Source: Beijerinckiaceae bacterium
GTDB taxonomy: Bacteria > Pseudomonadota > Alphaproteobacteria > Rhizobiales > Beijerinckiaceae
DNA: 64,000 nt
Assembly (NCBI GenBank): GCA_027533425.1
Contig: JAPZUD010000006.1
Span: 434,001-498,000 of the forward strand
Reading direction: 5' to 3'
This document shows positions 1-64,000 of the stretch, piece after piece. The notes under the pieces were generated by a model, which ran no database searches, had not been told where the DNA came from, and saw nothing but the letters and a program-made list of their open reading frames with translations. Within the stretch, counting starts at the first letter, position 1. Each line of letters opens with the position of its first letter. Both the position numbers and the translations under genes were made by a program.

Positions 1-523
1 CCTTCTGGAAATATTGAAGGAGCATTTTGGTCGGCAGGCCGCGTTGCACCTCGAACTGGTTGAAGATGCCGGATTTGGCCTTGGAGAGGATCGCTTCCGA
101 AATGTCGGAGGCATGGATCTCGACCTGACGGCCAGCCAGCTGGGCCTTGAGTTCATCCAGCACCATGACGAGCGAATACGGCTCCTGGCCTGACGAGCAG
201 GCCGCGCACCAGATCCGCAATGTCTTGCCGGCAGGGCGGCGCGCCAGCAATTCAGGAATGATGACATTGCGGAAATGCTCGAACGGCGTCTTGTCCCGGA
301 AGAAAAACGTTTCGTTGGTCGTCAGCGCATCGATCACCCGCTGGGCCAGACGGCGATCGCCGCGCTCGGCCCGTGTCATGAGCTCGTCGATACTCGGCAG
401 ACCCTCCTCGCGGAGCACCGGCGACAGACGCGCCTCCACGAAATAGGCCTTCTCGGTGGTCAGGACGATGCCTGCCGCCTTGTTGATGAAATCAATGACA
501 CGAAGAATGACAGGTGCGCTCAT
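1..523 (-). CDS. cheR: Chemotaxis protein methyltransferase CheR (3' part beyond window)
   Basis: CheR uses S-adenosylmethionine to methylate glutamates on chemoreceptors during adaptation. About 174 N-terminal residues are visible. They begin MSAPVILRVIDFINKAAG, followed by the CheR alpha-helical domain (NETFFFRDKTPFEHF) and the start of the SAM-binding domain, where IWCAACSSGQEPYS matches the family's GCSxGEEPYS. The ATG overlaps the cheB TGA (ATGA), so the two are translationally coupled. It is the last visible gene of the minus-strand che cluster. The gene runs off the left edge and carries no visible defect. Confidence 0.95.
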   Translation of the reverse strand, partial: MSAPVILRVIDFINKAAGIVLTTEKAYFVEARLSPVLREEGLPSIDELMTRAERGDRRLAQRVIDALTTNETFFFRDKTPFEHFRNVIIPELLARRPAGKTLRIWCAACSSGQEPYSLVMVLDELKAQLAGRQVEIHASDISEAILSKAKSGIFNQFEVQRGLPTKMLLQYFQK

Positions 524-1764
524 GGGGCTTGTCCTTCGAGCAGCGCGACGGCGAGCTCGCCAATTTTTTCAGGAGGCAGAATGGAACTGGCCAGACCGGC
601 CTCGGCAATGGATCCGGGAATCCCCCAGACGACGCTCGACGCCTCGTCCTGGACGAGAACATTCGCTCCGCGGCGCGAGAGATGGAGAGCCCCTTCGGTG
701 CCGTCTCGCCCCATCCCCGTCAGGGCAATGGCGAGGGCTTCGTTTCCATAGGCCTCGGCGGCGCTCGAGAAGAGCAGGTCGATCGAAGGACGCCACGGGC
801 CGCGGGCCTCGGAGGGGAGCATGGCAATGACATGCTGACCGTCCGCTTTCCGCCGGACGACAGTATGGCAGCCGCCCGGCGCGAGATAGATCGTCCCGGG
901 CTGGAGCGACTTGCCTTCGACGGCTTCGACGGCCGGAAGCCCGGCATGCTGCTTGAGATGGGACGCGAAGATCGAGCCGAAAATCGGCGGCATATGCTGG
1001 GCAATCACCACGGGAACCCGCGCGATCAGGTTCTTCATCCGCCCGAGCGTAAGCACGAGCGCCTGCGGCCCGCCGGTCGATGCACCGATCACCACCATCT
1101 TCGGCCGCACACGCTCGAGAGGCCGGACCTGCGGCCCGGCTGAACGATCGGCCGGGGCAGCGACGCTGGCGGGAACGGACGGGCGGAACGGCGCGACCGG
1201 TTGAGCGGCGGAAGGAATACGCTGGATCGGGCTGGTCGCAGGGAATGGCGAACGGGCAACCGGCGGCGCCACCGACGGTCTCGCCGGAGCGGCGGGAGGC
1301 GCCGCCCGGGTGATCGCGCGGACACCACCCACAGCCAGCACCTTGGCGACCAGCGCCTGCCGGAAATCAGCCGAGGTGGAGACCTCGCGATGGTTGGATG
1401 GCTTTGGCAGGTAATCGGTCGCGCCGCGCATCAGCGAACGCATGGTCAGTTCGGCCCCGTGAACCGAAAGTGACGACACGACGATCACGCGGGATTGCGG
1501 CGATTTCGCCAGGATCAGCGGCAGGGCCGTGATGCCGTCCATGTCGGGCATGTCGAGATCGAGCAGGATGATGCGCGGTGCAACCCCTGGCAGCGCATCG
1601 ATGATCTCGCGCCCCGACTTGAACGCGCCGACGACCTCGATTCCGCTGGTTTCCGACAGCCACTTGGACAGCAGGCCACGGACAACCACCGAATCGTCGA
1701 CAACAGCCACCCGCACCGGCTGGGCCATCTGTCTCGGAAACTGGGCGTGGGGCAGGGCCGCCAT
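520..1764 (-). CDS. cheB: Chemotaxis response regulator / protein-glutamate methylesterase CheB
   Basis: CheB removes methyl groups from (and deamidates) chemoreceptors when phosphorylated by CheA. The protein has 414 residues. An N-terminal receiver (VVDDSVVVR, phospho-acceptor in LLDLDMPDMDG) is joined by a Pro/Ala-rich linker of about 80 residues to the methylesterase domain. The catalytic Ser lies in VIGASTGGPQAL, the His in IAQHMPP and the Asp in GMGRDGTEGA. The longer start has a GGAG seven bases upstream and was kept; an internal ATG (MAQPVRVAV, at 1728) is an alternative that would begin directly at the receiver. It lies between cheY and cheR. Confidence 0.96.
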   Translation of the reverse strand: MAALPHAQFPRQMAQPVRVAVVDDSVVVRGLLSKWLSETSGIEVVGAFKSGREIIDALPGVAPRIILLDLDMPDMDGITALPLILAKSPQSRVIVVSSLSVHGAELTMRSLMRGATDYLPKPSNHREVSTSADFRQALVAKVLAVGGVRAITRAAPPAAPARPSVAPPVARSPFPATSPIQRIPSAAQPVAPFRPSVPASVAAPADRSAGPQVRPLERVRPKMVVIGASTGGPQALVLTLGRMKNLIARVPVVIAQHMPPIFGSIFASHLKQHAGLPAVEAVEGKSLQPGTIYLAPGGCHTVVRRKADGQHVIAMLPSEARGPWRPSIDLLFSSAAEAYGNEALAIALTGMGRDGTEGALHLSRRGANVLVQDEASSVVWGIPGSIAEAGLASSILPPEKIGELAVALLEGQAP

Positions 1765-1828
1765 TCACAAACTCCGGGGCTCGGAAGCCCGTTGGGGTGG
1801 CAGGCCCGGAAAGGCCCGTCAGGAAAAC

Positions 1829-2194
1829 TCAGACGAGGCCGACTTCACCGAATTTCGAGCACAGGATTTCCTTGTCGAACGGCTTCATCACATATTCGTC
1901 CGCGCCCGAATCCATGGCCTTGGCGATATGGCTGATATCGTTCTCGGTGGTGCAGAACACCACTTTCGGCCGGTCACCGCCGGCCATCTGGCGCAGCTTC
2001 AGCAGGAATTCGTAGCCGTCCATGTTCGGCATGTTCCAGTCGAGCAGGATCGCATCCGGCATCTTGGACGCCACGCGATCCATGGCCTGCTTGCCATCCT
2101 CGGCTTCGGTGATCTCGAAATCGAGGCCCTCGAGAATCCTCCGGGCGACTTTGCGAATGACGCTGGAATCGTCGACAACGAGGCAGGTTTTCAT
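1829..2194 (-). CDS. cheY: Chemotaxis response regulator CheY
   Basis: A single-domain receiver that carries the CheA signal to the flagellar motor. The protein has 121 residues and all receiver landmarks: the acidic pair in VVDDSS, the phospho-acceptor Asp in LLDWNMPNMDG, Thr in FCTTEND, and Lys in VMKPFD. A second ATG six bases upstream (2200) exists, but the AAGGA ribosome binding site is eight bases from the ATG used here. It lies between cheW and cheB, with a 64-base gap to cheB. Confidence 0.96.
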   Translation of the reverse strand: MKTCLVVDDSSVIRKVARRILEGLDFEITEAEDGKQAMDRVASKMPDAILLDWNMPNMDGYEFLLKLRQMAGGDRPKVVFCTTENDISHIAKAMDSGADEYVMKPFDKEILCSKFGEVGLV

Positions 2195-2208
2195 GGTCAT
2201 CGTCCTTA

Positions 2209-2694
2209 TCAGGCCGCCTGAAGGCTCATGGTCTCGAGAAGCGCATGGAGATCGATCTCGATCATCAGCTCTCGTTCAAGCTTGTGGACCCGGCGCGTGA
2301 ACCGCGCCCAGTTGGTTCCCATATTCGCGGGCATCGGTTCGCTGGAATCGCCGGAAAGCGACAGCACATCGCCGATCTCGTCCACGACAAGGCCGAAAAC
2401 CTCTCCCAGCCACTCGACGCCGACAGCCATCGGCTCCTGTTCGCTCTGCCGTTCGGTCCGGCGGGAATTCAGGAGATAGCCGAGATCGAGGATCGTCACG
2501 ATGTGGCCGCGCAGGTTGACGAGGCCGGCCACGGCACGGTCCGCTTTCGGCACGGGCGTCATGGACGTGATCGAGAAGACATCGCGCACCGAGGTGATCG
2601 GCAGGCCGATCAACTGGCCTTCGATCCGGACCGAGACCAGCTGGATCTCGTCCACGATGCTCATGTCGCGACGCATGCGTTGTTCGGCGCTCAT
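2209..2694 (-). CDS. cheW: Chemotaxis coupling protein CheW
   Basis: CheW is the scaffold that links CheA to chemoreceptors. The protein has 161 residues and starts MSAEQRMRRD. It has one CheW domain, with QLIGLPITSVRDVF at the start and VNLRGHIVTILDL in the middle. The chosen ATG overlaps the cheA stop (ATGA), which explains coupled expression. An in-frame ATG 15 bases upstream would lie inside cheA and is less likely. A short C-terminal extension (residues about 140-161) follows the domain. Confidence 0.95.
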   Translation of the reverse strand: MSAEQRMRRDMSIVDEIQLVSVRIEGQLIGLPITSVRDVFSITSMTPVPKADRAVAGLVNLRGHIVTILDLGYLLNSRRTERQSEQEPMAVGVEWLGEVFGLVVDEIGDVLSLSGDSSEPMPANMGTNWARFTRRVHKLERELMIEIDLHALLETMSLQAA

Positions 2695-5438
2695 GCCGCA
2701 GCTCCCCATTGCGTGGTCGAATAGCCGCCGAGCACATCGCCGACCGAGCTCATCAGGCCCTGACGGTCGAACTTGCCGACGAGATCATAGAGACCGGCCA
2801 CCTTGCCCTTCTCGATCAGGCGCGGGCCGGCGCGGCTGACGAGGCCGATGACCGGCGGGGACGTTCCGTCCTCGGCCAGTTCGCGGACGAAGGAGAAGCC
2901 CTCGTCGCCCGGCTGGTCGAGATCCATGACGATGACCGAGGGCTTCTGGCGGGCAATGGCCGCTCGGGCGGCCTGCAGCGAGGGCAGCACGGCAATCCGG
3001 TAGCCGGCATTCTGGAGCAGGGGTGCGAACAGCGCCCGGAAGAATTCCGAGCTCTCGATCACCATGACATCGACCTGCTCGTCGGCAGCCGGCTTTTCCT
3101 GACCTTCCGGGGCCACGAGGTCAGAGACGTCGACAATCTCGACGGCCTTGCCGTCAATGATCGTCGCGCCGACAGTGCCCGGCGTCGCATGGCTGGTATC
3201 GATCTGGATCGATACCTCGACCACATCGACGATCTCGTCCACGGCCATGCCGATCTCGCGGTCCTGCTGATGGAAGACCAGCACCGGCTGGCGAGCCTCG
3301 AGATCGAAGCCCGCCTGCGGCTGGTAGCCGAGGATCGGCATCAGGCGGCCCTGGTACTGGACCACGGCCCGGCCGCCGGTATCCTCGATCTTGGCATGCT
3401 CGAATTCCTCGAGGCGCCCGATGAAGGCGAGCGGGATGGCCTTGAGATTGGCACCGCCGGCCCGGAAAAGCAGGAGCAGCGAACGCTCTGCGCTGGCCAT
3501 GAGTTCCGCGGCGAGTTCGGCCTCGGACTGGGCGGCCGTCTCGCGGGTGCCATTCTCCATGACGGAACGGGCCACGCCGGCCGGTTCGAGGATCAGGATG
3601 ACAGAGCCGTCCCCCAGGATCGTCGCGCCGGAATAGACCGACATATGCCGCAGCTTCGAGGAGATCGGCTTAACGACGATTTCCTCGGTATGCAGGATGG
3701 AGTCGACGATGATGCCGAAGCGATGGCCACCGACATGGCAGACAACCACCAGCCGATCATCCGCCTGGTTGCCCGTTGCCAGCGAACCACCTTGCCGCGG
3801 CAGGTTGAGCACATCGGCGACATCGACAACCGGCAGCAGGCGCTGGCGAAGGCGCAACGTGGCCTGGCCGTTGAGCGTTTCGATCCGGACCTCGCCGGAT
3901 TCCTGGGTGCGGACAAGCTCCGCGACGGAGATCTGCGGAATGGCGAAGCGCTGCCCGGCGGCCTCGACAATCAGCGCCGAGGCGATGGCCAGCGTGAGCG
4001 GCAGCTTGATCGTGACTGTGAGACCGCGCCCCGCCCGCGAGCGGAGATCGACGATCCCGCCCACCTGCTCGACATGGCTGCGCACCACATCGAGGCCGAC
4101 GCCGCGCCCGGAAATGTTGGTGACCGCCGCGGCGGTCGAGAAGCCCGGCTCCATCACGAAGCGCAGGATCTGCTCGTCGCTCATCCGGGCGATATCCGCC
4201 TCGGTGCTGAGCCCGTTGCGCAGGGCCTTCGCCTTGACCCGGTCCACATCGATACCGCGGCCATCATCCGAGACCTCGACAATGATGTAGCCGCTTTCCT
4301 GCGCCGCACGGAGATGGATGGTGCCATGCGCCGGCTTTCCGGCGGCAACGCGCTCGTCCGGCATTTCGAGGCCATGATCGGCCGCATTCCGCACCATGTG
4401 CAGCAGCGGGTCCTTGATCATCTCGAGAAGCTGACGGTCGATTTCGGTTTCGGCGCCGCTCTGGATCAGCTCGATCTTCTTGCCGAGTTCCTCGGAGAGA
4501 TCGCGCACGACTCGGCTGAGTTTGGTCCATGCGCTGCCGATCGGCTGCATGCGCGTCTGCATCACGCCGTCCTGCAACTCGGCCGTGATATGCGAGAGCC
4601 GCTGCAACGGGCTCTTGAAGTCGGCATCATCACGCTGGCGCGCGATCTCGAGCAACTGGTTCCGTGTCAGCACCAGTTCGGAAACCATCGTCATCAGACG
4701 ATCGAGCGTTCCAACCGCAACCCGGACGGATTGCTTGGACACCGAATTCTCGTTGCTCGCCTGGGCCTCGGACGCCTCCGGCTCGGCCTTGGCCTCGACC
4801 TTTGGCGCGGCCTTCTTCTCCTTGCGCGGCGCTTCCTTCGGCGCCTCGGCAACGGGCGCGGGCGGCGGAGGCGGTGCTACGGGCGCGGGCTCGACGAAGG
4901 ACGGCATTTCCGGGCCCGGCGCATCGCGGAAGGCGCGCTCCAGCTCGTCCAGGGTCACCTCATCCTCGCGGAGCGGGCGTTCAAGAATCTGGAAGGACAG
5001 GTTGCCCTTCGACTCGATCGTTGCTGTCGGTGGCGGTGCTGCGGCGAGGGCCGGCGCACCGGCCGGTTCGTTGGCCAGCGCGCGAAGGGCCTGGACGAGA
5101 TCCTCGTCGTCTCCCTCGGGCTCGGAACCACTCCGCTCGAGTTCGGCAATGATTCCCTTGATCCGGTCGATCGTCTTCAGGATCATCGTCACCGCCGGGG
5201 CAGTCACGGGCTTGCCATCGCGGAAACCGGAAATCACGTCCTCGCCGGCATGGGCCAGGTGTTCGAGACGCGGCAAGCCCAGGAAGCCGCAGGTGCCCTT
5301 GATCGTGTGCACCAGCCGGAAGATCAGCGCCAGAGTCGCGGAGTTGTTGGGATCCCGCTCGAAGCGCACCAGCTCGGCATCGACGATGTCGAGATGCTCG
5401 GAGGTTTCAACCACGAAATCTTTGAGGAGATCGTCCAT
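2691..5438 (-). CDS. cheA: Chemotaxis histidine kinase CheA with extra CheW-like and receiver domains
   Basis: The central kinase of the chemotaxis array has 915 residues. In order: an Hpt domain with phospho-His 44 (LVHTIKGTCGF), a Pro/Ala-rich linker at about 165-225, a dimerisation domain near 235-300, a HATPase domain (N box HMVRNAADHGLE, G1 DDGRGID, G2 GRGVGLDVV), a regulatory CheW-like domain from about 485, a second CheW-like segment near 640-770, and a C-terminal receiver near 780-905. The receiver keeps the acceptor Asp (VMDLDQPGDEG) and a Lys (VGKFD), but the usual first acidic pair reads Glu-Ser (VIESSEF). This makes it longer than textbook CheA. It overlaps cheW by four bases. Confidence 0.96.
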   Translation of the reverse strand: MDDLLKDFVVETSEHLDIVDAELVRFERDPNNSATLALIFRLVHTIKGTCGFLGLPRLEHLAHAGEDVISGFRDGKPVTAPAVTMILKTIDRIKGIIAELERSGSEPEGDDEDLVQALRALANEPAGAPALAAAPPPTATIESKGNLSFQILERPLREDEVTLDELERAFRDAPGPEMPSFVEPAPVAPPPPPAPVAEAPKEAPRKEKKAAPKVEAKAEPEASEAQASNENSVSKQSVRVAVGTLDRLMTMVSELVLTRNQLLEIARQRDDADFKSPLQRLSHITAELQDGVMQTRMQPIGSAWTKLSRVVRDLSEELGKKIELIQSGAETEIDRQLLEMIKDPLLHMVRNAADHGLEMPDERVAAGKPAHGTIHLRAAQESGYIIVEVSDDGRGIDVDRVKAKALRNGLSTEADIARMSDEQILRFVMEPGFSTAAAVTNISGRGVGLDVVRSHVEQVGGIVDLRSRAGRGLTVTIKLPLTLAIASALIVEAAGQRFAIPQISVAELVRTQESGEVRIETLNGQATLRLRQRLLPVVDVADVLNLPRQGGSLATGNQADDRLVVVCHVGGHRFGIIVDSILHTEEIVVKPISSKLRHMSVYSGATILGDGSVILILEPAGVARSVMENGTRETAAQSEAELAAELMASAERSLLLLFRAGGANLKAIPLAFIGRLEEFEHAKIEDTGGRAVVQYQGRLMPILGYQPQAGFDLEARQPVLVFHQQDREIGMAVDEIVDVVEVSIQIDTSHATPGTVGATIIDGKAVEIVDVSDLVAPEGQEKPAADEQVDVMVIESSEFFRALFAPLLQNAGYRIAVLPSLQAARAAIARQKPSVIVMDLDQPGDEGFSFVRELAEDGTSPPVIGLVSRAGPRLIEKGKVAGLYDLVGKFDRQGLMSSVGDVLGGYSTTQWGAAA

Positions 5439-5558
5439 GCCGCTTGACCTGACTTGTTATGCGCCACCCGGGCGCCCTCAATCAGGACAAACCTACCGCC
5501 AGAAGGGTTTATGATTAGTTGTTACAAACCGCCCTGACGAGGGATCAGGCAAATTTCC

Positions 5559-6218
5559 TCAGACATTCGCCGGTTTGGCAACGATCCGGACTGCCTGATC
5601 ATCGAGCGTGATGGAAACGCTCATTGTGGAGGCTCGGGCAATCTCGCCGGTGTAGAATACCTGGAAGCCATGAGCATCGACCTGCCCGCTCTCGCTCTTC
5701 CCGTCCAGCAGGTCGAGGACATGCGGGCCGAGACGCGGCTTGGGCCCCTTCGCCAGAACAAGAAACTCGGGGGCTTCGGCATCGCCCTCCATCGTGACAT
5801 CGATCGTCCCGCCCAGCGGCACGGAGGCCAGCGCAATCACGACGAGGTTCATCAGCAGTTTCACACGGTTCTTCTCGACAAACAGCCGGGGCGTGTTCCA
5901 GTTCAGCGCCACTTTCTCGTCCTGCATGAACTGGCTGGTCAATTGCTGGGCGTAGCCCAGATCGACGGCCGAACCGGCGGATCCGGCCGCGCCGAAAGCG
6001 ATCCGGGCGAATTGCAGCCGCGCGGAGGCCTGCCGCGCGCTCTTGCGGATCAGCTCGAGGGCGAGGGCCTCGGTTTCCGGGCTGTCATCCTCGTCGAGCA
6101 GTTCGAGCCCGTTGACGATGGCACCAACGGGGCCGACCGCGTCATGACACACCCGGCTGCACAGCAGGGCAGCCAGATCGAGTGCCCCCAGATCGATCCG
6201 CTTGAGCTCTTCCGACAT
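5559..6218 (-). CDS. chpT: Histidine phosphotransferase ChpT-like
   Basis: A dimeric pseudo-kinase phosphotransferase of 219 residues. The DHp-like helix carries the phospho-His in SRVCHDAVGPVGAIVNGLEL, the ChpT signature. The C-terminal half is a degenerate Bergerat-like fold without G boxes. In alphaproteobacteria ChpT passes phosphate from CckA to CtrA and CpdR. The start follows a GGGGG sequence at good spacing; the long in-frame extension upstream has no family similarity and was dropped. It lies 120 bases before cheA on the same strand. Whether it serves CckA or the che system cannot be told here. Confidence 0.85.
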   Translation of the reverse strand: MSEELKRIDLGALDLAALLCSRVCHDAVGPVGAIVNGLELLDEDDSPETEALALELIRKSARQASARLQFARIAFGAAGSAGSAVDLGYAQQLTSQFMQDEKVALNWNTPRLFVEKNRVKLLMNLVVIALASVPLGGTIDVTMEGDAEAPEFLVLAKGPKPRLGPHVLDLLDGKSESGQVDAHGFQVFYTGEIARASTMSVSITLDDQAVRIVAKPANV

Positions 6219-6360
6219 CAGGGTCCCCCGTCGCCGTGACGATGCCGTCACGTTGTCATGTTCCGGCTGCGGTGATACATCTCGTCGCGACTCTCGCCAA
6301 CCCCGGCAGGGTCCTCGCCCACAAAAAGCCGCTTTGAGCCCAGGGATGGGGCCGGGTCGG

Positions 6361-7140
6361 ATGCCAATTTCCCCCCATGACCGTGATCGGATCGGCCGCG
6401 AGATGGCGCGCATCGCAAGGATGGGCGGCGAATCACTGCTGTGCCATCGAACCCCCGATTGCGCGCGCAGCCTCAAGCCGGATGGTTCGCCGGTCAGCGC
6501 GGCCGACATGGCATCGGAACAGGTGATCGTGGCCGCGCTGCGCGAACGCTTTCCGCAATGGCCCGTCATCAGCGAGGAAGGCGAGGTCGAGGTCCCGCCC
6601 GATACATCGACCTTCTTTCTTGTCGATCCGCTGGACGGCACCCGCGCCTTTCTGGCCGGGCGGCCTGATTTCTGCGTGCTCATCGCCCTGATCGAGCGGG
6701 GCGTCCCGATCGCCGGCGCGATCCATCAACCCGTGGGCGAAGGGACCTGGTGGTCCGGCATCCATGCCTTCCGCGGCGATCCGTCGGGTGATACGGAAAT
6801 GCTGGTGCCCGGTCCGGGTGAGCGATCGGATGGCGCCATCGCCATCGTCTCGGCCGAACATGCAGGCGAGGCCAGCCGGCTCCTCTGCAACCGGATGGAC
6901 ATTGCCGAAATCCGTTCGGAAAACTCGGCCCTGAAGTTCGTTCGTCTCGCCGAGGGGGAGGCCGATCTCTACCCGCGCATCGGTCGGACAATGCAATGGG
7001 ATGTCGCGGCCGGCGATGCGCTCCTGCGCTGCCTCGGCGGCGGCGTGCAGGATCTGGACGGGCAGGCGCTGGCCTATGGCAGGAATCCGCGCGGCTGGGC
7101 CAATCCCGATTTCGTAGCCTACCGGCGGCTCCCGGCCTGA
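6361..7140 (+). CDS. cysQ: 3'(2'),5'-bisphosphate nucleotidase CysQ / inositol monophosphatase family
   Basis: A Mg2+-dependent phosphatase expected to hydrolyse 3'-phosphoadenosine 5'-phosphate released during sulfate assimilation. The protein has 259 residues. Family motifs are DGSPVSAADMASEQ, SEEGE, the metal-binding DPLDGTRAF and the C-terminal WDVAAGDALL. Start at MPISPHDRDRIG; an inner ATG at 6403 is possible. It is divergent from the chpT-like gene and convergent with the YHS gene. CysQ is favoured over plain inositol monophosphatase by the DPLDGTRAF form, but the substrate is inferred. Confidence 0.88.
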   Translation: MPISPHDRDRIGREMARIARMGGESLLCHRTPDCARSLKPDGSPVSAADMASEQVIVAALRERFPQWPVISEEGEVEVPPDTSTFFLVDPLDGTRAFLAGRPDFCVLIALIERGVPIAGAIHQPVGEGTWWSGIHAFRGDPSGDTEMLVPGPGERSDGAIAIVSAEHAGEASRLLCNRMDIAEIRSENSALKFVRLAEGEADLYPRIGRTMQWDVAAGDALLRCLGGGVQDLDGQALAYGRNPRGWANPDFVAYRRLPA

Positions 7141-7153
7141 AGCCCTTCCGCAA

Positions 7154-7669
7154 TCACGGAACCATGTCGCGCCGCACCAGCGGCCAGTTGCGCTCGGCGA
7201 GGTCAAGCCGGGCCGGATCGCGCAGGAAGATGGCGCGGGAATTGTCATCGCGGAACAGGAACAGCCGCTTGTCCGAGACGGCAAAGGTCTGCGGATTGCC
7301 CGCAACGGCAAATCCCGCCGCAATGCCGAGTGGATCATGGCCGCCGAATGCCGGAACATAGGGCTGGGGATCGGCCTCGAAGGCCGCCTGGTTGGCCGGC
7401 GAGGCGAAGTGCCAGACGCGGCCGGCATGGATGGTTTGCAGCTGGACCCGGCCTGGAACCGCGCGTTCTTCGAGAAAATAGGCGACAGGATCGAAGCCGA
7501 ACAGGGCGGCGCCGGAATTCGGATCGGCAATGATCTCGTCGGAAAGGCCGATCGCCTGGCCCAGCGCCGGCCGGATCGGAAGGGCGAGCGCAAACCCGAG
7601 CAGGACGAGACGGCGGGTGGCGCAGGCGGCCACGGCGAAGCTGTCATCGCCGCGCCGATCTGCCGCCAT
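7154..7669 (-). CDS. Exported YHS domain-containing protein
   Basis: A 171-residue protein with a hydrophobic segment (RLVLLGFALALPIRPALG) resembling a signal peptide, then a YHS-type domain (LFGFDPVAYFLEERAVPG, WHFASPANQAAFEADPQPYVPAFGGHDPLG). YHS domains are often linked to metal binding or redox chemistry. No Cys pair is present in the mature part. The start used follows an AAAAAGG eight bases upstream; an ATG 36 bases earlier (7705) is the alternative. The gene is divergent from eipA. Its precise role is unknown. Confidence 0.75.
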   Translation of the reverse strand: MAADRRGDDSFAVAACATRRLVLLGFALALPIRPALGQAIGLSDEIIADPNSGAALFGFDPVAYFLEERAVPGRVQLQTIHAGRVWHFASPANQAAFEADPQPYVPAFGGHDPLGIAAGFAVAGNPQTFAVSDKRLFLFRDDNSRAIFLRDPARLDLAERNWPLVRRDMVP

Positions 7670-7769
7670 CAGAACGCCTTTTTGTCCGCTGAACCTTTTG
7701 TTCATAACGAATCGCTTACCAATTCCATCTGATTTTGCGGCACCGGCTGTTCAATCCATCGAGGTTTCC

Positions 7770-8417
7770 ATGACCGATCGCTTCTTCCGGAAGACCCGCT
7801 CCCGCGACAGGCTGGCCGGGCTCTCCCGGTTCGGTTGGCAAGCCCGTGTGACACTTCTGCTGCTCCTGACCTCGCTGTTCATAGCTCAACTTTCTTTCCG
7901 AGCCGTTGCACAGGAAACCCGGCCCGGGCGCGGCAACACGTTCCGTTCGCAGGAGTTGATCTCGTCCGGACACCAGTTCTTCGGCTCGGTGTCGCGCGGG
8001 CTGGCGCTGACCATCGAGGAAGCCACGCGCCGCTGGGGCGAGCCGAACGGCTATATCCTTGGCCAGGAAGCGGGCGGTGCCTTTATCGGCGGCCTGCGCT
8101 ATGGCGAGGGCGTGCTTTACACCCGCAATGCCGGCGACCGGAAGGTCTTCTGGCAGGGCCCCTCGATCGGCTGGGATTTCGGCGGGGACGGCAATCGGAC
8201 CATGATGCTGGTCTACCGCCTGCCGAGGGTCGATGCGCTTTACCAGCGCTTCGCCGGGATCGACGGTTCTGCCTATTTCATCGGTGGCTTCGGCATGACG
8301 GCCGTCACGGCCAACAACATCGTGATCGTTCCGATCCGGTCCGGCGTCGGCGCTCGCCTGGGGATCAATGTCGGGTATCTCAAGTTTACCAACCAGTCGA
8401 CCTGGAACCCGTTCTGA
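7770..8417 (+). CDS. eipA: EipA family (DUF1134) envelope protein
   Basis: A periplasmic protein family conserved in alphaproteobacteria and tied to cell-envelope integrity in Brucella. The protein has 215 residues. The N terminus is basic, then a hydrophobic signal segment (VTLLLLLTSLFIAQLSFRAVA) ends in an Ala-X-Ala-like site. The mature domain contains WGEPNGYILGQEAGGAFIGG, GWDFGGDGNR and a Gly-rich end (GVGARLGINVGYLKFT), all characteristic of DUF1134. GAGG lies just upstream of the ATG. Confidence 0.88.
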   Translation: MTDRFFRKTRSRDRLAGLSRFGWQARVTLLLLLTSLFIAQLSFRAVAQETRPGRGNTFRSQELISSGHQFFGSVSRGLALTIEEATRRWGEPNGYILGQEAGGAFIGGLRYGEGVLYTRNAGDRKVFWQGPSIGWDFGGDGNRTMMLVYRLPRVDALYQRFAGIDGSAYFIGGFGMTAVTANNIVIVPIRSGVGARLGINVGYLKFTNQSTWNPF

Positions 8418-8498
8418 TCCTGGCCACAGGCCGGGTCGAGGGCGGCTCCTTTGACCTGAAGGCATTTTCATGCCAACGGGTTAGCGGAAAGGTACGGG

Positions 8499-9236
8499 TT
8501 GGCCATGATCGAGCTGGTGCTCGTCTTCATCCTTGGCATGGCAATGGCGGGCGTGATCTGGCTGATCATGCTTCCCGCCTTCTGGCGCCGTGCGACCCGC
8601 CTGACGCGCGAGCGGCTCGAACGCAACCTGCCGATGTCGGTCAACGAGATCGCGGCCTTCCGGGACCGCACGCGTGCCGAAAGCGCCGTCGAGATTGCCC
8701 GGCTGGGCATGCAGCTCCAGAAGGCTCAGGCATCCGTGGCAGCGGCCCGTGCCGAAACCGGCGAACGGATCCAGGTCCAGGCCCGCCTTGCCGAGGAGAT
8801 CGAGGCCGAGAGGCGCCGGATCCTGGCGCTGGAGGCCGAGATCGGGTCGCTGCGCGTGGAAATCCAGACACGCGACCTCCGCATTGCCGATCTGGAATCC
8901 GAGCGCGACCATGACCGCGCGGCCATTGACGGGCTCGAGCGGCAGGTCACGGCCCAGATCACCCAGCAGGAAGCTGCGACAGAGCTGGCGGAGAACCGGC
9001 GGATCGCGCTCGATGAGGCGCGTGTCCTTGCGGAACGGGTCCGCGAGGCCTTGGCGGCAGAGACGCAGCGCAGCAGCCAGTTGCGAAGTGACCTGCAGGC
9101 CAAGACGGCGGAACTTCGTGAACTGGAGCGCAAGATCGCCGGCATCGAAAACGGCGCGCTGCTCCAGCGGATCCGCGGCGGCGAGGAGACCTACCAATCC
9201 ACGATCCCGCTTGTCCGGCAGAAACAGGTCGGGTGA
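8499..9236 (+). CDS. Membrane-anchored coiled-coil protein of unknown function
   Basis: A 245-residue protein with one N-terminal transmembrane helix (IELVLVFILGMAMAGVIWLIML). Residues about 60-225 are an almost uninterrupted Ala/Glu/Arg-rich coiled coil. I recognise no enzymatic domain. The TTG at 8499 is six bases from a GGAAAGG; an ATG at 8505 gives nearly the same protein. It follows eipA in the same direction, 81 bases downstream, which fits an envelope-scaffold role, but that is a guess. Confidence 0.75.
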   Translation: MAMIELVLVFILGMAMAGVIWLIMLPAFWRRATRLTRERLERNLPMSVNEIAAFRDRTRAESAVEIARLGMQLQKAQASVAAARAETGERIQVQARLAEEIEAERRRILALEAEIGSLRVEIQTRDLRIADLESERDHDRAAIDGLERQVTAQITQQEAATELAENRRIALDEARVLAERVREALAAETQRSSQLRSDLQAKTAELRELERKIAGIENGALLQRIRGGEETYQSTIPLVRQKQVG

Positions 9237-9318
9237 GCCACGGGCGGGGTTGCAAGCCTCGCCGAGTTGCGCATGATCGGCCGAAATCCATTTCGATGAT
9301 CCTGTTTCGGAGCCTGCC

Positions 9319-11745
9319 ATGAGCCCTTTCCCCGCAAACATGAGCCCTTTCCCCGCAAATCCCCTTGATTGCCTGGCCGAAATCGAGCGGCGTGTCCTCT
9401 GGCTGGCTTCCTGGACCATCCACAATGCCAATCATCTCCGCCCGGCCGGCGAGGTGAAGGTCGGCGGGCATCAGGCCTCCTCGGCCTCGATGGCGACGAT
9501 CATGACCGCGCTCTATCTCTCGGCCTTGCGCCCGGAAGACCGGGTGGCGGTGAAGCCCCATGCCTCGCCGATCTTCCACGCGATCCAGTATCTGGCTGGC
9601 CACCAGACCCGGGCAAAGCTGGAGAATTTCCGCGGCTACAAGGGCGCGCAGAGCTATCCCTCGCGCACCAAGGATATCGACGATGTCGATTTTTCCACCG
9701 GTTCGGTGGGCCTCGGCGTGGCCCAGACGCTCTTTTCCAGCCTCGTGCAGGACTATGTGAAGGCCCATGGCTGGATGAAGGACAGCCCGGAAGGCCGCAT
9801 GGTCGCGCTGGTCGGCGATGCCGAGATGGACGAGGGCAATATCTACGAGGCCCTGATCGAGGGCTGGAAGCACGGCCTGCGCAATACCTGGTGGGTGGTC
9901 GACTATAACCGCCAGAGCCTCGATGCCGTCATCCGCGAGGGCCTCTGGGAGAAGTTCGAGCGGATGTTCGAGAGCTTCGGCTGGGACGTGGTCATCGTGA
10001 AGCATGGCAAGCTGCAGGAAGCCGCCTTCGCGGAACCCGGTGGCGAGGTCCTGCGGAACTGGATCAATACCTGCCCGAACCAGCTTTATTCCGCCCTCAC
10101 CTTCCAGGGCGGTGCGGCCTGGCGGAAGCGCCTCAATGACGAAATCGGCGACCAGGGCCCCGTGACGCGGCTGATCGAGCGCCGCTCCGATGCGGAACTG
10201 GCCGCGCTGATGGGCAATCTCGGCGGGCATGACATGCCCTCGCTGCTCGAGGCCTTCGACCGGGCCTCGCGGCATGACCGGCCGACCCTCTTCATCTGCT
10301 ACACGATCAAGGGCTTCGGCCTGCCCTTGGCCGGGCACAAGGACAACCATGCCGGGCTGATGACGGAGGCCCAGATGGAGGGCTTCCGCAAGGCCGCCGG
10401 CATCCGCCCGGGCCATGAATGGGACAAGTGGGAAGGCGCCCGCCTTCCGGCAGAAACCCTGCACGATTTTGTCTCGTCCGCGCCGTTCTTCGCCAAGGGC
10501 ATGCGTCGCCGCGAAGCGCCGGCCATCCCCGTCCCGGCCCGCCTGCCGGCACCGGCCGCAGGCGGAAAGCCGGTCTCGACCCAGATGGGCTTCGGCCAGA
10601 TCCTCAACGAGATTGCCCGCGAGGACAGCGCCCTCGCCAGCCGGATCGTGACGACCGCACCGGATGTGACCGTCTCGACCAATCTCGGCCCCTGGGTGAA
10701 CCGGCGGGGCCTCTTCGCCCGCGAGAGCATGGCCGACACGTTCAAGGCCGAGCGGATCCCCTCCACCTATACGTGGGAATTCTCGCCGCGCGGCCAGCAT
10801 CTCGAACTCGGCATCGCCGAATCCAATCTCTTCATCGCCCTCTCGGCCTTCGGGCTCAGCCATGCCATCAACGGCGAGCGTCTGCTCCCGATCGGCACGG
10901 TCTATGATCCCTTCATCCTCCGGGCGGCCGACCAGCTGAACTATGCCTGCTACCAGGATGCGCGTTTCCTGCTCGTGGCCACCCCCTCGGGCGTGACCCT
11001 GGCGCCGGAAGGCGGCGCCCATCAATCCATCGCGACGCCGCTGGTGGGCATGGCACAGGACGGGCTCTGCGCCTTCGAGCCGGCCTTTGTCGACGAACTC
11101 GCGGTGATGATGCGCTTCGCCTTCGACTATATGCAGCGCGACGGCGAGGCCGAGCCCGACAGCCGCACCTGGCTGCGCGATGCGACCGGCGGCTCGGTCT
11201 ATCTGCGCCTCTCGACCCGCCCGCTCGAACAGCCCCTGCGCGAGATGACACCCGAACTGGAGCGCGACATCGTCGATGGCGGCTACTGGATGCGCCGTCC
11301 CGGCCCGAATGCGCAGATCGTGGTCGCCTATACCGGGACGCTGGCACCGGAGGCCATCGAGGCCGTCGGGCTGATGGGCGAGGACCGGCGCGATATCGGC
11401 CTGCTCGCCATTACCTCGGCGGACCGGCTCAATGCCGGCTGGACCGCCGCGCAGCGGGCCCGCGAGAACGGGCTTGTCCATGCCCAGAGCCATGTCGAGC
11501 GCCTGCTCGAGGATGTGCCGCCGCATTGCGCGCTGATCACGGTGGTCGATGGCCATCCGGCCACCCTGGGCTGGCTGGGCTCCGTGCAGGGCCATCGCTG
11601 CCGGGCCCTGGGCGTGGAGCATTTCGGCCAGACCGGCACCATCGCGGATCTCTACCGGCATTACGGCATCGATGCCCGCGGCATCCTGAAGGCGGCGGAA
11701 GCGATGACGCGCGGCCGGCCAATCCGTCATTTACGGATCGCGTGA
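9319..11745 (+). CDS. Homodimeric pyruvate dehydrogenase E1-like / transketolase-family enzyme
   Basis: A thiamine-diphosphate enzyme of 808 residues, similar to AceE but shorter than the usual size of nearly 890. The TPP/Mg2+ motif is GDAEMDEGNIYEAL followed by DYNRQSLD. Other AceE-like blocks are GGHQASSASMATIM, LAGHKDNHAG and the pyrimidine-domain LGIAESNLFIALSAFGLS. It should decarboxylate a 2-oxo acid, most likely pyruvate. No E2 or E3 gene is adjacent, so the partner is unknown. The N terminus is a perfect heptapeptide repeat (MSPFPAN twice) from a 21-base tandem duplication; the first ATG has GGAG seven bases upstream. Confidence 0.85.
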   Translation: MSPFPANMSPFPANPLDCLAEIERRVLWLASWTIHNANHLRPAGEVKVGGHQASSASMATIMTALYLSALRPEDRVAVKPHASPIFHAIQYLAGHQTRAKLENFRGYKGAQSYPSRTKDIDDVDFSTGSVGLGVAQTLFSSLVQDYVKAHGWMKDSPEGRMVALVGDAEMDEGNIYEALIEGWKHGLRNTWWVVDYNRQSLDAVIREGLWEKFERMFESFGWDVVIVKHGKLQEAAFAEPGGEVLRNWINTCPNQLYSALTFQGGAAWRKRLNDEIGDQGPVTRLIERRSDAELAALMGNLGGHDMPSLLEAFDRASRHDRPTLFICYTIKGFGLPLAGHKDNHAGLMTEAQMEGFRKAAGIRPGHEWDKWEGARLPAETLHDFVSSAPFFAKGMRRREAPAIPVPARLPAPAAGGKPVSTQMGFGQILNEIAREDSALASRIVTTAPDVTVSTNLGPWVNRRGLFARESMADTFKAERIPSTYTWEFSPRGQHLELGIAESNLFIALSAFGLSHAINGERLLPIGTVYDPFILRAADQLNYACYQDARFLLVATPSGVTLAPEGGAHQSIATPLVGMAQDGLCAFEPAFVDELAVMMRFAFDYMQRDGEAEPDSRTWLRDATGGSVYLRLSTRPLEQPLREMTPELERDIVDGGYWMRRPGPNAQIVVAYTGTLAPEAIEAVGLMGEDRRDIGLLAITSADRLNAGWTAAQRARENGLVHAQSHVERLLEDVPPHCALITVVDGHPATLGWLGSVQGHRCRALGVEHFGQTGTIADLYRHYGIDARGILKAAEAMTRGRPIRHLRIA

Positions 11746-11767
11746 CCGGCGGGTCAGCCGGTTGCCC

Positions 11768-14700
11768 TCAATGGAAATCGCGTGATTTCGGAATGACCCG
11801 GACATCGCGCGGATGCCGGCCGCGCGGCGGCGCATGGGGCCCCCGCGGCACTTGCGGCCGGAGAAACTCGTCCGCCCGCGCCACCTCGATATCGGCACGG
11901 TGGATCGTGGAGAGCTGGTCCAGCAGGGTGGAACGGTCGATGATGCGGCTCGCCATCAGATGGACCACGCCTTCCGGGCTGCGCTGGATCCGGCCCTCGA
12001 CCTGCATCAGCCGCGCGGCCATGACCTCGCGCCGGAACTGCTCGAAGAGCCGCGCCCAGAGCACGAGATTGGTGATGCCGGTCTCGTCCTCGATCGTCAC
12101 GAAGATCGCATTGCCCTTGCCCGGCCGTTGCCGCACCAGCACCAGCCCGGCATTGCGGACAAACCGGGCATCCGGGGCGGCATTGGCATCCCGGCAGGTC
12201 AGGACCCGCTCGGCCTCCAGAACGGGGCGGAGAATGGCCATCGGATGGGCCTTCAGCGATAGCCGCAGCGTCTGGTAATCCGCCGCCACCTGCTCGCCCA
12301 GCGCCATCGCGGGCAAGGCAATGGCCGGCTCGGGCGCGAGTTCCGGCGCATCGGCCGCAAGGAAGAGCGGCAGCGGGGCATCATCCGGCAGGCGGCGGAT
12401 CGCCCAGAGCGCCGCACGCCGGTCCAGCCCGAGCGAGCCGAACGCATCGGCATCGGCCAATAGCCGCAGCGAGCGCGCCTGCAGCCGGACGCGGCGGGCA
12501 ATATCCTCGATCGTCGGATAGCCCATGCCGCGCGCCGCGACGAGGCGGCCAGCCTCGGCTTCCTGCAATCCATCGATCTGGCGGAACCCGAGCCGCAGCG
12601 CCAGGGCGCCGCGTGCATCGCGCTCCAGCGTATTGTCCCAGAAGCTGTGATTGAGATCGACCGGGCGGATCTCCACCCCATGCTCGCACGCGTCGCGGAC
12701 GATCTGCGCCGGGGCATAGAAGCCCATCGGCTGGGAATTCAGCAAGGCAGCCGCGAAGATCGCGGGATGATGGCATTTCAGCCAGGACGAGATGTAGACC
12801 AGCTTCGCGAAGGAGGCGGCATGGCTCTCCGGGAAGCCGTAGCTGCCGAACCCCTTGATCTGCTCGAAGCAATTCTGCGCGAAGGCCCGGTCATAACCCC
12901 GCGCCACCATGCGCTCGACCATCTTGGCCTCGAAGAGATGGATCGTCCCGACATTGCGGAAGGTCGCCATGGCGCGGCGGAGCTGGTTCGCCTCCACATC
13001 GGAGAATTTCGCCGCCACCATGGCAAGCTGCATCGCCTGCTCCTGGAAGAGCGGCACGCCCATCGTCTTGCCGAGAACCTGGTGCAGCTCGTCCGCGGGG
13101 CCATGGTCCGGGGCAGGTGAGGGAAAGCTCACCCGTTCCAGCCCGGAGCGACGGCGCAGGTAGGGATGGACCATGTTGCCCTGGATCGGGCCCGGCCGGA
13201 CGATCGCCACCTGGATGACGAGATCGTAGAAGACCTTCGGCTTCAGCCGCGGCAGCATGTTCATCTGCGCCCGGCTCTCGACCTGGAACACGCCGATCGA
13301 ATCGCCCCGGGTCAGCATGGCATAGGTGGCGGGGTCATCCCGCGGGACATCCGCCAGCCCCCAGTCGATCCCCTCATGGGTGCGGAGTTCGTCCAGCGCC
13401 TTGCGGATGCAGGTCAGCATGCCCAAGGCCAGCACATCGACCTTCATCAGGCCGAGGGCGTCGATATCGTCCTTGTCCCATTCGATGAAGGTCCGGTCCT
13501 CCATCGCCGCATTGCCCACCGGAACCAGCTCGTCGAGCCGGCCCCGCGCCAGCACGAAGCCGCCGACATGCTGCGAGAGATGGCGCGGATAGCCGAGCAG
13601 GCGCAGCGCCAGCCGCACGGCCCGATCGATCATCGGATTATCAGGGTCGAGCCCGGCCTGGAGGATATGCTGGCGGCGGATATCCGTGCCCCAGCTGCCC
13701 CATTGCGTCGAAGCGAGCCGCGCCGTCACGTCCTCCGTCAGGCCGAGCGCCTTGCCCACCTCGCGGATGGCGCTGCGGGGCCGGTAGGTGATGACCGTGG
13801 CGGCAATGCCGGCGCGATGCCGGCCATAGCGGCTGTAGATATGCTGAATCACCTCCTCGCGCCGCTCATGCTCGAAATCGACATCGATATCCGGCGGCTC
13901 GCGGCGTTCCTCGGAAATGAAGCGGGCAAAGAGCAGGTTATGCTCATTGGGATCGACCGCGGTGATGCCGAGCACATAGCAGACGGCCGAATTCGCGGCC
14001 GAACCCCGCCCCTGGCAGAGGATGCCCTTGTCGCGCGCGACGCGGACAATATCGTGGATCGTGAGGAAATACCGGGCGTAATCCAGCTTGGCGATCAGGG
14101 CGAGCTCGGCCTGCAACTGGCCCTCCACCTTCGCCGGAACCCCCTCGGGATAGCGGATCGCCGCATGCCGCCAGGTGAGTTCCTCCAGCCAGCCCTGCGC
14201 ATCCTTGCCGGGCGGAACCGGCTCGTCCGGATATTCATAGGTGAGCTGGTCGAGCGAGAACTCGATCCGGGCGAGAAAATGCTGCGTCTCGGCCAGGGCC
14301 TCGGGGCAATCCGCGAAAAGCCGCGCCATTTCCTGCGGCGGCTTGAGATGGCGCTCCGCATTGGCCTCCAGCCGCCGCCCCGCGCGCTCGATCGTCACGC
14401 CCTCGCGGATGCAGCTCATCACATCCTGCAGGTCACGATCCTCCGGCATCGCATAGAGCACATCATTGGTCGCCAGAAGCGGCACGCCGGCATGGGCCGC
14501 GATGACCTTGAGACGGGCGAGCCGGCGGCGGTCATCGCCCCGGCGATGCTGGCAGGCGCCGAGCCAGACCGCGCCCGGCGCCGCTGCGGCCAAAGCGGCC
14601 AGAGGCGCCGGCAGGCCCTCAAGCCGGGCCGGCGGCATCAGCACCAGCAGGAGATCACGTGGATCGGCCAGCAGGTCAGCGAGCAGGAGATGGCACTCGC

Positions 14701-15139
14701 CTTTCCCCGCCCGCCTTTTGCCGAGCGTGAGCAGCCGGCAGAGCCGCCCCCATCCGGCGCGGGTCTCCGGATAGGCGAGGAGATCCGGCGTGCCATCGGC
14801 AAAGACCAGCCGCGCGCCCACCACCAGCCGGAAGGCCGCGGCACGCGCCACGAGATCCTCCGGCGAATCCCCCGGGTTCATGCGCGGCAGGAACACGTAA
14901 TCCCCCGGGGAGGACCCGTCCCGCAGCTTGAGCGGCGAGAGCGCGCCGGCCTCCTTCAGGTCGCGCAGGGCGGCATGCGCCCGCACCACCCCGGCGACGG
15001 TATTGCGATCCGCCACCCCGAGTCCCGAATGGCCAAGCCGCAGCGCCTGCAGCAGCAGGTCCGCCGCCGGCGAGGCCCCGCGCAGGAACGAGAAATTCGT
15101 TGCGGTTGCCAGTTCGGCATAGGCCGGCGCGCCCCTCAT
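11768..15139 (-). CDS. dnaE2: Error-prone DNA polymerase DnaE2 (ImuC)
   Basis: The catalytic subunit of the SOS-induced mutasome that performs translesion synthesis with ImuA and ImuB. The protein has 1123 residues. It has a PHP domain at the N terminus (AYAELATATNFSFLRGAS), the C-family polymerase core with the catalytic acidic motif PDIDVDFEHERREEV, and a C-terminal OB-fold region (GIRxxPEG-like QRSPEGVVHLMASRI). The ATG chosen overlaps the imuB stop (ATGA). A 48-codon upstream extension inside imuB was rejected. DnaE2 rather than the replicative DnaE1 is supported by the imuAB context. Confidence 0.96.
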   Translation of the reverse strand: MRGAPAYAELATATNFSFLRGASPAADLLLQALRLGHSGLGVADRNTVAGVVRAHAALRDLKEAGALSPLKLRDGSSPGDYVFLPRMNPGDSPEDLVARAAAFRLVVGARLVFADGTPDLLAYPETRAGWGRLCRLLTLGKRRAGKGECHLLLADLLADPRDLLLVLMPPARLEGLPAPLAALAAAAPGAVWLGACQHRRGDDRRRLARLKVIAAHAGVPLLATNDVLYAMPEDRDLQDVMSCIREGVTIERAGRRLEANAERHLKPPQEMARLFADCPEALAETQHFLARIEFSLDQLTYEYPDEPVPPGKDAQGWLEELTWRHAAIRYPEGVPAKVEGQLQAELALIAKLDYARYFLTIHDIVRVARDKGILCQGRGSAANSAVCYVLGITAVDPNEHNLLFARFISEERREPPDIDVDFEHERREEVIQHIYSRYGRHRAGIAATVITYRPRSAIREVGKALGLTEDVTARLASTQWGSWGTDIRRQHILQAGLDPDNPMIDRAVRLALRLLGYPRHLSQHVGGFVLARGRLDELVPVGNAAMEDRTFIEWDKDDIDALGLMKVDVLALGMLTCIRKALDELRTHEGIDWGLADVPRDDPATYAMLTRGDSIGVFQVESRAQMNMLPRLKPKVFYDLVIQVAIVRPGPIQGNMVHPYLRRRSGLERVSFPSPAPDHGPADELHQVLGKTMGVPLFQEQAMQLAMVAAKFSDVEANQLRRAMATFRNVGTIHLFEAKMVERMVARGYDRAFAQNCFEQIKGFGSYGFPESHAASFAKLVYISSWLKCHHPAIFAAALLNSQPMGFYAPAQIVRDACEHGVEIRPVDLNHSFWDNTLERDARGALALRLGFRQIDGLQEAEAGRLVAARGMGYPTIEDIARRVRLQARSLRLLADADAFGSLGLDRRAALWAIRRLPDDAPLPLFLAADAPELAPEPAIALPAMALGEQVAADYQTLRLSLKAHPMAILRPVLEAERVLTCRDANAAPDARFVRNAGLVLVRQRPGKGNAIFVTIEDETGITNLVLWARLFEQFRREVMAARLMQVEGRIQRSPEGVVHLMASRIIDRSTLLDQLSTIHRADIEVARADEFLRPQVPRGPHAPPRGRHPRDVRVIPKSRDFH

Positions 15140-16692
15140 GCAAAAAGCCCATGCAGGAACCAGCGCGGCGGCTGGCCGGAATGGCCGTAAAAGCCCTGCC
15201 GGAAGACCCAGAAGCGCCGCCCCTCCGCATCCTCGATCCGGTAGTAATCCCGGGCGAGCGTGCCCGGCTCCACCCGCCACCATTCCGGTGCGATCCGCTC
15301 CGGCCCTTCGGCGCGCGCCACCTCGTGCAGCACACGGCGCCAGCGGAACCGCAGGGGCGGGCCATCAGGCACCTCGGCGAGAGCCTCGATCGCCTGGGGC
15401 GGATCGAACAGGCGGATCGGCCGGCGCGGCCCCTCCCCCGGCTCGGGCTCCGGCCAGAGCGACATCACGGCCCCCCGCTGCGCCGGCACGAACCGCGCCG
15501 CCCGCACCGGATCATGCGTGTCCTCGGCTTCGGCACGCAGCACCCGCGCCGCACCGAACCGGGTGCTGAGCCGGTCGATCAGGTCTTCCAGCGCCAGATC
15601 CTCGAGGCGATGGCCGTCGAAATCCGGCTGGACCTGGCCGAACGCCTCGCTGGCCAAGACGGCCAGACGAACGGAATCGAAGCCGAATCCGGGATCGATC
15701 GGATCGGCCAGCGCCTCGATCCTCAGGGCGAAGAGCCGTTCGATGACCGCCGGATCGCGGCAGGCATGGCCGGTTTCCACCACCAGCCTTTGCACCCGCC
15801 CGTCGCTCCGGAACAGGCTGAGCTCGAACCGGCGCCCGCCCTCGCCCCGCGCCTCGAGCATCCGGGCGAGATCGCCGGCCAGGCGCTTTACAAGGGCGAG
15901 GATGGCCTCGAGCGCCAACAGCGGCTCGGGAAAATGCCGCTCGGCCAGGCATGCCGGCACGTGCCGCAGCGGCGTGATCCGGGCATTGTCCTGCCCGAGC
16001 ACGCGCCGCAGCTTCGCGACCAGCCCCGCCCCGAACCGGGCCGCCAGTACACCGGGCGGGCAGGCCTCGAGCGCGGCGAGATCCTTCAGCCCCGCACGGT
16101 TGAGCGCCAGCAGGACCTCCTCCCCGGCCTCCAGCGCCGCTACCGGCAGGGCCCGCGTTTCCGCCCCGACCGCCGAGAGGCAATCCGCACCGCCGAACCG
16201 CGCCAGCGCCCGGGCGGCATCCGGCGTGGGCGCCAGCGCCAGGACAGGCATATGGCCCCGCTGGCGCAACCGGTGGCGGATCCGGCGCATCAGCCCGGCT
16301 TCGCCGCCGAAAAGATGCGCACATCCCGTAATATCAAGCATCAGCCCGTGGGGCGGGTCGAGCGCCACCATCGGCGTGAACATCTCGCTGTCGGCCGCCA
16401 GTGCGGAAAGCGCCGCCGCATCGCGGGCCGGATCGGCCGGATGGACGATCAGGCCGGGCAGCCGTGCCCGGGCATCGGCCAGGGTCATGCCGGGATTGAG
16501 GCCGAGGGCGAGGCCGCGCGCATCCACCGAGGCGAGCCGCATCGCGCCACGCTGCATCTCGGTCAGGACAAGCGGCGGACTATCCGGCCTGGCGGAGGCC
16601 GGAATCCGCCCGCTCGTCCGCAGGATCTCGGTCGGCAGGAAGGGCAGGAACAGCGCGAGATAGCGATGCCCCGCCGGATTGCGGTCGGTCAT
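15136..16692 (-). CDS. imuB: ImuB, catalytically inactive Y-family polymerase-like protein
   Basis: ImuB recruits DnaE2 to the sliding clamp during damage tolerance. The protein has 518 residues from MTDRNPAGHRYLALFLPFLP, with the Y-family fold (GLALGLNPGMTLADARARLPGL, MLDITGCAHLFGGEAGL). The usual catalytic acidic residues of active Y polymerases are not evident. The C-terminal part (ARDYYRIEDAEGRRFWVFRQG) is family-specific. The start overlaps the imuA 3' end by 113 bases; an in-frame ATG at 16773 would overlap even more. It is coupled by ATGA to dnaE2. Confidence 0.94.
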   Translation of the reverse strand: MTDRNPAGHRYLALFLPFLPTEILRTSGRIPASARPDSPPLVLTEMQRGAMRLASVDARGLALGLNPGMTLADARARLPGLIVHPADPARDAAALSALAADSEMFTPMVALDPPHGLMLDITGCAHLFGGEAGLMRRIRHRLRQRGHMPVLALAPTPDAARALARFGGADCLSAVGAETRALPVAALEAGEEVLLALNRAGLKDLAALEACPPGVLAARFGAGLVAKLRRVLGQDNARITPLRHVPACLAERHFPEPLLALEAILALVKRLAGDLARMLEARGEGGRRFELSLFRSDGRVQRLVVETGHACRDPAVIERLFALRIEALADPIDPGFGFDSVRLAVLASEAFGQVQPDFDGHRLEDLALEDLIDRLSTRFGAARVLRAEAEDTHDPVRAARFVPAQRGAVMSLWPEPEPGEGPRRPIRLFDPPQAIEALAEVPDGPPLRFRWRRVLHEVARAEGPERIAPEWWRVEPGTLARDYYRIEDAEGRRFWVFRQGFYGHSGQPPRWFLHGLFA

Positions 16693-17461
16693 GCCGGTAG
16701 TTTTGGGCGGCGGGCCCGGCATGACGGGATTCGAAGACGGCTCGGTCACGGTTCCACTCCACGCACCATTCACGGAGATCGAGCCCCTGGCGATGCTTCA
16801 GCAGCCGGAGGCGGAAACAGGGTGGCCCCGGCGCCCGCGCCTCCAGCGCGCGGGAAAGGCCCGGCCGCACCTGCCAGCGCGTTGTCGCGGCGCTGGGGGT
16901 GGCGGGCGCGGCCACGCGCATCATCAGGATCGGCAGCGCCGAATCCTGCGCGGCCAGGGCCAGCCGCCGGCTGCTCGTCAGGTCGAAGGCGCGATGATCA
17001 CCCCAGAATTCGAGGAGCACCGCCCCCAAAGCCGGGCAGCGAGCCGCCTCGACCCCGGCCTGCAGCAGGCTGACGACATCGCGCGCCCGGACCACCACAA
17101 GCCGGGCAGGATCGAAGCCCAGTTCCGGCAGACCCGCCGGATAGAGCGCCCCGGTCTCCCGCTCGAGGAAGTCCTGCCGCACCAGCACGATCGGCCGCGT
17201 TTCCGCTGCCCGGCGGGCAAGGGCGAGCATCAGCCCGCCCGCTGCCGCGGCATCCGCACCCTCGATCGCATGGAATTCATGCAGGGCCCCGCGGGCGAGG
17301 CCACCCTGCAGCGCCTCGTCCAGCGCCGGCAGGCCAAAGGAGACCCGCGCCGGAAAGTGGGCCGGATCCGCCGGCAGGGTTCGGTCGGAGAGCAGCGCCC
17401 GGGCCAGCCGGACGCGTCGGAATGCAAGATCCGCCGAGGAATCGGCCATCGAGGCAGGCAT
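16580..17461 (-). CDS. imuA: ImuA, RecA-like SOS mutagenesis protein
   Basis: The first gene of the imuA-imuB-dnaE2 cassette, required for damage-induced mutagenesis. The protein has 293 residues. The core (LPALDEALQGGLARGALHEFH, ETRPIVLVRQDFLERETG, RWQVRPGLSRALEARAPG, LREWCVEWNRDRAVFE) is clearly ImuA. The last 45 residues or so are read in a second frame over the beginning of imuB, because no earlier stop occurs. A LexA-type site and a good promoter lie immediately upstream, so SOS control is expected. Confidence 0.92.
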   Translation of the reverse strand: MPASMADSSADLAFRRVRLARALLSDRTLPADPAHFPARVSFGLPALDEALQGGLARGALHEFHAIEGADAAAAGGLMLALARRAAETRPIVLVRQDFLERETGALYPAGLPELGFDPARLVVVRARDVVSLLQAGVEAARCPALGAVLLEFWGDHRAFDLTSSRRLALAAQDSALPILMMRVAAPATPSAATTRWQVRPGLSRALEARAPGPPCFRLRLLKHRQGLDLREWCVEWNRDRAVFESRHAGPAAQNYRHDRPQSGGASLSRAVPALPADRDPADERADSGLRQAG

Positions 17462-17467
17462 GATTCT

Positions 17468-17514
17468 GTTCCTGTTATGTTCTAATATAAGAACAGGGAA
17501 CGGGACGGAGTCAA
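17468..17514 (-). promoter_or_regulatory. SOS promoter of imuA with LexA box
   Basis: Plus-strand positions 17468-17482 read GTTCctgttatGTTC, an exact GTTC-N7-GTTC alphaproteobacterial LexA box. On the minus strand a -35 element TTGACT (17509-17514) and a -10 element TTATAT (17485-17490) are 18 bases apart. The box covers the presumed transcription start, 7-21 bases before the imuA ATG, so bound LexA would block initiation. Confidence 0.85.
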
Positions 17515-17569
17515 GCGCCTGGACCGCCTGTCTGACGGAGCAGACAGATCCTGTCCGATCGGAAAACGG

Positions 17570-18265
17570 CTAGCCGGCCGTGGCCTCGGCCTTCTGGCCG
17601 GCCATGCCGAGTTTCTCGGCCACCATCCGCACGAGATCGCCGCGCACGGCCTCGATATGGTCCCGCAGGAACGTGCAGGCCTCGGCGAAGGCGCCCTCCC
17701 GGCAAAGCGTGCGCAGATGGGCATGGTCGGATTCGGCGCGGCGCATGGCGGGCAGCGTCGCCAGCTGCAGCCGGGTATATCGCTCGCTTACCTGCAGCAG
17801 CCCGGCCACGATCCCCTCGGTCCGCGGCAATTCGGCACGGGCATAAAGCGCGAGATGGAAGCGCGCATTGAGCACGCCGAACTGGCTGGTGTCCCGCGCG
17901 GCGATCGCGGCCGAGAAGGCGGCATGCATCTCGTCCACCCGCTCGAAATCCTTCGCGGCGAGACGCGGCCCGGATTGCGCTAGCAGCCGCGGCTCGAGCA
18001 TCAGCCGGAGATCGAACACATCGTTGATCTCCTCGAGCGACAGCCCGGAAACCACGGCACCCTTGTGAGGAATGATCCGCACCAGCCCTTCGGCTTCCAG
18101 CTGGAACAGCGCCTCTCGCACGGGAATGCGGCTGACCCCGTATTGCTCGGCCAGGAAATCCTGCCGCAGCTGCGTGCCGGCCTCATGGGTTCCGTCGAGG
18201 ATGGATTGCCGCAACTGCTCGACGATGGCCGAGGACAGGGTGCGATGCTTGAGGGAGCTGGCCAT
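17570..18265 (-). CDS. GntR family (FadR/FCD subfamily) transcriptional regulator
   Basis: A DNA-binding regulator of 231 residues. The winged helix-turn-helix is at about 10-75 (LAEQYGVSRIPVREALFQLEAEGLVRIIPHKGAVV), followed by an all-helical FCD effector domain with the metal-ligand-like pattern Asp (DLRLMLEP), His (NARFHLALY) and His (SDHAHLRTL). It is divergent from the polyamine-type importer that starts at 18462 and shares a 196-base intergenic region with it, so it is the obvious candidate regulator. The ligand is unknown. Confidence 0.88.
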   Translation of the reverse strand: MASSLKHRTLSSAIVEQLRQSILDGTHEAGTQLRQDFLAEQYGVSRIPVREALFQLEAEGLVRIIPHKGAVVSGLSLEEINDVFDLRLMLEPRLLAQSGPRLAAKDFERVDEMHAAFSAAIAARDTSQFGVLNARFHLALYARAELPRTEGIVAGLLQVSERYTRLQLATLPAMRRAESDHAHLRTLCREGAFAEACTFLRDHIEAVRGDLVRMVAEKLGMAGQKAEATAG

Positions 18266-18461
18266 AAAGGAACTCTCGCAAAGGGGGAGCGGTGCAGAAC
18301 CATGAAAGTTCTTCCATGCCACCAATCGGCCCCGCGGAAAAGCGGGCTGCATGCCGATCCCTCACCGGGGGTGGTGATCCGGCCTTGAATCCCGGTTCGG
18401 GTTTGCTAGGGTCCCCGCTGCTGTTTCCTTGCGGTCCTGCCTTATTCCGGGAGTTCCTGAG

Positions 18462-19559
18462 ATGATCCGTTCCTGGCTTCGCGCCTCGCTCGTCTGCGCC
18501 CTCGCCCTCGCCGCCCCGCTTGCGGCCCGGGCCCAGCAGGAACTGAAGATCTTCAACTGGTCCGATTATGTCGACCCGGCCGTACTGGACGCCTTCACCA
18601 AGGAAACCGGGATCAAGGTTGTCTACGACACGTTCGACCAGATGGAAGCGGTGGAAACCAAGCTCATGGCCGGCAAGACCGGCTATGACCTCGTGGTCGT
18701 CACGGCTTCGTTCCTGCCCCGGCATATCCCCCTGAAGCTCTACACCGAGCTGGATCGGTCGAAACTGCAGAACCTCCAGCATATGTGGCCGGAAATCACG
18801 AATCGCCTCGCCAAATACGATCCCGGCAACAAATATGCCGTCAACTACATGTGGGGCACCACCGCGATCGGCTACAACACGAAGAAGATCAAGGAGCGTC
18901 TTGGCGCCGATGCGGTGATCGACAGCTGGTCGATCGTCTTCGATCCGGAAAAGCTCAAGAAGCTTGCCTCCTGTGGCGTCCATGTGCTCGACGCGACCGA
19001 GGAAATGTTCCCGGCGGCGCTGCGCTATCTTGGTCTTGACCCGGATTCGAAGAAGGAAGCTGACCTGCGCAAGGCCGCCGACCTGCTCGCGAAGATCAAG
19101 CCAAGCATCCGCAAGTTCCATTCCTCGGAATACATCAATGCCCTGGCGAATGGCGATATCTGCCTCGCCGTCGGCTATTCGGGCGATATCCTCCAGGCCC
19201 GCAAGCGCGCCAAGGAAGCCAAGAACGGCGTCGAGGTGGCCTATGCCATCCCGAAGGAAGGCGCTCTGATGTGGTTCGACAGCTTTGTCATCCCGAATGA
19301 TGCCGGCAACAAGGACGCGGCCTACAAGTTCATCGACTTCGTCAACCGGCCGGAAATCGCCGCGAAGAACTCGAATTTCATCCAGTATGCCTCCGGCAAC
19401 CTTGCCGCGCAGAAGCATCTCGATGCCGAGATCCTCAATGATCCGGGCATCTACCCGCCGGCTGCCGTCCTGTCGCGTCTCTATACGATCACGCCCTATG
19501 ACGAGAAGACGCAGAAGGCCGTCAACCGGCTCTGGACCCGCGTGAAGACCGGCCGCTGA
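18462..19559 (+). CDS. potF: Polyamine-type ABC transporter substrate-binding protein (PotD/PotF family)
   Basis: A periplasmic binding protein for putrescine/spermidine-like substrates. The protein has 365 residues with a clear signal peptide (WLRASLVCALALAAPLAARA). The mature start ELKIFNWSDYVDPAVLDAF is the PotD/PotF hallmark. Further family segments are YDLVVVTASFLPRHI, WGTTAIGYN and KEGALMWFDSFVIPNDA. A GGAG lies upstream of the ATG. It is the first gene of a four-gene operon with an ATPase and two permeases. Putrescine preference is not proven, so the symbol is by homology. Confidence 0.92.
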   Translation: MIRSWLRASLVCALALAAPLAARAQQELKIFNWSDYVDPAVLDAFTKETGIKVVYDTFDQMEAVETKLMAGKTGYDLVVVTASFLPRHIPLKLYTELDRSKLQNLQHMWPEITNRLAKYDPGNKYAVNYMWGTTAIGYNTKKIKERLGADAVIDSWSIVFDPEKLKKLASCGVHVLDATEEMFPAALRYLGLDPDSKKEADLRKAADLLAKIKPSIRKFHSSEYINALANGDICLAVGYSGDILQARKRAKEAKNGVEVAYAIPKEGALMWFDSFVIPNDAGNKDAAYKFIDFVNRPEIAAKNSNFIQYASGNLAAQKHLDAEILNDPGIYPPAAVLSRLYTITPYDEKTQKAVNRLWTRVKTGR

Positions 19560-19568
19560 GCGCCGGAC

Positions 19569-20720
19569 ATGGCGCGAAAATCGCTCGGGAACATCCGGCG
19601 CTCCTTCGCGCCCTGGGCGGATCCGGCTGCAACCCCGCTGGTGCGTTTCGACGGTGTCACCAAGCGCTTTGGCGACATCACGGCGGTGAGCGATCTCTCG
19701 CTCACCCTCTATCCGGGCGAGTTCCACGCCCTGCTCGGCCCGTCTGGCTGCGGCAAGACCACGCTGATGCGCATGCTCGCCGGCTTCGAGCCCCTGGATT
19801 CCGGGCGGATCCTGCTGGACGGGCAGGATCTGGCCGGCATTCCGCCCCATCTCCGGCCGACCAACATGATGTTCCAGTCCTATGCGCTCTTCCCGCATAT
19901 GAGCGTCTTCGACAACATCGCCTTCGGCCTCCGGCAGCAGGGCCTTCCGCGCGAGGCGATTGCCGCGCGCGTCGCCGAGATGCTCGCGCTCGTGAAGCTT
20001 GAGGGTTTCGCCGGCCGCCGGCCCGACCAGCTGTCCGGCGGGCAGAAGCAACGCGTCGCCCTCGCGCGGGCGCTGGCGCGCCGGCCCAAGGTGCTGCTGC
20101 TGGACGAGCCTCTCGGAGCGCTCGACAGGAAACTGCGCGAGGAAACGCAATACGAGTTGATGGACCTGCAGGCCGAACTGGGCCTGACCTTCCTGATGGT
20201 CACCCATGACCAGGACGAAGCGATGGCCATGGCCGACCGGATCTCGGTCATGGAACGCGGCCGCATCGCCCAGGTCGGGGCCCCGGAGGAGATCTACGAG
20301 ATGCCGGCCAATCGCTACGTGGCCGAATTCGTAGGCGATATCAATGTGTTCGAAGGCGTTGTCGCCAGCGTCGACGGCGAGATCGTCCGCCTCGACAGCG
20401 CCGCCGGCCTGCTGATCCTTGACGACCCGGCCCCCGGCCTCGCACCCGGCCAGAAGGCCAGCCTCGCCTTGCGCCCGGAAAAGATCGACATCCTCACCGC
20501 CGAACCCGACGGGCCCGGCAACAAGGCGGCCGGGGAAATCTGGGATATCGGCTATCTCGGTGATTTCACCATGGTTCAGGTCAAGCTGGACGGCGAAGCC
20601 GGGCAGCTCGTCAAGGTCGCGCTGCCCAATCGCAGCCGCAAGACCGAAACCCCGATCGCCTGGGATGACCGGGTCTGGCTTTCCTGGGATGTCGAGGCCG
20701 GCATCCTGCTGCGCGGCTAG
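19569..20720 (+). CDS. potG: Polyamine-type ABC transporter ATP-binding protein
   Basis: The energising subunit of the importer has 383 residues. Walker A is GPSGCGKTT, the signature LSGGQKQR, Walker B VLLLDEP and the switch His lies in VTHDQDEA. A C-terminal TOBE-type domain (about 275-383, LALRPEKIDI) is typical of PotA/PotG. An N-terminal extension of about 25 residues precedes the domain. It is nine bases after the binding-protein gene and five bases before the first permease gene. Confidence 0.94.
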   Translation: MARKSLGNIRRSFAPWADPAATPLVRFDGVTKRFGDITAVSDLSLTLYPGEFHALLGPSGCGKTTLMRMLAGFEPLDSGRILLDGQDLAGIPPHLRPTNMMFQSYALFPHMSVFDNIAFGLRQQGLPREAIAARVAEMLALVKLEGFAGRRPDQLSGGQKQRVALARALARRPKVLLLDEPLGALDRKLREETQYELMDLQAELGLTFLMVTHDQDEAMAMADRISVMERGRIAQVGAPEEIYEMPANRYVAEFVGDINVFEGVVASVDGEIVRLDSAAGLLILDDPAPGLAPGQKASLALRPEKIDILTAEPDGPGNKAAGEIWDIGYLGDFTMVQVKLDGEAGQLVKVALPNRSRKTETPIAWDDRVWLSWDVEAGILLRG

Positions 20721-20724
20721 GGCA

Positions 20725-21636
20725 ATGGCCACGGGCACCCCCCTCCCCGGACGGGGCTGGCCGGCGCCGCGCTGGCTCGTCGTGGCGCTGCCCTATGCCT
20801 GGCTGCTCGCCTTCTTCCTTCTGCCCTTCCTGATCGTCCTGCGGATCGCCCTGTCGGACACGGCCCGCGCCCTCCCGCCCTATGCCCCGCACTGGACCGG
20901 CTGGGGCGAGGCGTGGAATTTCCTGCAGGCACTCGATCTCGAGAGCTTCGCGACCCTGCTGGGTGACAGCCTTTATCTGGACGCCTATCTCTCCTCGCTG
21001 CGGATCGCGGCCACCGCCACGCTGATCGCGCTGCTGATCGCCTTCCCGCTCGCCTATGCCATGGCCTCCGCACCGCGGCGCTGGCAGCCGGCCCTGCTGA
21101 TCCTCGTCATCCTGCCCTTCTGGACCTCCTTTCTGATCCGGGTCTATGCGTGGATGGCCATCCTGCGGCCGGAAGGCGTGCTCGATGCCCTTCTCCGGAG
21201 CCTCGGCCTGATCGACCAACCGCTGGCGCTGATGAATACCGAAACGGCCGTGTTGATCGGCATGGTCTATTCCTACCTGCCCTTCATGGTCCTGCCGATC
21301 TACACTTCGCTGGAAAAGCTGGACCGCAGCCTGCTCGAGGCCGCAGCCGATCTCGGCGCCACGCCGTTCCGGCGCTTCGTCTCGATCGTGATTCCGCTCG
21401 CCCGGCCGGGCATCTATGCCGGATGCTTCCTCGTCTTCGTGCCGGCCATCGGGGAATTCGTCATCCCCGACCTGCTCGGCGGCCCGGAAACCCTGATGAT
21501 CGGCAAGGTGCTCTGGACGGAATTCTTCTCGAACCGCGACTGGCCCCTCGCCTCGGCCGTGGCGATCCTGCTCCTGCTGATCCTGGCCGTTCCGCTGCTG
21601 GCCTACCAGCGTTTCGCGCGGAAGGAGGCAGCATGA
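20725..21636 (+). CDS. potH: Polyamine-type ABC transporter permease (PotH/PotB-like)
   Basis: An inner-membrane permease of 303 residues with about six transmembrane helices, starting near WLVVALPYAWLLAFFLLPFLIV. The ATPase-contacting EAA loop reads LLEAAADLGATPFRRFVSIVIPLARPG. The start after the potG stop excludes a longer upstream frame that lies within potG. The stop overlaps the next ATG (ATGA). Confidence 0.93.
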   Translation: MATGTPLPGRGWPAPRWLVVALPYAWLLAFFLLPFLIVLRIALSDTARALPPYAPHWTGWGEAWNFLQALDLESFATLLGDSLYLDAYLSSLRIAATATLIALLIAFPLAYAMASAPRRWQPALLILVILPFWTSFLIRVYAWMAILRPEGVLDALLRSLGLIDQPLALMNTETAVLIGMVYSYLPFMVLPIYTSLEKLDRSLLEAAADLGATPFRRFVSIVIPLARPGIYAGCFLVFVPAIGEFVIPDLLGGPETLMIGKVLWTEFFSNRDWPLASAVAILLLLILAVPLLAYQRFARKEAA

Positions 21637-22421
21637 ATCGGCTCCGCGCCCCGCATCTCCTTGCCCTCGTCTTCGGCATCGCCTTCCTCTACCTGCCGAT
21701 CCTCGTGCTGGTACTCTATTCCTTCAATGCCTCGCGGCTGGTGACCGTCTGGGGCGGGTTCTCCACCCGCTGGTATGCGGCCCTGTTGCAGAACCAGGCC
21801 CTGCTCGATGCGGCCTGGCTCTCCCTGAAAGTGGCGCTCGTCTCGGCCAGCCTCGCCACGATCCTCGGCCTGCTCTCCGCGCTGGCGCTGGCCCGGTCCG
21901 GGCGTTTTGCCGGCCGCACGCTCTTTGCAGGCATGATTGCCGCGCCCCTCGTCATGCCGGAGGTGATCACCGGCCTGGCCCTTCTCCTGCTGTTTGTCGG
22001 GATGGATGCCGAACGCGGCTTCTGGACCGTGACGATCGCCCATGTCACCCTTACGGCCTGTTTCGCGACCATCGTCATCCAGTCCCGGCTCGTCATGCTC
22101 GACCGCAGCCTCGAGGAAGCCGCCCAGGACCTTGGCGCAACCCCGCTCCGCGTCTTTTTTGCCATCACCCTGCCGATGATCGCCCCGGCCATCCTCGCGG
22201 GCTGGCTGCTGGCCTTCACGCTCTCGCTCGACGATCTCGTCCTCGCCTCCTTCACCTCCGGCCCAGGCTCGACAACGCTGCCGATGCGGATTTATTCCTC
22301 TGTCCGGCTTGGCGTGACGCCGGAGATCAACGCCGCCTCGACATTGCTCATCACGCTGGTCGCCACAGTTGTGGTGCTTGCCTCGCTGCTGATCAAGCGC
22401 GATGCTCTGGCCCGCACGTGA
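21633..22421 (+). CDS. potI: Polyamine-type ABC transporter permease (PotI/PotC-like)
   Basis: The second permease of the importer has 262 residues and about six transmembrane segments (HLLALVFGIAFLYLPILVLVLYSF first). The EAA loop is LEEAAQDLGATPLRVFFAITLPMIAP, and SLDDLVLASFTSGPGSTTLP is characteristic of PotC/PotI. The ATG has AAGGAGG nearby and overlaps the potH stop by four bases. Confidence 0.93.
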   Translation: MNRLRAPHLLALVFGIAFLYLPILVLVLYSFNASRLVTVWGGFSTRWYAALLQNQALLDAAWLSLKVALVSASLATILGLLSALALARSGRFAGRTLFAGMIAAPLVMPEVITGLALLLLFVGMDAERGFWTVTIAHVTLTACFATIVIQSRLVMLDRSLEEAAQDLGATPLRVFFAITLPMIAPAILAGWLLAFTLSLDDLVLASFTSGPGSTTLPMRIYSSVRLGVTPEINAASTLLITLVATVVVLASLLIKRDALART

Positions 22422-22446
22422 CCTCTCGCCCCATGAGCGCCGCCGG

Positions 22447-22836
22447 ATGCCGCTTCTGACCCCCCTCGTCTTCTGGCTGCTCGCCGCCCTCACGCTGAAA
22501 CATTTCCTGGCCGATTTCGTCCTCCAGAACCGCTGGATGGCCTCGGGCAAGGAAGCGCAATCCGGCTGGACCCTGCCGCTCGCCTGCCATGCCGGCCTCC
22601 ATGGCCTCGGCACGACCCTGATCGCCATCGCCTTCGTTCCGGAGGGTTGGTGGCTGGGCCTGGCGGATTTGATCATCCATGCCGCGATCGACCGGGCGAA
22701 GGCGCTTGTCGGGCGGCACTTCCGTCTCGAACCCGAAGCCCCGGCCTACTGGTGGCTGTTCGGCTTCGACCAGTTTCTCCACCAGGTGACGAACCTGCTG
22801 CTCGGCGCGGCCATGATCTGGCTAATGGTCAACTGA
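22447..22836 (+). CDS. DUF3307 family membrane protein
   Basis: A 129-residue integral membrane protein with about four hydrophobic segments. The motifs LKHFLADFVLQNRWM and the later HAAIDRAKAL and FDQFLHQVTNLL are the conserved His/Asp/Gln positions of DUF3307. Its function is unknown. The ATG at 22447 matches where the family normally begins; an ATG at 22402 overlapping potI is the alternative. It is convergent with the iron-type permease, six bases apart. Confidence 0.8.
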   Translation: MPLLTPLVFWLLAALTLKHFLADFVLQNRWMASGKEAQSGWTLPLACHAGLHGLGTTLIAIAFVPEGWWLGLADLIIHAAIDRAKALVGRHFRLEPEAPAYWWLFGFDQFLHQVTNLLLGAAMIWLMVN

Positions 22837-22842
22837 GCATGC

Positions 22843-25038
22843 TCACCGCATCTCGCCGGCGCGCCGCCGCCCGAGCTGCCGCTCGCCGATGAAGAGCTGG
22901 ATCAGGCCGATCGCCGCGATCATCAGCACGATCAACACTGACGAATACGCAATGGCGATTCCGTAATCCCCGTTGATCGCCCGGTTGATGATGAAGACCG
23001 TGGCCATCTCGTATTGCGCCGACGTGAGGAAGATCACGGCGGACACCGTAGTCATGGCCCGGACGAAGGCATAGACCAAAGCCGTGACGATAGCCGGCTT
23101 GAGCAGCGGCAGGATAACCCGGAACAGCGTCTGCACCGTGCTGGCCCGGAGCGTTGCCGAGGCTTCGTCCAGGGAGCGGTCGAGCTGGCTCATCGCCGCC
23201 ATGCCGGAACGCACACCGACTGGCAGGTTCCGGAAAATGAAGCACAGGACGAGGATGATCGCCGTCCCGGTAATCTCCACCGGCGGGAGGTTGAAGGTGA
23301 GGATATAGGCCACACCGATCACCGTGCCGGGCACGCAGAAAGTGAGCATCAGCGCGAATTCGAGGAGGGTCCGGCCCCGGAAGCTCTGCCGCGAGAGCAG
23401 CCAGGCGGCGAGCAGGCCGAGCCCTGCCGTCAGCGGCGCGGCCACCAGCGCCAGCTGCAGGGTGGTAACGAGCGAACTCCACGCCCCGCCGGAGAAGAGC
23501 AGTCCATTCGGTGTCTGCTCGATCGCGAAGGCCCGGCCGAAATGCGCAAGCGTCGGCGTCCAGTCACGGCCCCAGACCTTCACGAAGCCTCCCGCAAGCG
23601 CGAGGCAGTAGACGATCACGGTCAGCAACGCCCAGGGCAGCGCGATGGCGAAGGCGAGCCGGCGGATGCCGGCCGGCAGCGCAGCCGGGAGCCCGGCATC
23701 CCCCTTGCCCGTCATCGACACATAGGAGGCCCGCCCGATAACGCGCCTCTGGCCGAGGAAGGCCGCCAACGCGAAGGCCAGCAGGATCATGGCCAGCATC
23801 CCGGCCCGCCCGAAATCGGCCTGCGCTCCGACAACGGCAAAGAAAATTTCGGTCGAAAGGACGCCGAAGGACCCGCCGAGCAGGATCGGATTGCCGAAAT
23901 CGGCAAGGCTCTCGACGAACACGACCAGCCAGGCATTGGCGAGGCCCGGCCGCATCAGCGGCAGCGTCACTGAACTGAACGTCCGCATCGGTGAGGCCCG
24001 CAGTGTCTGCGAAGCTTCCTCGAGCGTCGGCGAAAGCCCCTGCACCACGCCGATCAGGACGAGGAAGGCCGTTGGCGTGAACGAGAAGACCTGCGCCAGC
24101 CAGACCCCGTTCATGCCATAGATCCAGCGCCCGAGATCGAGGCCGCTGACCGCCGCGACGATCTGGTTGACCAGCCCCGCGCGGCCGAAGATCAGGATCA
24201 GGCCAAGGCCGATCACGAAGGGCGGCGTGATGATCGGCAGGATCGTCAGCAGCCGCAATCCCTTGCCGAACCGGAACCCGGTCCGCGTGACGACGAGCGC
24301 GAAGCAGAGGCCCAGCACGGTGCAGGCGGTCGCCGTGCTGATGCCGAGCGCCAGCGTGTTCCACGCGACACCGCAGCTGCCCCCCTGGCCGAGGCAGGCC
24401 AGGCTCCAGATCTTCGGGCTGAAGACACGCTCGGCCAATGCCTGGCTGGCGCTCAGCCCCGCAGGAAGCGTGAAGGTCTGCGCGAAAATAGTCAGCACCG
24501 GCCAGACCGTGAAGAGCAGGATGCAGGCTGCGAGGCCCAGAACCGCCCCTGCCACGAACCGGTCGCCCCCGAACGCGCCACGCAACGCCAGCCCCTGCGC
24601 GAGCAGGGCCCCGAACCCGAGGCTGGCCAGCGTGCCGCCGAACCCCATCCCGAATTGCCGGGCCTCAAGCGCCCCGAACCATGCCGCCAGGACGGGATAG
24701 GTCCAGCCGCGAATGCCGATGAACCAGCCCTGCAGGGCGATGGCTGCAAGCCCGGCCAGACCGGCCCCGATCAGCCAGGCCCCGCGCCGCCGCCGGTCAA
24801 ACCCGGGGAGAAGCCCGGGAAGGGCAAGCAAGGCTGCCGCGATGACAGGCCAGAACCAGAAGCGGCCATGGCGGAAAGCCTGTGCCAGCGCGCTGGCGGA
24901 ATCGGCGTCATGCTCGAACAGGGCATCCGGCCGCCACAGGCCCGATCCATCCTGCAGCATATGCCAGGGCCAGGCGGCAAGGCCGGCCACCAGCAGCAGC
25001 CACCAGCCTGCGAGGATGCGCTCTCCCCGGCGCATCAT
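22843..25038 (-). CDS. Iron-type ABC transporter permease with two fused permease domains
   Basis: A 731-residue FbpB/AfuB-like permease with two binding-protein-dependent transport domains and a long hydrophobic N-terminal region (about residues 1-190). The two EAA-type loops are LEEASQTLRASPMRTFSSVTLPLMRP and LDEASATLRASTVQTLFRVILPLLKP. It imports ferric iron or a related anion/metal complex together with the binding protein encoded just upstream (nine-base gap). No ATPase gene accompanies the pair, so it must use one encoded elsewhere. Confidence 0.9.
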   Translation of the reverse strand: MMRRGERILAGWWLLLVAGLAAWPWHMLQDGSGLWRPDALFEHDADSASALAQAFRHGRFWFWPVIAAALLALPGLLPGFDRRRRGAWLIGAGLAGLAAIALQGWFIGIRGWTYPVLAAWFGALEARQFGMGFGGTLASLGFGALLAQGLALRGAFGGDRFVAGAVLGLAACILLFTVWPVLTIFAQTFTLPAGLSASQALAERVFSPKIWSLACLGQGGSCGVAWNTLALGISTATACTVLGLCFALVVTRTGFRFGKGLRLLTILPIITPPFVIGLGLILIFGRAGLVNQIVAAVSGLDLGRWIYGMNGVWLAQVFSFTPTAFLVLIGVVQGLSPTLEEASQTLRASPMRTFSSVTLPLMRPGLANAWLVVFVESLADFGNPILLGGSFGVLSTEIFFAVVGAQADFGRAGMLAMILLAFALAAFLGQRRVIGRASYVSMTGKGDAGLPAALPAGIRRLAFAIALPWALLTVIVYCLALAGGFVKVWGRDWTPTLAHFGRAFAIEQTPNGLLFSGGAWSSLVTTLQLALVAAPLTAGLGLLAAWLLSRQSFRGRTLLEFALMLTFCVPGTVIGVAYILTFNLPPVEITGTAIILVLCFIFRNLPVGVRSGMAAMSQLDRSLDEASATLRASTVQTLFRVILPLLKPAIVTALVYAFVRAMTTVSAVIFLTSAQYEMATVFIINRAINGDYGIAIAYSSVLIVLMIAAIGLIQLFIGERQLGRRRAGEMR

Positions 25039-25047
25039 GCAGCGGGA

Positions 25048-26148
25048 TTACTGGCCGACCGGGCGCGACCCGATCTCGCGATCCCAGCGGGCGAGGATCT
25101 CGCGGCGTTTGGCAGCCGCCCCGAAGGTCTTGAAATCATAGTCGATCAGCTTGAGCTTCGCCGTATCGGGGATCCGGTCATCCGGCTTGGCCCCTTTATG
25201 CGCGGGAATGTGGAACTGCCCGATCGAGGCCGAGATATCCTGCGCCGCCGCGGTGAGATACCAGTCGTAGAAGCGCTTCGCCGCCGCCTCGTTCCGGCTG
25301 CCCTTGATCAGCGACATCCCCGCCACCTCGTAGCTCGTCCCCTCGGCCGGGAACACGATATCAATCGGGAAGCCGCGCGCCTTGTCGGTGGGAATGTCGA
25401 AATTGAAGCCGATCGACACCCCGCTCTCGCCCTGCGCCACTGCTTTCTGCGGCGCCGAACCCGACCGGGTATAGGAGTTCACATTCGGATGCATCTTGCC
25501 GAGGAAGGCAAAGGCCTGATCCTCGCCCATCAACTGCACCAGCCCGGCAACAATCGTATAGGCCGTCGAGGAGGAATTCGGATTCGGCATCTGGATCTCT
25601 CCCTTGAGCTTGGGATCCAGCAGGTCGTTCCAGTTCTTCGGCGGCGCGAAGCCCTTCTTCGTTGCCACAGCGCTGTTATGCACCAGCCCGATGATCCCGG
25701 AGGACACGCCCACCGTGAATCCGTTGGCCTGCTCATGGGCCCGAACGGCCCAGGGATGCAGGTCCTTCATGTTCGGCGAGGCATATCTGGCAAGCAGGCC
25801 CTCCTCGGCCGCGGCCATATGCGCCTCGACTGACCCCCCGAACCAGATATCGGTGCGTGGATTCTGCGCTTCAGCCCGGATCTGCGCGAGGATCTCGCCG
25901 CCGGATTTCCGCGCCATATTGACCTTGATCCCGGTATCTCGCTGGAATGCCGCGACAATCGCCTCGCACCATTCCGCTACCGGCGCGCAGAGGATATTGA
26001 CCTGCTGCGCGGCTGCCGGCACCTGCCCGGCCAGCACGAGAAGGGCTGCGCCGGCGATTTTCCCGATGACACTCCTGTTGAAGAAATTCTTCCCGATCCC
26101 CGGCTTGCCCCTGAAATGGCGCGCGATCACGTCTTCGGCCCTGCTCAT
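25048..26148 (-). CDS. Iron-type ABC transporter substrate-binding protein
   Basis: A periplasmic binding protein of 366 residues in the FbpA/AfuA-like group. A long basic N-terminal region of about 28 residues precedes the hydrophobic signal segment (IGKIAGAALLVLAGQVPAAA). Mature motifs are VNILCAPVAEWCEAIVAAF, TDIWFGGSVEAHMAAAEEGLL, NSSSTAYTIVAGL and SYEVAGMSLIKGSRN. Two Cys in ILCAPVAEWC could form a disulfide. Substrate is inferred from the permease type; some relatives bind other ligands. A GAGAGAG-type binding site precedes the ATG. Confidence 0.87.
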   Translation of the reverse strand: MSRAEDVIARHFRGKPGIGKNFFNRSVIGKIAGAALLVLAGQVPAAAQQVNILCAPVAEWCEAIVAAFQRDTGIKVNMARKSGGEILAQIRAEAQNPRTDIWFGGSVEAHMAAAEEGLLARYASPNMKDLHPWAVRAHEQANGFTVGVSSGIIGLVHNSAVATKKGFAPPKNWNDLLDPKLKGEIQMPNPNSSSTAYTIVAGLVQLMGEDQAFAFLGKMHPNVNSYTRSGSAPQKAVAQGESGVSIGFNFDIPTDKARGFPIDIVFPAEGTSYEVAGMSLIKGSRNEAAAKRFYDWYLTAAAQDISASIGQFHIPAHKGAKPDDRIPDTAKLKLIDYDFKTFGAAAKRREILARWDREIGSRPVGQ

Positions 26149-26894
26149 CCTAGCTCTCTCCTCTCGAACCCGGATCCCCGGCCTGGTCGACCCCTTCCGG
26201 CACCCGTCGGCCATCCGGCGCGTCACCTGACGGTCCGGCATCCCGTCGCCGGCCAAATTCACGCCGAAACCCCTGCATGACCAGCGTGCGAAATCGGGCC
26301 TTACCGCGTCAAGGCCTTTATCTTGCTGGCAAAGCGGAATCCTCATTTCGCAGTCTGGCCAGACTGACAAACCGCCATCGCGCCCGTGTCGCACCCGCCC
26401 GGCCACGAGCCGTCCGGCGGGGTGTTACCTTCGCCGCGCACGACGCGCGGATGCAAGCGCCCGAGACCGGACGCCGCTGGACGTTTACGGACGCAAAATC
26501 ATTGATTTATCGAGATTTTCCAGACGTTTACGGACAATTTCGGACGTCTGTGGAGGGGAAAGTGGTGCCCCGTGTTGAATAAAGATGCGAACATTTATGT
26601 AATTGATATTACGAGATAAAGTTTTGGCTTCTTCCATGGCGCCAGTTTGGTTCCTCTTCTGGGAACCAAACCACCGTTGAAGTCGAGGGGCCTTTGGTCA
26701 GGTTAGCGCCCCCTTTGCGGTCGCTCGGGGCGATTCCCGCGCGCCCCAAAAGCTGCCAATGGCAAATGCCTGCAAGGCGAAAACCTCAGCTGTCGTCACG
26801 CAAAGGGGTTCGGCACGAACATCTCACGCCTTTGCTGTCCGGGTTCGTGCAGAGCGCCTTCCTTGCCAGGTTTCATCCGCGACACGGCGCAGTT
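26149..26894. other. Gene-poor intergenic region with short repeats and a hairpin
   Basis: No convincing gene is present in these 746 bases. A 13-base direct repeat GACGTTTACGGAC occurs at 26480-26492 and 26523-26535. A perfect ten-base-pair inverted repeat with a seven-base loop lies at 26645-26671 (GTTTGGTTCC / GGAACCAAAC). The stretch around 26500-26630 is AT-richer than its surroundings. An open frame at 26277-26582 has no recognisable features and was not called. Confidence 0.5.
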
Positions 26895-27344
26895 TCAGGA
26901 TGGGGCCGATTGCGGTGGGCCAGCGATGGCCAGTGCGATCGCAGCCAGGAGCTGGTCTTCACTGAAGGGCTTGCGCAGCATTCCCGCCGGATCCCGTGTC
27001 CTGCCGGGATGAATAGCGGATCCCGTTACAAAAAGGTGGGGTACCATCCGGTCGCGCAGGATCCTTCGGACTGCCATCGTGCCACTGCCCTCGCGCAATC
27101 CGAGATCGGCGATGATCATTTCAGGCAGCAGGCGTTCGGCCATGGAAACCGCGTCATTCTCGGTGCCGGCAATGCCGCAGACCTGATGGCCGATCTGGGA
27201 GAGCAACTCGGCGTAGAGCATCGCGATCATGGCATCATCCTCGACGACGAGGATGTTGAGGCTGCGGGCGGTATTCACCCGGCTGCAGGCGCCGCCTTCA
27301 TTGATCCAGCGATCCAGCTGGCCGTCGAACGGGGCATCCGTCAT
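26895..27344 (-). CDS. Single-domain response regulator
   Basis: A 149-residue stand-alone receiver. The acidic pair is in VVEDDAM, the phospho-acceptor Asp in IIADLGL, the Thr in LFVTGS and the Lys in LRKPFSE. There is no output domain; about 28 residues precede the fold. The ATG overlaps the dps stop (ATGA), so it is co-translated with Dps. PhyR-like and stress-related receivers look similar, but its partner kinase is unknown. Confidence 0.88.
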   Translation of the reverse strand: MTDAPFDGQLDRWINEGGACSRVNTARSLNILVVEDDAMIAMLYAELLSQIGHQVCGIAGTENDAVSMAERLLPEMIIADLGLREGSGTMAVRRILRDRMVPHLFVTGSAIHPGRTRDPAGMLRKPFSEDQLLAAIALAIAGPPQSAPS

Positions 27345-27823
27345 GCCTTTGGCGGTGAATGGGACCCGACAAGCCAGAGCTGCTGGTCGATGTTGCGCAG
27401 GATTTCCACGAACAGATCAGCGGTGCCGGCATCGCCGATCTGGGCGGCGCGTGCCGCAGCGCCGCGGACCGATTCCCCGAAAGTTGCGAGGGCACCGCAG
27501 ATCACGAAGACATGCTTCGCCTCGTCGTCAACCTGCTTGGGATAGGGCAGAAGGAAGGACCGGGACGTTGCGTTCTGGATCGTCCCTTCCGCAGCGCCGC
27601 CGAGGACACGGACCCGCTCCGCGAGCTGATCCGTGAACGCGTCAACCACCGAGGCGACAAGGTCGAACAATGTGTGCAAGCCATAGAAGGCCGGTCCCTC
27701 GATATTCCAATGGGCATGCTTGACCTGGCCTTTAAGGTCGATGGAGGCAGCCAGATGCGTATTGAGGAGCTCGACAGATTGTCGACAGATCGATTCCTCG
27801 AGTGAATTCCGGGTGACTGGCAT
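27341..27823 (-). CDS. dps: Dps ferritin-like DNA-protection protein
   Basis: A 160-residue Dps-type mini-ferritin that stores iron and protects DNA under starvation and oxidative stress. The ferroxidase residues are visible: His in KHAHWNIEG and LHTLFD, and Asp/Glu in DAFTDQLAERV. The ATG has GAGAGG upstream; the open frame continues 25 codons further, without family similarity. It is co-translated with a receiver gene and divergent from the large CheB-CheR-kinase fusion. Confidence 0.93.
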   Translation of the reverse strand: MPVTRNSLEESICRQSVELLNTHLAASIDLKGQVKHAHWNIEGPAFYGLHTLFDLVASVVDAFTDQLAERVRVLGGAAEGTIQNATSRSFLLPYPKQVDDEAKHVFVICGALATFGESVRGAAARAAQIGDAGTADLFVEILRNIDQQLWLVGSHSPPKA

Positions 27824-28117
27824 AGCGAAACACCTCTCTGATGGGCGGGTCCCGCCCTGTCCCCGTGGCCCGTGTACCGGACGGGGGCCAAAGATCACGG
27901 ACCACGGGCAGGGATGCAGCGCGTCCGGACGCGCGGCAATCCTGGTCAGCGGGGGGCTGGCAGGGAGAGGCTAGGCTGGATGGTGCCGGGCCGGCAGCCT
28001 CGGATTCTACCCAGGCCCGGCGCTATCGGGCGCATGCCGAATTCCTGCCCGCCAGCGCTGCAATCATGGTAGGAAGACAAAGGTTCTCAAACGAACTTGC
28101 CATGGGAAAGAGGCGCC

Positions 28118-31100
28118 GTGCCCAACGAAACACAACGGCCCTCCGGACCCCCGGAAATGACTGCCCGTTTCGGCCAGGGACATTCTCTGGACGGCCTCCG
28201 CCCTGGCCCGGAGCCACAAGCTGTTGTTGCAATCGGCTCATCGGCGGGTGGGCTGGAAGCGTGCAGCCATCTCCTCGAGGCGATGCCGGCCCAGCACCGG
28301 CTGGCGCTGATCATGGTCCAGCATCTCGACCCGAGCCACCGCAGTCTCATGGTTGACCTGCTGGCGCGACACACCTCGATGCCCGTGCTGGAGGCGGTTG
28401 ACGGGATGCCGATCCTCGCCCGGCATGTCTATGTCATTCCTCCGGGCACCTACCTCTCGATCAGCCACCGGCGATTGCAACTCTCGGGCGCAGACCGGTT
28501 GCATGGCGCGCGGATGCCCTTCGATGTTCTCCTGCAATCTCTGGCCAAGGCCTTCGGTCATCGAACGATCGCGGCCATCCTTTCCGGAACCGGTGCCGAT
28601 GGCTCGGCGGGTCTGGTGGCCGTGAAGGAAGCCGGCGGTCTTGTCCTGGCCCAGGCGCCGGAAGAGGCGGCTTTCGACGGCATGCCGCGCAATGCCATGG
28701 CCACGGGCAAAGTGGACCGCGTGATCCGCGTGGCGGAAATGCCAACGCTGGCTGTCCTTCATGCCCAGCATGTCAGCATGCAGGATACCGTTGAAAGTGC
28801 CCTCCTTGCCGAGGGGATGTCGCCCCAACCGGAGGAGGAGGATGCGGTTGCCGGCATCATCGCCGTGCTGCGCCGGAAGACGGCTCATGACTTTTCCGGA
28901 TACCGGAGAGGGACGATCCATCGCCGGATCCAGCGTCGCATCGCCGCGACGGGAAGCAGCGATATCGGGATCTACCGGAAGCTTCTCGAGCGCGACGATG
29001 CCGAGCGGCTGATCCTGGCCAACGAGATCCTGATCAACGTGACCGCCTTCTACCGTGACCCGAAGGCCTTTGCATTGCTCGAGAATGACATCATCCCGCA
29101 GACACTCCGCCAGCACCCGGATGACGAGCCTTTCCGTGTCTGGATCGCAGGATGCAGCACCGGCGAGGAAGCCTATTCGATCGCCATCCTGCTGCTCGAC
29201 GCGATTGCGGTCTCGGGGCGGCCGATCAAGCTGCAGATCTTTGCATCCGATGCCGATGCCAGCGCGGTTGCGCATGCCCGGGAGGGGCTCTATCCGACCG
29301 CAGCGGTCGAGAAGCTGCGCCCCGAACAGGTCCAGCGCTATTTTGTGCCGCTCGGCGACTCGTATCGGGTCAAGCCGGACCTGCGCGGCCTGGTCGTGTT
29401 CACCGAGCAGGATATCCTTGTTGATCCGCCATTCTCGCGTCTTGACTGGATCTCCTGCCGCAATCTCCTGATCTATCTGGCGCCCCCGGCGCAGGAGAAG
29501 GTCATATCGCTTATCCATTTCGCGCTCAAACCCGGCGGCCTCCTGCTGCTGGGAAGCGCAGAGGCTCCCGGTCCTCTCGAGAGCCGATTCACGGCAATAG
29601 CCAAAGCCGAAAGGATCTACCGGAAAGCCAGCATTGGACCTGTGACAGGTTCGGGCGTGTTCCGGACCGGTCTCGATTGGCAACGCCCGGGCGGAAGACC
29701 GCCCCTGCGCGCGACGTTGACCGCCAAGACGGGGCTGGCCGCCGAGATCTGCCGGCAGAACCTGATCGATGCCTTCGTGCCGCCCTCGATCCTGATCAAT
29801 GCCGCCCGCGAATGCCTTTATTCGGTCGGCGCGATCGGCGATTTTGTCGACCTTTCCCGCGGCTATCCGCCCGAGGATGTCATCGACATCCTTCCGCCGG
29901 GGCTCCGGGTCCGGCTGGTTTCCGCCCTTGTCCCGGGCGGTTCCGCAGATGCGACCCGGATCGACGGGGGCCTGGACCGGGCCGGCAATGGCTTCACCGT
30001 GGAGATCCGCCATCTTCAGGCCGAACAATCCGGGCTCGTCCTGCTCTCCTTCCTGTCCCGGACAGCCTTGCCGGCTGCCCTGCCGTCCGTATCAGAACCG
30101 CAAAGCGCATCTCCGGTTGTCGAGCGACAGCTGGCGCAGACCCGAGCAGAGTTGATGGAGGCCGTAAGGGCCCTCGAGGTGATGGCGGCGGAACACAAGG
30201 CGATCGAACTCGAGGCGTTGTCGGTCAACGAGGAGTTCCAGGCCACCAACGAGGAATTGCTTGCCTCGAAGGAGGAACTGCAATCTCTCAATGAAGAGCT
30301 GAGCGCATTGAACAGCCAGTTGCAGGAAACGCTGGAACGGCAACGGGCAACGGCCAATGACCTGCAGAACATCCTGCACAGCACCGATGTCGCGACCCTT
30401 TTTCTCGATCTCGATCTGAATATACGCTACTTCACTCCAGCAACGCGCGCACTGTTCCGCGTCATCCATGGCGATATCGGACGTCCCCTCGCGGATCTCG
30501 CTTCCCGGGCTTTCGATCCCGGCCTCGTGGACGATGCCCGGCAGGTCCTTGAAGATCAGCAGCCTCGGGAATCCGAGATCACGACCGTGACCGGGGATTG
30601 GTTCATCCGTCGGATCTTGCCGTACCGCTCCGAGACCGAGGCGGTGGAAGGTCTGGTGATCACCTTCACCAATATCTCGGATCGCAAGGGCATTGCCTCG
30701 GCACTCGAAGCAGCCAAGGCCGAAGCTGAAACCGCAAATATGGCCAAGTCGCGTTTTCTTGCCGCTGCGAGCCATGACCTTCGCCAGCCCCTCCAGTCGC
30801 TCGCCCTTCTGCATGGATTGCTCGGCCGGCATGTCGAGAACGACAAGGGCAAGCACCTCATCCAGCGCTTCGGCCAGGTGCTGCTGACGATCAACAGCAT
30901 GATGAACACCCTGCTCGACATCAACCAGATCGAGGCCGGCATTGTCGTCCCGGAGATTGTCAGCTTTCCGGTCAATGACCTGCTGGTTCGCATGCGGGAT
31001 GATTTCCTTTCCAATGCGCAATTGCAGAAGCTGGAACTGCGTATTGTCGAATCATCCAGGATCATCCGCTCCGATCCGCGCCTCCTGGAACAGATCGTCC

Positions 31101-32491
31101 GCAATCTGATCTCTAACGCTCTTAAATATACCCGGCGCGGGAAGATCCTGATTGGCTGCCGCCAGAAGCAGGGCAAGCTGTCCATCGAGATCTGGGATAC
31201 CGGGATCGGCATTCCGCAGGATCAATTGCAGGCGATCTTCCAAGAATATCATCAGATCAACAACGATGCCCGGGAGCGCAACCGCGGTCTCGGACTGGGG
31301 CTTGCGATTGTCCAGCGGCTCGGTGCGCTGCTCGGTCATCCGATAGGTGTCCGTTCGCGCCTCGAACATGGTTCGGTCTTTGCGGTCGAGGTGGCGCTGA
31401 CCCCGGAAAACGACGCTACCGAACGCCTGGCCTCACCAACGCCACAAGCCGCCCCGCTGGCTGGCCGGGCTGGCCATATCGTGATCGTCGAGGATGATCC
31501 GTCGATCAGCGATCTGCTGGCTATGCATCTGTCGGGCGACGGGCACCGGGTCGAGGTCTTTTCCGACGGTCATGCCCTGATCGCCAGAAAGGCAGAGCCG
31601 GATCTACGGCCGGATCTGGTGCTGGCGGATTACAACCTGCCCAATGGTCTCGATGGCCTGGCGCTGACCCGTCAGCTGCGCGAGCAATTCGGGCAAGCCC
31701 TTCCCGTCGTCATCCTGACGGGGGATGTCTCGTCCGAAACGTTGCAACGCATCGCCGCGGCAGGTGCCGTGCATCGCAACAAGCCGGTTTCGATGCGCGA
31801 TCTCTCGGAAACAATCCGGATGCTGCTCGCCGTTCCGATGCCCGCGCCCCTCAAGCCCCTCGAGGCCCCGGCTGAAGGCCCCCTATCCGATCGGATCCTC
31901 GTGGTCGATGATGATGCTGCCCTCCGCGAGCAACTTCATGCGGGGCTGCTCGATGCCGGCCTCGGACCCGTAGAATTCGAATCCGGGGAAGCGCTGCTGG
32001 CTTCGGGGCAAATTGCCAGCGGGACCTGCCTCCTGCTGGATGCCTATCTTCCCGGAATGAGCGGCCTCGACCTGCTCCGTCAGATCCGGCAGGCAGGGCA
32101 CGCGATCCCGACCATCATCATGACGGGGCATTCCGATGTGGCGATGGCCGTCGCGGCGATGAAGGCCGGCGCGTCGGATTTCATCGAGAAGCCAGTCCGG
32201 CTTCCGGAATTGCTGGCCTCCATCAAGGTGGCGCGAAGTGCCGGTCAGGAAGCCAGCCGGGAGCAGGATATCCGCGCCACGGCGCAAAAGCGGCTCGCCG
32301 GGCTTACGCCCCGGCAACGGGATATCATGGCGCGCGTGCTGGAGGGGCACCCAAGCAAGAACATCGCCGCTGATCTGCGCATCAGCCAGCGCACGGTGGA
32401 GAACCACCGTGCGGCGATCATGAAAAAAGCAGGATGCACATCGCTCGCAGGTCTCGCCCGGCTCGCCTACATAGCCAGCCTGCCGACCTGA
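28118..32491 (+). CDS. CheB-CheR-PAS-histidine kinase-receiver-FixJ-like fusion protein
   Basis: A single protein of about 1457 residues. In order: CheB methylesterase (Ser in GSSAGGLEA, His in VQHLDPSHR, Asp in GTGADGSAG; about 35-215), CheR methyltransferase (GCSTGEEAYS; about 250-508), coiled coil (about 670-745), PAS (about 750-855), HisKA with phospho-His in AAASHDLRQPLQ (about 880), HATPase (N box NLISNALKYT, G1 DTGIGIP, G2 GLGLGLAIV), receiver 1 (VLADYNLPNG), receiver 2 (LLDAYLPGMSG) and a LuxR/FixJ helix-turn-helix (LTPRQRDIMARVLEG, SQRTVENHRAAIMKKAG). Sensing, phosphotransfer and DNA binding are joined in one chain. GTG at 28118 has AGAGG upstream; TTG at 28097 is an alternative. Confidence 0.9.
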   Translation: MPNETQRPSGPPEMTARFGQGHSLDGLRPGPEPQAVVAIGSSAGGLEACSHLLEAMPAQHRLALIMVQHLDPSHRSLMVDLLARHTSMPVLEAVDGMPILARHVYVIPPGTYLSISHRRLQLSGADRLHGARMPFDVLLQSLAKAFGHRTIAAILSGTGADGSAGLVAVKEAGGLVLAQAPEEAAFDGMPRNAMATGKVDRVIRVAEMPTLAVLHAQHVSMQDTVESALLAEGMSPQPEEEDAVAGIIAVLRRKTAHDFSGYRRGTIHRRIQRRIAATGSSDIGIYRKLLERDDAERLILANEILINVTAFYRDPKAFALLENDIIPQTLRQHPDDEPFRVWIAGCSTGEEAYSIAILLLDAIAVSGRPIKLQIFASDADASAVAHAREGLYPTAAVEKLRPEQVQRYFVPLGDSYRVKPDLRGLVVFTEQDILVDPPFSRLDWISCRNLLIYLAPPAQEKVISLIHFALKPGGLLLLGSAEAPGPLESRFTAIAKAERIYRKASIGPVTGSGVFRTGLDWQRPGGRPPLRATLTAKTGLAAEICRQNLIDAFVPPSILINAARECLYSVGAIGDFVDLSRGYPPEDVIDILPPGLRVRLVSALVPGGSADATRIDGGLDRAGNGFTVEIRHLQAEQSGLVLLSFLSRTALPAALPSVSEPQSASPVVERQLAQTRAELMEAVRALEVMAAEHKAIELEALSVNEEFQATNEELLASKEELQSLNEELSALNSQLQETLERQRATANDLQNILHSTDVATLFLDLDLNIRYFTPATRALFRVIHGDIGRPLADLASRAFDPGLVDDARQVLEDQQPRESEITTVTGDWFIRRILPYRSETEAVEGLVITFTNISDRKGIASALEAAKAEAETANMAKSRFLAAASHDLRQPLQSLALLHGLLGRHVENDKGKHLIQRFGQVLLTINSMMNTLLDINQIEAGIVVPEIVSFPVNDLLVRMRDDFLSNAQLQKLELRIVESSRIIRSDPRLLEQIVRNLISNALKYTRRGKILIGCRQKQGKLSIEIWDTGIGIPQDQLQAIFQEYHQINNDARERNRGLGLGLAIVQRLGALLGHPIGVRSRLEHGSVFAVEVALTPENDATERLASPTPQAAPLAGRAGHIVIVEDDPSISDLLAMHLSGDGHRVEVFSDGHALIARKAEPDLRPDLVLADYNLPNGLDGLALTRQLREQFGQALPVVILTGDVSSETLQRIAAAGAVHRNKPVSMRDLSETIRMLLAVPMPAPLKPLEAPAEGPLSDRILVVDDDAALREQLHAGLLDAGLGPVEFESGEALLASGQIASGTCLLLDAYLPGMSGLDLLRQIRQAGHAIPTIIMTGHSDVAMAVAAMKAGASDFIEKPVRLPELLASIKVARSAGQEASREQDIRATAQKRLAGLTPRQRDIMARVLEGHPSKNIAADLRISQRTVENHRAAIMKKAGCTSLAGLARLAYIASLPT

Positions 32492-32598
32492 GCCACAGGT
32501 CGGCCGGCAGGGCATGGGTAGTTTCCGATCCTGTCGCCTTGGCGCATCCCGTGAAAGGCTGCCCCTTCAGCTGATTTCAGCAAAGCGGGAGAGCCGGC

Positions 32599-32757
32599 AT
32601 GAGCCTTGGCACCATTCTCATCATTCTTCTCATCCTGATGCTGGTCGGCGCGTTGCCACGCTGGCCGCACAGCGCTTCCTGGGGCTATCTGCCCAGCGGT
32701 GCCCTCGGGACGATCCTGATTATCCTGGTCATCCTGCTGCTGATGGGGCGGCTCTGA
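32599..32757 (+). CDS. DUF3309 family small membrane protein
   Basis: A 52-residue protein, MSLGTILIILLILMLVGALP to the stop, with two hydrophobic helices separated by the conserved RWPHSASWGYLPSG. This is the DUF3309 pattern common in proteobacteria and often stress-associated. GGGAG lies before the ATG. A strong hairpin terminator follows (32845-32877). Function unknown. Confidence 0.85.
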   Translation: MSLGTILIILLILMLVGALPRWPHSASWGYLPSGALGTILIILVILLLMGRL

Positions 32758-32844
32758 AGCCGGATTTCATGATGAGGCACGGGGAATGGCGCCGCCGGTG
32801 TCGCGTCCCGCGACCGTTCGCTGCAAGAGCCTTGCAGATGAAAG

Positions 32845-32877
32845 AACCTCGCTCCGGTGCCGCCGGAGCGAGGTTTT
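32845..32877. terminator. Bidirectional intrinsic terminator
   Basis: A perfect 13-base-pair stem (AACCTCGCTCCGG / CCGGAGCGAGGTT) with a five-base loop, followed by TTTT on the plus strand and flanked by A-rich sequence on the other side. It lies between the convergent DUF3309 and csbD-like genes and can serve both. Confidence 0.85.
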
Positions 32878-32923
32878 CTGTTTTCGTGGACCATGGCCGC
32901 TTGGCGACCATGGTTCCATCGTT

Positions 32924-33115
32924 TCAGGCCTTGTCGATCACCGACTTGATGGCATCCTTGGCATTGCCGACTGCCTGCTGCGCCTGCCCCTTGCGCTTGA
33001 GAAGGGCTCCCTCGGCTTCCAGCCTGCGGTTGCCGATCAGCCGGCCGACGCCCTGGTTGATCTTGCCTTGGGTCTCCTTCGCGAGGCCCTTCATCTTGTC
33101 ACCGGTACTGCTCAT
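32924..33115 (-). CDS. CsbD family stress-response protein
   Basis: A 63-residue hydrophilic protein, MSSTGDKMKGLAKETQGKI and onwards, with the CsbD pattern KGxxKExxGKxxxxxGxLxGxxxLxxxGxxxxxxG. Family members are induced in general stress responses. AAGGAG lies before the ATG; the longer frame upstream is discarded. No EcfG-type promoter was found in front of it. Confidence 0.9.
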   Translation of the reverse strand: MSSTGDKMKGLAKETQGKINQGVGRLIGNRRLEAEGALLKRKGQAQQAVGNAKDAIKSVIDKA

Positions 33116-33225
33116 GGCATTGCTCCTTGAGGCAGGCCTCGAACGGGCCGCCCGATGATTAACCCGCATCGTGCCGGTTCGTTCCCGACAGGCCGGTCAA
33201 CCGGACTTTCTTGCAGAAGGCAGCG

Positions 33226-33257
33226 AAAACCCGCCACGGAGGTCAGGACGTGGCGGG
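33226..33257 (-). terminator. Intrinsic terminator of the glycine-zipper gene
   Basis: On the minus strand, a nine-base-pair stem (CCCGCCACG / CGTGGCGGG) with a ten-base loop is followed by TTTT. It lies 33 bases after the stop of the lipoprotein gene ending at 33291. Confidence 0.75.
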
Positions 33258-33290
33258 CTTCCGAAGTACCGGCGGGCAAGACCCCGAAGG

Positions 33291-33614
33291 TCAGCAGGAC
33301 ACGCGATAGCGGTTGCCATAACTGTCATAGGCCTCGCAGCCGCGCTGCCGGTAGCGTCGGTTGTAGCGGCGGTCGCGCCCGGCCGCGTCGCCGATGACAG
33401 CCCCGCCCGCGCCACCGATCACTGCACCGGCAAGGGCACCCTCGGTCCGGCCGGTCACGGCGCCGCCGACCACGGCGCCAGCACCGGCTCCGAGAACACC
33501 GCCATAGAGCGCGGAGTCGTTGCGCCCGTATTCATTCATGCATCCGGCCAGGCTGGTTGCGAACAAGCCGGCCAGAAGCAGCTTTCCCGGACGTGGGGTG
33601 AGGATCATTTTCAT
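33291..33614 (-). CDS. Glycine-zipper lipoprotein
   Basis: A 107-residue predicted outer-membrane lipoprotein. The signal peptide ends in the lipobox LAGC. A glycine-zipper region (GGVLGAGAGAVVGGAVTG, then GAVIGGAGGAVIGDAAG) suggests helix packing in membranes. A basic Arg/Tyr-rich tail ends with two Cys that may pair. The family resembles the YMGG/17-kDa surface-antigen type. It has its own terminator. Confidence 0.82.
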   Translation of the reverse strand: MKMILTPRPGKLLLAGLFATSLAGCMNEYGRNDSALYGGVLGAGAGAVVGGAVTGRTEGALAGAVIGGAGGAVIGDAAGRDRRYNRRYRQRGCEAYDSYGNRYRVSC

Positions 33615-33678
33615 TGTCTCCCTGCTGAATGAGCCACGCGAGAATTCGCGTGGCTGCCTTTGTCGGATAGCCGGGTGT

Positions 33679-34140
33679 TCATTCGCGCTTGGCGCTGCGC
33701 ATCGACTTGTAGACCGGAGCGGTCTTCAGCATGTCCTTGGTGACATCGACCACGAAGAGCGGCTTGCCCTTGTCGTCGCGCGTGAGCTTGATGGCGCGAT
33801 AGCTGACCGCAACATCGCGCTCACCCATGCCGAGAAAGCCTCCGACACCGATGATCGCAGCCACGACGCGGCCGTCTCCATCGATAAGGAGATCCTTCAC
33901 TTCGCCGATCCGGTCCTTCTGGACATTGTGGACGGCTTCATCCATCGCCTCGGTGGCGCGCCAGCCGGTGCTCTGGAGCGTACCGGTGTAGAACGTCTCC
34001 ATCGGAACAGGCGGGGACGGCACCTGCACAGCCGGGTTGCTGGTTGGCCCGGAGGTTTGGGCCAGAACCGGCACCATCAAGGCCGAACTGAGAGTTGTTG
34101 CCAAAGCGGCAACGCGGAAAGCGGTTCTGATCGAAACCAT
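33679..34140 (-). CDS. Exported PRC-barrel domain protein
   Basis: A 153-residue protein with a signal peptide (FRVAALATTLSSALMVPVLA) and a PRC-barrel domain at about 75-140 (DRIGEVKDLLIDGDGRVVAAIIGVGGFLGMGERDVAVSY). Such periplasmic PRC-barrel proteins are common in Hyphomicrobiales and often sit in stress clusters. A ten-base-pair inverted repeat (33632-33655) lies between its stop and the next gene. Function unknown. Confidence 0.85.
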   Translation of the reverse strand: MVSIRTAFRVAALATTLSSALMVPVLAQTSGPTSNPAVQVPSPPVPMETFYTGTLQSTGWRATEAMDEAVHNVQKDRIGEVKDLLIDGDGRVVAAIIGVGGFLGMGERDVAVSYRAIKLTRDDKGKPLFVVDVTKDMLKTAPVYKSMRSAKRE

Positions 34141-34317
34141 GAGATATCCTTTCGCGGGAGCAGGTCCCGCAGGTTCCGTTGCAAGGAGCGATATCGCTCC
34201 CCTGGCAAGGAGATCAGGCGCATCAGGCGTTGAAACGGCTGTCGCCCTGCAAGGAATGAACGTCCACCCGGAAAAACCGTTGCGTTGTGGTGCCCAAAAA
34301 GAAAGGCGCCGCGCCAG

Positions 34318-34342
34318 GGAACGGATTCGCGTTCATCCCGTT
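34318..34342 (+). promoter_or_regulatory. EcfG (general stress sigma) promoter
   Basis: The -35 GGAAC at 34318-34322 and -10 CGTT at 34339-34342 are separated by exactly 16 bases, matching the consensus of alphaproteobacterial EcfG sigma factors. It lies 35 bases before the ATG of the transglutaminase-like gene. Confidence 0.8.
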
Positions 34343-34377
34343 GAGCCAAGGGGATTGTCCCCGCCGGAGCTCGCTTC

Positions 34378-35280
34378 ATGCATATTCGCTATGGATTTCG
34401 GATTGACATGCTGTGCGACGCGCCGATGCCGCTGCTCGCCATGATGGATATCCATCCCTCGCGCCGCTCGGACATCACCATGGCAGATCCGCTGGTGGCC
34501 CGGCAGGTCAGCAATCCGCGCGAGAGCATCCCTTCTGTCGAGTTTCTCGATGGATCCGGCAATCTCGGCCGCTGGATGATGGTTCCGGCAGGCGGAATCA
34601 TCCTGAGGGCACGCGGGATCATCTACCATTCCGGTTTTGCCGAGGAGCAGGGGCCCGAGGCGGAGGCCGTTGCACCGGAGCGGCTCACGCCGGACCTCCT
34701 GCCATTTCTTCGGGCGAGCCGCTTTTGCGAGACCGACAAGCTCGCCGCAACGGCGCGGCAGCGCTTCAGCGCTGTCGCCGCAGGATGGCCAAAGGTGGCC
34801 GCGATCTGTGATTTTGTCCATCACCACCTCCGCTACAATGCGAAGCTGGCGACATCGACCCGGAGCGCCTTCGAGGTCTTCGAGGAAGAGACCGGCGCCA
34901 GCCGGGACTACGCCCATCTTGCCATCACGCTTTGCCGCTGCATGGATGTGCCGGCCCGGTATTGTTCGGGGTACCTGCCTCCGATCGGTGTCGACAAGGA
35001 AAACCGGGAAGATGGTTTCAGTGCGTGGTTCGAAGCCTATCTCGGAGACCGATGGTGGACCTTCAATGCCAGCGACGCCCTGCCGCGCATCGGCCATGTG
35101 CTGATCGCCCGTGGGCGGGACGCCAGCGATGTCCCCGGACTGACGGCCTTCGGTCCGCATCGGACCGTTCACTTCCGGGTGATTGCCGAAGAGGTCGATG
35201 GCGCCCGGTTTCCGATATCCTCGGCACGACGTCGCGAACACAGCGCCCGCCAGAGCCTTTTCTCCGGATCAGGCCGCTAG
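34378..35280 (+). CDS. Transglutaminase-like protein with catalytic Cys replaced by Ser
   Basis: A 300-residue protein of the bacterial transglutaminase-like family. It has an N-terminal beta domain (MHIRYGFRIDMLCDAPMPLL) and a core (FVHHHLRYNA, SRDYAHLAITLCRCMDVPARYCSGYL, FSAWFEAYLGDRWWTF). The nucleophile normally found in G-x-C-R-D-F-A-H-L is Ser here (GASRDYAHL). Where classic members have HAW, this one has SAW, which I recall as usual in its subfamily. It may therefore be non-enzymatic. An EcfG-type promoter is just upstream. It overlaps the convergent kinase gene by 12 bases. Confidence 0.82.
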   Translation: MHIRYGFRIDMLCDAPMPLLAMMDIHPSRRSDITMADPLVARQVSNPRESIPSVEFLDGSGNLGRWMMVPAGGIILRARGIIYHSGFAEEQGPEAEAVAPERLTPDLLPFLRASRFCETDKLAATARQRFSAVAAGWPKVAAICDFVHHHLRYNAKLATSTRSAFEVFEEETGASRDYAHLAITLCRCMDVPARYCSGYLPPIGVDKENREDGFSAWFEAYLGDRWWTFNASDALPRIGHVLIARGRDASDVPGLTAFGPHRTVHFRVIAEEVDGARFPISSARRREHSARQSLFSGSGR

Positions 35281-35976
35281 GGTGGGTGCGGAAGGCAGGG
35301 AAACCGGGAAGGCCCAATCCAGCGCGGTGCCCGGTGCCGGGGGAGCGGAGACCGCGCCGAGTTGGGCCTGAAGGCCGAGCATGACTCGGCTCGGAGGGGG
35401 GAAGCCGGCTTGCGAGCCATCAAAGACCAGCGCGATGCGCGCGTCATCATGTAGGTTCCGCCCGAGACCGAGCGTGACGTGCGGATCCCGTACAAGCGCA
35501 ACACCGATGATTGTCGCCTCGACCAGCGCGAGCCCGAGCGGAATGGCGCGGTCAAGCGGAAGGCTGCCGGGCATGGTGGTCGAGAGGAGGATCCGCTGGT
35601 CGGGAAGGAGAAGGGCCAGAGCGCTCCTGACCACGTCCTCCAGAAATCGCTTCACGCATAATGCGTGCTCGGTGCCATCGCCCAGCGCCATACGGTAGGC
35701 GCCCGAGATCACGAGGACCTTGGCTTCCGCTTCAGCGAGATGGGTATTGTGCTCCGGCAGGCGTTGGCGTCGAGACAAGGCCAGATAGCTCTGGATGACC
35801 TGGAGCGAATTCTTGATCCGATGATGGAACTCCTTAGAGAGCCTGTCATGGGCCTCAACCGTCTCGCGTAGGTTCTGTTCGAGCTGTTCGGCCCGGGCTT
35901 CGGATATTGCAAGCGCCTTCTTCAAAGCCCTGTTTTCAGCGACGCTTGCGGGAATATGGGAAAATGTATCCGTCAT
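35269..35976 (-). CDS. Degenerate HisKA_2-type histidine kinase of the general stress locus
   Basis: A 235-residue soluble protein. A coiled coil (about 15-45) leads into a HisKA_2 phospho-acceptor helix with His 52 (KEFHHRIKNSLQVIQSYL). The following ATPase part is short and degenerate. The N-box Asn is missing (GLALVEATIIGVALV), and no DxGxG G1 box is visible (VFDGSQAGF sits in its place). It is the third gene after nepR and ecfG, with a four-base ATGA overlap to ecfG. It is probably an adaptor or phosphotransfer protein acting on PhyR rather than an active kinase; that role is inferred. Confidence 0.82.
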   Translation of the reverse strand: MTDTFSHIPASVAENRALKKALAISEARAEQLEQNLRETVEAHDRLSKEFHHRIKNSLQVIQSYLALSRRQRLPEHNTHLAEAEAKVLVISGAYRMALGDGTEHALCVKRFLEDVVRSALALLLPDQRILLSTTMPGSLPLDRAIPLGLALVEATIIGVALVRDPHVTLGLGRNLHDDARIALVFDGSQAGFPPPSRVMLGLQAQLGAVSAPPAPGTALDWAFPVSLPSAPTLAA

Positions 35977-36560
35977 CGGGCAGCCAGCGGGCTGGTTCGG
36001 TGAGGGGCGGTTTCGCCCATTTCCGGCAGGTCGCAGGATGCCAGGCCGAGTAGCCCCGCGAGCCTGGTCCGCCCGCGCGAAACGCGGCTCTTGATGGTTC
36101 CGGGAGCCACCGCGCAGATAACCGCCGCTTCCTCATGCGAGAGCCCCATCGCACCAACCATGATCAGGGCTTCCCGCTGTTCGAGCGGCAGCGCGAGCAA
36201 GGCCCGGCGAAAATCCAGCAGATCCATGTGAAATTCCTGATTGGCCTGCACAGCAACCTGCGCGGCATGGAGACCGTCGGTGTCGGCAATCTCGCGCCCG
36301 TACCGTCGGTGATGGGTGTAGTAGGAATTCCGCAGGATCGTGAAAAGCCAGGCACGGAGATTGGTTCCGGCCAGGAAGCTGCCGGCATGAGCCCAGGCCT
36401 TGAGGAGGGTTTCCTGCGCCAGGTCATCGGCAAGCGTCAGCGAACCGCACAGCGAGGCCGCGAAGGCCCGGAGATGGGGAATTTCGGCCAGAAGTCCGGT
36501 TTTGAAGCTGCTGGCGATATGCGGCGCGGCCGCATCGGGACGGGCGGACGGGTTACTCAT
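35973..36560 (-). CDS. ecfG: General stress response ECF sigma factor EcfG
   Basis: A 195-residue ECF sigma factor directing RNA polymerase to general stress promoters. Sigma region 2 is LADDLAQETLLKAWAHAGSF through NLRAWLFTILRNSYY; region 4 is ALLALPLEQREALIMVGAMGLSHEEAAVICAVAPGTIKSRVSRGRTRL. Both are strongly EcfG-like. The ATG overlaps the nepR stop by eight bases. The surrounding nepR and divergent phyR confirm the identity. An EcfG-type promoter before nepR implies autoregulation. Confidence 0.95.
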   Translation of the reverse strand: MSNPSARPDAAAPHIASSFKTGLLAEIPHLRAFAASLCGSLTLADDLAQETLLKAWAHAGSFLAGTNLRAWLFTILRNSYYTHHRRYGREIADTDGLHAAQVAVQANQEFHMDLLDFRRALLALPLEQREALIMVGAMGLSHEEAAVICAVAPGTIKSRVSRGRTRLAGLLGLASCDLPEMGETAPHRTSPLAAR

Positions 36561-36753
36561 CGCTGAGCGCCCCGGCTTCGAGCTTCGCCAGCAGATCGAT
36601 CAACCGGTCGGGGATCGGTTCAAGGACCAGCGCCTGGTAATGCGCCTGCAAGGCACGGCCGATGGTATCCTGGATCCTGCCATTGACATGTGTACGCGGA
36701 TCATCGTGGTTCGATCCGCGATCCGCGGGGGGGCCGGCATTTCGGTTGCTCAT
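36553..36753 (-). CDS. nepR: Anti-sigma factor NepR
   Basis: A 66-residue anti-sigma factor that holds EcfG until phosphorylated PhyR removes it. The core RIQDTIGRALQAHYQALVLEPIPDRLIDLLAKLE is the NepR helix pair. A longer open frame exists upstream, but NepR size and the ATG at 36753 fit the family. It is the first gene of nepR-ecfG-kinase and lies about 78 bases downstream of an EcfG promoter. Confidence 0.95.
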   Translation of the reverse strand: MSNRNAGPPADRGSNHDDPRTHVNGRIQDTIGRALQAHYQALVLEPIPDRLIDLLAKLEAGALSDE

Positions 36754-36830
36754 CAAGACCCCTGATTGCGTTTGGCCCGCACGCCAGTGAAAGGATTGAC
36801 GGCGCTGTGCGGCAGAACCGGTCCTTCGTA

Positions 36831-36855
36831 AACGTCCCGGGAGTGATTTCGTTCC
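36831..36855 (-). promoter_or_regulatory. EcfG promoter of nepR-ecfG
   Basis: On the minus strand, GGAAC (36851-36855) and CGTT (36831-36834) are separated by 16 bases. It points toward nepR and suggests positive autoregulation of the sigma factor operon. Confidence 0.85.
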
Positions 36856-36934
36856 CCCGTTCCCGAAAAAGAAATGGCTTGCCTGCTCGGAAAACCGGTC
36901 GATGCTCCAGGCCTGCATCCAGGAGGCTTGGAAA

Positions 36935-37729
36935 ATGTCCGTCGCGGTCGAAATCTCAGCGTACCTGCCGTATCTCCGGCGTTTTGCGCGCGCCCTGATC
37001 GGCTCGGCGGAAGGGGGCGATGCCTATGTCGTGGCAACCCTCGAAATCATCGTGGCGGAGCCGGCTTCCTTTCCGCGGACACTGGACAGCCGCTCGGCAC
37101 TGTACCAGCTCTTCCTCCAGCTCTGGTCCTCCACCAGTGCAACTCTACCCTTTCGCCGCAGCTTTGTCCCGCGAGGTCCCGCAGAACGGAATCTTCAGCA
37201 ACTGGCGCCACTGCCGCGCCAGGCCTTCCTGCTCCGCGCCATGGAAAACTTCAGCCTCGAGGAAACGGCAGCCATCCTGCGTCTGACCGGGGTCGAGGTG
37301 ACGTCCCTGCTGCGGCAGGCCAATGCGGAGATCGCCTCCCAGATCGCGACCGATGTGCTGATCATCGAGGACGAGCCGATCATCGCCCTGGATATCGAGG
37401 GGCTCGTCCAGGATCTTGGCCACCATGTCCTCGGTATCGCCACCACGCAGGGCGAGGCGATCAGCATGGCCCGCGCGAACAGACCGGGTTTGATGCTGGC
37501 AGATATCCAGCTGGCCGATGGCAGTTCCGGTCTCAATGCGGTCAACGACATTCTTCGGAACACCGATATGCCGGTGGTCTTCATCACGGCCTTTCCCGAG
37601 CGATTGCTGACCGGGCAGAAGCCGGAGCCGGCCTTCCTGATCACCAAGCCTTTTGAGCCGGATGCCGTGAAGGCGGTGATCAGCCAGGCACTCTTCTTCG
37701 ATCAGAGAGCCAGACGGGAGGTCGCCTAG
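36935..37729 (+). CDS. phyR: Anti-anti-sigma response regulator PhyR
   Basis: A 264-residue response regulator with an unusual N-terminal ECF-sigma-like domain (about 1-115; ISAYLPYLRRFARALIGS, LPRQAFLLRAMENFSLEETAAIL) and a C-terminal receiver (about 138-255; acidic IIEDEP, acceptor Asp in MLADIQLADG, Thr in VFITAF, Lys in ITKPFEP). When phosphorylated it mimics EcfG and sequesters NepR. AGGAGG precedes the ATG. It is divergent from nepR-ecfG. Confidence 0.96.
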   Translation: MSVAVEISAYLPYLRRFARALIGSAEGGDAYVVATLEIIVAEPASFPRTLDSRSALYQLFLQLWSSTSATLPFRRSFVPRGPAERNLQQLAPLPRQAFLLRAMENFSLEETAAILRLTGVEVTSLLRQANAEIASQIATDVLIIEDEPIIALDIEGLVQDLGHHVLGIATTQGEAISMARANRPGLMLADIQLADGSSGLNAVNDILRNTDMPVVFITAFPERLLTGQKPEPAFLITKPFEPDAVKAVISQALFFDQRARREVA

Positions 37730-37883
37730 GCAATCCGGCCACCGCATCGCCTGTCATTTCGGTAAGCCTGAGTAGATTCCGGTTCTGGCTCAATCCTGCC
37801 GAACCTGCACATTGGCGGCATGTCTCGCGGGACGGGTGGCAGCCTGCCGCCCCTGCCGCCTGAAGAGCCAGAGGATGACCTTC

Positions 37884-38297
37884 ATGACCGACGCCATCAC
37901 CGACTTCAATCTGAAGCTCAAGACCCATGTCGCGGCGCTGGAGGATCGCCTCTCGGCCTTCAATGCGCGGGTGAGCACGAATATCGATCATGCCGACCAG
38001 GAGATCCGCCATCAGCTCACGGTCCTCGAAGGCAAGGCCGCCTCGGCCAAGACTTCGGCGGAAGCTTCGGCCGCCGTCGTCAGCCAGTGGGTTGCCGAAT
38101 CCATCCATTCCGTCGAGGCCTGGAAGGAGAAACTCGATCTCGACATGCTGGCTGCCCGGGCCGAACGCGCCGACAAGCATGCCAAGGCCGCTTCCGAGGT
38201 CGCCATGGAAGCCTTCTTCGCAGCCGAACGGGCTGCGCTCCATGCCCGGCTTGCGCATGCGGATATGGAGAGCGTCAAGGCTGCCAAACCCTCTTGA
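37884..38297 (+). CDS. Ala-rich helical (coiled-coil) protein of unknown function
   Basis: A 137-residue hydrophilic, almost entirely helical protein rich in Ala, Glu and Lys (TDFNLKLKTHVAALEDRLSAF and onwards), with no membrane segment or Cys. AGAGG is correctly spaced for the ATG at 37884; an ATG at 37875 abuts it too closely. It lies downstream of phyR in the same direction. It resembles small phasin-like or apolipoprotein-like helical proteins, but I cannot assign a family. Confidence 0.7.
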   Translation: MTDAITDFNLKLKTHVAALEDRLSAFNARVSTNIDHADQEIRHQLTVLEGKAASAKTSAEASAAVVSQWVAESIHSVEAWKEKLDLDMLAARAERADKHAKAASEVAMEAFFAAERAALHARLAHADMESVKAAKPS

Positions 38298-38441
38298 GGG
38301 TTAACAGCTTTCAGGCCTGACGGGCTGAACCTCTCTCCGGCCGCGGCGCTGTTCCTGCCATGCCGTGCTGACATTGTTCAAGAAAGCCGGCGTGCCATGC
38401 TTCTCCGAGGCAGGCCGGGCCCGATCAAGAGGAATCCCTTC

Positions 38442-38594
38442 GTGATACTGAGCCGAACCACCCTGATCGTCATCATCATCGTGATTGCCGCGATTGCTGC
38501 GGCAAGCCTCGGCGGGCTGTTCTATCAGCGCAACAAGGCCGGAACCGTCGAAATCCGGCTCGATAAAGATGGAATTCGCATTGAAGGGAACTGA
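38442..38594 (+). CDS. Small single-pass membrane protein
   Basis: A 50-residue protein starting at a GTG preceded by AGAGG. One transmembrane helix (TTLIVIIIVIAAIAAASLGGLFY) is followed by a short charged tail (GTVEIRLDKDGIRIEGN). An ATG at 38397 would add 15 residues. Its 3' end overlaps the following transporter gene by 26 bases, suggesting coupling. Function unknown. Confidence 0.65.
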   Translation: MILSRTTLIVIIIVIAAIAAASLGGLFYQRNKAGTVEIRLDKDGIRIEGN

Positions 38595-39696
38595 GCCTTC
38601 GGCAAGCGCGCTTCCCGCCATGGATCCCGGCCTCCCGCATCCCGATGCGGCGCGGCTGATCCGAGGCTTTTTCCGGCTGGCCACCGGGTTCTGGTCTGGC
38701 CCCCAATCCCGGCGGGCATGGGGCCTGTCCATCGGATTTGTCCTCAGCCTTGCGATCAACATGGCGATCGCGCTGGCCATCAATCTCTGGAACAAGTTCT
38801 TCTTCGATGCGCTCCAGAACCGCGATGAGGGCGCGCTCCTCTGGAGCATCGTCTACATGGTTGCGCTCGCCCTCGGCAGCGCTTTGGCTGCGATCGCGCT
38901 GCTCCAGGCACGGATGCGTCTTCAGCTTCGATGGCGCGAATGGCTGACCTCAGAAATGGTCCCGCTCTGGCTTGGCGAACGCAAGCCGGAATGCCCCGAT
39001 ACACCCGGGTTGCTGGACAATCCCGAAGCCCGGATTGCGGAAGACGGCCGGCTCTCGATCGAGATCCTGGTCGATCTTGCCGGTGGCGTCATCAATACGC
39101 TGTTGGCCCTGTGCTCCTTCAGCCTAGTGCTCTGGTATGTCGGCGGCGCGATTGTGGTGAGCGGCATCACCGTCCCGGGTTATCTGGTCATCGTGGTCGT
39201 TCTTTATACCGGGCTGACCTCGGTCGGGATGTATCGCATTGGCTGGCCGCTCGTCTCGCGCGTCGAGGACAAGGCGCAGGCAGAAGGCAACTTCCGCTAC
39301 GCACTCACCAGAGCGCGCCAGAATGCCGGCTCGACCTCGGGCTTCGGCCATGACAGGGCAATCCTGAAACAGTCCTTCGGTGCCCTGGCCCTGCTATGGT
39401 TGGAACTGATCGGGCGGCAATCCAAGATGGCATGTTTCTCGAGCGGAAGTTCGGTCTTTTCGGCCGGCATCCCCCTCTTGCTCTGTGCCCCAAAATTCCT
39501 TTCCGGAGAGATGAGCCTCGGCGATCTGATGCAGGCTTCCGCCGCTTTCGTGCAGGTTCACGCGGCGTTGAACTGGCCAGCCGACAATGCGATGGGGCTC
39601 GCCCATTGGGCAGCCTCTGCCCGCCGCGTGGCCGCGCTCGATCTCGCCTGCCGGCAGGATGCCCGGACGCCGAGCAAGGAAAAGATCAACAAGTAA
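38569..39696 (+). CDS. SbmA/YddA-type ABC transporter membrane domain without ATPase domain
   Basis: A 375-residue protein with about six membrane helices. RRAWGLSIGFVLSLAINMAIALAINLWNKFFFDAL, LLQARMRLQLRWREWLTSEMVPLWL and AEGNFRYALTRARQNA are typical of the ABC_membrane_2 (SbmA/YddA) family. Full-length YddA-like proteins continue into an ATP-binding domain. Here the reading frame stops soon after the last helix and only a Lys-rich tail follows. It may be a truncated gene or, like SbmA itself, work without an ATPase. The last 190 bases are duplicated at 42886-43076. The start is uncertain. Confidence 0.75.
   Translation: MEFALKGTEPSASALPAMDPGLPHPDAARLIRGFFRLATGFWSGPQSRRAWGLSIGFVLSLAINMAIALAINLWNKFFFDALQNRDEGALLWSIVYMVALALGSALAAIALLQARMRLQLRWREWLTSEMVPLWLGERKPECPDTPGLLDNPEARIAEDGRLSIEILVDLAGGVINTLLALCSFSLVLWYVGGAIVVSGITVPGYLVIVVVLYTGLTSVGMYRIGWPLVSRVEDKAQAEGNFRYALTRARQNAGSTSGFGHDRAILKQSFGALALLWLELIGRQSKMACFSSGSSVFSAGIPLLLCAPKFLSGEMSLGDLMQASAAFVQVHAALNWPADNAMGLAHWAASARRVAALDLACRQDARTPSKEKINK
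39472..39662 (+). repeat. Copy 1 of a ~190-bp dispersed duplication
   Basis: This stretch inside the SbmA/YddA-like gene is nearly identical to 42886-43076 in the same orientation, 3414 bases downstream. The similarity starts at CCCCTCTTGCTCTG and ends after the CCTGCCGGC segment near the end of the gene. Confidence 0.85.
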
Positions 39697-39841
39697 ACAT
39701 GCATCCCACCCCACTGTCCGGCATTGGCCGCACGCGCCGGCACCTTCGCAACAGTGGATCCGGCTTTGATGGAACGAGATGGCAGGGTGCCGGCTCCTGT
39801 CAGGCGTGGGCCGAAAGGCGGCGGGAGGGTTGGTGTGAGGG

Positions 39842-41185
39842 CTATTCCTCTGCGCGTTCAGCAGAAGGCCGCACGAGAAAGAGCACGATCATGCCCGCCA
39901 AGGCGGACAGGACCGAGGCGCTGAGAACGCCCAGCTTCACGGATGGGATCAGCTCCTTTCCGAAGGCGAGATCGGCGATGAACAGGGCCATGGTGAACCC
40001 GATCCCGGTTAGCATGGCGCCGCCCGCGAGCAAGCCCCACGAGAGTTCGGGAGGCTTCACGCCAATGCGCGACTTCACGGCAAGATAGCTGAACAGCAGG
40101 ATGCCCGCAGGTTTCCCCACGGTGAAGGCCACGATGATCGCCATAGTGAGTGTAGGATCGAATTTCGCGCTGGCAATGGGGATCGCCGCATTGGCCAACG
40201 CGAAAAGCGGCAGGATTCCGAAGGCAACCCATGGGTGAAGCAGGAGCTCAAGCCGCTCGACGGGTGACAGCGCTTCCCGCGTGGCAATTCGCGCCCGGTG
40301 GAGATCGTCGCGGGCGATGCCGTCGCCGGCCCAATGTTCTCCGGGTGGATAGGCGACAACCCGATCGAGGATGGCATGCAAACGCCTGTCACTGACCCAA
40401 CTACGCGCGGGCGTCATAAGCCCCAGAATAATCCCCACGAGAGTCGGGTGAATTCCGGATGAATCCAGAGCAATCCAGATCGCACCGCCGACAATGAAGA
40501 AGGGCAGAACGCTGCGGATGCCCATCCAGCCCATGGCGAGAACGGCCATCAGCCCGAAAATGGCCAGGCCAAGGGGCAGCCAGGACAGTGCCCCGCCATA
40601 GCCGATCGCTACAACCATGATCGCGCCGACATCATCGAAAATCGCGAGCGCCAGCAGAAAGAGGCGCAAGCTCTCCGGCAGCCGCGACCCAAGAATCGCA
40701 AGGCAGCCGATCATGAATGCCGTGTCTGTGGACATCACGGTGCCCCAGCCATGCGCGCCCGGGCTCTTGCCGACGATCGCCAGAAACACCGCAGCAGGAA
40801 CAAACATGCCACCCAGCGCAGCAGCGAAGGGCAAGGCAGCAATGCGCCGGTCGCGCAATTCGCCCAGGGACAATTCGCGCTTCAGTTCGAGTGCGATGAC
40901 AAAGAAGAAGAGCGTCATCAAGGCATCATTGATCCAGTGCTTCAGCGAGCGCGAGAAGACGATCTCACCCCAATGCAGGCCTGCATGCAGCTCCCAGAAG
41001 GCAAGATAGGGTTCCGACCAGCGCGAATTGGCGAGTGCAAGCGCCACAAGCGTACTCGCCAGCAGCACGCCGCCAGCGACCGCCTCGATCCGAAGAAACC
41101 GCATGAACGGAACCGTGAAACGGTCCGCAGGCATGCGGGGCAGCACAGAGAGGTTCGTCGTCATCGAAGTTTGCCCCTCGGCCAT
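39842..41185 (-). CDS. nhaA: Na+/H+ antiporter NhaA
   Basis: A 447-residue antiporter that exports Na+ in exchange for protons. The aspartate pair of the ion site is in LAIFDDVGAIMV. Other NhaA motifs are LMTLFFFVIALELKRELSLGEL, GWGTVMSTDTAFMIGCLAILGSRLP, IHPTLVGIILGLMTP and GFTMALFIADLAFG. It has an N-terminal extension of about 25 residues. AAGGGG lies right before the ATG; a second ATG at 41164 is possible. Confidence 0.95.
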   Translation of the reverse strand: MAEGQTSMTTNLSVLPRMPADRFTVPFMRFLRIEAVAGGVLLASTLVALALANSRWSEPYLAFWELHAGLHWGEIVFSRSLKHWINDALMTLFFFVIALELKRELSLGELRDRRIAALPFAAALGGMFVPAAVFLAIVGKSPGAHGWGTVMSTDTAFMIGCLAILGSRLPESLRLFLLALAIFDDVGAIMVVAIGYGGALSWLPLGLAIFGLMAVLAMGWMGIRSVLPFFIVGGAIWIALDSSGIHPTLVGIILGLMTPARSWVSDRRLHAILDRVVAYPPGEHWAGDGIARDDLHRARIATREALSPVERLELLLHPWVAFGILPLFALANAAIPIASAKFDPTLTMAIIVAFTVGKPAGILLFSYLAVKSRIGVKPPELSWGLLAGGAMLTGIGFTMALFIADLAFGKELIPSVKLGVLSASVLSALAGMIVLFLVRPSAERAEE

Positions 41186-41325
41186 TGCCCCTTGGCAGGA
41201 AGATCCGACCTCTGTTGAGGACCCTGCACCTTATAGGTCCAGTTCCCGGGCCTGATGGACAGAACGGAGGCAAACAAGTGGCGTCGCCTATGCGCAATTC
41301 ACAGTGATTTCATAGCCATATCGGA

Positions 41326-41820
41326 TCAGCACTTGCGCGTGCGCGGTATCTTGGAGTGACCGGCGGCCAGAACATCACCCGGCATGTTGGCGAGGCGTCT
41401 GGCGGTAGAAATCCGAGCGATGCGCCGTTTGTTCGTCATGGCCACGGTATCGTCAGGAGTCCCTCGGTCTGTGCGCGGATTGCCCCGCGCCAACGGAATG
41501 AATCCGCCTTCGTTTTCCCACACCCGGATCTCAAGGTCGAAGCGTTCCGATATCGATACTTCCAGGTAAAGCGCCATGACGCCTTTCACCCCGGTCGCCA
41601 GATCGTACGATCCATCGAGCAGTTCTGCATGAAGCGGCCGGCCCTGTTGATCCCTGATCGCGAAGGCGTCCGGACATTGCGGCATGTGGAGAGATAGACC
41701 CATCCGGCGGGCGATCCCGATCGCGTCTTCGACACCGTTTGCGTCCACCCTCTCTCGTCCCACGAGAGCGTGCGCATCATCGGTCCGTCGGATCCTGAAG
41801 AATTCAATGACAAAGACCAT
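41326..41820 (-). CDS. Conserved hypothetical protein
   Basis: A protein of 164 residues. The first 75 or so (MVFVIEFFRIRRTDDAHALVG, then GLSLHMPQCPDAFAIRDQQGR) resemble short uncharacterised proteins common in Hyphomicrobiales. The rest, rich in Arg, has no similarity I recognise and may have replaced the normal end. The ATG at 41820 has AAAAGG at good spacing; an ATG at 41847 overlaps the upstream stop. It is the last of three linked minus-strand genes. Confidence 0.6.
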   Translation of the reverse strand: MVFVIEFFRIRRTDDAHALVGRERVDANGVEDAIGIARRMGLSLHMPQCPDAFAIRDQQGRPLHAELLDGSYDLATGVKGVMALYLEVSISERFDLEIRVWENEGGFIPLARGNPRTDRGTPDDTVAMTNKRRIARISTARRLANMPGDVLAAGHSKIPRTRKC

Positions 41821-41843
41821 GAGATGCCTTTTCGGGGTCGCAG

Positions 41844-42188
41844 TCATGCCTGGCTGCGTGAGCGTCCATCTTGGGCAGCCCTGGGTTCGAAGAGCTGATC
41901 GAGGGGACTTTTCCGCGCTTCGAGCACAATCCCGAGATGAACCCCTTCGATGAGTTCGAGATCGTCTTCTGTCGCCACGCGTTCATGGCGCTCGCTTTCG
42001 GTCCGGATGCGGTAGTGGAGCGATCCAAGGCTTTCTGGCAGCATTGCGGTTATCCGGAAAATGTCCAGGCGCGAAAACGGATTTCCAGATCCGCCTTTGC
42101 GTCGAACGGCCTGGCCGACGGCGAACATATGCGATTGCACCTCCGACGCGGGGAAGCTGGACCGCAGGGCGGCGAGTGATTTACTCAT
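41844..42188 (-). CDS. Conserved hypothetical protein (FAVGQxV family)
   Basis: A 114-residue protein. The block MFAVGQAVRRKGGSGNPFSR, then IFRITAMLPESLGSLHYRIR and SERHERVATEDDLELIEG, matches a small family I know from Bradyrhizobium and relatives, without assigned function. The fold is probably a small beta barrel. The ATG overlaps the preceding gene's stop (ATGA). Confidence 0.75.
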   Translation of the reverse strand: MSKSLAALRSSFPASEVQSHMFAVGQAVRRKGGSGNPFSRLDIFRITAMLPESLGSLHYRIRTESERHERVATEDDLELIEGVHLGIVLEARKSPLDQLFEPRAAQDGRSRSQA

Positions 42189-42445
42189 TGGGTCGTATCC
42201 TTTTCGAGTGCGGCATCGAGGTCCGCAGGGGTGATCGGCACCATCTGTCGGGTCTCAACACCGGGACTGATGGCAGGGAGATGGAGAAAGGCGCCGGTGC
42301 GCCTCCAGGCGAGCCGTGCTTGGAGGTCGATCAACTCTTCGTCCTGATCAACGCGGTAATCTCCGGCAGGTTGCATGGCTTCCGTACCGGGCAAGAGGAA
42401 TGGCGAGGAGAACCGGACGGTGAACTGTCTTGTTCGTGTCGTCAT
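42185..42445 (-). CDS. Conserved hypothetical protein
   Basis: An 86-residue protein, MTTRTRQFTVRFSSPFLLPG and onwards, with the conserved pattern LPAGDYxVxxDEELI (here MQPAGDYRVDQDEELI). It is found next to relatives of the following gene in other Hyphomicrobiales, by recollection. GGAG lies upstream. It is the first gene of three linked minus-strand genes. No function known. Confidence 0.72.
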   Translation of the reverse strand: MTTRTRQFTVRFSSPFLLPGTEAMQPAGDYRVDQDEELIDLQARLAWRRTGAFLHLPAISPGVETRQMVPITPADLDAALEKDTTQ

Positions 42446-42885
42446 TGTCGGATGTCTCCGGAGGAGCAAGGGGAGAGCGAGGCGAGACGGGCGTGGGCTG
42501 TCTGTCGCCGAGACGATTGACGCGCCACAGCAAAAGATCTGTAGCTAACGTCGCGCGCAACATTCCGGGTAAAAACAGGAGCGGTCTGATTTCGGCCCCG
42601 GCGGGCAAAACAGACAAGCTTCAATCGAAATTTAATATTGCATTTCTGATAGAAATTTAACAGATTTATTTTCGAAATTCTGAAAATTGGTAATCAATTT
42701 TTTTGAAATCTTGCATTGAATAAATCTTTGATGTTTTGACAAAGACCCTGAAATCCATTCAAGAATGGATAGAATACGTCACAAAATTGCTCCGAGAACG
42801 TTTTCTGGACCGCCTGATGTGAGAGTTTTCTGGCGTTGTTTCGCACTGGCCACCATCGTTCGGCAGTGGTTTTGAGTGGCAGGTT
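42446..42885. other. Gene-free, partly AT-rich segment
   Basis: No gene is seen. Positions 42600-42780 are strikingly AT-rich (runs such as TTTAATATTG and CAATTTTTTTG) compared with the GC-rich surroundings. The segment ends exactly where the duplicated transporter fragment begins, which suggests an old insertion or deletion scar. Confidence 0.55.
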
Positions 42886-43104
42886 CCCCTCTTGCTCTGC
42901 GCGCCGAAATTCCTTTCCGGCGAGATGAGCCTCGGCGATCTTATCCAGGCTTCCGCGGCCTTCGTGCAGGTTCATGCGGCCTTGAACTGGCCAGCCGGCA
43001 ATGCGATGGGGCTCGCCCATTGGGCGGCCTCTGCCCGCCGCGTGGCCGCGCTCGATCTCGCCTGCCGGCGGGATGCACCTTGCCAGGCACCGATCAAGGT
43101 CTAG
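42886..43104 (+). pseudogene. Fragment of an SbmA/YddA-type transporter gene (copy 2 of duplication)
   Basis: It encodes only the last 70 residues of the protein at 38569-39696 (PLLLCAPKFLSGEMSLGDLI through RRVAALDLACRRDAPC), then stops. The upstream part is missing and replaced by AT-rich sequence. The nucleotide match to 39472-39662 is very high, with scattered substitutions, so the duplication is not brand new. Such a fragment cannot form a transporter. Confidence 0.75.
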
Positions 43105-43124
43105 GCATGCATCATTCCCTTGTA

Positions 43125-43856
43125 TCAGGCGACGTCCGGATGTGGCGCCGGGTCCGTCCCTGCGCAAATCCGGCCATCGACCACCTCGATGATCCTGTCG
43201 GTCTGTCTTGCCAGTTCCATGTTATGGGTGACGATCAGAAAGGTCGTCCTGTTCGCCAGATTGACCTCCCGCATCAGCGCCAGAACGCTTTCGGCCGATT
43301 TCGTGTCGAGATTGCCGGTGGGTTCATCTGCCAAGATCAGGGCAGGGTTCATGGCCAACGCCCGCGCAATGGCGACACGTTGTTGCTGGCCTCCGGACAT
43401 GGCGTTGGCGAGATTGTCCTTCCGGGCGGCCAGTCCGACCCGCCCGAGCAGGCTCTCGGCATTCCGGCGCATGACATCGTCAGGCCAGCCCCGATCGACA
43501 AGCTGCGGCATCATCACGTTCTCGAGCGCCGTGAAGGCCGGGATCAGCAGCGCGTTCTGGAACACGAACCCGATCCGGCGGCTGCGCAGGCGGGTCAGCT
43601 CGGCATCAGCCAGGCTGTCTGTATCGGCCCCCATGATGAAGACCTTTCCCGCTGTCGCCCGGTCGAGCAGCCCGATGATGTTCAGCAGCGTGCTTTTGCC
43701 GGAGCCGGATGGGCCGATCAGGGCGCAGAATTCGCCCTGCTCGATCACGAGGTCAATACCATGGAGGATCTCGATCTCGACATCCGTCCCGATGCCGAAG
43801 GACCGGCGAACCCCCTCGAGCCTGAGGACGGGCGGCGTTGCGGGGATATCAGCCAC
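43125..43856 (-). CDS. MacB/LolD-type ABC transporter ATP-binding protein
   Basis: A 243-residue ATPase. Walker A is GPSGSGKST, the signature MSGGQQQR, Walker B LILADEP and the switch His lies in VTHNMELA. It belongs to the LolD/MacB-type family that works by mechanotransmission with FtsX-fold permeases. It is the third gene of an operon with a membrane-fusion protein and a permease; its ATG overlaps the permease stop by eight bases. Confidence 0.92.
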
Positions 43857-45075
43857 GGATGGCCTCGACCGGATTGAGGCGCGAGGCGCTGATGGCCGGC
43901 ATCAGTGCTGCCAGCAGCCCCGTCAGGGTTGCGACAAGGCCGGCAATGAGGAAAAGCCCCGGCGCCAGCGTGATCACGAAGAATGGCGTTCCATCGGGAT
44001 TGCGCGCGAAGATGCGCCAGAGCTGCACGAAGCCGGCCCCCAGGGCCGAACCGACGATCGAACCCAGCAAGCCGACAATCGCGCCCTGCAACAGGAAAAT
44101 CCGCAGGATCTGGCCGCGTGACGCGCCCATGGCCCGGAGAATGCCGATCTCCTTCGAGCGCTGGACGACGGACACGACCAGAACGCTGGCTATGCCGAGC
44201 GCGACCGCGAGGCCGACGAAGAACTGGATGGCGCGGTTTGCCGCCGTCTGGGTCCTGAGAGATGTGAAGAGCTGGTCGAACGTCTTGATCCAGCTATCCG
44301 CCTCCAACCCGGTTTCCGCCGCCATCCGGACAGCCATGCTCTCCGCGGCCATCGGGTCTGCCACGTTGATGTCGAGCGCATTGGCCCCGCCTTGCAGGCC
44401 GAGCAGGTTCTGCGCGGCGCGGAGCGGCACGAAGACGCTCCGCTCGTTGGCGCCCCGGTTCCCCAGATCGAAAATCCCGGAAATCGTATAGATCTCGTCG
44501 GTCCCCGTGGCGCTCCGGATATGGATCTTCTCGCCGAGGCCAACGCCGAGATTGATCGCCAGCTGGCTTCCCACAAGCATGTCATTCGCCGCAAGCCTGG
44601 CCGAGCCCGAGATGATCTTCTCAGGGAGATTGACGATCTTGTAGAAGGGCTCGCTCTCGATCCCGCTGAGGGTGATGGCCTTGCTGGCATCGCCGCGCAC
44701 CGCGAAGGCAGCGCCGGAGACCGACGGCGAGACCACGGTGACACCCGGGATGGATTGCAGCAATGCCCGGATCTTCTGCCATTGATCGATGGAGCGCAGC
44801 TTCTGGGCCGGAGCCTGGATGGTGGCGATTTCCCCGGCAATCCTCGGGTCCCGCAACGGGCGCGCCTCGTCTTTCGGCGGCGAGATGGCGATATGGGGCT
44901 GCGTGCTCAGGATCCGGGTGAAGATATTGGCCTGCACAGCCAGAAGCAGCGCGGACATGAAGACCACCACGGCGACACCGACCGATGCGCCGACCACGGT
45001 GAGCAGGGTCTGTGCGCGCCCCTCCTTCAGGAAGCGGACAGCGGCGATCCATTCGAACGGCAGGAGCGGGTTCAT
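43849..45075 (-). CDS. MacB/FtsX-type ABC transporter permease
   Basis: A 408-residue permease. The first helix ([25 protein letters not shown]) is followed by a periplasmic MacB-like domain of about 220 residues and three C-terminal helices. [33 protein letters not shown] is the FtsX coupling segment. It overlaps the fusion-protein stop by four bases (ATGA). It probably exports a toxic compound or envelope component; the substrate is unknown. Confidence 0.92.
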
Positions 45076-46280
45076 ATCAGCCTGACCCGGACCCTCTGGC
45101 CCGATTTCGTCCCGACATCCATCGCCGGCACGACGGCCTCGCCCTCCACCACGCCTTCCCGGATCTCGATGAGGGCTGCGCCGCGCGCCCCGAGCTTAAC
45201 CGGCTTGCGGATGGTCCGGTTGCCGGCAACGGCAAGGACCCATGGCGCAGCCGAAAGGCTGTCCCGTACGGCATTGGCGGGCAGGACCAGCACAAGGGAT
45301 CGGCGCGCGACCTCGATATCGACCGAGACGGTCATGTCTTCGCGCAGATAGCGCGGTGGTTCCGGGACGGAGAGCTTGACCTCGACCGAGCCGCGGGCCG
45401 GATCCACGGCGGGATTGATAAAGACAAGGATCGCCTCGAAATGCTCGGCCGGATAGGCATCGGCCGAGGCAAGCGCTGGCTGGTCCTGTGCAATGAGCCC
45501 CAGATTGCGCTCGTCGATCTGGACGACAAGGCGGGTCTCTCGGGCCGGCGAGACGACGAGCAGGGCCTTGCCGGGCTGCGCCACGGCACCCGGCTCGACA
45601 TTGCGCGTGATGACAAGCCCGTCGGCCGGTGCCCGGATCGTCATATAGGCGAGCCTCGCTTCGGCGAGTTGCAATGTCGCACGAGCCTGATCGAGGGCTG
45701 CCTCGGCCAGCTTCACTTCGGAGCCGCCGGGTGCTGTCGCGACCACCTGCAATCGCGCCACCAGAACCTGTGCCGTTCCGACATCGAGCGCCCGCCGGGC
45801 CTCGTCCAGCTGGACTGGCGTCGCATAGCCACGCCCTGCCAGCTGGCTGACCCGGTCGAACTGGTTATGGGCATTGATTTCGTTGGCCTTGGCCTGTTCC
45901 AGCATCTGCTGGGCGTTGGGCGCCTTGATCTCGGCCATTTGCAGCAACTGGGCTTCGGCCTGCTGGATCCCTGCGCGGGCAAGCGCGACATTCGCCCGGA
46001 CTTCCGCATCCTGAAGCTGGATCAGCACATCGTTTGCCCTGACGCGCTGGCCTTCAATGACGGGAATCTCGGCCACGACGCCGGCAATCTGCGTGCTGAT
46101 TTCGACGCGGGACGGGGTTTCGACCCGTCCCGTGGCGACAATGGTCTGCACGATGTCGCGCCGTTCGACCCGCGAGACCGCGACCACATCGCCGAAAACC
46201 TGCTTCCAGCCATAGGCCGCGGCCAGGCTTCCCGAGGCAAGGACGAGCGACGTCCAGAGGAGAATGCGGAGCGGGCTCAT
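45072..46280 (-). CDS. HlyD/MacA-type membrane fusion protein
   Basis: A 402-residue periplasmic adaptor with an N-terminal anchor helix (ILLWTSLVLASGSLAAAYGW). The lipoyl halves are RVEISTQIAGVVAEIPVIEGQRVRANDVLIQL and ARLAYMTIRAPADGLVITRNVEPGAV, separated by a coiled-coil hairpin of about 120 residues. It is the first gene of the efflux operon. The ATG lies about 106 bases downstream of an EcfG-type promoter. No outer-membrane channel gene is adjacent. Confidence 0.92.
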   Translation of the reverse strand: MSPLRILLWTSLVLASGSLAAAYGWKQVFGDVVAVSRVERRDIVQTIVATGRVETPSRVEISTQIAGVVAEIPVIEGQRVRANDVLIQLQDAEVRANVALARAGIQQAEAQLLQMAEIKAPNAQQMLEQAKANEINAHNQFDRVSQLAGRGYATPVQLDEARRALDVGTAQVLVARLQVVATAPGGSEVKLAEAALDQARATLQLAEARLAYMTIRAPADGLVITRNVEPGAVAQPGKALLVVSPARETRLVVQIDERNLGLIAQDQPALASADAYPAEHFEAILVFINPAVDPARGSVEVKLSVPEPPRYLREDMTVSVDIEVARRSLVLVLPANAVRDSLSAAPWVLAVAGNRTIRKPVKLGARGAALIEIREGVVEGEAVVPAMDVGTKSGQRVRVRLI

Positions 46281-46385
46281 TGGTCGGGTCTGCCGAACGG
46301 GCCAGGTCGGGTCAGCATGAATCCTCCGGTAAGCGCGGGATGGTTGCGGGCACACGGCCATCTGCGCGCGCCTCTTCGGAAGAGA

Positions 46386-46410
46386 AACGTGACTGCGCAA
46401 AGTTGGTTCC
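46386..46410 (-). promoter_or_regulatory. EcfG promoter of the efflux operon
   Basis: On the minus strand, GGAAC (46406-46410) and CGTT (46386-46389) are 16 bases apart. It points to the membrane-fusion-protein gene. Confidence 0.78.
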
Positions 46411-46441
46411 GGCTCCCGGAACGGAATTTGCCAATCCCGGG

Positions 46442-46466
46442 GGAACGTTTGGCGGGGCCGGGCGTT
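46442..46466 (+). promoter_or_regulatory. EcfG promoter of arcDABC
   Basis: GGAAC (46442-46446) and CGTT (46463-46466) are 16 bases apart, 28 bases before the arcD ATG. With the divergent site at 46386 it forms a back-to-back pair. Confidence 0.8.
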
Positions 46467-46494
46467 TCATCTCCCGAAAAGCCGGGAGAAAGCC

Positions 46495-47979
46495 ATGTCC
46501 GTCGTCGAGATCAGCACCGCAAGCCCTGTACCCCGGCGCGCCGAAGAGGAGCGAACCCTTGGCAAGGGCCTTCTCACCGCCCTTGTGATCGGCTCGATGA
46601 TCGGAGCCGGCGTGTTCTCGCTGCCCCAGAACATGGCGGCCAAAGCAGGGCCCCTCGCAATTCTCATCGGTTGGGCGATTACCGGCATCGGGATGCTGGC
46701 CCTGGCGCTGGTCTATCAGTCGCTGTCCCGCCGGATGCCCAGACTGAATTCAGGCCCTTATGCCTATGCGCGGGCAGGCTTCGGCGACTTTGTCGGCTTC
46801 AACAGCGCATGGGGCTATTGGCTGAGCGCGTGGCTGGGCAATGTGTCCTATGCCGTCGTGCTGTTCGGGGCGCTGTCCTATTTCTGGCCCGCATTCGGCG
46901 ACGGCAATACCTGGCAAGCCATTCTCGGCGCCTCCGCCGTACTCTGGGCGATCCATTTCCTGATCCTCGGGGGGATCCGGACGGCGGCGATCACCAATCT
47001 GGTGACAACCATCGCCAAGATCGCGCCGATCGTCCTTTTCCTTGCGCTGATCCTGCTGGCCTTCCGGATCGATGTGTTCACGGCGGATTTCTCCGGCCTC
47101 GCCAAGCCTGAACTCGGCGGCATCCTGACCCAGGTGAAGAGCACCATGCTGGTCACACTCTGGGTCTTCATCGGTATCGAAGGGGCCAGCGTTGTCTCGG
47201 GCCGGGCCAGCCATCGGCGGGATATCGGATTTGCCACCCTTGTCGGGTTTCTGGTCTGCCTCGCGCTCTATGCCGGCGTTTCCCTGCTCTCGCTGGGCAT
47301 CCTTTCGCAAGGTGAACTGGCGGGGATGAAGAACCCCTCCATGGCCGGGGTCATGGCGGCGGTTGTCGGGCCCTGGGGCGCCATCGTGATCAACCTCGCC
47401 CTTGTCGTGTCGGTCCTCGGCGCCTTTCTGAGCTGGACCCTCCTGGCGGCGGAGATCCCGTTCGTGGTGGCACGGGACGGGCTGATGCCGAAGGTCTTTG
47501 CGCGGGAAAATGCTTCGGGCTCGCCTGCGGGCTCTCTCTGGATCACCAATGGCTTGGTCCAGCTCGTGCTGATCGTCGCCTATGTCGCGAACTCGACGTA
47601 CCAGGCACTGTTCTCCATCGCGTCGGTGGCGATCCTGGTGCCCTATGTCCTGTCCGGTGCCTATGCGCTGAAACTGGCCGTCGCCCGGCAAGGCTATGGT
47701 CCACAGGAGGAATCGGGCCGCGACATCGCCATCGGTGGCCTTGCCACGATGTATGGCGCCTGGCTCGTCTATGCGGCCGATGCCAAATATCTTTTCCTCT
47801 GCGCGATGCTTTATGCCGCCGGTGTCATCGTGTTCACCTGGGCCCGCATTGAACGCGGATCCCTGACGCGCAGGGTCCGTGTCTTCACCTTCATCGAATT
47901 TGTTCTCGCCGTTGCCCTGGTTCTGACCGGGCTCGCTGCGGCCTGGTTCAGCTTCAACGGCAGCCTTTCGCTTGCCTGA
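46495..47979 (+). CDS. arcD: Arginine:ornithine antiporter ArcD (APC family)
   Basis: A 494-residue amino-acid exchanger with about 12-13 helices. The APC signature is [23 protein letters not shown], with [23 protein letters not shown] downstream. It should import arginine in exchange for ornithine. It is the first gene of arcD-arcA-arcB-arcC, whose order and content identify the substrate. It is preceded by an EcfG-type promoter. Confidence 0.93.
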
Positions 47980-48007
47980 GGGAGGCCCCCGGCCCGAGGA
48001 GGCTGTC

Positions 48008-49291
48008 ATGGAACTGACGACAATGCCCAATCGTTTTCTCGAACCCGCCAAGGGCCGCAGCCTGATGGCGGCCGGGCTGGGGGTTCACTCCGAAATCGGC
48101 CGGCTCCGGCGCGTCCTCGTCAACAAGCCGGATCTGGCGATGAAGCGGCTGACGCCGTCCAATTGCCATGACCTGCTGTTCGACGACGTTCTGTGGGTCA
48201 GGAAGGCCCGGGAAGAACATGATGCCTTCGCGGATATGATGCGGGAGCGCGGCATCGAGGTGCTTGAGGTCCTCGATCTGCTGGCCGAGACGCTCGAACA
48301 GGACGAGGCCCGCAAATGGCTGATGGAACAGCGTTTGCCCGCCCATGACCTCGATGTCGTGCTTCAGGGAGAACTTCTCGCCTGGCTTTCCGAAAAGTCG
48401 GCCCGGGAACTCGCCACCCTTCTGATCGGCGGCGTGACCAAGGCCGAAACGCCCTTCAACGGCGGAAGTCTGGTCCTCGCGGCCATGCAGGGCAGCGATT
48501 TCCTGCTGGTCCCGCTGCCCAACCAGCTGTTCACCCGCGATTCCTCCTGCTGGATCTACGACCAGCTTGCCATCAACCCGATGTACTGGCCGGCGCGGCG
48601 GCCGGAAGCCCTCAACATGGCCGCCATCTACCGGTTTCACCCGGTCTTTCCGGATATCGGTTTCGGATTGTTCGGCGAGCCCACGGGAGAGGGTTCGGGG
48701 AAGACCTCGCTTGAAGGCGGCGACGTGATGCCGATCGGCAAACGGGTGGTTCTGATTGGAATGGGCGAGCGGACAACCCCGCAGGCCGTCATGCGGCTGG
48801 CAACCGCCTTGTTCGAGGCCGGGACGGTCGACCGTGTCATCGCCGCGTTGATGCCGCGCGATCGCAGCTTCATGCATCTCGATACCGTCTTTACGTTCTG
48901 CGATCATGATCTTGTGACGGTCTATCCCCCCGTCATTGACCGGATCCAGGCCTTTTCCATTATGCCGGGCAAGGACAAGGCCCATCCCGATGTGATCGAG
49001 GAAGGCGCCTCCTTTCTCGAAGTCGTCAAGGATGCCCTCGGTCTTCGCAGCCTGAGGATCATCCCGACCGGGGGCGATGCATTCGAGGCCGAAAGGGAAC
49101 AATGGGACGACGGCAACAATGTTGTCGCGCTCGAACCCGGCGTGGTCGTCGGCTATGCCCGGAACGACGATACGAATACGCGGCTGCGGCATGCCGGCAT
49201 CGAGGTGATCACGATTTCCGGCAGCGAACTCGGGCGCGGGCGTGGCGGCAGCCATTGCATGACCTGCCCGATCTCGCGCGACCCGGTCTGA
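48008..49291 (+). CDS. arcA: Arginine deiminase ArcA
   Basis: It hydrolyses arginine to citrulline and ammonia, the first step of the arginine deiminase pathway. The protein has 427 residues. The nucleophilic Cys is in [14 protein letters not shown] near the C terminus. Other motifs are [19 protein letters not shown] and [32 protein letters not shown] lies before the ATG; a second ATG 15 bases later is possible. It is 28 bases after arcD. Confidence 0.96.
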
Positions 49292-49304
49292 GAGGAGTTG
49301 AGCC

Positions 49305-50306
49305 ATGCCGATGAACCTCAAGGGCCGCAGCCTCATCAGTCTCGATGACATCTCTGCCACGGAAATCCGGCATCTCCTCACGCTTGCCGCCGAACTGAAG
49401 GCGGCCAAGCATGCGGGAACCGAAATCCCGCGCCTCGCGCGGAAAAACATCGCCCTGATCTTCGAGAAGGATTCCACCCGTACCCGCACGGGCTTCGAGG
49501 TGGCTGCCTATGACCAAGGCGCGCATGTGACCTATCTCGGCCCGACGGGGAGCCAGATCGGCCACAAGGAGTCGATGAAGGATACCGCACGGGTTCTCGG
49601 TCGCATGTACGACGCCATCGAGTATCGGGGCTTCAGCCAGAACCTTGTCGAACAGCTGGCCCTCCATGCCGGCGTGCCCGTCTATAACGGCCTCACGGAC
49701 GAGGCGCATCCGACGCAGATCATCGCCGATATGCTGACGATGCGGGAATACACTCACAAGCATCTCTCGGACATGGCCGTGACCTTCCTCGGCGATATCC
49801 GGAACAATGTGGCCCGCTCCCTCAGCGTCGGGGCAATGAAGGTCGGTCTCGACCTGAGGCTGTGTGGACCGGCCGAATTCCGCCCGGATGACACGTTCGT
49901 CGATCATCTGAAGGTGCTGGCTGCCGCAAGCGGCGCGCGGCTGACGATCACAGACACCATCGCAAAGGCCGTCGCCGGAGCCGACTTCATCTACACCGAT
50001 GTCTGGCTGTCGATGGGGGAACCGAAATCCCTTTGGGCAGAGCGCATCGAACGGCTCGGCCCCTATCGCGTAACGGCCGATGTCATGCGGGCCAGCGGAA
50101 ACCCGCATGCGAAATTCATGCATTGCCTGCCCGCCTTCCACAATGCCGACACGGAGATTGGTGCCAGCATCGAGAAGGAATTCGGCATTGTCGGGCTTGA
50201 GGTCACGGAGGAGGTCTTCGAAAGCCGGGCCTCGATCGTCTTCGATCAGGCCGAGAACCGGATGCATACGATCAAGGCGATCCTTCTTGCCACTATCGGC
50301 AACTGA
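49305..50306 (+). CDS. arcB: Ornithine carbamoyltransferase, catabolic (ArcB)
   Basis: It converts citrulline and phosphate to ornithine and carbamoyl phosphate. The protein has 333 residues. The carbamoyl-phosphate site is [13 protein letters not shown], the second loop is [13 protein letters not shown] and the ornithine-side motif is HCLPAFHN. Catabolic use is inferred from the operon. It lies 13 bases after arcA. Confidence 0.96.
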
Positions 50307-50359
50307 TTGTCCGGAGCCACCCGATGCTGCCGTCCCGATCCACCCTCGAAAGCCGAAAG

Positions 50360-51268
50360 ATGCGCATTATCGTTGCGCTCGGGGGCAATGCACTCCTGCG
50401 GCGGGATGAAGCGCTCACGGCAGTGAACCAGGCGCGCAACCTAGCCCTCGCGACGGAAGCGCTCGCGCCACTCTTTGCCGCGGGCCACCAGATCATTCTC
50501 ACGCACGGAAACGGACCGCAGGTCGGTCATCTCGCAGCAAGGGCCGAGAGATGGCAGGAAGAGCCGGCGCCGCTGGATGTGCTCGATGCGGAGACAGCGG
50601 GCATGATCGGCTACGGCCTGGCCCAGAGCCTCCGGAATGCGATCGGGGCCACGTCCGAGATCGTCACGCTGCTCAGCGAGGTGGTGGTCGATGGCGATGA
50701 TCCCGCCTTCGAGCATCCCGCCAAGCCGATCGGTCAGATCTATTCCGAATCCGAGATGATAGCCATAACCGCCAGGCACTCCTGGATCACGGCGAGGGAA
50801 AGCAAGGGCTGGCGGCGCGTCGTACCATCGCCGATGCCGATCGAGATTCTCGGGCTGGACGGCATCCGGCTTCTTATGGAGCATGGATACGTGGTCATCT
50901 GCCTTGGCGGAGGCGGCATCCCGGTCATCCGCGATAGCACCGGCCGGATGCGCGGCGTCGAGGCGGTGATCGACAAGGATCTGGCGAGTTCGTTGCTGGC
51001 GAGGGAACTGAATGCCGACTGGCTGCTGATGTTAACGGATGTCGACGCCGTCTATACCGATTGGGGCACAAAGCAGGCCAGCGCAATTCGAAACATCACC
51101 GTGCCGGAATTGGCCAACCATCGCTTCGAGGCCGGCTCGATGGGCCCAAAGATCGCTGCCGCCGAGGCCTTCGTCCTGACAACACGCGGCAAGGCGGGTA
51201 TCGGGCGCCTGCAGGATGCTTCCCTGATCCTAGAAGGTCATGCCGGCAGCCGGATCCTCCCGACATGA
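50360..51268 (+). CDS. arcC: Carbamate kinase ArcC
   Basis: It transfers phosphate from carbamoyl phosphate to ADP, giving ATP, the energy-yielding step of the pathway. The protein has 302 residues. The start MRIIVALGGNALLRRDEAL carries the GGNALL loop; further motifs are THGNGPQVGHLAARAE, CLGGGGIPV, EAVIDKDLASSLLA and FEAGSMGPKIAAAEAFV. An ATG at 50324 would add 12 unrelated residues. It is the last gene of the operon. Confidence 0.95.
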   Translation: MRIIVALGGNALLRRDEALTAVNQARNLALATEALAPLFAAGHQIILTHGNGPQVGHLAARAERWQEEPAPLDVLDAETAGMIGYGLAQSLRNAIGATSEIVTLLSEVVVDGDDPAFEHPAKPIGQIYSESEMIAITARHSWITARESKGWRRVVPSPMPIEILGLDGIRLLMEHGYVVICLGGGGIPVIRDSTGRMRGVEAVIDKDLASSLLARELNADWLLMLTDVDAVYTDWGTKQASAIRNITVPELANHRFEAGSMGPKIAAAEAFVLTTRGKAGIGRLQDASLILEGHAGSRILPT

Positions 51269-51927
51269 CGGACGATGGCGATCCAGACGGTAATGGCGCA
51301 AGGGAAGTTTGATCCTCGAGACTGCCAGCTAGCCTAGGGCCAGAGCGCTTCGATCTCATCGGTATGCCGCATGGTGTGTCGGTTGAACCTTCAACCGGCA
51401 CTGTGTGGTTCAGACCTGCGGTGGTTGTCTGCTCTAGCAGCCTTGCTCGTTGTAACCCGCCCGTCCGCTTCCGGCCCCATTCCGGTCTATTGTTTTCAGG
51501 GCACAGTTATCGCCCGGCCCATGGCCAGCGTGACAGTGGTTCGCAACTTAACGAGCGATTTGGTGCGCAAGAGGGAATCGAACTTTTATAATATCATCTT
51601 GATTAAATGAATATATATTTCATTTGGTTTCAAAAGGGCCAACAGAAAGGCCAACATTTTTTGAGGCTGTTGGCTGACGCTATTTGCCACCCACAAAAAT
51701 TTTTCAATCGCTAGAGAGCTGATTGGGGGATTTGGCTTGGCCCGATCCGTCCTATCGGCATTGCTGACGGCATAATGAAATGGGAACCTCGCAAGGCGAC
51801 GCAATCTGGATTGTGGACCAAAAAAATTCAGCAAAAACGTGAGTAACTTTACGCATTCTTAAGAGCGGTTCAACGCGCCAAGAAGGCACAAATATCAAAT
51901 AAAGATCTGGGGTGAAGTTATTATAAC
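51269..51927. other. Gene-free junction between core genome and accessory island
   Basis: No convincing gene lies here. It contains a perfect eight-base-pair inverted repeat with a two-base loop (51380-51397, CGGTTGAA / TTCAACCG) shortly after arcC, a tRNA-3'-end-like sequence at 51561-51583, and AT-rich DNA from about 51590 on. Short open frames at 51364-51610 and 51586-51834 have no protein-like features. Confidence 0.6.
51561..51583 (-). other. tRNA 3'-end-like sequence, possible attachment site
   Basis: The minus strand reads GTTCGATT, then CCCTCTTGCGC, then ACCA: a T-loop, T-stem strand, acceptor strand and CCA. The T-stem side is one base short of canonical. The sequence upstream does not pair with it, so no full tRNA is present. 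Such fragments mark one edge of tRNA-targeting islands. Confidence 0.4.
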
Positions 51928-52215
51928 TCAGATCAATAAATCGATACGCCACATGCCTTCATCACTGTCCTGAAACCAAGTTCCAATCAGCGTATCCTCG
52001 TCCACGATATGATAAAATGTCGCCGTACCAGAGGCATTTACACGTCGCAATCTATAGAATCCGCCTCCTTGATCTTTTCCCTCGTAAACCTCCAACCCTG
52101 ATGCTGTTTTGTAGGAAACTGCTATTGTCCCATCAGAAATCCTGACTTCACACGGCGTCATTTCTGAACCATTACCGTAATAAGAAGTCACTTTCGAATT
52201 TTTGTATACAGGCAT
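51928..52215 (-). CDS. Small hypothetical protein
   Basis: A 95-residue acidic protein, MPVYKNSKVTSYYGNGSEM and onwards, predicted to be mainly beta strands (DGTIAVSYKTASGLEVYEGK, GTATFYHIVDEDTLIGTWF). AGAGG is correctly spaced before this ATG; an upstream start at 52287 lacks one. Codon use is AT-richer than in the core genome. It is divergent from the restriction operon. I recognise no family. Confidence 0.65.
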   Translation of the reverse strand: MPVYKNSKVTSYYGNGSEMTPCEVRISDGTIAVSYKTASGLEVYEGKDQGGGFYRLRRVNASGTATFYHIVDEDTLIGTWFQDSDEGMWRIDLLI

Positions 52216-52330
52216 AAGACACCTCTCATTACGTTCTCTGAGAATATTCATGCCGTCTTCAATTTCAAGACACCCCACCTCGTACATTGACTTCGAAGAG
52301 GTGGCCCTTCAAGCCCTACCTGTTGCGGCG

Positions 52331-52344
52331 CGATGCTAGCATCG
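52331..52344. repeat. 14-bp perfect palindrome upstream of mod
   Basis: CGATGCTAGCATCG lies between the divergent hypothetical gene and the restriction operon, 66 bases before the mod ATG. This is a plausible operator; no regulator gene is identified. Confidence 0.5.
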
Positions 52345-52409
52345 GCTAGCTGTAAAGGTCGGATAAGGACCCCCTGATTCCGGTAGGTGAATTGGAGAGG
52401 CTAGGCCGT

Positions 52410-54017
52410 ATGCCCACACTGGATTGGATCGGGAAGAAGGCGGTGGTGAACCACCATCGCGAAGTGCCGTATCGGCTGATCCATTGCAACAAGGATAAAA
52501 GCGTCGGCGATCCGGACGCGGGCAATTTGCTGGTGCAGGGCGACAACCTTGAAGCCTTGAAGGCGCTGCTGCCCTATTACGCGGGCAAAGTGAAGTGCAT
52601 CTATATCGATCCGCCCTACAACACCGGCAACGAAGGTTGGGTTTACAACGACAATGTGAACTCACCGGAAATTAAGGCGTGGCTTGGCTCAGTCGTGGGC
52701 AAGGAAGCCGAAGACCTCTCTCGCCACGATAAATGGCTGTGCATGATGTATCCGCGATTAAGGTTGCTGAAGGAATTTTTGAAAGACGACGGTGTAATTT
52801 TTGTTAGTATTGATGACAATGAAGCCGCCCGACTGACTATTGTTTTGGACGAAATATTTCGTTGTCGAATTGCTTCATTCATATGGAAAAGACGCCAGAC
52901 ACCAGATAGCCGTAACATAAACGGAACATCGGAAGATCATGAGTACGTTCTTTGTTACGGTCGAACAAATAAACCCACATTGAAGGGCGCTTCGAAGGAT
53001 ATAGATAAATATAAAAATCCGGACGACGATCCTCGCGGCCCTTGGATGAGCGATAATCTAACCGGCCTTGCAGATGCGACTGAGCGCCCGAATCTTCATT
53101 ACGTGGTAACGAACCCCGAAACTAAAATTTCATACCCGCCGCATCCCACGCGCGGTTGGGCCGTTGGGCCTGAACGAATGGCCACGCTTATTCGTGACAA
53201 TCAAATATTGTGGCCAAAATCGGCTCAAGGACGCCCGCGAATAAAGCGCTTCCTTGCAGACTTGAAGTCGGAAACTACTGGCCTTTCAACCTTTATAGAG
53301 GCGAGTGCAAATATTGCCGGTACGCGCGAAATCAATGAAATGTTTGGCGCAAAGGTCTTCGCATTCCCAAAGCCAAGGGACCTAATCGAAGCGCTTATCG
53401 ATCAGATTGCCGGATCTGACGATTATATTCTTGATAGTTTTGCAGGCACCGGAACAACCGGACACGCCGTTCTCGGATTGGAAGCGAGCGTTCGGCGCAA
53501 TCGTAAATTCATCTTGATCGAAATGGATGCAGGCATTGCTGCGAATGTTACTTCCGAACGATTACGAAAAGCGGTCGTTGGATATGAGCCTTCAAGTGGG
53601 AAGTCGGCGGTGAGTGGCCTCGGCGGCGGCTTTCGTTTCTGCACCCTTGGCGAACCGCTGTTCGATGCCGATGGCAATGTCAGTCCCGCCGTCACGTACC
53701 CGGACCTTGCCGCTCATGTGTTCTTTTGCGAGACGGGTTCGCCCATTCCGCGCCGGGCGGATGGTTCAACACCGCTGATCGGCACGTTCCAAGGCCGGGC
53801 GATCTATCTCTTGCACAATGCCGACGCCGTGGGCGTTGCCAACGCGAATGCCGGGAACGTGTTGACGGGTGGTGTTCTCGACGCGCTGCCTTTACCTGAA
53901 CCGGGCTTTACCGGCGCACGCATCGTTTATGGCGAAGGCTGCACCGTGCCCGATGACCGGCTTTCGCGCCTTGGCGTCACCTTCAAGCAAATCCCCTATC
54001 AGATTGAGGGGCTTTGA
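52410..54017 (+). CDS. Type III restriction-modification DNA methyltransferase (Mod-like)
   Basis: A 535-residue beta-class amino-methyltransferase. The catalytic motif DPPYNT (in IYIDPPYNTGNEGWVYND) comes before the SAM motif DSFAGTGTTGHAVL, as in Mod subunits of type III systems. It modifies adenine or cytosine at the amino group. The target-recognition part lies between these motifs, and this middle segment (about 52780-53590) is visibly AT-richer than both ends. The ATG has GGAGAGG upstream. It is the first gene of a five-gene operon; RhuM starts three bases after the stop. Confidence 0.92.
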   Translation: MPTLDWIGKKAVVNHHREVPYRLIHCNKDKSVGDPDAGNLLVQGDNLEALKALLPYYAGKVKCIYIDPPYNTGNEGWVYNDNVNSPEIKAWLGSVVGKEAEDLSRHDKWLCMMYPRLRLLKEFLKDDGVIFVSIDDNEAARLTIVLDEIFRCRIASFIWKRRQTPDSRNINGTSEDHEYVLCYGRTNKPTLKGASKDIDKYKNPDDDPRGPWMSDNLTGLADATERPNLHYVVTNPETKISYPPHPTRGWAVGPERMATLIRDNQILWPKSAQGRPRIKRFLADLKSETTGLSTFIEASANIAGTREINEMFGAKVFAFPKPRDLIEALIDQIAGSDDYILDSFAGTGTTGHAVLGLEASVRRNRKFILIEMDAGIAANVTSERLRKAVVGYEPSSGKSAVSGLGGGFRFCTLGEPLFDADGNVSPAVTYPDLAAHVFFCETGSPIPRRADGSTPLIGTFQGRAIYLLHNADAVGVANANAGNVLTGGVLDALPLPEPGFTGARIVYGEGCTVPDDRLSRLGVTFKQIPYQIEGL

Positions 54018-54019
54018 GC

Positions 54020-55063
54020 ATGTCGGACAAAACACCACCGCGCGAAGGCGAAATCCTGCTTTACACCGGATCGGCGGGCGCAATCCGCGTCGAAGTCCTG
54101 TTCGAAGAGGAAAGCTTTTGGCTAACGCAAAAGCGCATGGCCGAACTGTTCGAAGTGACGGTTCCGACGATCAATGAGCACCTTAAAAACGTGTTCAAAA
54201 CCAACGAATTGAATGAGGATTCAGTTATTCGGAAATTCCGAATGACTGCCGACGACGGCAAAAGTTATCTGACTAGCTTCTACAATCTGGACGCGATCAT
54301 CGCCGTTGGTTACCGCGTCAACAGCCGCCAAGCCACGCAGTTCCGGATTTGGGCAACGTCGGTCTTGCGCGAATTCATCGTCAAAGGCTTCGTTCTGGAC
54401 GACGAACGGCTGAAGCAGGGCAAGAAGTTTGGCAAGGACTATTTCGACGAACTGCTTGAGAAAATCCGGGAAATCCGGGCAAGCGAACGTCGCTTCTATC
54501 TCAAGATTACCGATATCTATGAGCAATGCAGCATTGATTACCGCAAGGACGATGAAGTCACCGAAAAGTTTTTCAAGACGGTGCAAAACAAGCTGCATTG
54601 GGCGATAACCGGCAAAACTGCCGCTGAAATCATCGCGTCGCGCGCCGATGCGACGAAGCCGAATATGGGGCTGACGAACTGGAAGAACGCGCCATCGGGC
54701 AAGATCGTCAAATCGGACGTGTCGATTGCCAAGAACTATCTTGGCGAACAGGAAATCAAGCCGCTGGAACGCATCGTGTCGATGTATCTCGACTATGCGG
54801 AAAACCAAGCCGCTCGCCAAATTCCGATGAAAATGACGGATTGGATTGTGAAACTGGACGCATTCTTGGCGTTCAACGAATACGAAATCCTTCAGGACGC
54901 GGGCAAGGTTTCCCACGCCGTGGCCAAAGCATTGGCGGAGAAGCAGTATGAAGCTTTCCGGGTGATTCAGGATCGCGCTTTTGAAAGCGATTTCGAGCGC
55001 AATGCATCCCGCATGATTGCAGCGGCGAAGCCCGCACCGAAAAAGAAGGGCAAACCCGAATGA
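54020..55063 (+). CDS. RhuM family protein
   Basis: A 347-residue protein of the virulence RhuM family, often found within restriction-modification loci. The N-terminal half (FWLTQKRMAELFEVTVPTINEHLKNVF, SFYNLDAIIAVGYRVNSRQATQFRIWATSVLREFI) looks DNA-binding. The C-terminal half is helical (NKLHWAITGKTAAEIIASRADATKPNMGLTNW) and ends in a Lys-rich tail. Its biochemical role is not established. The start is three bases after mod, and its stop overlaps the res ATG by four bases. Confidence 0.9.
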   Translation: MSDKTPPREGEILLYTGSAGAIRVEVLFEEESFWLTQKRMAELFEVTVPTINEHLKNVFKTNELNEDSVIRKFRMTADDGKSYLTSFYNLDAIIAVGYRVNSRQATQFRIWATSVLREFIVKGFVLDDERLKQGKKFGKDYFDELLEKIREIRASERRFYLKITDIYEQCSIDYRKDDEVTEKFFKTVQNKLHWAITGKTAAEIIASRADATKPNMGLTNWKNAPSGKIVKSDVSIAKNYLGEQEIKPLERIVSMYLDYAENQAARQIPMKMTDWIVKLDAFLAFNEYEILQDAGKVSHAVAKALAEKQYEAFRVIQDRAFESDFERNASRMIAAAKPAPKKKGKPE

Positions 55064-57729
55064 GCTTGCCCAATTTCAGCCTGAAGAACTACCAAATCCA
55101 GACGCTTGGCGCGCTGCGCAAGTTCCTCGAAAAGACGGTGGAATTCAACGACGCCGATACTGCGTTTTATGCACTCACCAAGCGGCCTTTCTTTCAGCCG
55201 CCAAGCTTGCCCGGCTTGCCCTATGTCTGCCTTCGCATCCCTACAGGCGGCGGCAAGACGATCCTTGCGGCGCATTCCATTGCCGTTGCCGCTGACAGCT
55301 TCCTTCGCACCGACCAACCAATTGTGCTTTGGTTGGTGCCATCGCAGACGATCCGCGATCAAACCTTGGCGAGCCTTCAGGATCGGGCGCACCAGAACCG
55401 CCGCGCCCTTGCGGATCGCTTCGGCGAAAATGTTCGCGTGATGACCGTTGCCGATGCGCTTTACGCTAAGCGCGCCGACTATGACGGCGGTGCGGTGGTG
55501 ATCGTTGCGACGATCCAAGCCTTCCGCGTCGAAGAGACGGAAGGCCGCAAGGTCTATGAAGCCAACGGCGAATTGATGGACCACTTCAGCGGGCTTGCCG
55601 AAGGACTGCGCGACGCATTGGAGATTGGACCTTCAAGCGATCCGATACCGTCCTTGGCGAATGTGATGCGCTTGCGCCGCCCAATGGTGATTGTCGATGA
55701 AGCCCACAATGCGCGCACGGATTTGTCCTTCGACACATTGGCGCGGCTGAAGCCATCGCTGATCATCGAATTCACGGCAACGCCTGTCACGCCGGAAGAA
55801 CACAAGCCTGAAAAGGGCATTTACGCGTCCAACGTGCTGCACCAAGTATCCGCCGCAGAACTCAAGGCAGCGGAAATGATCAAACTGCCCGTGATCCTTC
55901 GCGGGCGAGCCGATCATAACGAAACCATCGGCGATGCCATCGCATGGCTTGATGAACTGACAGAGACGGCAAAGGCAGAAGAGAAGGCCACGGGCGAATT
56001 CATCCGCCCCGTGATGCTGCTTCAATCCGAAGCGAAATCGAAGGACAGGCAGACGCTTCACGCCGAAGAAGTAAAGAAGCTTCTGATTGACGATTTCCGC
56101 GTTCCGGAAGCGGATGTCGTGATCGCGACCGGCGACACGAAAGGGCTTGAAGGCGTCGATCTGTTCGACCGCGATTGCAAGGTGCGCTTCATCATCACGC
56201 AACAGGCGTTGAAGGAAGGTTGGGATTGTTCCTTCGCCTATGTGTTGTGTTCGGTCGCGGAACAGAAATCGCCCCGCGCTGTGGAACAGCTTCTAGGCCG
56301 CGTGCTGCGTTTGCCGCGCGCCTCCCGCAAGAAGCATGAAGACCTGAACCGCGCCTATGCCTTTGCCACCACGACAAGCTTTCAAAACGCAGCGAACACC
56401 TTGCGCGACGGGCTGGTGAACAACGGCTTTGAAAAGGTCGAGGCGCAAGCGCTTGTGCGCGCGGTTCCCGTCATTCCCGGCATGGAAGCAGGCGGATCGG
56501 CCTTTGTCTATGAAGAAGCGCTTCCCGCCGAAATAGACGCCGCGATGTTTAAGACCAACATCGAAATTGCAACGGGCGGACGGGTTCAAGTCGATCTTGA
56601 AACGGGCACCATCCGGGCGCGCGGTGCGCTCACGGACTATGACCGCACGACGATGAAGCTTGCCATGCCGGAAGCGGCACGGGCTATCGATAACCTTGTC
56701 CATAAATCGCGCGGCGCGCGGCTGAAGGTGCCCGACCAGCAAGCCGAACCGATCCGCTTCGCCGTGCCCCAGTTGACCGTGCGGGCGGGGCAAGATCTTG
56801 GCAAAAATGCGTGGCAATTGTTCGACCGGGCGCATTTTCTCGATATCCCCTGGAAGCTTGAGGAAAGCGACGCCGCGCCGATCCTCGATTTCTTCGTGCC
56901 GCCGCGCAATGCCGCCGAAGAAGCGCATATCGATGTGGATGCTGCCCAAAAAGTGAAGGTTGAATTCGTCACCGATTTGCACGAACAGCTTTCCTTGGCG
57001 CTGGCCTTGCGTGGGTGGACCAAGAACGCACTTGTGAACTGGATAGATCGGCGATTGCCCTATTCGTCGCGCCGCGACATTACGCGCGTGTCTTCGACGC
57101 TGTTCATCTCTAAAGCGCTGGACGTGATTTCGACGAAAACCGGTATGACGGTTGAAGCCTTGGCGAGGGCGAATTTCCGGCTTGTCGATGCATTTATGAA
57201 GGTAATTGCCAAGCATCGCGATATTCGCGAAGCCGCCGCTTTTGAACGCGCCCTGTTCCCGCAAAGCGGCCTTGAATTCCAAACCAGTGCCGACGTTGAA
57301 CTTCTGTTCGATGAAAGCCGCTATGGCTATAACCAGCCCTATAAAGGTGGCACAGATTTCAAGAAGCATCTGTTCCGCGTGATCGGCGATCTTGAAGCGA
57401 CCGGCGAAGAACACGAATGCGCCATCGCAATTGAGCGAAATCCCCACATCAAGGCATGGGTGCGCAACACGTCAAAGCAGCCGCATTCGTTTTGGCTGCA
57501 AACATCATCGGACAAGTTCTATCCCGATTTCATCGCCCTGTTGAACGACGGGCGCGTCATGGTGATCGAATACAAGGGCGCACCCTACTTCACCAACGAC
57601 GATTCACGTGAAAAGCGATTAATCGGCGATCTTTGGGCGAATCGATCCGACGGCAAGTGCCTGTTTCTCATGATTGAGAAGAAGGAATTCGCGCGGATTG
57701 ATCGGGTAATCATTGGAGCTTCGAATTGA
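55060..57729 (+). CDS. Type III restriction endonuclease subunit (Res-like helicase-nuclease)
   Basis: An 889-residue superfamily 2 helicase with a C-terminal nuclease. Walker A is RIPTGGGKTILAA, Walker B VIVDEAHNA, motif III FTATPVT and motif VI QLLGRVLRLPRA. The nuclease motif PD...E-x-K is in FYPDFIALLNDGRVMVIEYKG near residue 835. With Mod it would form an ATP-dependent restriction complex. The ATG overlaps the rhuM stop (ATGA). Confidence 0.93.
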   Translation: MSLPNFSLKNYQIQTLGALRKFLEKTVEFNDADTAFYALTKRPFFQPPSLPGLPYVCLRIPTGGGKTILAAHSIAVAADSFLRTDQPIVLWLVPSQTIRDQTLASLQDRAHQNRRALADRFGENVRVMTVADALYAKRADYDGGAVVIVATIQAFRVEETEGRKVYEANGELMDHFSGLAEGLRDALEIGPSSDPIPSLANVMRLRRPMVIVDEAHNARTDLSFDTLARLKPSLIIEFTATPVTPEEHKPEKGIYASNVLHQVSAAELKAAEMIKLPVILRGRADHNETIGDAIAWLDELTETAKAEEKATGEFIRPVMLLQSEAKSKDRQTLHAEEVKKLLIDDFRVPEADVVIATGDTKGLEGVDLFDRDCKVRFIITQQALKEGWDCSFAYVLCSVAEQKSPRAVEQLLGRVLRLPRASRKKHEDLNRAYAFATTTSFQNAANTLRDGLVNNGFEKVEAQALVRAVPVIPGMEAGGSAFVYEEALPAEIDAAMFKTNIEIATGGRVQVDLETGTIRARGALTDYDRTTMKLAMPEAARAIDNLVHKSRGARLKVPDQQAEPIRFAVPQLTVRAGQDLGKNAWQLFDRAHFLDIPWKLEESDAAPILDFFVPPRNAAEEAHIDVDAAQKVKVEFVTDLHEQLSLALALRGWTKNALVNWIDRRLPYSSRRDITRVSSTLFISKALDVISTKTGMTVEALARANFRLVDAFMKVIAKHRDIREAAAFERALFPQSGLEFQTSADVELLFDESRYGYNQPYKGGTDFKKHLFRVIGDLEATGEEHECAIAIERNPHIKAWVRNTSKQPHSFWLQTSSDKFYPDFIALLNDGRVMVIEYKGAPYFTNDDSREKRLIGDLWANRSDGKCLFLMIEKKEFARIDRVIIGASN

Positions 57730-58454
57730 CCGAATCGAAACATTTACTGCGAAGAGCCCATTGCGCAGAGTGCGGTGGCATTCGCAATTGTGACATTCGT
57801 GGCCATCATCAAAAATCAGGTGAAGACGCTGATGGTTATTATCAATATTGGATCGATATATACATATTACAATGTCGAGGCTGTGATAGCTTGTTTGTTC
57901 AAAAAATCGAATCAAATTCAGAAGACGTGAATCAATATTATGATCACGATGGGTCGACAGTATCAGAATTGATTGAGTCAATTACGTATTGGCCATCTAT
58001 ATCAAATCGATTAAAGCCAACGTGGTTTCCAGAGTTACAATTTGAAATAGAAGGTGCTCAAACGCTATTCGAATCAATGAACGAAATGTATGGCGCGTTA
58101 GATGCAGGCTTGCCGCGATTGGCTGTCATTGGAATTAGAACGTCCTTTGATGTGGCATCAGCAATGCTTAGTGTGCCTGAGAACCTATCCTTTGAAAACA
58201 AGATAAAACAATTAGTAAATATTGGAAAACTAACCAATGTAGATCAAGCTCGCCTTACTGTGTTGGTTGATGCTGGCAACGCTTCAGCGCATCGCGGGTG
58301 GAATCCCAAGCCGGACGATCTCAAGTTATTGGCGGAGATTTTGGAGCATTTCGTTGAAAATGTTTTTATCCTTCCTTTGCGGACAAGTCGGCTTGACGCC
58401 CAAGCGGCCAAGCTGAAGCCCAAGGTGCCACCTCGCCCGAAGAAGTCCAAATGA
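57726..58454 (+). CDS. DUF4145 domain-containing protein
   Basis: A 242-residue protein. A zinc-ribbon-like N terminus has CAECGG and CRGCDS. The DUF4145 core follows (LPRLAVIGIRTSFDVASAML, QLVNIGKLTNVDQARLTVLVDAGNASAHRGWNP). DUF4145 is frequently fused to or next to restriction enzymes, with unknown function. The start is TTG overlapping the res stop (TTGA). The first 530 bases or so are much more AT-rich than the genes on both sides. The stop overlaps the next ATG. Confidence 0.85.
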   Translation: MTESKHLLRRAHCAECGGIRNCDIRGHHQKSGEDADGYYQYWIDIYILQCRGCDSLFVQKIESNSEDVNQYYDHDGSTVSELIESITYWPSISNRLKPTWFPELQFEIEGAQTLFESMNEMYGALDAGLPRLAVIGIRTSFDVASAMLSVPENLSFENKIKQLVNIGKLTNVDQARLTVLVDAGNASAHRGWNPKPDDLKLLAEILEHFVENVFILPLRTSRLDAQAAKLKPKVPPRPKKSK

Positions 58455-59677
58455 TTGAACCCGATAAACGAACGAATATCGTTCAAGCGCCAATCTTCCC
58501 CACATATACGGATATCGGCTTTGCGATCCGGTCGCTTGATGGCGAGCCGTTGCGCCGGGTTCGGGACATGATCAATGCTGTTTCGGAACAGACCGGCACC
58601 CCCCAAAGCCCGGTCGATTGGTCCGATCCTGATACATGGATCATGGAACGTCTCACGGGCGATCTTCAGGACTTGGCGCGCAAGGTGTGGGAAGACAGCA
58701 AGAAGACGCTGAACCCGCGCTACCTATATGGCTGCTATCTATTCATCAACCGCTTGAAGCTGTTGGATCAAGACGGCGGCGTCTATCAGCTTGGCGAGCG
58801 CGGGCGGAAGTTCCTTGCCGGTGACGAAGCCGTCCTTCGCGAACTGGACGCGGTGGAAGGCTTGCCGAAACTGCTTTCCCTCATTGCCGAACGTTCGCCC
58901 TGCAAACGCGGCGACATTCTGCCTGCATGGTCCGACTACCTAAAGGCGGTATCGCTGTTCGCGACGCCGAAAACCTTCGCTGACACATTGCGGCGTCGGT
59001 TGCTCAACCTTGCCGAGCGCGGATTGGTGACGCGCGAAGGAAACTTCTACGCCATTACCGAGACCGGCTTATACTGGCTAAAGGGCTTTGCGGGTTCGCC
59101 TGAAAGCGCAGTCGCCGCACCGTCTTCGAAGCGTTCCATCGTAATGGAAGCCGCCATTTCCCAAAAGGACGAAGAGTTGAAAGCCTTCAAAGCGCGTCTG
59201 ATGGCGCTTGAAGCGGTTCAGTTCGAACACTTCGTCAAAGAGCTTTTGGATGCGATGGACTACGAAGATGTCCGCGTCACCAAGCGCAGCCATGACAAGG
59301 GCGTTGATGTTGTCGCCAATGTGCATGTCGGTATTACCGAAATCGTCGAAATGGTTCAGGTGAAGCGGACGGAAAACACGATTGTTCGCGAAATCGTTGA
59401 TAAATTGCGCGGCGCGCTGCCCTATCACAAGGCCATTCGTGGTTCGATCATCACGTTGGGCAAGTTCGCCAAAGGCGCGATTGACGGCGCGTTACACAAC
59501 CCACCGATCACGCTTGTTGATGGCGAGCGCTTCCTGAAACTGTGTATCAAGCACCAAGTCGGGATCAAGCGCAGCGCCGTTGAAATCTACGAAATAGATG
59601 AAGCCTTCTTCGCCCAAAAATTCGGGATGGTGGAAGACGAAGAGATTGTGCCTGCGCCTAATGAGTCTGACGAGTGA
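58451..59677 (+). CDS. Mrr-like restriction endonuclease with winged-helix N terminus
   Basis: A 408-residue protein. The N-terminal half looks like tandem winged helices (YLYGCYLFINRLKLLDQDGGVYQLGERGRKFL; LLNLAERGLVTREGNFYAITETG). Then comes an Mrr-type nuclease: FEHFVKELLDAMDYEDVRVT, catalytic Asp in HDKGVDVVANV and Q-x-K in EMVQVKRTEN. Mrr enzymes normally cleave methylated DNA, so the presence of a methyltransferase in the same operon is noteworthy. The ATG overlaps the DUF4145 stop (ATGA). Confidence 0.88.
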   Translation: MIEPDKRTNIVQAPIFPTYTDIGFAIRSLDGEPLRRVRDMINAVSEQTGTPQSPVDWSDPDTWIMERLTGDLQDLARKVWEDSKKTLNPRYLYGCYLFINRLKLLDQDGGVYQLGERGRKFLAGDEAVLRELDAVEGLPKLLSLIAERSPCKRGDILPAWSDYLKAVSLFATPKTFADTLRRRLLNLAERGLVTREGNFYAITETGLYWLKGFAGSPESAVAAPSSKRSIVMEAAISQKDEELKAFKARLMALEAVQFEHFVKELLDAMDYEDVRVTKRSHDKGVDVVANVHVGITEIVEMVQVKRTENTIVREIVDKLRGALPYHKAIRGSIITLGKFAKGAIDGALHNPPITLVDGERFLKLCIKHQVGIKRSAVEIYEIDEAFFAQKFGMVEDEEIVPAPNESDE

Positions 59678-59788
59678 AATGGAAGCCAAGAAGGCACTCT
59701 TCTCACTCTTGATCTCGATAAACAGAGCATTGCTGTAGTTGCAGTGTCTGGAGGCATCTTGGCTCCAACCATGCTCATTAGGCTTGCA

Positions 59789-59971
59789 ATGACATCGGAA
59801 AGCCCGCGCCGCAGGCGTGTAGGTTATTTCGCGCTAAGCGGGCTCTGTTTTTTGTTTTTCGCTGGCTGTTTCTATTTGGGCGTGACGGGCGAGAACCGGG
59901 CCGGGATCACTTGGACGAGCATTGCCGCTTGCTGCACCTATTGGGCATCGAAAAGAGCGCGCATTCAATAG
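59789..59971 (+). CDS. Possible small membrane protein
   Basis: A 60-residue open frame, MTSESPRRRRVGYFALSGLC and onwards, with a basic N terminus and two hydrophobic segments (VGYFALSGLCFLFFAGCFYLGV; AGITWTSIAACCTYWA). There is no strong ribosome binding site and no known family. The surrounding 59678-60161 holds no other gene candidate. Confidence 0.35.
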   Translation: MTSESPRRRRVGYFALSGLCFLFFAGCFYLGVTGENRAGITWTSIAACCTYWASKRARIQ

Positions 59972-60161
59972 CGCTCTCCACTTAGTGAAGCCTCGCGCAG
60001 TGTCGCGCTTAAACTTTTTGTCAGAACGTCCGCCCAACGGCACATAAGCCGGTGTGTGGCACCAGTTTCCCGATTTCAGCTATTGAATCTTTGCCGCTTG
60101 AGCACATCGAATATGCTGGCTAGCTTTGATCAAGGCAGATACCGGCGAAGCGGAGAAACAA

Positions 60162-60725
60162 GTGCGGGCCTTTATTGTTTTGATTGTTACTGCTTTTTTC
60201 ACGCAGCCATCGGTGGCGGTGGTAATCGACTCATCAAAGTGTGTTGTCATTTTCAATGGTGATGATCGTCTCAAATGTTTCGACGAGGCGGTCAAATTCA
60301 CCATTGAGAATGGCCCTCCCACCATCACGCCACCAAAGGCAAGCGAACCAGCGGCATCGACAGCCGCGCCGCAGGATTTCAAGGTCGTTGATCCGAATGA
60401 CATTCGTAACACGCCGACAAAGTGGCAGGGGCGCCCAATTCAATTTAACAACGTTCGTGTTTATTGGGTCAGCGACACTGACGTGCGTATTCTTACAAAC
60501 ATAAACCTTACACTTTTTGCCGTGAAGGTGGTTGGCCCGCCAGAGGCGATACAGTTTTATAAATCGAATTGTGAAACAGAGCGCGAAGCTACAAGCCAAA
60601 AATGTCGAGCATCTGTTCGCTTTACGTATCTCAAGCATGGCGAAGATACGCCTTCCGGCCTGATGAAGCGAACTGTGCTGATTTCGAATGATGTTACATT
60701 TGTTAGGAGCCAAGGGCGGCGCTAG
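60162..60725 (+). CDS. Hypothetical secreted protein
   Basis: A 187-residue protein starting at a GTG with GGAG seven bases upstream. A signal peptide (MRAFIVLIVTAFFTQPSVAV) is followed by a Cys-containing segment, a Pro/Ala-rich linker (about 65-85) and a mainly beta domain (GRPIQFNNVRVYWVSDTDVRI). Four Cys in the mature part could form disulfides. A longer TTG start (60126) would mask the signal peptide. It is followed directly by a terminator. No family recognised. Confidence 0.7.
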   Translation: MRAFIVLIVTAFFTQPSVAVVIDSSKCVVIFNGDDRLKCFDEAVKFTIENGPPTITPPKASEPAASTAAPQDFKVVDPNDIRNTPTKWQGRPIQFNNVRVYWVSDTDVRILTNINLTLFAVKVVGPPEAIQFYKSNCETEREATSQKCRASVRFTYLKHGEDTPSGLMKRTVLISNDVTFVRSQGRR

Positions 60726-60748
60726 CCCGGCGCATTGCCGGGCTTTTT
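60724..60748 (+). terminator. Rho-independent terminator
   Basis: AGCCCGGC / GCCGGGCT forms an eight-base-pair stem with a GCATT loop followed by TTTT. It starts at the very end of the secreted-protein gene. Confidence 0.92.
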
Positions 60749-60770
60749 CGTCTCCGCGCAGCAGCTGGGT

Positions 60771-61175
60771 TCAGGCGCGACCGCTATGGAGCAACAAGAC
60801 GCCTGCGGCTGCGATCTGTTCCGGGCTCTTCCCATCTTCGGTAGCTAGACGCTTTAGCCCAATGTGAATGGACGCCAGCGACGCGCCCGTCGTGATAGCA
60901 GGCTCCAGATTGACAATCAGCCCGACCCTTTCTGCCAATCGCTGGCTTTCCATTATCCGCAAAATGCGCTTTCGCTCATTCGCCACGGCCGTGCATACGC
61001 CAACTGGCAGCGGGGCTGGCTCATTCTCTACGGCCAGCAAAAGCCCAAGCCTCGCCGCACGCCGGACGGCGGCGCGGGGCCGCTGGGTTCGGGCCTCTGG
61101 GTTCGGAATATTCACTCCGGGTTCGTGATGATGGCTGTTGTCTGTTGCGGATCGTCCAAGTTGCTTATCGGTCAT
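60771..61175 (-). CDS. Hypothetical protein
   Basis: A 134-residue protein. The N-terminal 45 residues are polar with His and Pro; the rest is helical (ILRIMESQRLAERVGLIVNLEPAITTGASLASIHIGLKRLATED). GAGG lies before the ATG. It is the last of several minus-strand genes of a presumed mobile element and convergent with the secreted-protein gene. No family recognised. Confidence 0.6.
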   Translation of the reverse strand: MTDKQLGRSATDNSHHHEPGVNIPNPEARTQRPRAAVRRAARLGLLLAVENEPAPLPVGVCTAVANERKRILRIMESQRLAERVGLIVNLEPAITTGASLASIHIGLKRLATEDGKSPEQIAAAGVLLLHSGRA

Positions 61176-61301
61176 CTAGAGCCTCTGTTGGTTTGATTTG
61201 TATAGACATTTCGAACCCATCGAAAAAATTGATTCCGAGGGGTAGCACGCGGGCGGCGTTACCCGCATCTGCCGGCGGGGGGCTCCTAGGACCCAATTCC
61301 T

Positions 61302-61410
61302 ATACCCCCCGGGGGTATGTGGGCCATCCCCCGGCCACCCCCATGCCCCTAGGGGGGCAGCGCAGGCTGCTGGCTGGCTTCGCGGATGCGGCGGCGTAGC
61401 TAGCCGCCGC
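61302..61410. repeat. Cluster of GC-rich palindromes
   Basis: Three perfect inverted repeats are close together: ATACCCCC-C-GGGGGTAT (61302-61318), CCCCTAGGGG (61346-61355) and GCGGCGGC-7-GCCGCCGC (61388-61410). They lie in a gene-free gap of 260 bases. None has a T-run, so simple termination is unlikely. Confidence 0.6.
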
Positions 61411-61435
61411 ACCTTGCCGGGCGCTGGCGGCGTTC

Positions 61436-61984
61436 TTATGCGGCCTTGCCTTGGGCAAGGAAGGCTTCGATTTCACTATCGGGTGCCAGCACCACGGCCG
61501 GCATCGCAGAAGCACGCCTCTGAATATTGATCCCCTCGGCTTCACTTTGCCTTATGAGCGACTCTTCTGTGGCCTCCAGCATGACGAGTTCGACTTCCTT
61601 GGCGGCGAGGGCGGCCTTGGCCTCGATAGCCGAAAGCCGGAAAGCCGGATCAGCAGCCGACGCTTCGGCTTCACCTTCCTTGGCCAGCAGATCGACCAAA
61701 GATTTGGGGTTCATAACCGCCAGCAGTTCCGCCCCCGAGAGCCGGGCCAACCATTCTGCCGCTCGGCCAGCCCGGTAGTTCTCGTGGCTCGCCCCGCATG
61801 CGCCGAGGTTGATACGCGCAAGGGCTTCGTCTCGAATTGCGTTCACTTCGATTTCGGCACGAGCCTTGATTTCGCTAGCCGGCGGGAAGGGGTCGGCCAA
61901 ATTCGCCACCACTTCCGAAGCTGCGCTGATCCGCCCGCGAAGGTCATCTACTTGGGCGCCTAGAGCTTTAATGTTGAATGCCAT
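61436..61984 (-). CDS. Hypothetical coiled-coil protein
   Basis: A 182-residue, Ala/Glu-rich helical protein, MAFNIKALGAQVDDLRGRIS and onwards, with coiled-coil potential at about 5-55 and 110-150 and an alpha-helical middle (RAAEWLARLSGAELLAVMNPKSLVDLLAKEG). AAAGGA precedes the ATG. The gene is 14 bases after the next coiled-coil gene on the minus strand. It may be an accessory protein of a phage or integrative element; no family recognised. Confidence 0.7.
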   Translation of the reverse strand: MAFNIKALGAQVDDLRGRISAASEVVANLADPFPPASEIKARAEIEVNAIRDEALARINLGACGASHENYRAGRAAEWLARLSGAELLAVMNPKSLVDLLAKEGEAEASAADPAFRLSAIEAKAALAAKEVELVMLEATEESLIRQSEAEGINIQRRASAMPAVVLAPDSEIEAFLAQGKAA

Positions 61985-61998
61985 TGTCAGGATTCCTT

Positions 61999-62379
61999 TC
62001 AGATTTTCAGGCCGCGTGAAGCGGCGTAGTCGCGGCAATTATTGGCCAGCCGCATTGCTTCTGCGGCGATGGATTGCCGGGCGGAATAGGCCGCTTGCGC
62101 CGATTGGCATTCATCCAGTGCGGCTTGGTAAGCCGCCTGCGCTGACGTGATCGCAGCCTCGTGGCGATCGCGCTCGCTCTGTTCCACGTCTGAATCGAGG
62201 TAGCGCGGCCGGGCGGCCTTTTGAGTTCGAACCGCATCCAGTTCGTGCAGTAGGTCTTTGGCGTCGGCCTGCCGGTGTTTCAGCTTTTCATGCGCCGTCT
62301 TCACAGCGGAATTGGCCGCGTCGCCCTGCTCCAGCAAGGCACCCAGTCGGTGCCGGTCTATCGAAAACTTAGGTTCCAT
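61999..62379 (-). CDS. Hypothetical coiled-coil protein
   Basis: A 126-residue, highly charged helical protein, MEPKFSIDRHRLGALLEQGD and onwards, predicted as one long coiled coil (AHEKLKHRQADAKDLLHELDAV; AAITSAQAAYQAALDECQSAQAAY). It lies immediately before the other coiled-coil gene, probably in one transcript. No known domain. Confidence 0.68.
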   Translation of the reverse strand: MEPKFSIDRHRLGALLEQGDAANSAVKTAHEKLKHRQADAKDLLHELDAVRTQKAARPRYLDSDVEQSERDRHEAAITSAQAAYQAALDECQSAQAAYSARQSIAAEAMRLANNCRDYAASRGLKI

Positions 62380-62526
62380 ATTCGTTACCCCATGGCTGTG
62401 GTGGTTGTTGCTTGCCGTGCCGGTCGCCTCAGCGGCCGGCGGTCGGACTCCTTCGGATGGATAGGGCCGCCATGAAGGTCAGCGCTTCCCCTCGGTCAGC
62501 ATCCCAAAATCCGGCTCTGTTGCCGC

Positions 62527-62613
62527 CGGGACAGATCGGGACAAACCGGGACATGTCCCGAGTTGTCGGGGGACAGGACGGGACAGGGAGACTAGAAGTC
62601 TCCTGTCCTGTCC
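62527..62613. repeat. Iteron-like CGGGACA repeats and large hairpin
   Basis: CGGGACA occurs at 62527-62533, 62537-62543 and 62547-62553, exactly ten bases apart. The third copy joins an inverted copy to make the 14-base palindrome at 62547-62560. Further copies lie in a hairpin at 62576-62613 whose core GGAGACT-AGA-AGTCTCC is perfect and extends to about 17 pairs with one bulge and a G-T pair. It lies just downstream of the RepA-like gene. Confidence 0.7.
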
Positions 62614-62631
62614 CGCTCCCGTGTCCCGCTG

Positions 62632-63840
62632 TCAGACCAGCCATACCCACGCCTCCCCTTCGTCTTTGAACCCGATTGCTCCTTGAAGCTGTCCGTCTGT
62701 CAGTGCGCGCTGGAACGCCTTTTTCTTGGACTCTGCGCGCTTGGCTTCAGTGTCCCCGTCAGCCGGGTATCGCTGGTAAAACTCACGGCGCAGAACTTCG
62801 CGAGGAACGGCTGTAAATTCATGGCCGTTGAGCCCATGCGGCCGGACTGGTTCGCCGCTATCGGCAACCACAGCGCGAAAAGCCTGAAGCAAGATAGTTA
62901 CCGGCTTAGAGAGCGGGCGCTTGGGCTTGACCGGTTCCAGCGACGCTTCACCCGGCACGATAAAGGCGCTCAAAACCGGCTCGCCGTCTTCGTCCTTGCC
63001 AACCTCAATCGAGCAAAGGTCGAATCCTGCGTTCCAGCCAGTTTCGAGCCAGCGGCTCTTGGTCATTGCCACACGCCGGCCGCTCACTTTGCCCGTGGCG
63101 GCCTCGCGCTCGGCGAGCACAGCGAGAATGGCATCTGCGCTCGCAGTGTAGGCGGAACTGCCCCGAATTCCCGTGTCAGCGTCCTTCCCATAGTGCGCGA
63201 CGATTAGAGCAAGGGCACCGGCCGCTTCAGCCATTTTTTGGAGTATCGCCATTTCTTGAGTGGCCACCCCATCGGCGTTTTTGTCCTCACCGGTGGCGAA
63301 GGCTGCGCTCAATGTGTCAATAACCAACAGCCGGAGCGGAATTCCGAAGCGGTCGCGCATGTCGGCCGAAACCTCAACAATCTTGGCAGTTACGGCCTTC
63401 TGAACCTCTGGAGCCTTAAGGCTGCCCGGCAGAGCCATCCATGCAATTGGCAGCCCTTCGCCAAGGGGCTCTTCCGCCAGCTTGCCTAGCCGAATGGCTT
63501 CAAGCCGCTCGGCAATGGTGCCTAAGCCCTCCGCAAGCAGGAAAAGGCTGCCGCCGCGATCGCGGACTTTGTGGCCAAAGAAATCATCGCCGGTTGCGAG
63601 GCAAGAGGCCAGTTCAAGGGCCAAAAATGTTTTGCCCGCCCCAGATTGCCCGGCAAGAACGGCAAGACCGTTGCGGGGTAGCAAGCCCTTGACCAATTCA
63701 CGGCGAACAGGTGTGGCCTCGCCATGCCAATGGATTTTGACTGGCGGGACGGGCTTTTGCGCGAAAGCCGGCCCGCTCGGCTCGCCAAGCGTGCCGAAAG
63801 ATTCATCGTGGAACCGGGCTGCATCGGCCATCGCGATCAC
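62632..63840 (-). CDS. AAA family ATPase, RepA/DnaB-like
   Basis: A 402-residue RecA-fold ATPase of the plasmid RepA / mobile-element helicase type. Walker A is LAGQSGAGKTFLALELA, Walker B LRLLVIDTLSAAF, followed by the sensor-like ALALIVAHYGKD and GIRGSSAYTASADAILAV. The C-terminal 120 residues (VTILLQAFRAVVADSGEPVRP) look like a winged helix. It probably acts in replication of the element. The start is GTG overlapping the upstream gene's stop (GTGA); an ATG lies nine bases further. Confidence 0.85.
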   Translation of the reverse strand: MIAMADAARFHDESFGTLGEPSGPAFAQKPVPPVKIHWHGEATPVRRELVKGLLPRNGLAVLAGQSGAGKTFLALELASCLATGDDFFGHKVRDRGGSLFLLAEGLGTIAERLEAIRLGKLAEEPLGEGLPIAWMALPGSLKAPEVQKAVTAKIVEVSADMRDRFGIPLRLLVIDTLSAAFATGEDKNADGVATQEMAILQKMAEAAGALALIVAHYGKDADTGIRGSSAYTASADAILAVLAEREAATGKVSGRRVAMTKSRWLETGWNAGFDLCSIEVGKDEDGEPVLSAFIVPGEASLEPVKPKRPLSKPVTILLQAFRAVVADSGEPVRPHGLNGHEFTAVPREVLRREFYQRYPADGDTEAKRAESKKKAFQRALTDGQLQGAIGFKDEGEAWVWLV

Positions 63841-64000
63841 CGTTCCAGTTCTGAGGTTTTGAACGGTCCGCCGCCGCGCGCGATGCAGCGATCTATGGCT
63901 CCGATCAACCGATGGCGCAGGGCGATCCCGCGAGCATCCAGCCAGAATTCATGGCCGCGATGCCGCATGATATGCCGGGCAAGTGCACCCTGAATTTCGG
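63837..64000 (-). CDS. Hypothetical protein, C-terminal fragment at window edge
   Basis: An open minus-strand frame enters from the right edge and ends in TGA overlapping the GTG of the ATPase gene. The visible 54 residues end with RHRGHEFWLDARGIALRHRL, then IGAIDRCIARGGGPFKTSELER. The overlap indicates an operon. Too little is seen to name a family. Confidence 0.6.
   Translation of the reverse strand, partial: EIQGALARHIMRHRGHEFWLDARGIALRHRLIGAIDRCIARGGGPFKTSELER

What the first reader, a model, noticed from the sequence alone, without database searches (positions are those of the whole stretch)
52410..59677. Five-gene, fully coupled restriction operon: Mod, RhuM, Res, DUF4145, Mrr
Every junction is a 3-base gap or a four-base overlap (ATGA, TTGA, ATGA), so the five proteins are probably made together. 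A type III-like Mod/Res pair is ordinary. Here RhuM sits between Mod and Res, and a zinc-ribbon DUF4145 protein plus an Mrr-like nuclease follow. Mrr usually attacks methylated DNA, so it must either spare the Mod mark or act as a second, conditional layer. This may be a composite defence system not described as a unit.
Basis: partly seen in the sequence, partly recalled or inferred. Interest (0 to 1): 0.75.

Follow-up and report, generated by a model that had tools for sequence, protein, structure and literature searches.

The report
Mobile restriction operon with added genes
This is a DNA-cutting defence against viruses, carried on a mobile island, that has kept a little-understood partner gene in a recurring position and picked up two further defence-type genes at its end; the parts are known kinds, and the five-gene combination was not seen in the relatives searched.

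Summary
In detail: five same-strand genes (type III Mod, RhuM, Res, zinc-ribbon DUF4145, Mrr-type nuclease) at 52410-59677, joined by 4-base overlaps (or a 2-base gap at Mod/RhuM). The five-gene order is not conserved: 0 of 130 other Res loci, 99 of which show at least 2.4 kb downstream. Three layers separate. (1) Mod-Res is an ordinary type III pair whose homology starts at mod's ATG and stops at the end of res; its recognition region was exchanged between close relatives. (2) RhuM belongs to it more closely: it lies between mod and res in 4 of the 20 loci with Res at 50% identity or more, 3 more keep deletion scars (2 clear, 1 weak), two RhuM lineages use the same slot, and some type I operons place RhuM likewise behind hsdM. 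(3) DUF4145-Mrr is an addition seen only here. Three of the four other full-length relatives of this Mrr stand beside methyltransferase operons, so it may tolerate its partner's mark. The operon is cargo of a 15-kb integrase island at tRNA-Thr. Best reading: a mobile type III system with a slot-specific accessory plus an appended second nuclease layer. A jointly working five-part machine is possible but unsupported.

The parts
52410..54017 (+). mod: type III N6-adenine DNA methyltransferase, beta-class motif order (DPPYN 67-71 before FAGTGTT 344-350), variable target-recognition region about residues 139-404
   Evidence: (PDB 6k0w Mod, 4zcf EcoP15I Mod, 7dsu Mbo45V)
54020..55063 (+). rhuM: Virulence_RhuM family accessory gene in the mod-res slot (possible TTG start at 54014)
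55060..57729 (+). res: superfamily-2 helicase (GGGKT 63-67, DEAH 213-216) with C-terminal PD-(D/E)xK-like motif (PDF...EYK 822-839)
57726..58454 (+). zinc-ribbon plus DUF4145 (HEPN clan) protein; no Arg 5-7 residues before H189
58451..59677 (+). Mrr-type nuclease: winged-helix-like stretch about 178-213 (below Pfam cut-offs), Mrr_cat 252-365 with D286 and Q303-V-K305; no Mrr_N match
51566..51583 (.). putative left attachment repeat: 18 bases identical to the 3' end of a tRNA-Thr gene that lies right of the window next to an integrase

Best explanation
A type III restriction-modification system carried by a 15-kb integrase island, whose operon holds one slot-specific accessory gene (rhuM) and two genes (DUF4145, mrr-like) joined to its 3' end. 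Mod marks adenines on host DNA and gives Res its target; Res translocates along unmarked DNA with ATP and cuts it (established for the type III family, inferred here). RhuM, encoded between the two, is an accessory effector or regulator tied to the methyltransferase. The Mrr-type nuclease adds an independent second layer against DNA bearing foreign modifications or structures and tolerates the Mod mark, as relatives apparently tolerate neighbouring methyltransferases. The DUF4145 protein is most likely a non-catalytic nucleic-acid-binding or regulatory partner, since it lacks the usual HEPN arginine. Shown: gene content, order, motifs, distribution, scars, island. Inferred: all activities and the independence of the layers.
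For: Type III identity. Against 16 of the 20 close loci, DNA similarity starts at 52407-52419 and ends at 57578-57716, with no alignment over 60 bases elsewhere in window 50000-64000, so DUF4145-Mrr lies outside the inherited unit. Same-genus locus L002 (Res 94%) has mod-res, a weak rhuM scar and no DUF4145 in its 900 bases downstream. RhuM slot: 4 of 20 close loci; scars in L008 (0 of 300 shuffles as good), L017 (1 of 300), L002 (12 of 300). Mrr beside methyltransferases: E. coli, 63 bases before hsdM-hsdS-hsdR in 3 of 3 chromosomes viewed; 871 of 5426 genomes hold at least 80% of the mrr gene and 794 at least 80% of the joined mrr-hsdM piece; Salmonella houtenae, before a helicase, N-6 methylase and S gene; Vibrio plasmid, behind an MmeI-like methyltransferase cluster. 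Island.
Against: Four tight junctions suggest selection for common expression. The E. coli, Salmonella and Vibrio relatives are 41-48% identical, so tolerance of the mark is by analogy; in one of the 3 E. coli chromosomes viewed hsdM is annotated as frameshifted. The fourth full-length relative, a tandem pair (L204, 34-36%), had no methyltransferase among its 2 neighbours scanned. 31 of the 130 Res loci, 4 of them in the close clade (L002, L005, L018, L211), show under 2.4 kb downstream and could hide an Mrr gene.
Confidence: 0.6

Rival explanations
1. An integrated five-part system: Mod-Res senses or cuts first, and DUF4145 with Mrr is a backup or suicide arm released when Mod-Res is inhibited or fails.
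For: All four junctions are tight; HEPN, Sir2, ParB and REase-fold genes are reported in type I and III operons and proposed as toxins or second line (passages of PMC3506569 and PMC3710099); a DUF4145-bearing BREX-associated protein is reported to protect against T4 (passages of PMC10799925).
Against: Order in 0 of 130 other Res loci; no close DUF4145-Mrr pair in the loci scanned, only a Yersinia plasmid region with a short Mrr-like ORF about 5 kb off on the other strand; HEPN arginine missing.
Confidence: 0.18
2. Two unrelated cassettes share a transcript by chance of insertion; Mrr or DUF4145 adds nothing in this host.
For: The DUF4145-Mrr addition was found only in this genome among the Res loci; 11 DUF4145 plasmid regions viewed, of 22 records matched, show no type I or III genes annotated within 7 kb (the plasmid gene table is incomplete).
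Against: All ORFs are intact and Mrr keeps its catalytic residues; 4-base overlaps need precise joins; Mrr relatives favour methyltransferase neighbours; one DUF4145 relative follows an hsdM-hsdS run (L205).
Confidence: 0.15
3. Mrr attacks the Mod mark and its presence is a conflict, held down by DUF4145 or by weak expression, as in the reported antagonism between E. coli Mrr and type III Mod.
For: Toxicity of the StyLTI Mod with E. coli Mrr and mutual exclusion of their homologues, as described in PMC8989522 (passage).
Against: This Mrr lacks Mrr_N and relatives live beside hsdM; an Mrr_N-bearing Mrr also follows mod-res on a Pseudomonas plasmid.
Confidence: 0.05

Closest known systems
Type III restriction-modification (EcoP15I, StyLTI kind)
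   Same: Mod of beta class with PADLOC and PDB matches to type III Mods; Res with SF2 helicase and C-terminal PD-(D/E)xK-like motif; adjacent co-oriented genes
   Different: RhuM between mod and res, DUF4145 and Mrr behind
Type I operons with RhuM (hsdM-rhuM-hsdS ... hsdR)
   Same: RhuM directly behind the methyltransferase gene, overlaps of 4 or 8 bases in the three regions viewed
   Different: Type I subunits; no DUF4145 or Mrr annotated
PADLOC candidate PDC-S02 and the E. coli Mrr-type gene upstream of hsdMSR
   Same: Full-length similarity, 47% to E. coli; PDLC04796 6.2e-155; beside a methyltransferase operon
   Different: Type I partner, upstream position
E. coli K-12 Mrr (type IV)
   Same: Mrr_cat with D...QxK
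   Different: No Mrr_N match; about 240 residues of a different N-terminal part
HEPN / DUF4145 proteins in R-M operons (PMC3710099, passages)
   Same: DUF4145 domain, zinc ribbon, R-M context
   Different: Arginine of the RNase motif absent

Membership tests
Type III restriction-modification | Mod: beta-class N6-adenine methyltransferase with DPPY before FxGxG and a central recognition region | tested here: met
   Motifs at 67-71 and 344-350, central region 139-404 variable; PDB matches to type III Mods
Type III restriction-modification | Res: SF2 helicase plus PD-(D/E)xK nuclease, gene next to mod | tested here: met
   rhuM lies between the two genes
Type III restriction-modification | Methylation of one strand of an asymmetric site; cleavage needs two sites and ATP | not testable with these tools
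   needs long-read methylome and enzymology
RhuM family (PF13310, PDC-S05) | Full-length family match | tested here: met
   5.6e-114 Pfam, 1.4e-154 PADLOC
E. coli K-12-type Mrr (type IV) | Mrr_cat domain with D...QxK | tested here: met
   D286, Q303/K305
E. coli K-12-type Mrr (type IV) | Mrr_N domain | tested here: not met
   no match at E 0.01; the Pseudomonas plasmid Mrr does match
E. coli K-12-type Mrr (type IV) | Cleavage depends on DNA modification | not testable with these tools
   biochemistry needed
PDC-S02 (PADLOC candidate) | Full-length match to a PDC-S02 model | tested here: met
   PDLC04796, residues 8-391 of 408
HEPN RNase toxin | DUF4145 domain (HEPN clan) | tested here: met
   clan membership from PMC3710099 (passage)
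HEPN RNase toxin | R-x4-6-H active-site motif (formula recalled; the passages seen speak only of conserved or lacking R and H) | tested here: not met
   no Arg 5-7 residues before H189; 17 of 19 readable rows lack the Arg that 2 outliers carry 8 residues before the His
Conserved five-gene defence unit | Same order in independent genomes | tested here: not met
   0 of 130 Res loci, 99 with at least 2.4 kb downstream

The most novel reading that the evidence does not exclude
RhuM is a true third component of methyltransferase-based restriction systems, held in a fixed slot between the methyltransferase and the recognition or nuclease gene in both type I and type III operons, exchanged there as a cassette and lost by internal deletion; and this Mrr subfamily is a modification-tolerant companion nuclease of such operons, so that the window shows both companions on one type III system.
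Probability: 0.3. Interest if true: 0.65.

Novelty: new variant of a known kind. Interest (0 to 1): 0.4.

Why it matters
RhuM is usually filed as a virulence protein. Its slot behind methyltransferase genes, with swaps and scars, makes a testable case that it works with restriction. A Mrr-type nuclease beside a type III Mod also bears on the reported incompatibility of the two.

Tried and rejected
Structure models were uninformative: RhuM with 5 aligned sequences gave mean pLDDT 52.8 (10-residue blocks of 60 or more only at about 31-110, 161-190 and 261-280; the first holds helices and a hairpin that could be a winged helix) and no PDB match with E up to 0.001; Mrr alone gave 34.8. By sequence, PDB gave no match for Mrr or Res and only weak ones (E 0.11 or worse) for RhuM and DUF4145. 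The viral-contig scan gave no confirmed relative of Mrr or DUF4145 (10 candidate stretches each); 26 Res relatives there entered the count. The empty site was not found: flanks searched in 6 relatives gave one 87-base match and nothing (the tool warns that the second, empty answer shows nothing without a positive control). In the class sample of 385 genomes, 1 besides the window has a full-length relative of this Mrr and 45 more a partial match, and 6 besides the window a DUF4145 relative. Considered and dropped: the five-gene unit as a conserved module; Mrr as K-12-type Mrr; DUF4145 as a standard HEPN RNase.

Limits of the counts: one search kept only the best 80 of 553 confirmed Res relatives; 3 of 69 plasmid records with a Res match were opened. 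One search started from 159 Res loci, 134 after removing duplicates, 4 of them fragments of the window itself, leaving 130 (at least two pairs are pieces of one gene); the mod end is visible in 114. Neighbours were sought with profiles built here from the window's proteins and their relatives, so remote family members could be missed. The RhuM regions were picked because the listing already showed hsdM under the match. The structure-search and shuffle results for the L002 scar are weak, and its 22-base end match may reflect conserved start signals of res.
Full report
What is there. Five intact co-oriented ORFs lie at 52410-59677. Pfam and PADLOC name them type III Mod, RhuM, type III Res, DUF4145 (Pfam only) and an Mrr-type nuclease. 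Mod has DPPYN at 67-71 and FAGTGTT at 344-350; Res has GGGKT, DEAH and PDF...EYK; the Mrr-type protein keeps D286 and Q303-V-K305; the DUF4145 protein has two CxxC pairs. GC is 50-58% from 52 to 61 kb against about 62-66% from 43 to 51 kb. The genome holds one DUF4145 and one Mrr_cat gene, these two.

Setting. An integrase (Arm-DNA-bind_3, Phage_int_M, Phage_integrase) lies just right of the window beside a tRNA-Thr gene. Eighteen bases of the tRNA's 3' end recur at 51566-51583, left of the operon. In window numbering the tRNA copy is at 66606-66623, so the island is about 15.06 kb and the operon is its cargo. The empty site was not found in 6 relatives.

Is the five-gene order conserved? Res relatives came from a genome scan (78 loci, the best of 553), viral contigs (26), three plasmids opened of 69 matched, a class sample of 385 genomes (24 with a match, the window's included) and an order sample of 397 (6 with a match, the window's included). 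After removing duplicates and the window's own pieces 130 remain, 99 with at least 2.4 kb downstream and 114 with the mod end visible. RhuM is co-oriented in the operon in 5; a DUF4145 gene is adjacent in 1 (L046, opposite strand); Mrr-type genes lie in the flanks of 3 (L121 co-oriented downstream and a second one upstream; L049 about 4 kb upstream; L241 downstream on the opposite strand); the five-gene order is in none. In the 20 loci with Res at 50% or more: RhuM 4, DUF4145 0, Mrr 0; four of these 20 have under 2.4 kb downstream.

The inherited unit. Sixteen of these 20 loci were compared with window 50000-64000: DNA similarity begins at mod's start (52407-52419) and stops near the end of res (57578-57716), with no other alignment over 60 bases. 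DUF4145-Mrr is therefore outside the inherited unit. Within Mod, the ends are about 94% identical to the same-genus locus L002 (130 of 138 and 124 of 131 residues) but the middle only 78 of 266: the recognition region was exchanged.

RhuM. Four loci carry it between mod and res with the same overlap into res. Three loci without it keep short remnants in the gap: L008 (score 72 against a shuffle mean of 29; 0 of 300 as good), L017 (1 of 300) and, weaker, L002 (12 of 300). The Res tree joins window, L002, L017 and L223 (support 89/93, not starred), so rhuM was probably present in their ancestor and lost at least twice. Two RhuM lineages fill the slot: window, L015, L003 (with L074, which has it behind res) and L223, L012, about 50% identical between lineages; L223 is close to the window by Res but not by RhuM, so the gene was probably exchanged. 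On plasmids, 124 records match RhuM; 6 of the 30 listed matches overlap an annotated methyltransferase. Of four regions opened, three chosen because hsdM was listed are hsdM-rhuM-hsdS, and the fourth is mod-rhuM-res. PMC3710099 (passages) already notes RhuM in R-M loci and proposes a toxin role.

Mrr. The N-terminal 240 residues do not match Mrr_N. Other full-length relatives: E. coli, 871 of 5426 genomes with at least 80% of the gene, in 3 of 3 chromosomes opened 63 bases before a type I methyltransferase gene, annotated as frameshifted in one; 794 genomes hold at least 80% of the joined mrr-hsdM piece. Salmonella houtenae: before a helicase, N-6 methylase and S gene. Vibrio plasmid: behind an MmeI-like methyltransferase, helicase and GIY-YIG gene. 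The reported antagonism between E. coli Mrr and a type III Mod is known to me from PMC8989522 and PMC12707154 (passages); the original paper was not held. A Mrr_N-type Mrr about 300 bases behind mod-res on a Pseudomonas plasmid shows that the combination is not always excluded.

DUF4145. PMC3710099 places the family in the HEPN superfamily and in R-M operons (passages). Here no Arg stands 5-7 residues before H189; 17 of 19 readable rows lack the Arg that two outliers have 8 residues before the His. Of 11 plasmid regions opened (22 records matched) none has type I or III genes annotated within 7 kb; one has a DUF262 gene, one an annotated methyltransferase, one a small annotated restriction endonuclease on the other strand. 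One genome locus, L205, has a DUF4145 gene two ORFs behind an hsdM-hsdS run.

Verdict. A mobile type III system with a recurring accessory gene, extended here by two more defence-type genes. The five-gene run is real and unique in this sample, but nothing shows that it works as one machine. The general idea that HEPN and REase-fold genes ride in type I and III operons is in print (PMC3506569, passages). No text naming mod-rhuM-res or the five-gene unit turned up in the listings of searches of an open-licence library; most subscription papers are not in it.

Noticed in passing
52824-53621 (mod middle) against L002: Recognition region of Mod replaced (78 of 266 residues identical) between same-genus loci whose Mod ends and Res are about 94% identical.
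   Followed up: partly
L002, L008, L017, mod-res gaps: Short remnants of deleted rhuM genes between mod and res, weak in L002.
   Followed up: yes
L121:6456-11912: Pseudomonas plasmid with mod-res followed about 300 bases on by an Mrr_N/Mrr_cat gene.
   Followed up: partly
L245:8228-16502 (E. coli ATCC 25922): Mrr-type gene of this subfamily between BrnTA and hsdMSR; a match in 872 of 5426 complete E. coli genomes.
   Followed up: partly
L022, L025, L032, L040, L057, L066, L077, L079, L234 mod-res gaps: Gaps of 460-2150 bases between mod and res in distant relatives hold other readable frames (in L040 Fic-like by eye, not tested); the gap may be a general accessory slot.
   Followed up: no
L204:1820-4296: Two tandem full-length Mrr-type genes of this subfamily; an alcohol dehydrogenase and an unknown gene among the neighbours.
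   Followed up: partly
L205:5171-11502: hsdM-hsdS, then one ORF not scanned and one without family match, then a DUF4145 gene with a 4-base overlap.
   Followed up: partly
61436-63840, - strand: Rest of the island: an AAA_25 ATPase gene and small genes without Pfam matches ahead of the integrase.
   Followed up: partly
51928-52287, - strand: 119-aa ORF without matches in Pfam, PADLOC or NCBIfam just upstream of mod, inside the island.
   Followed up: no
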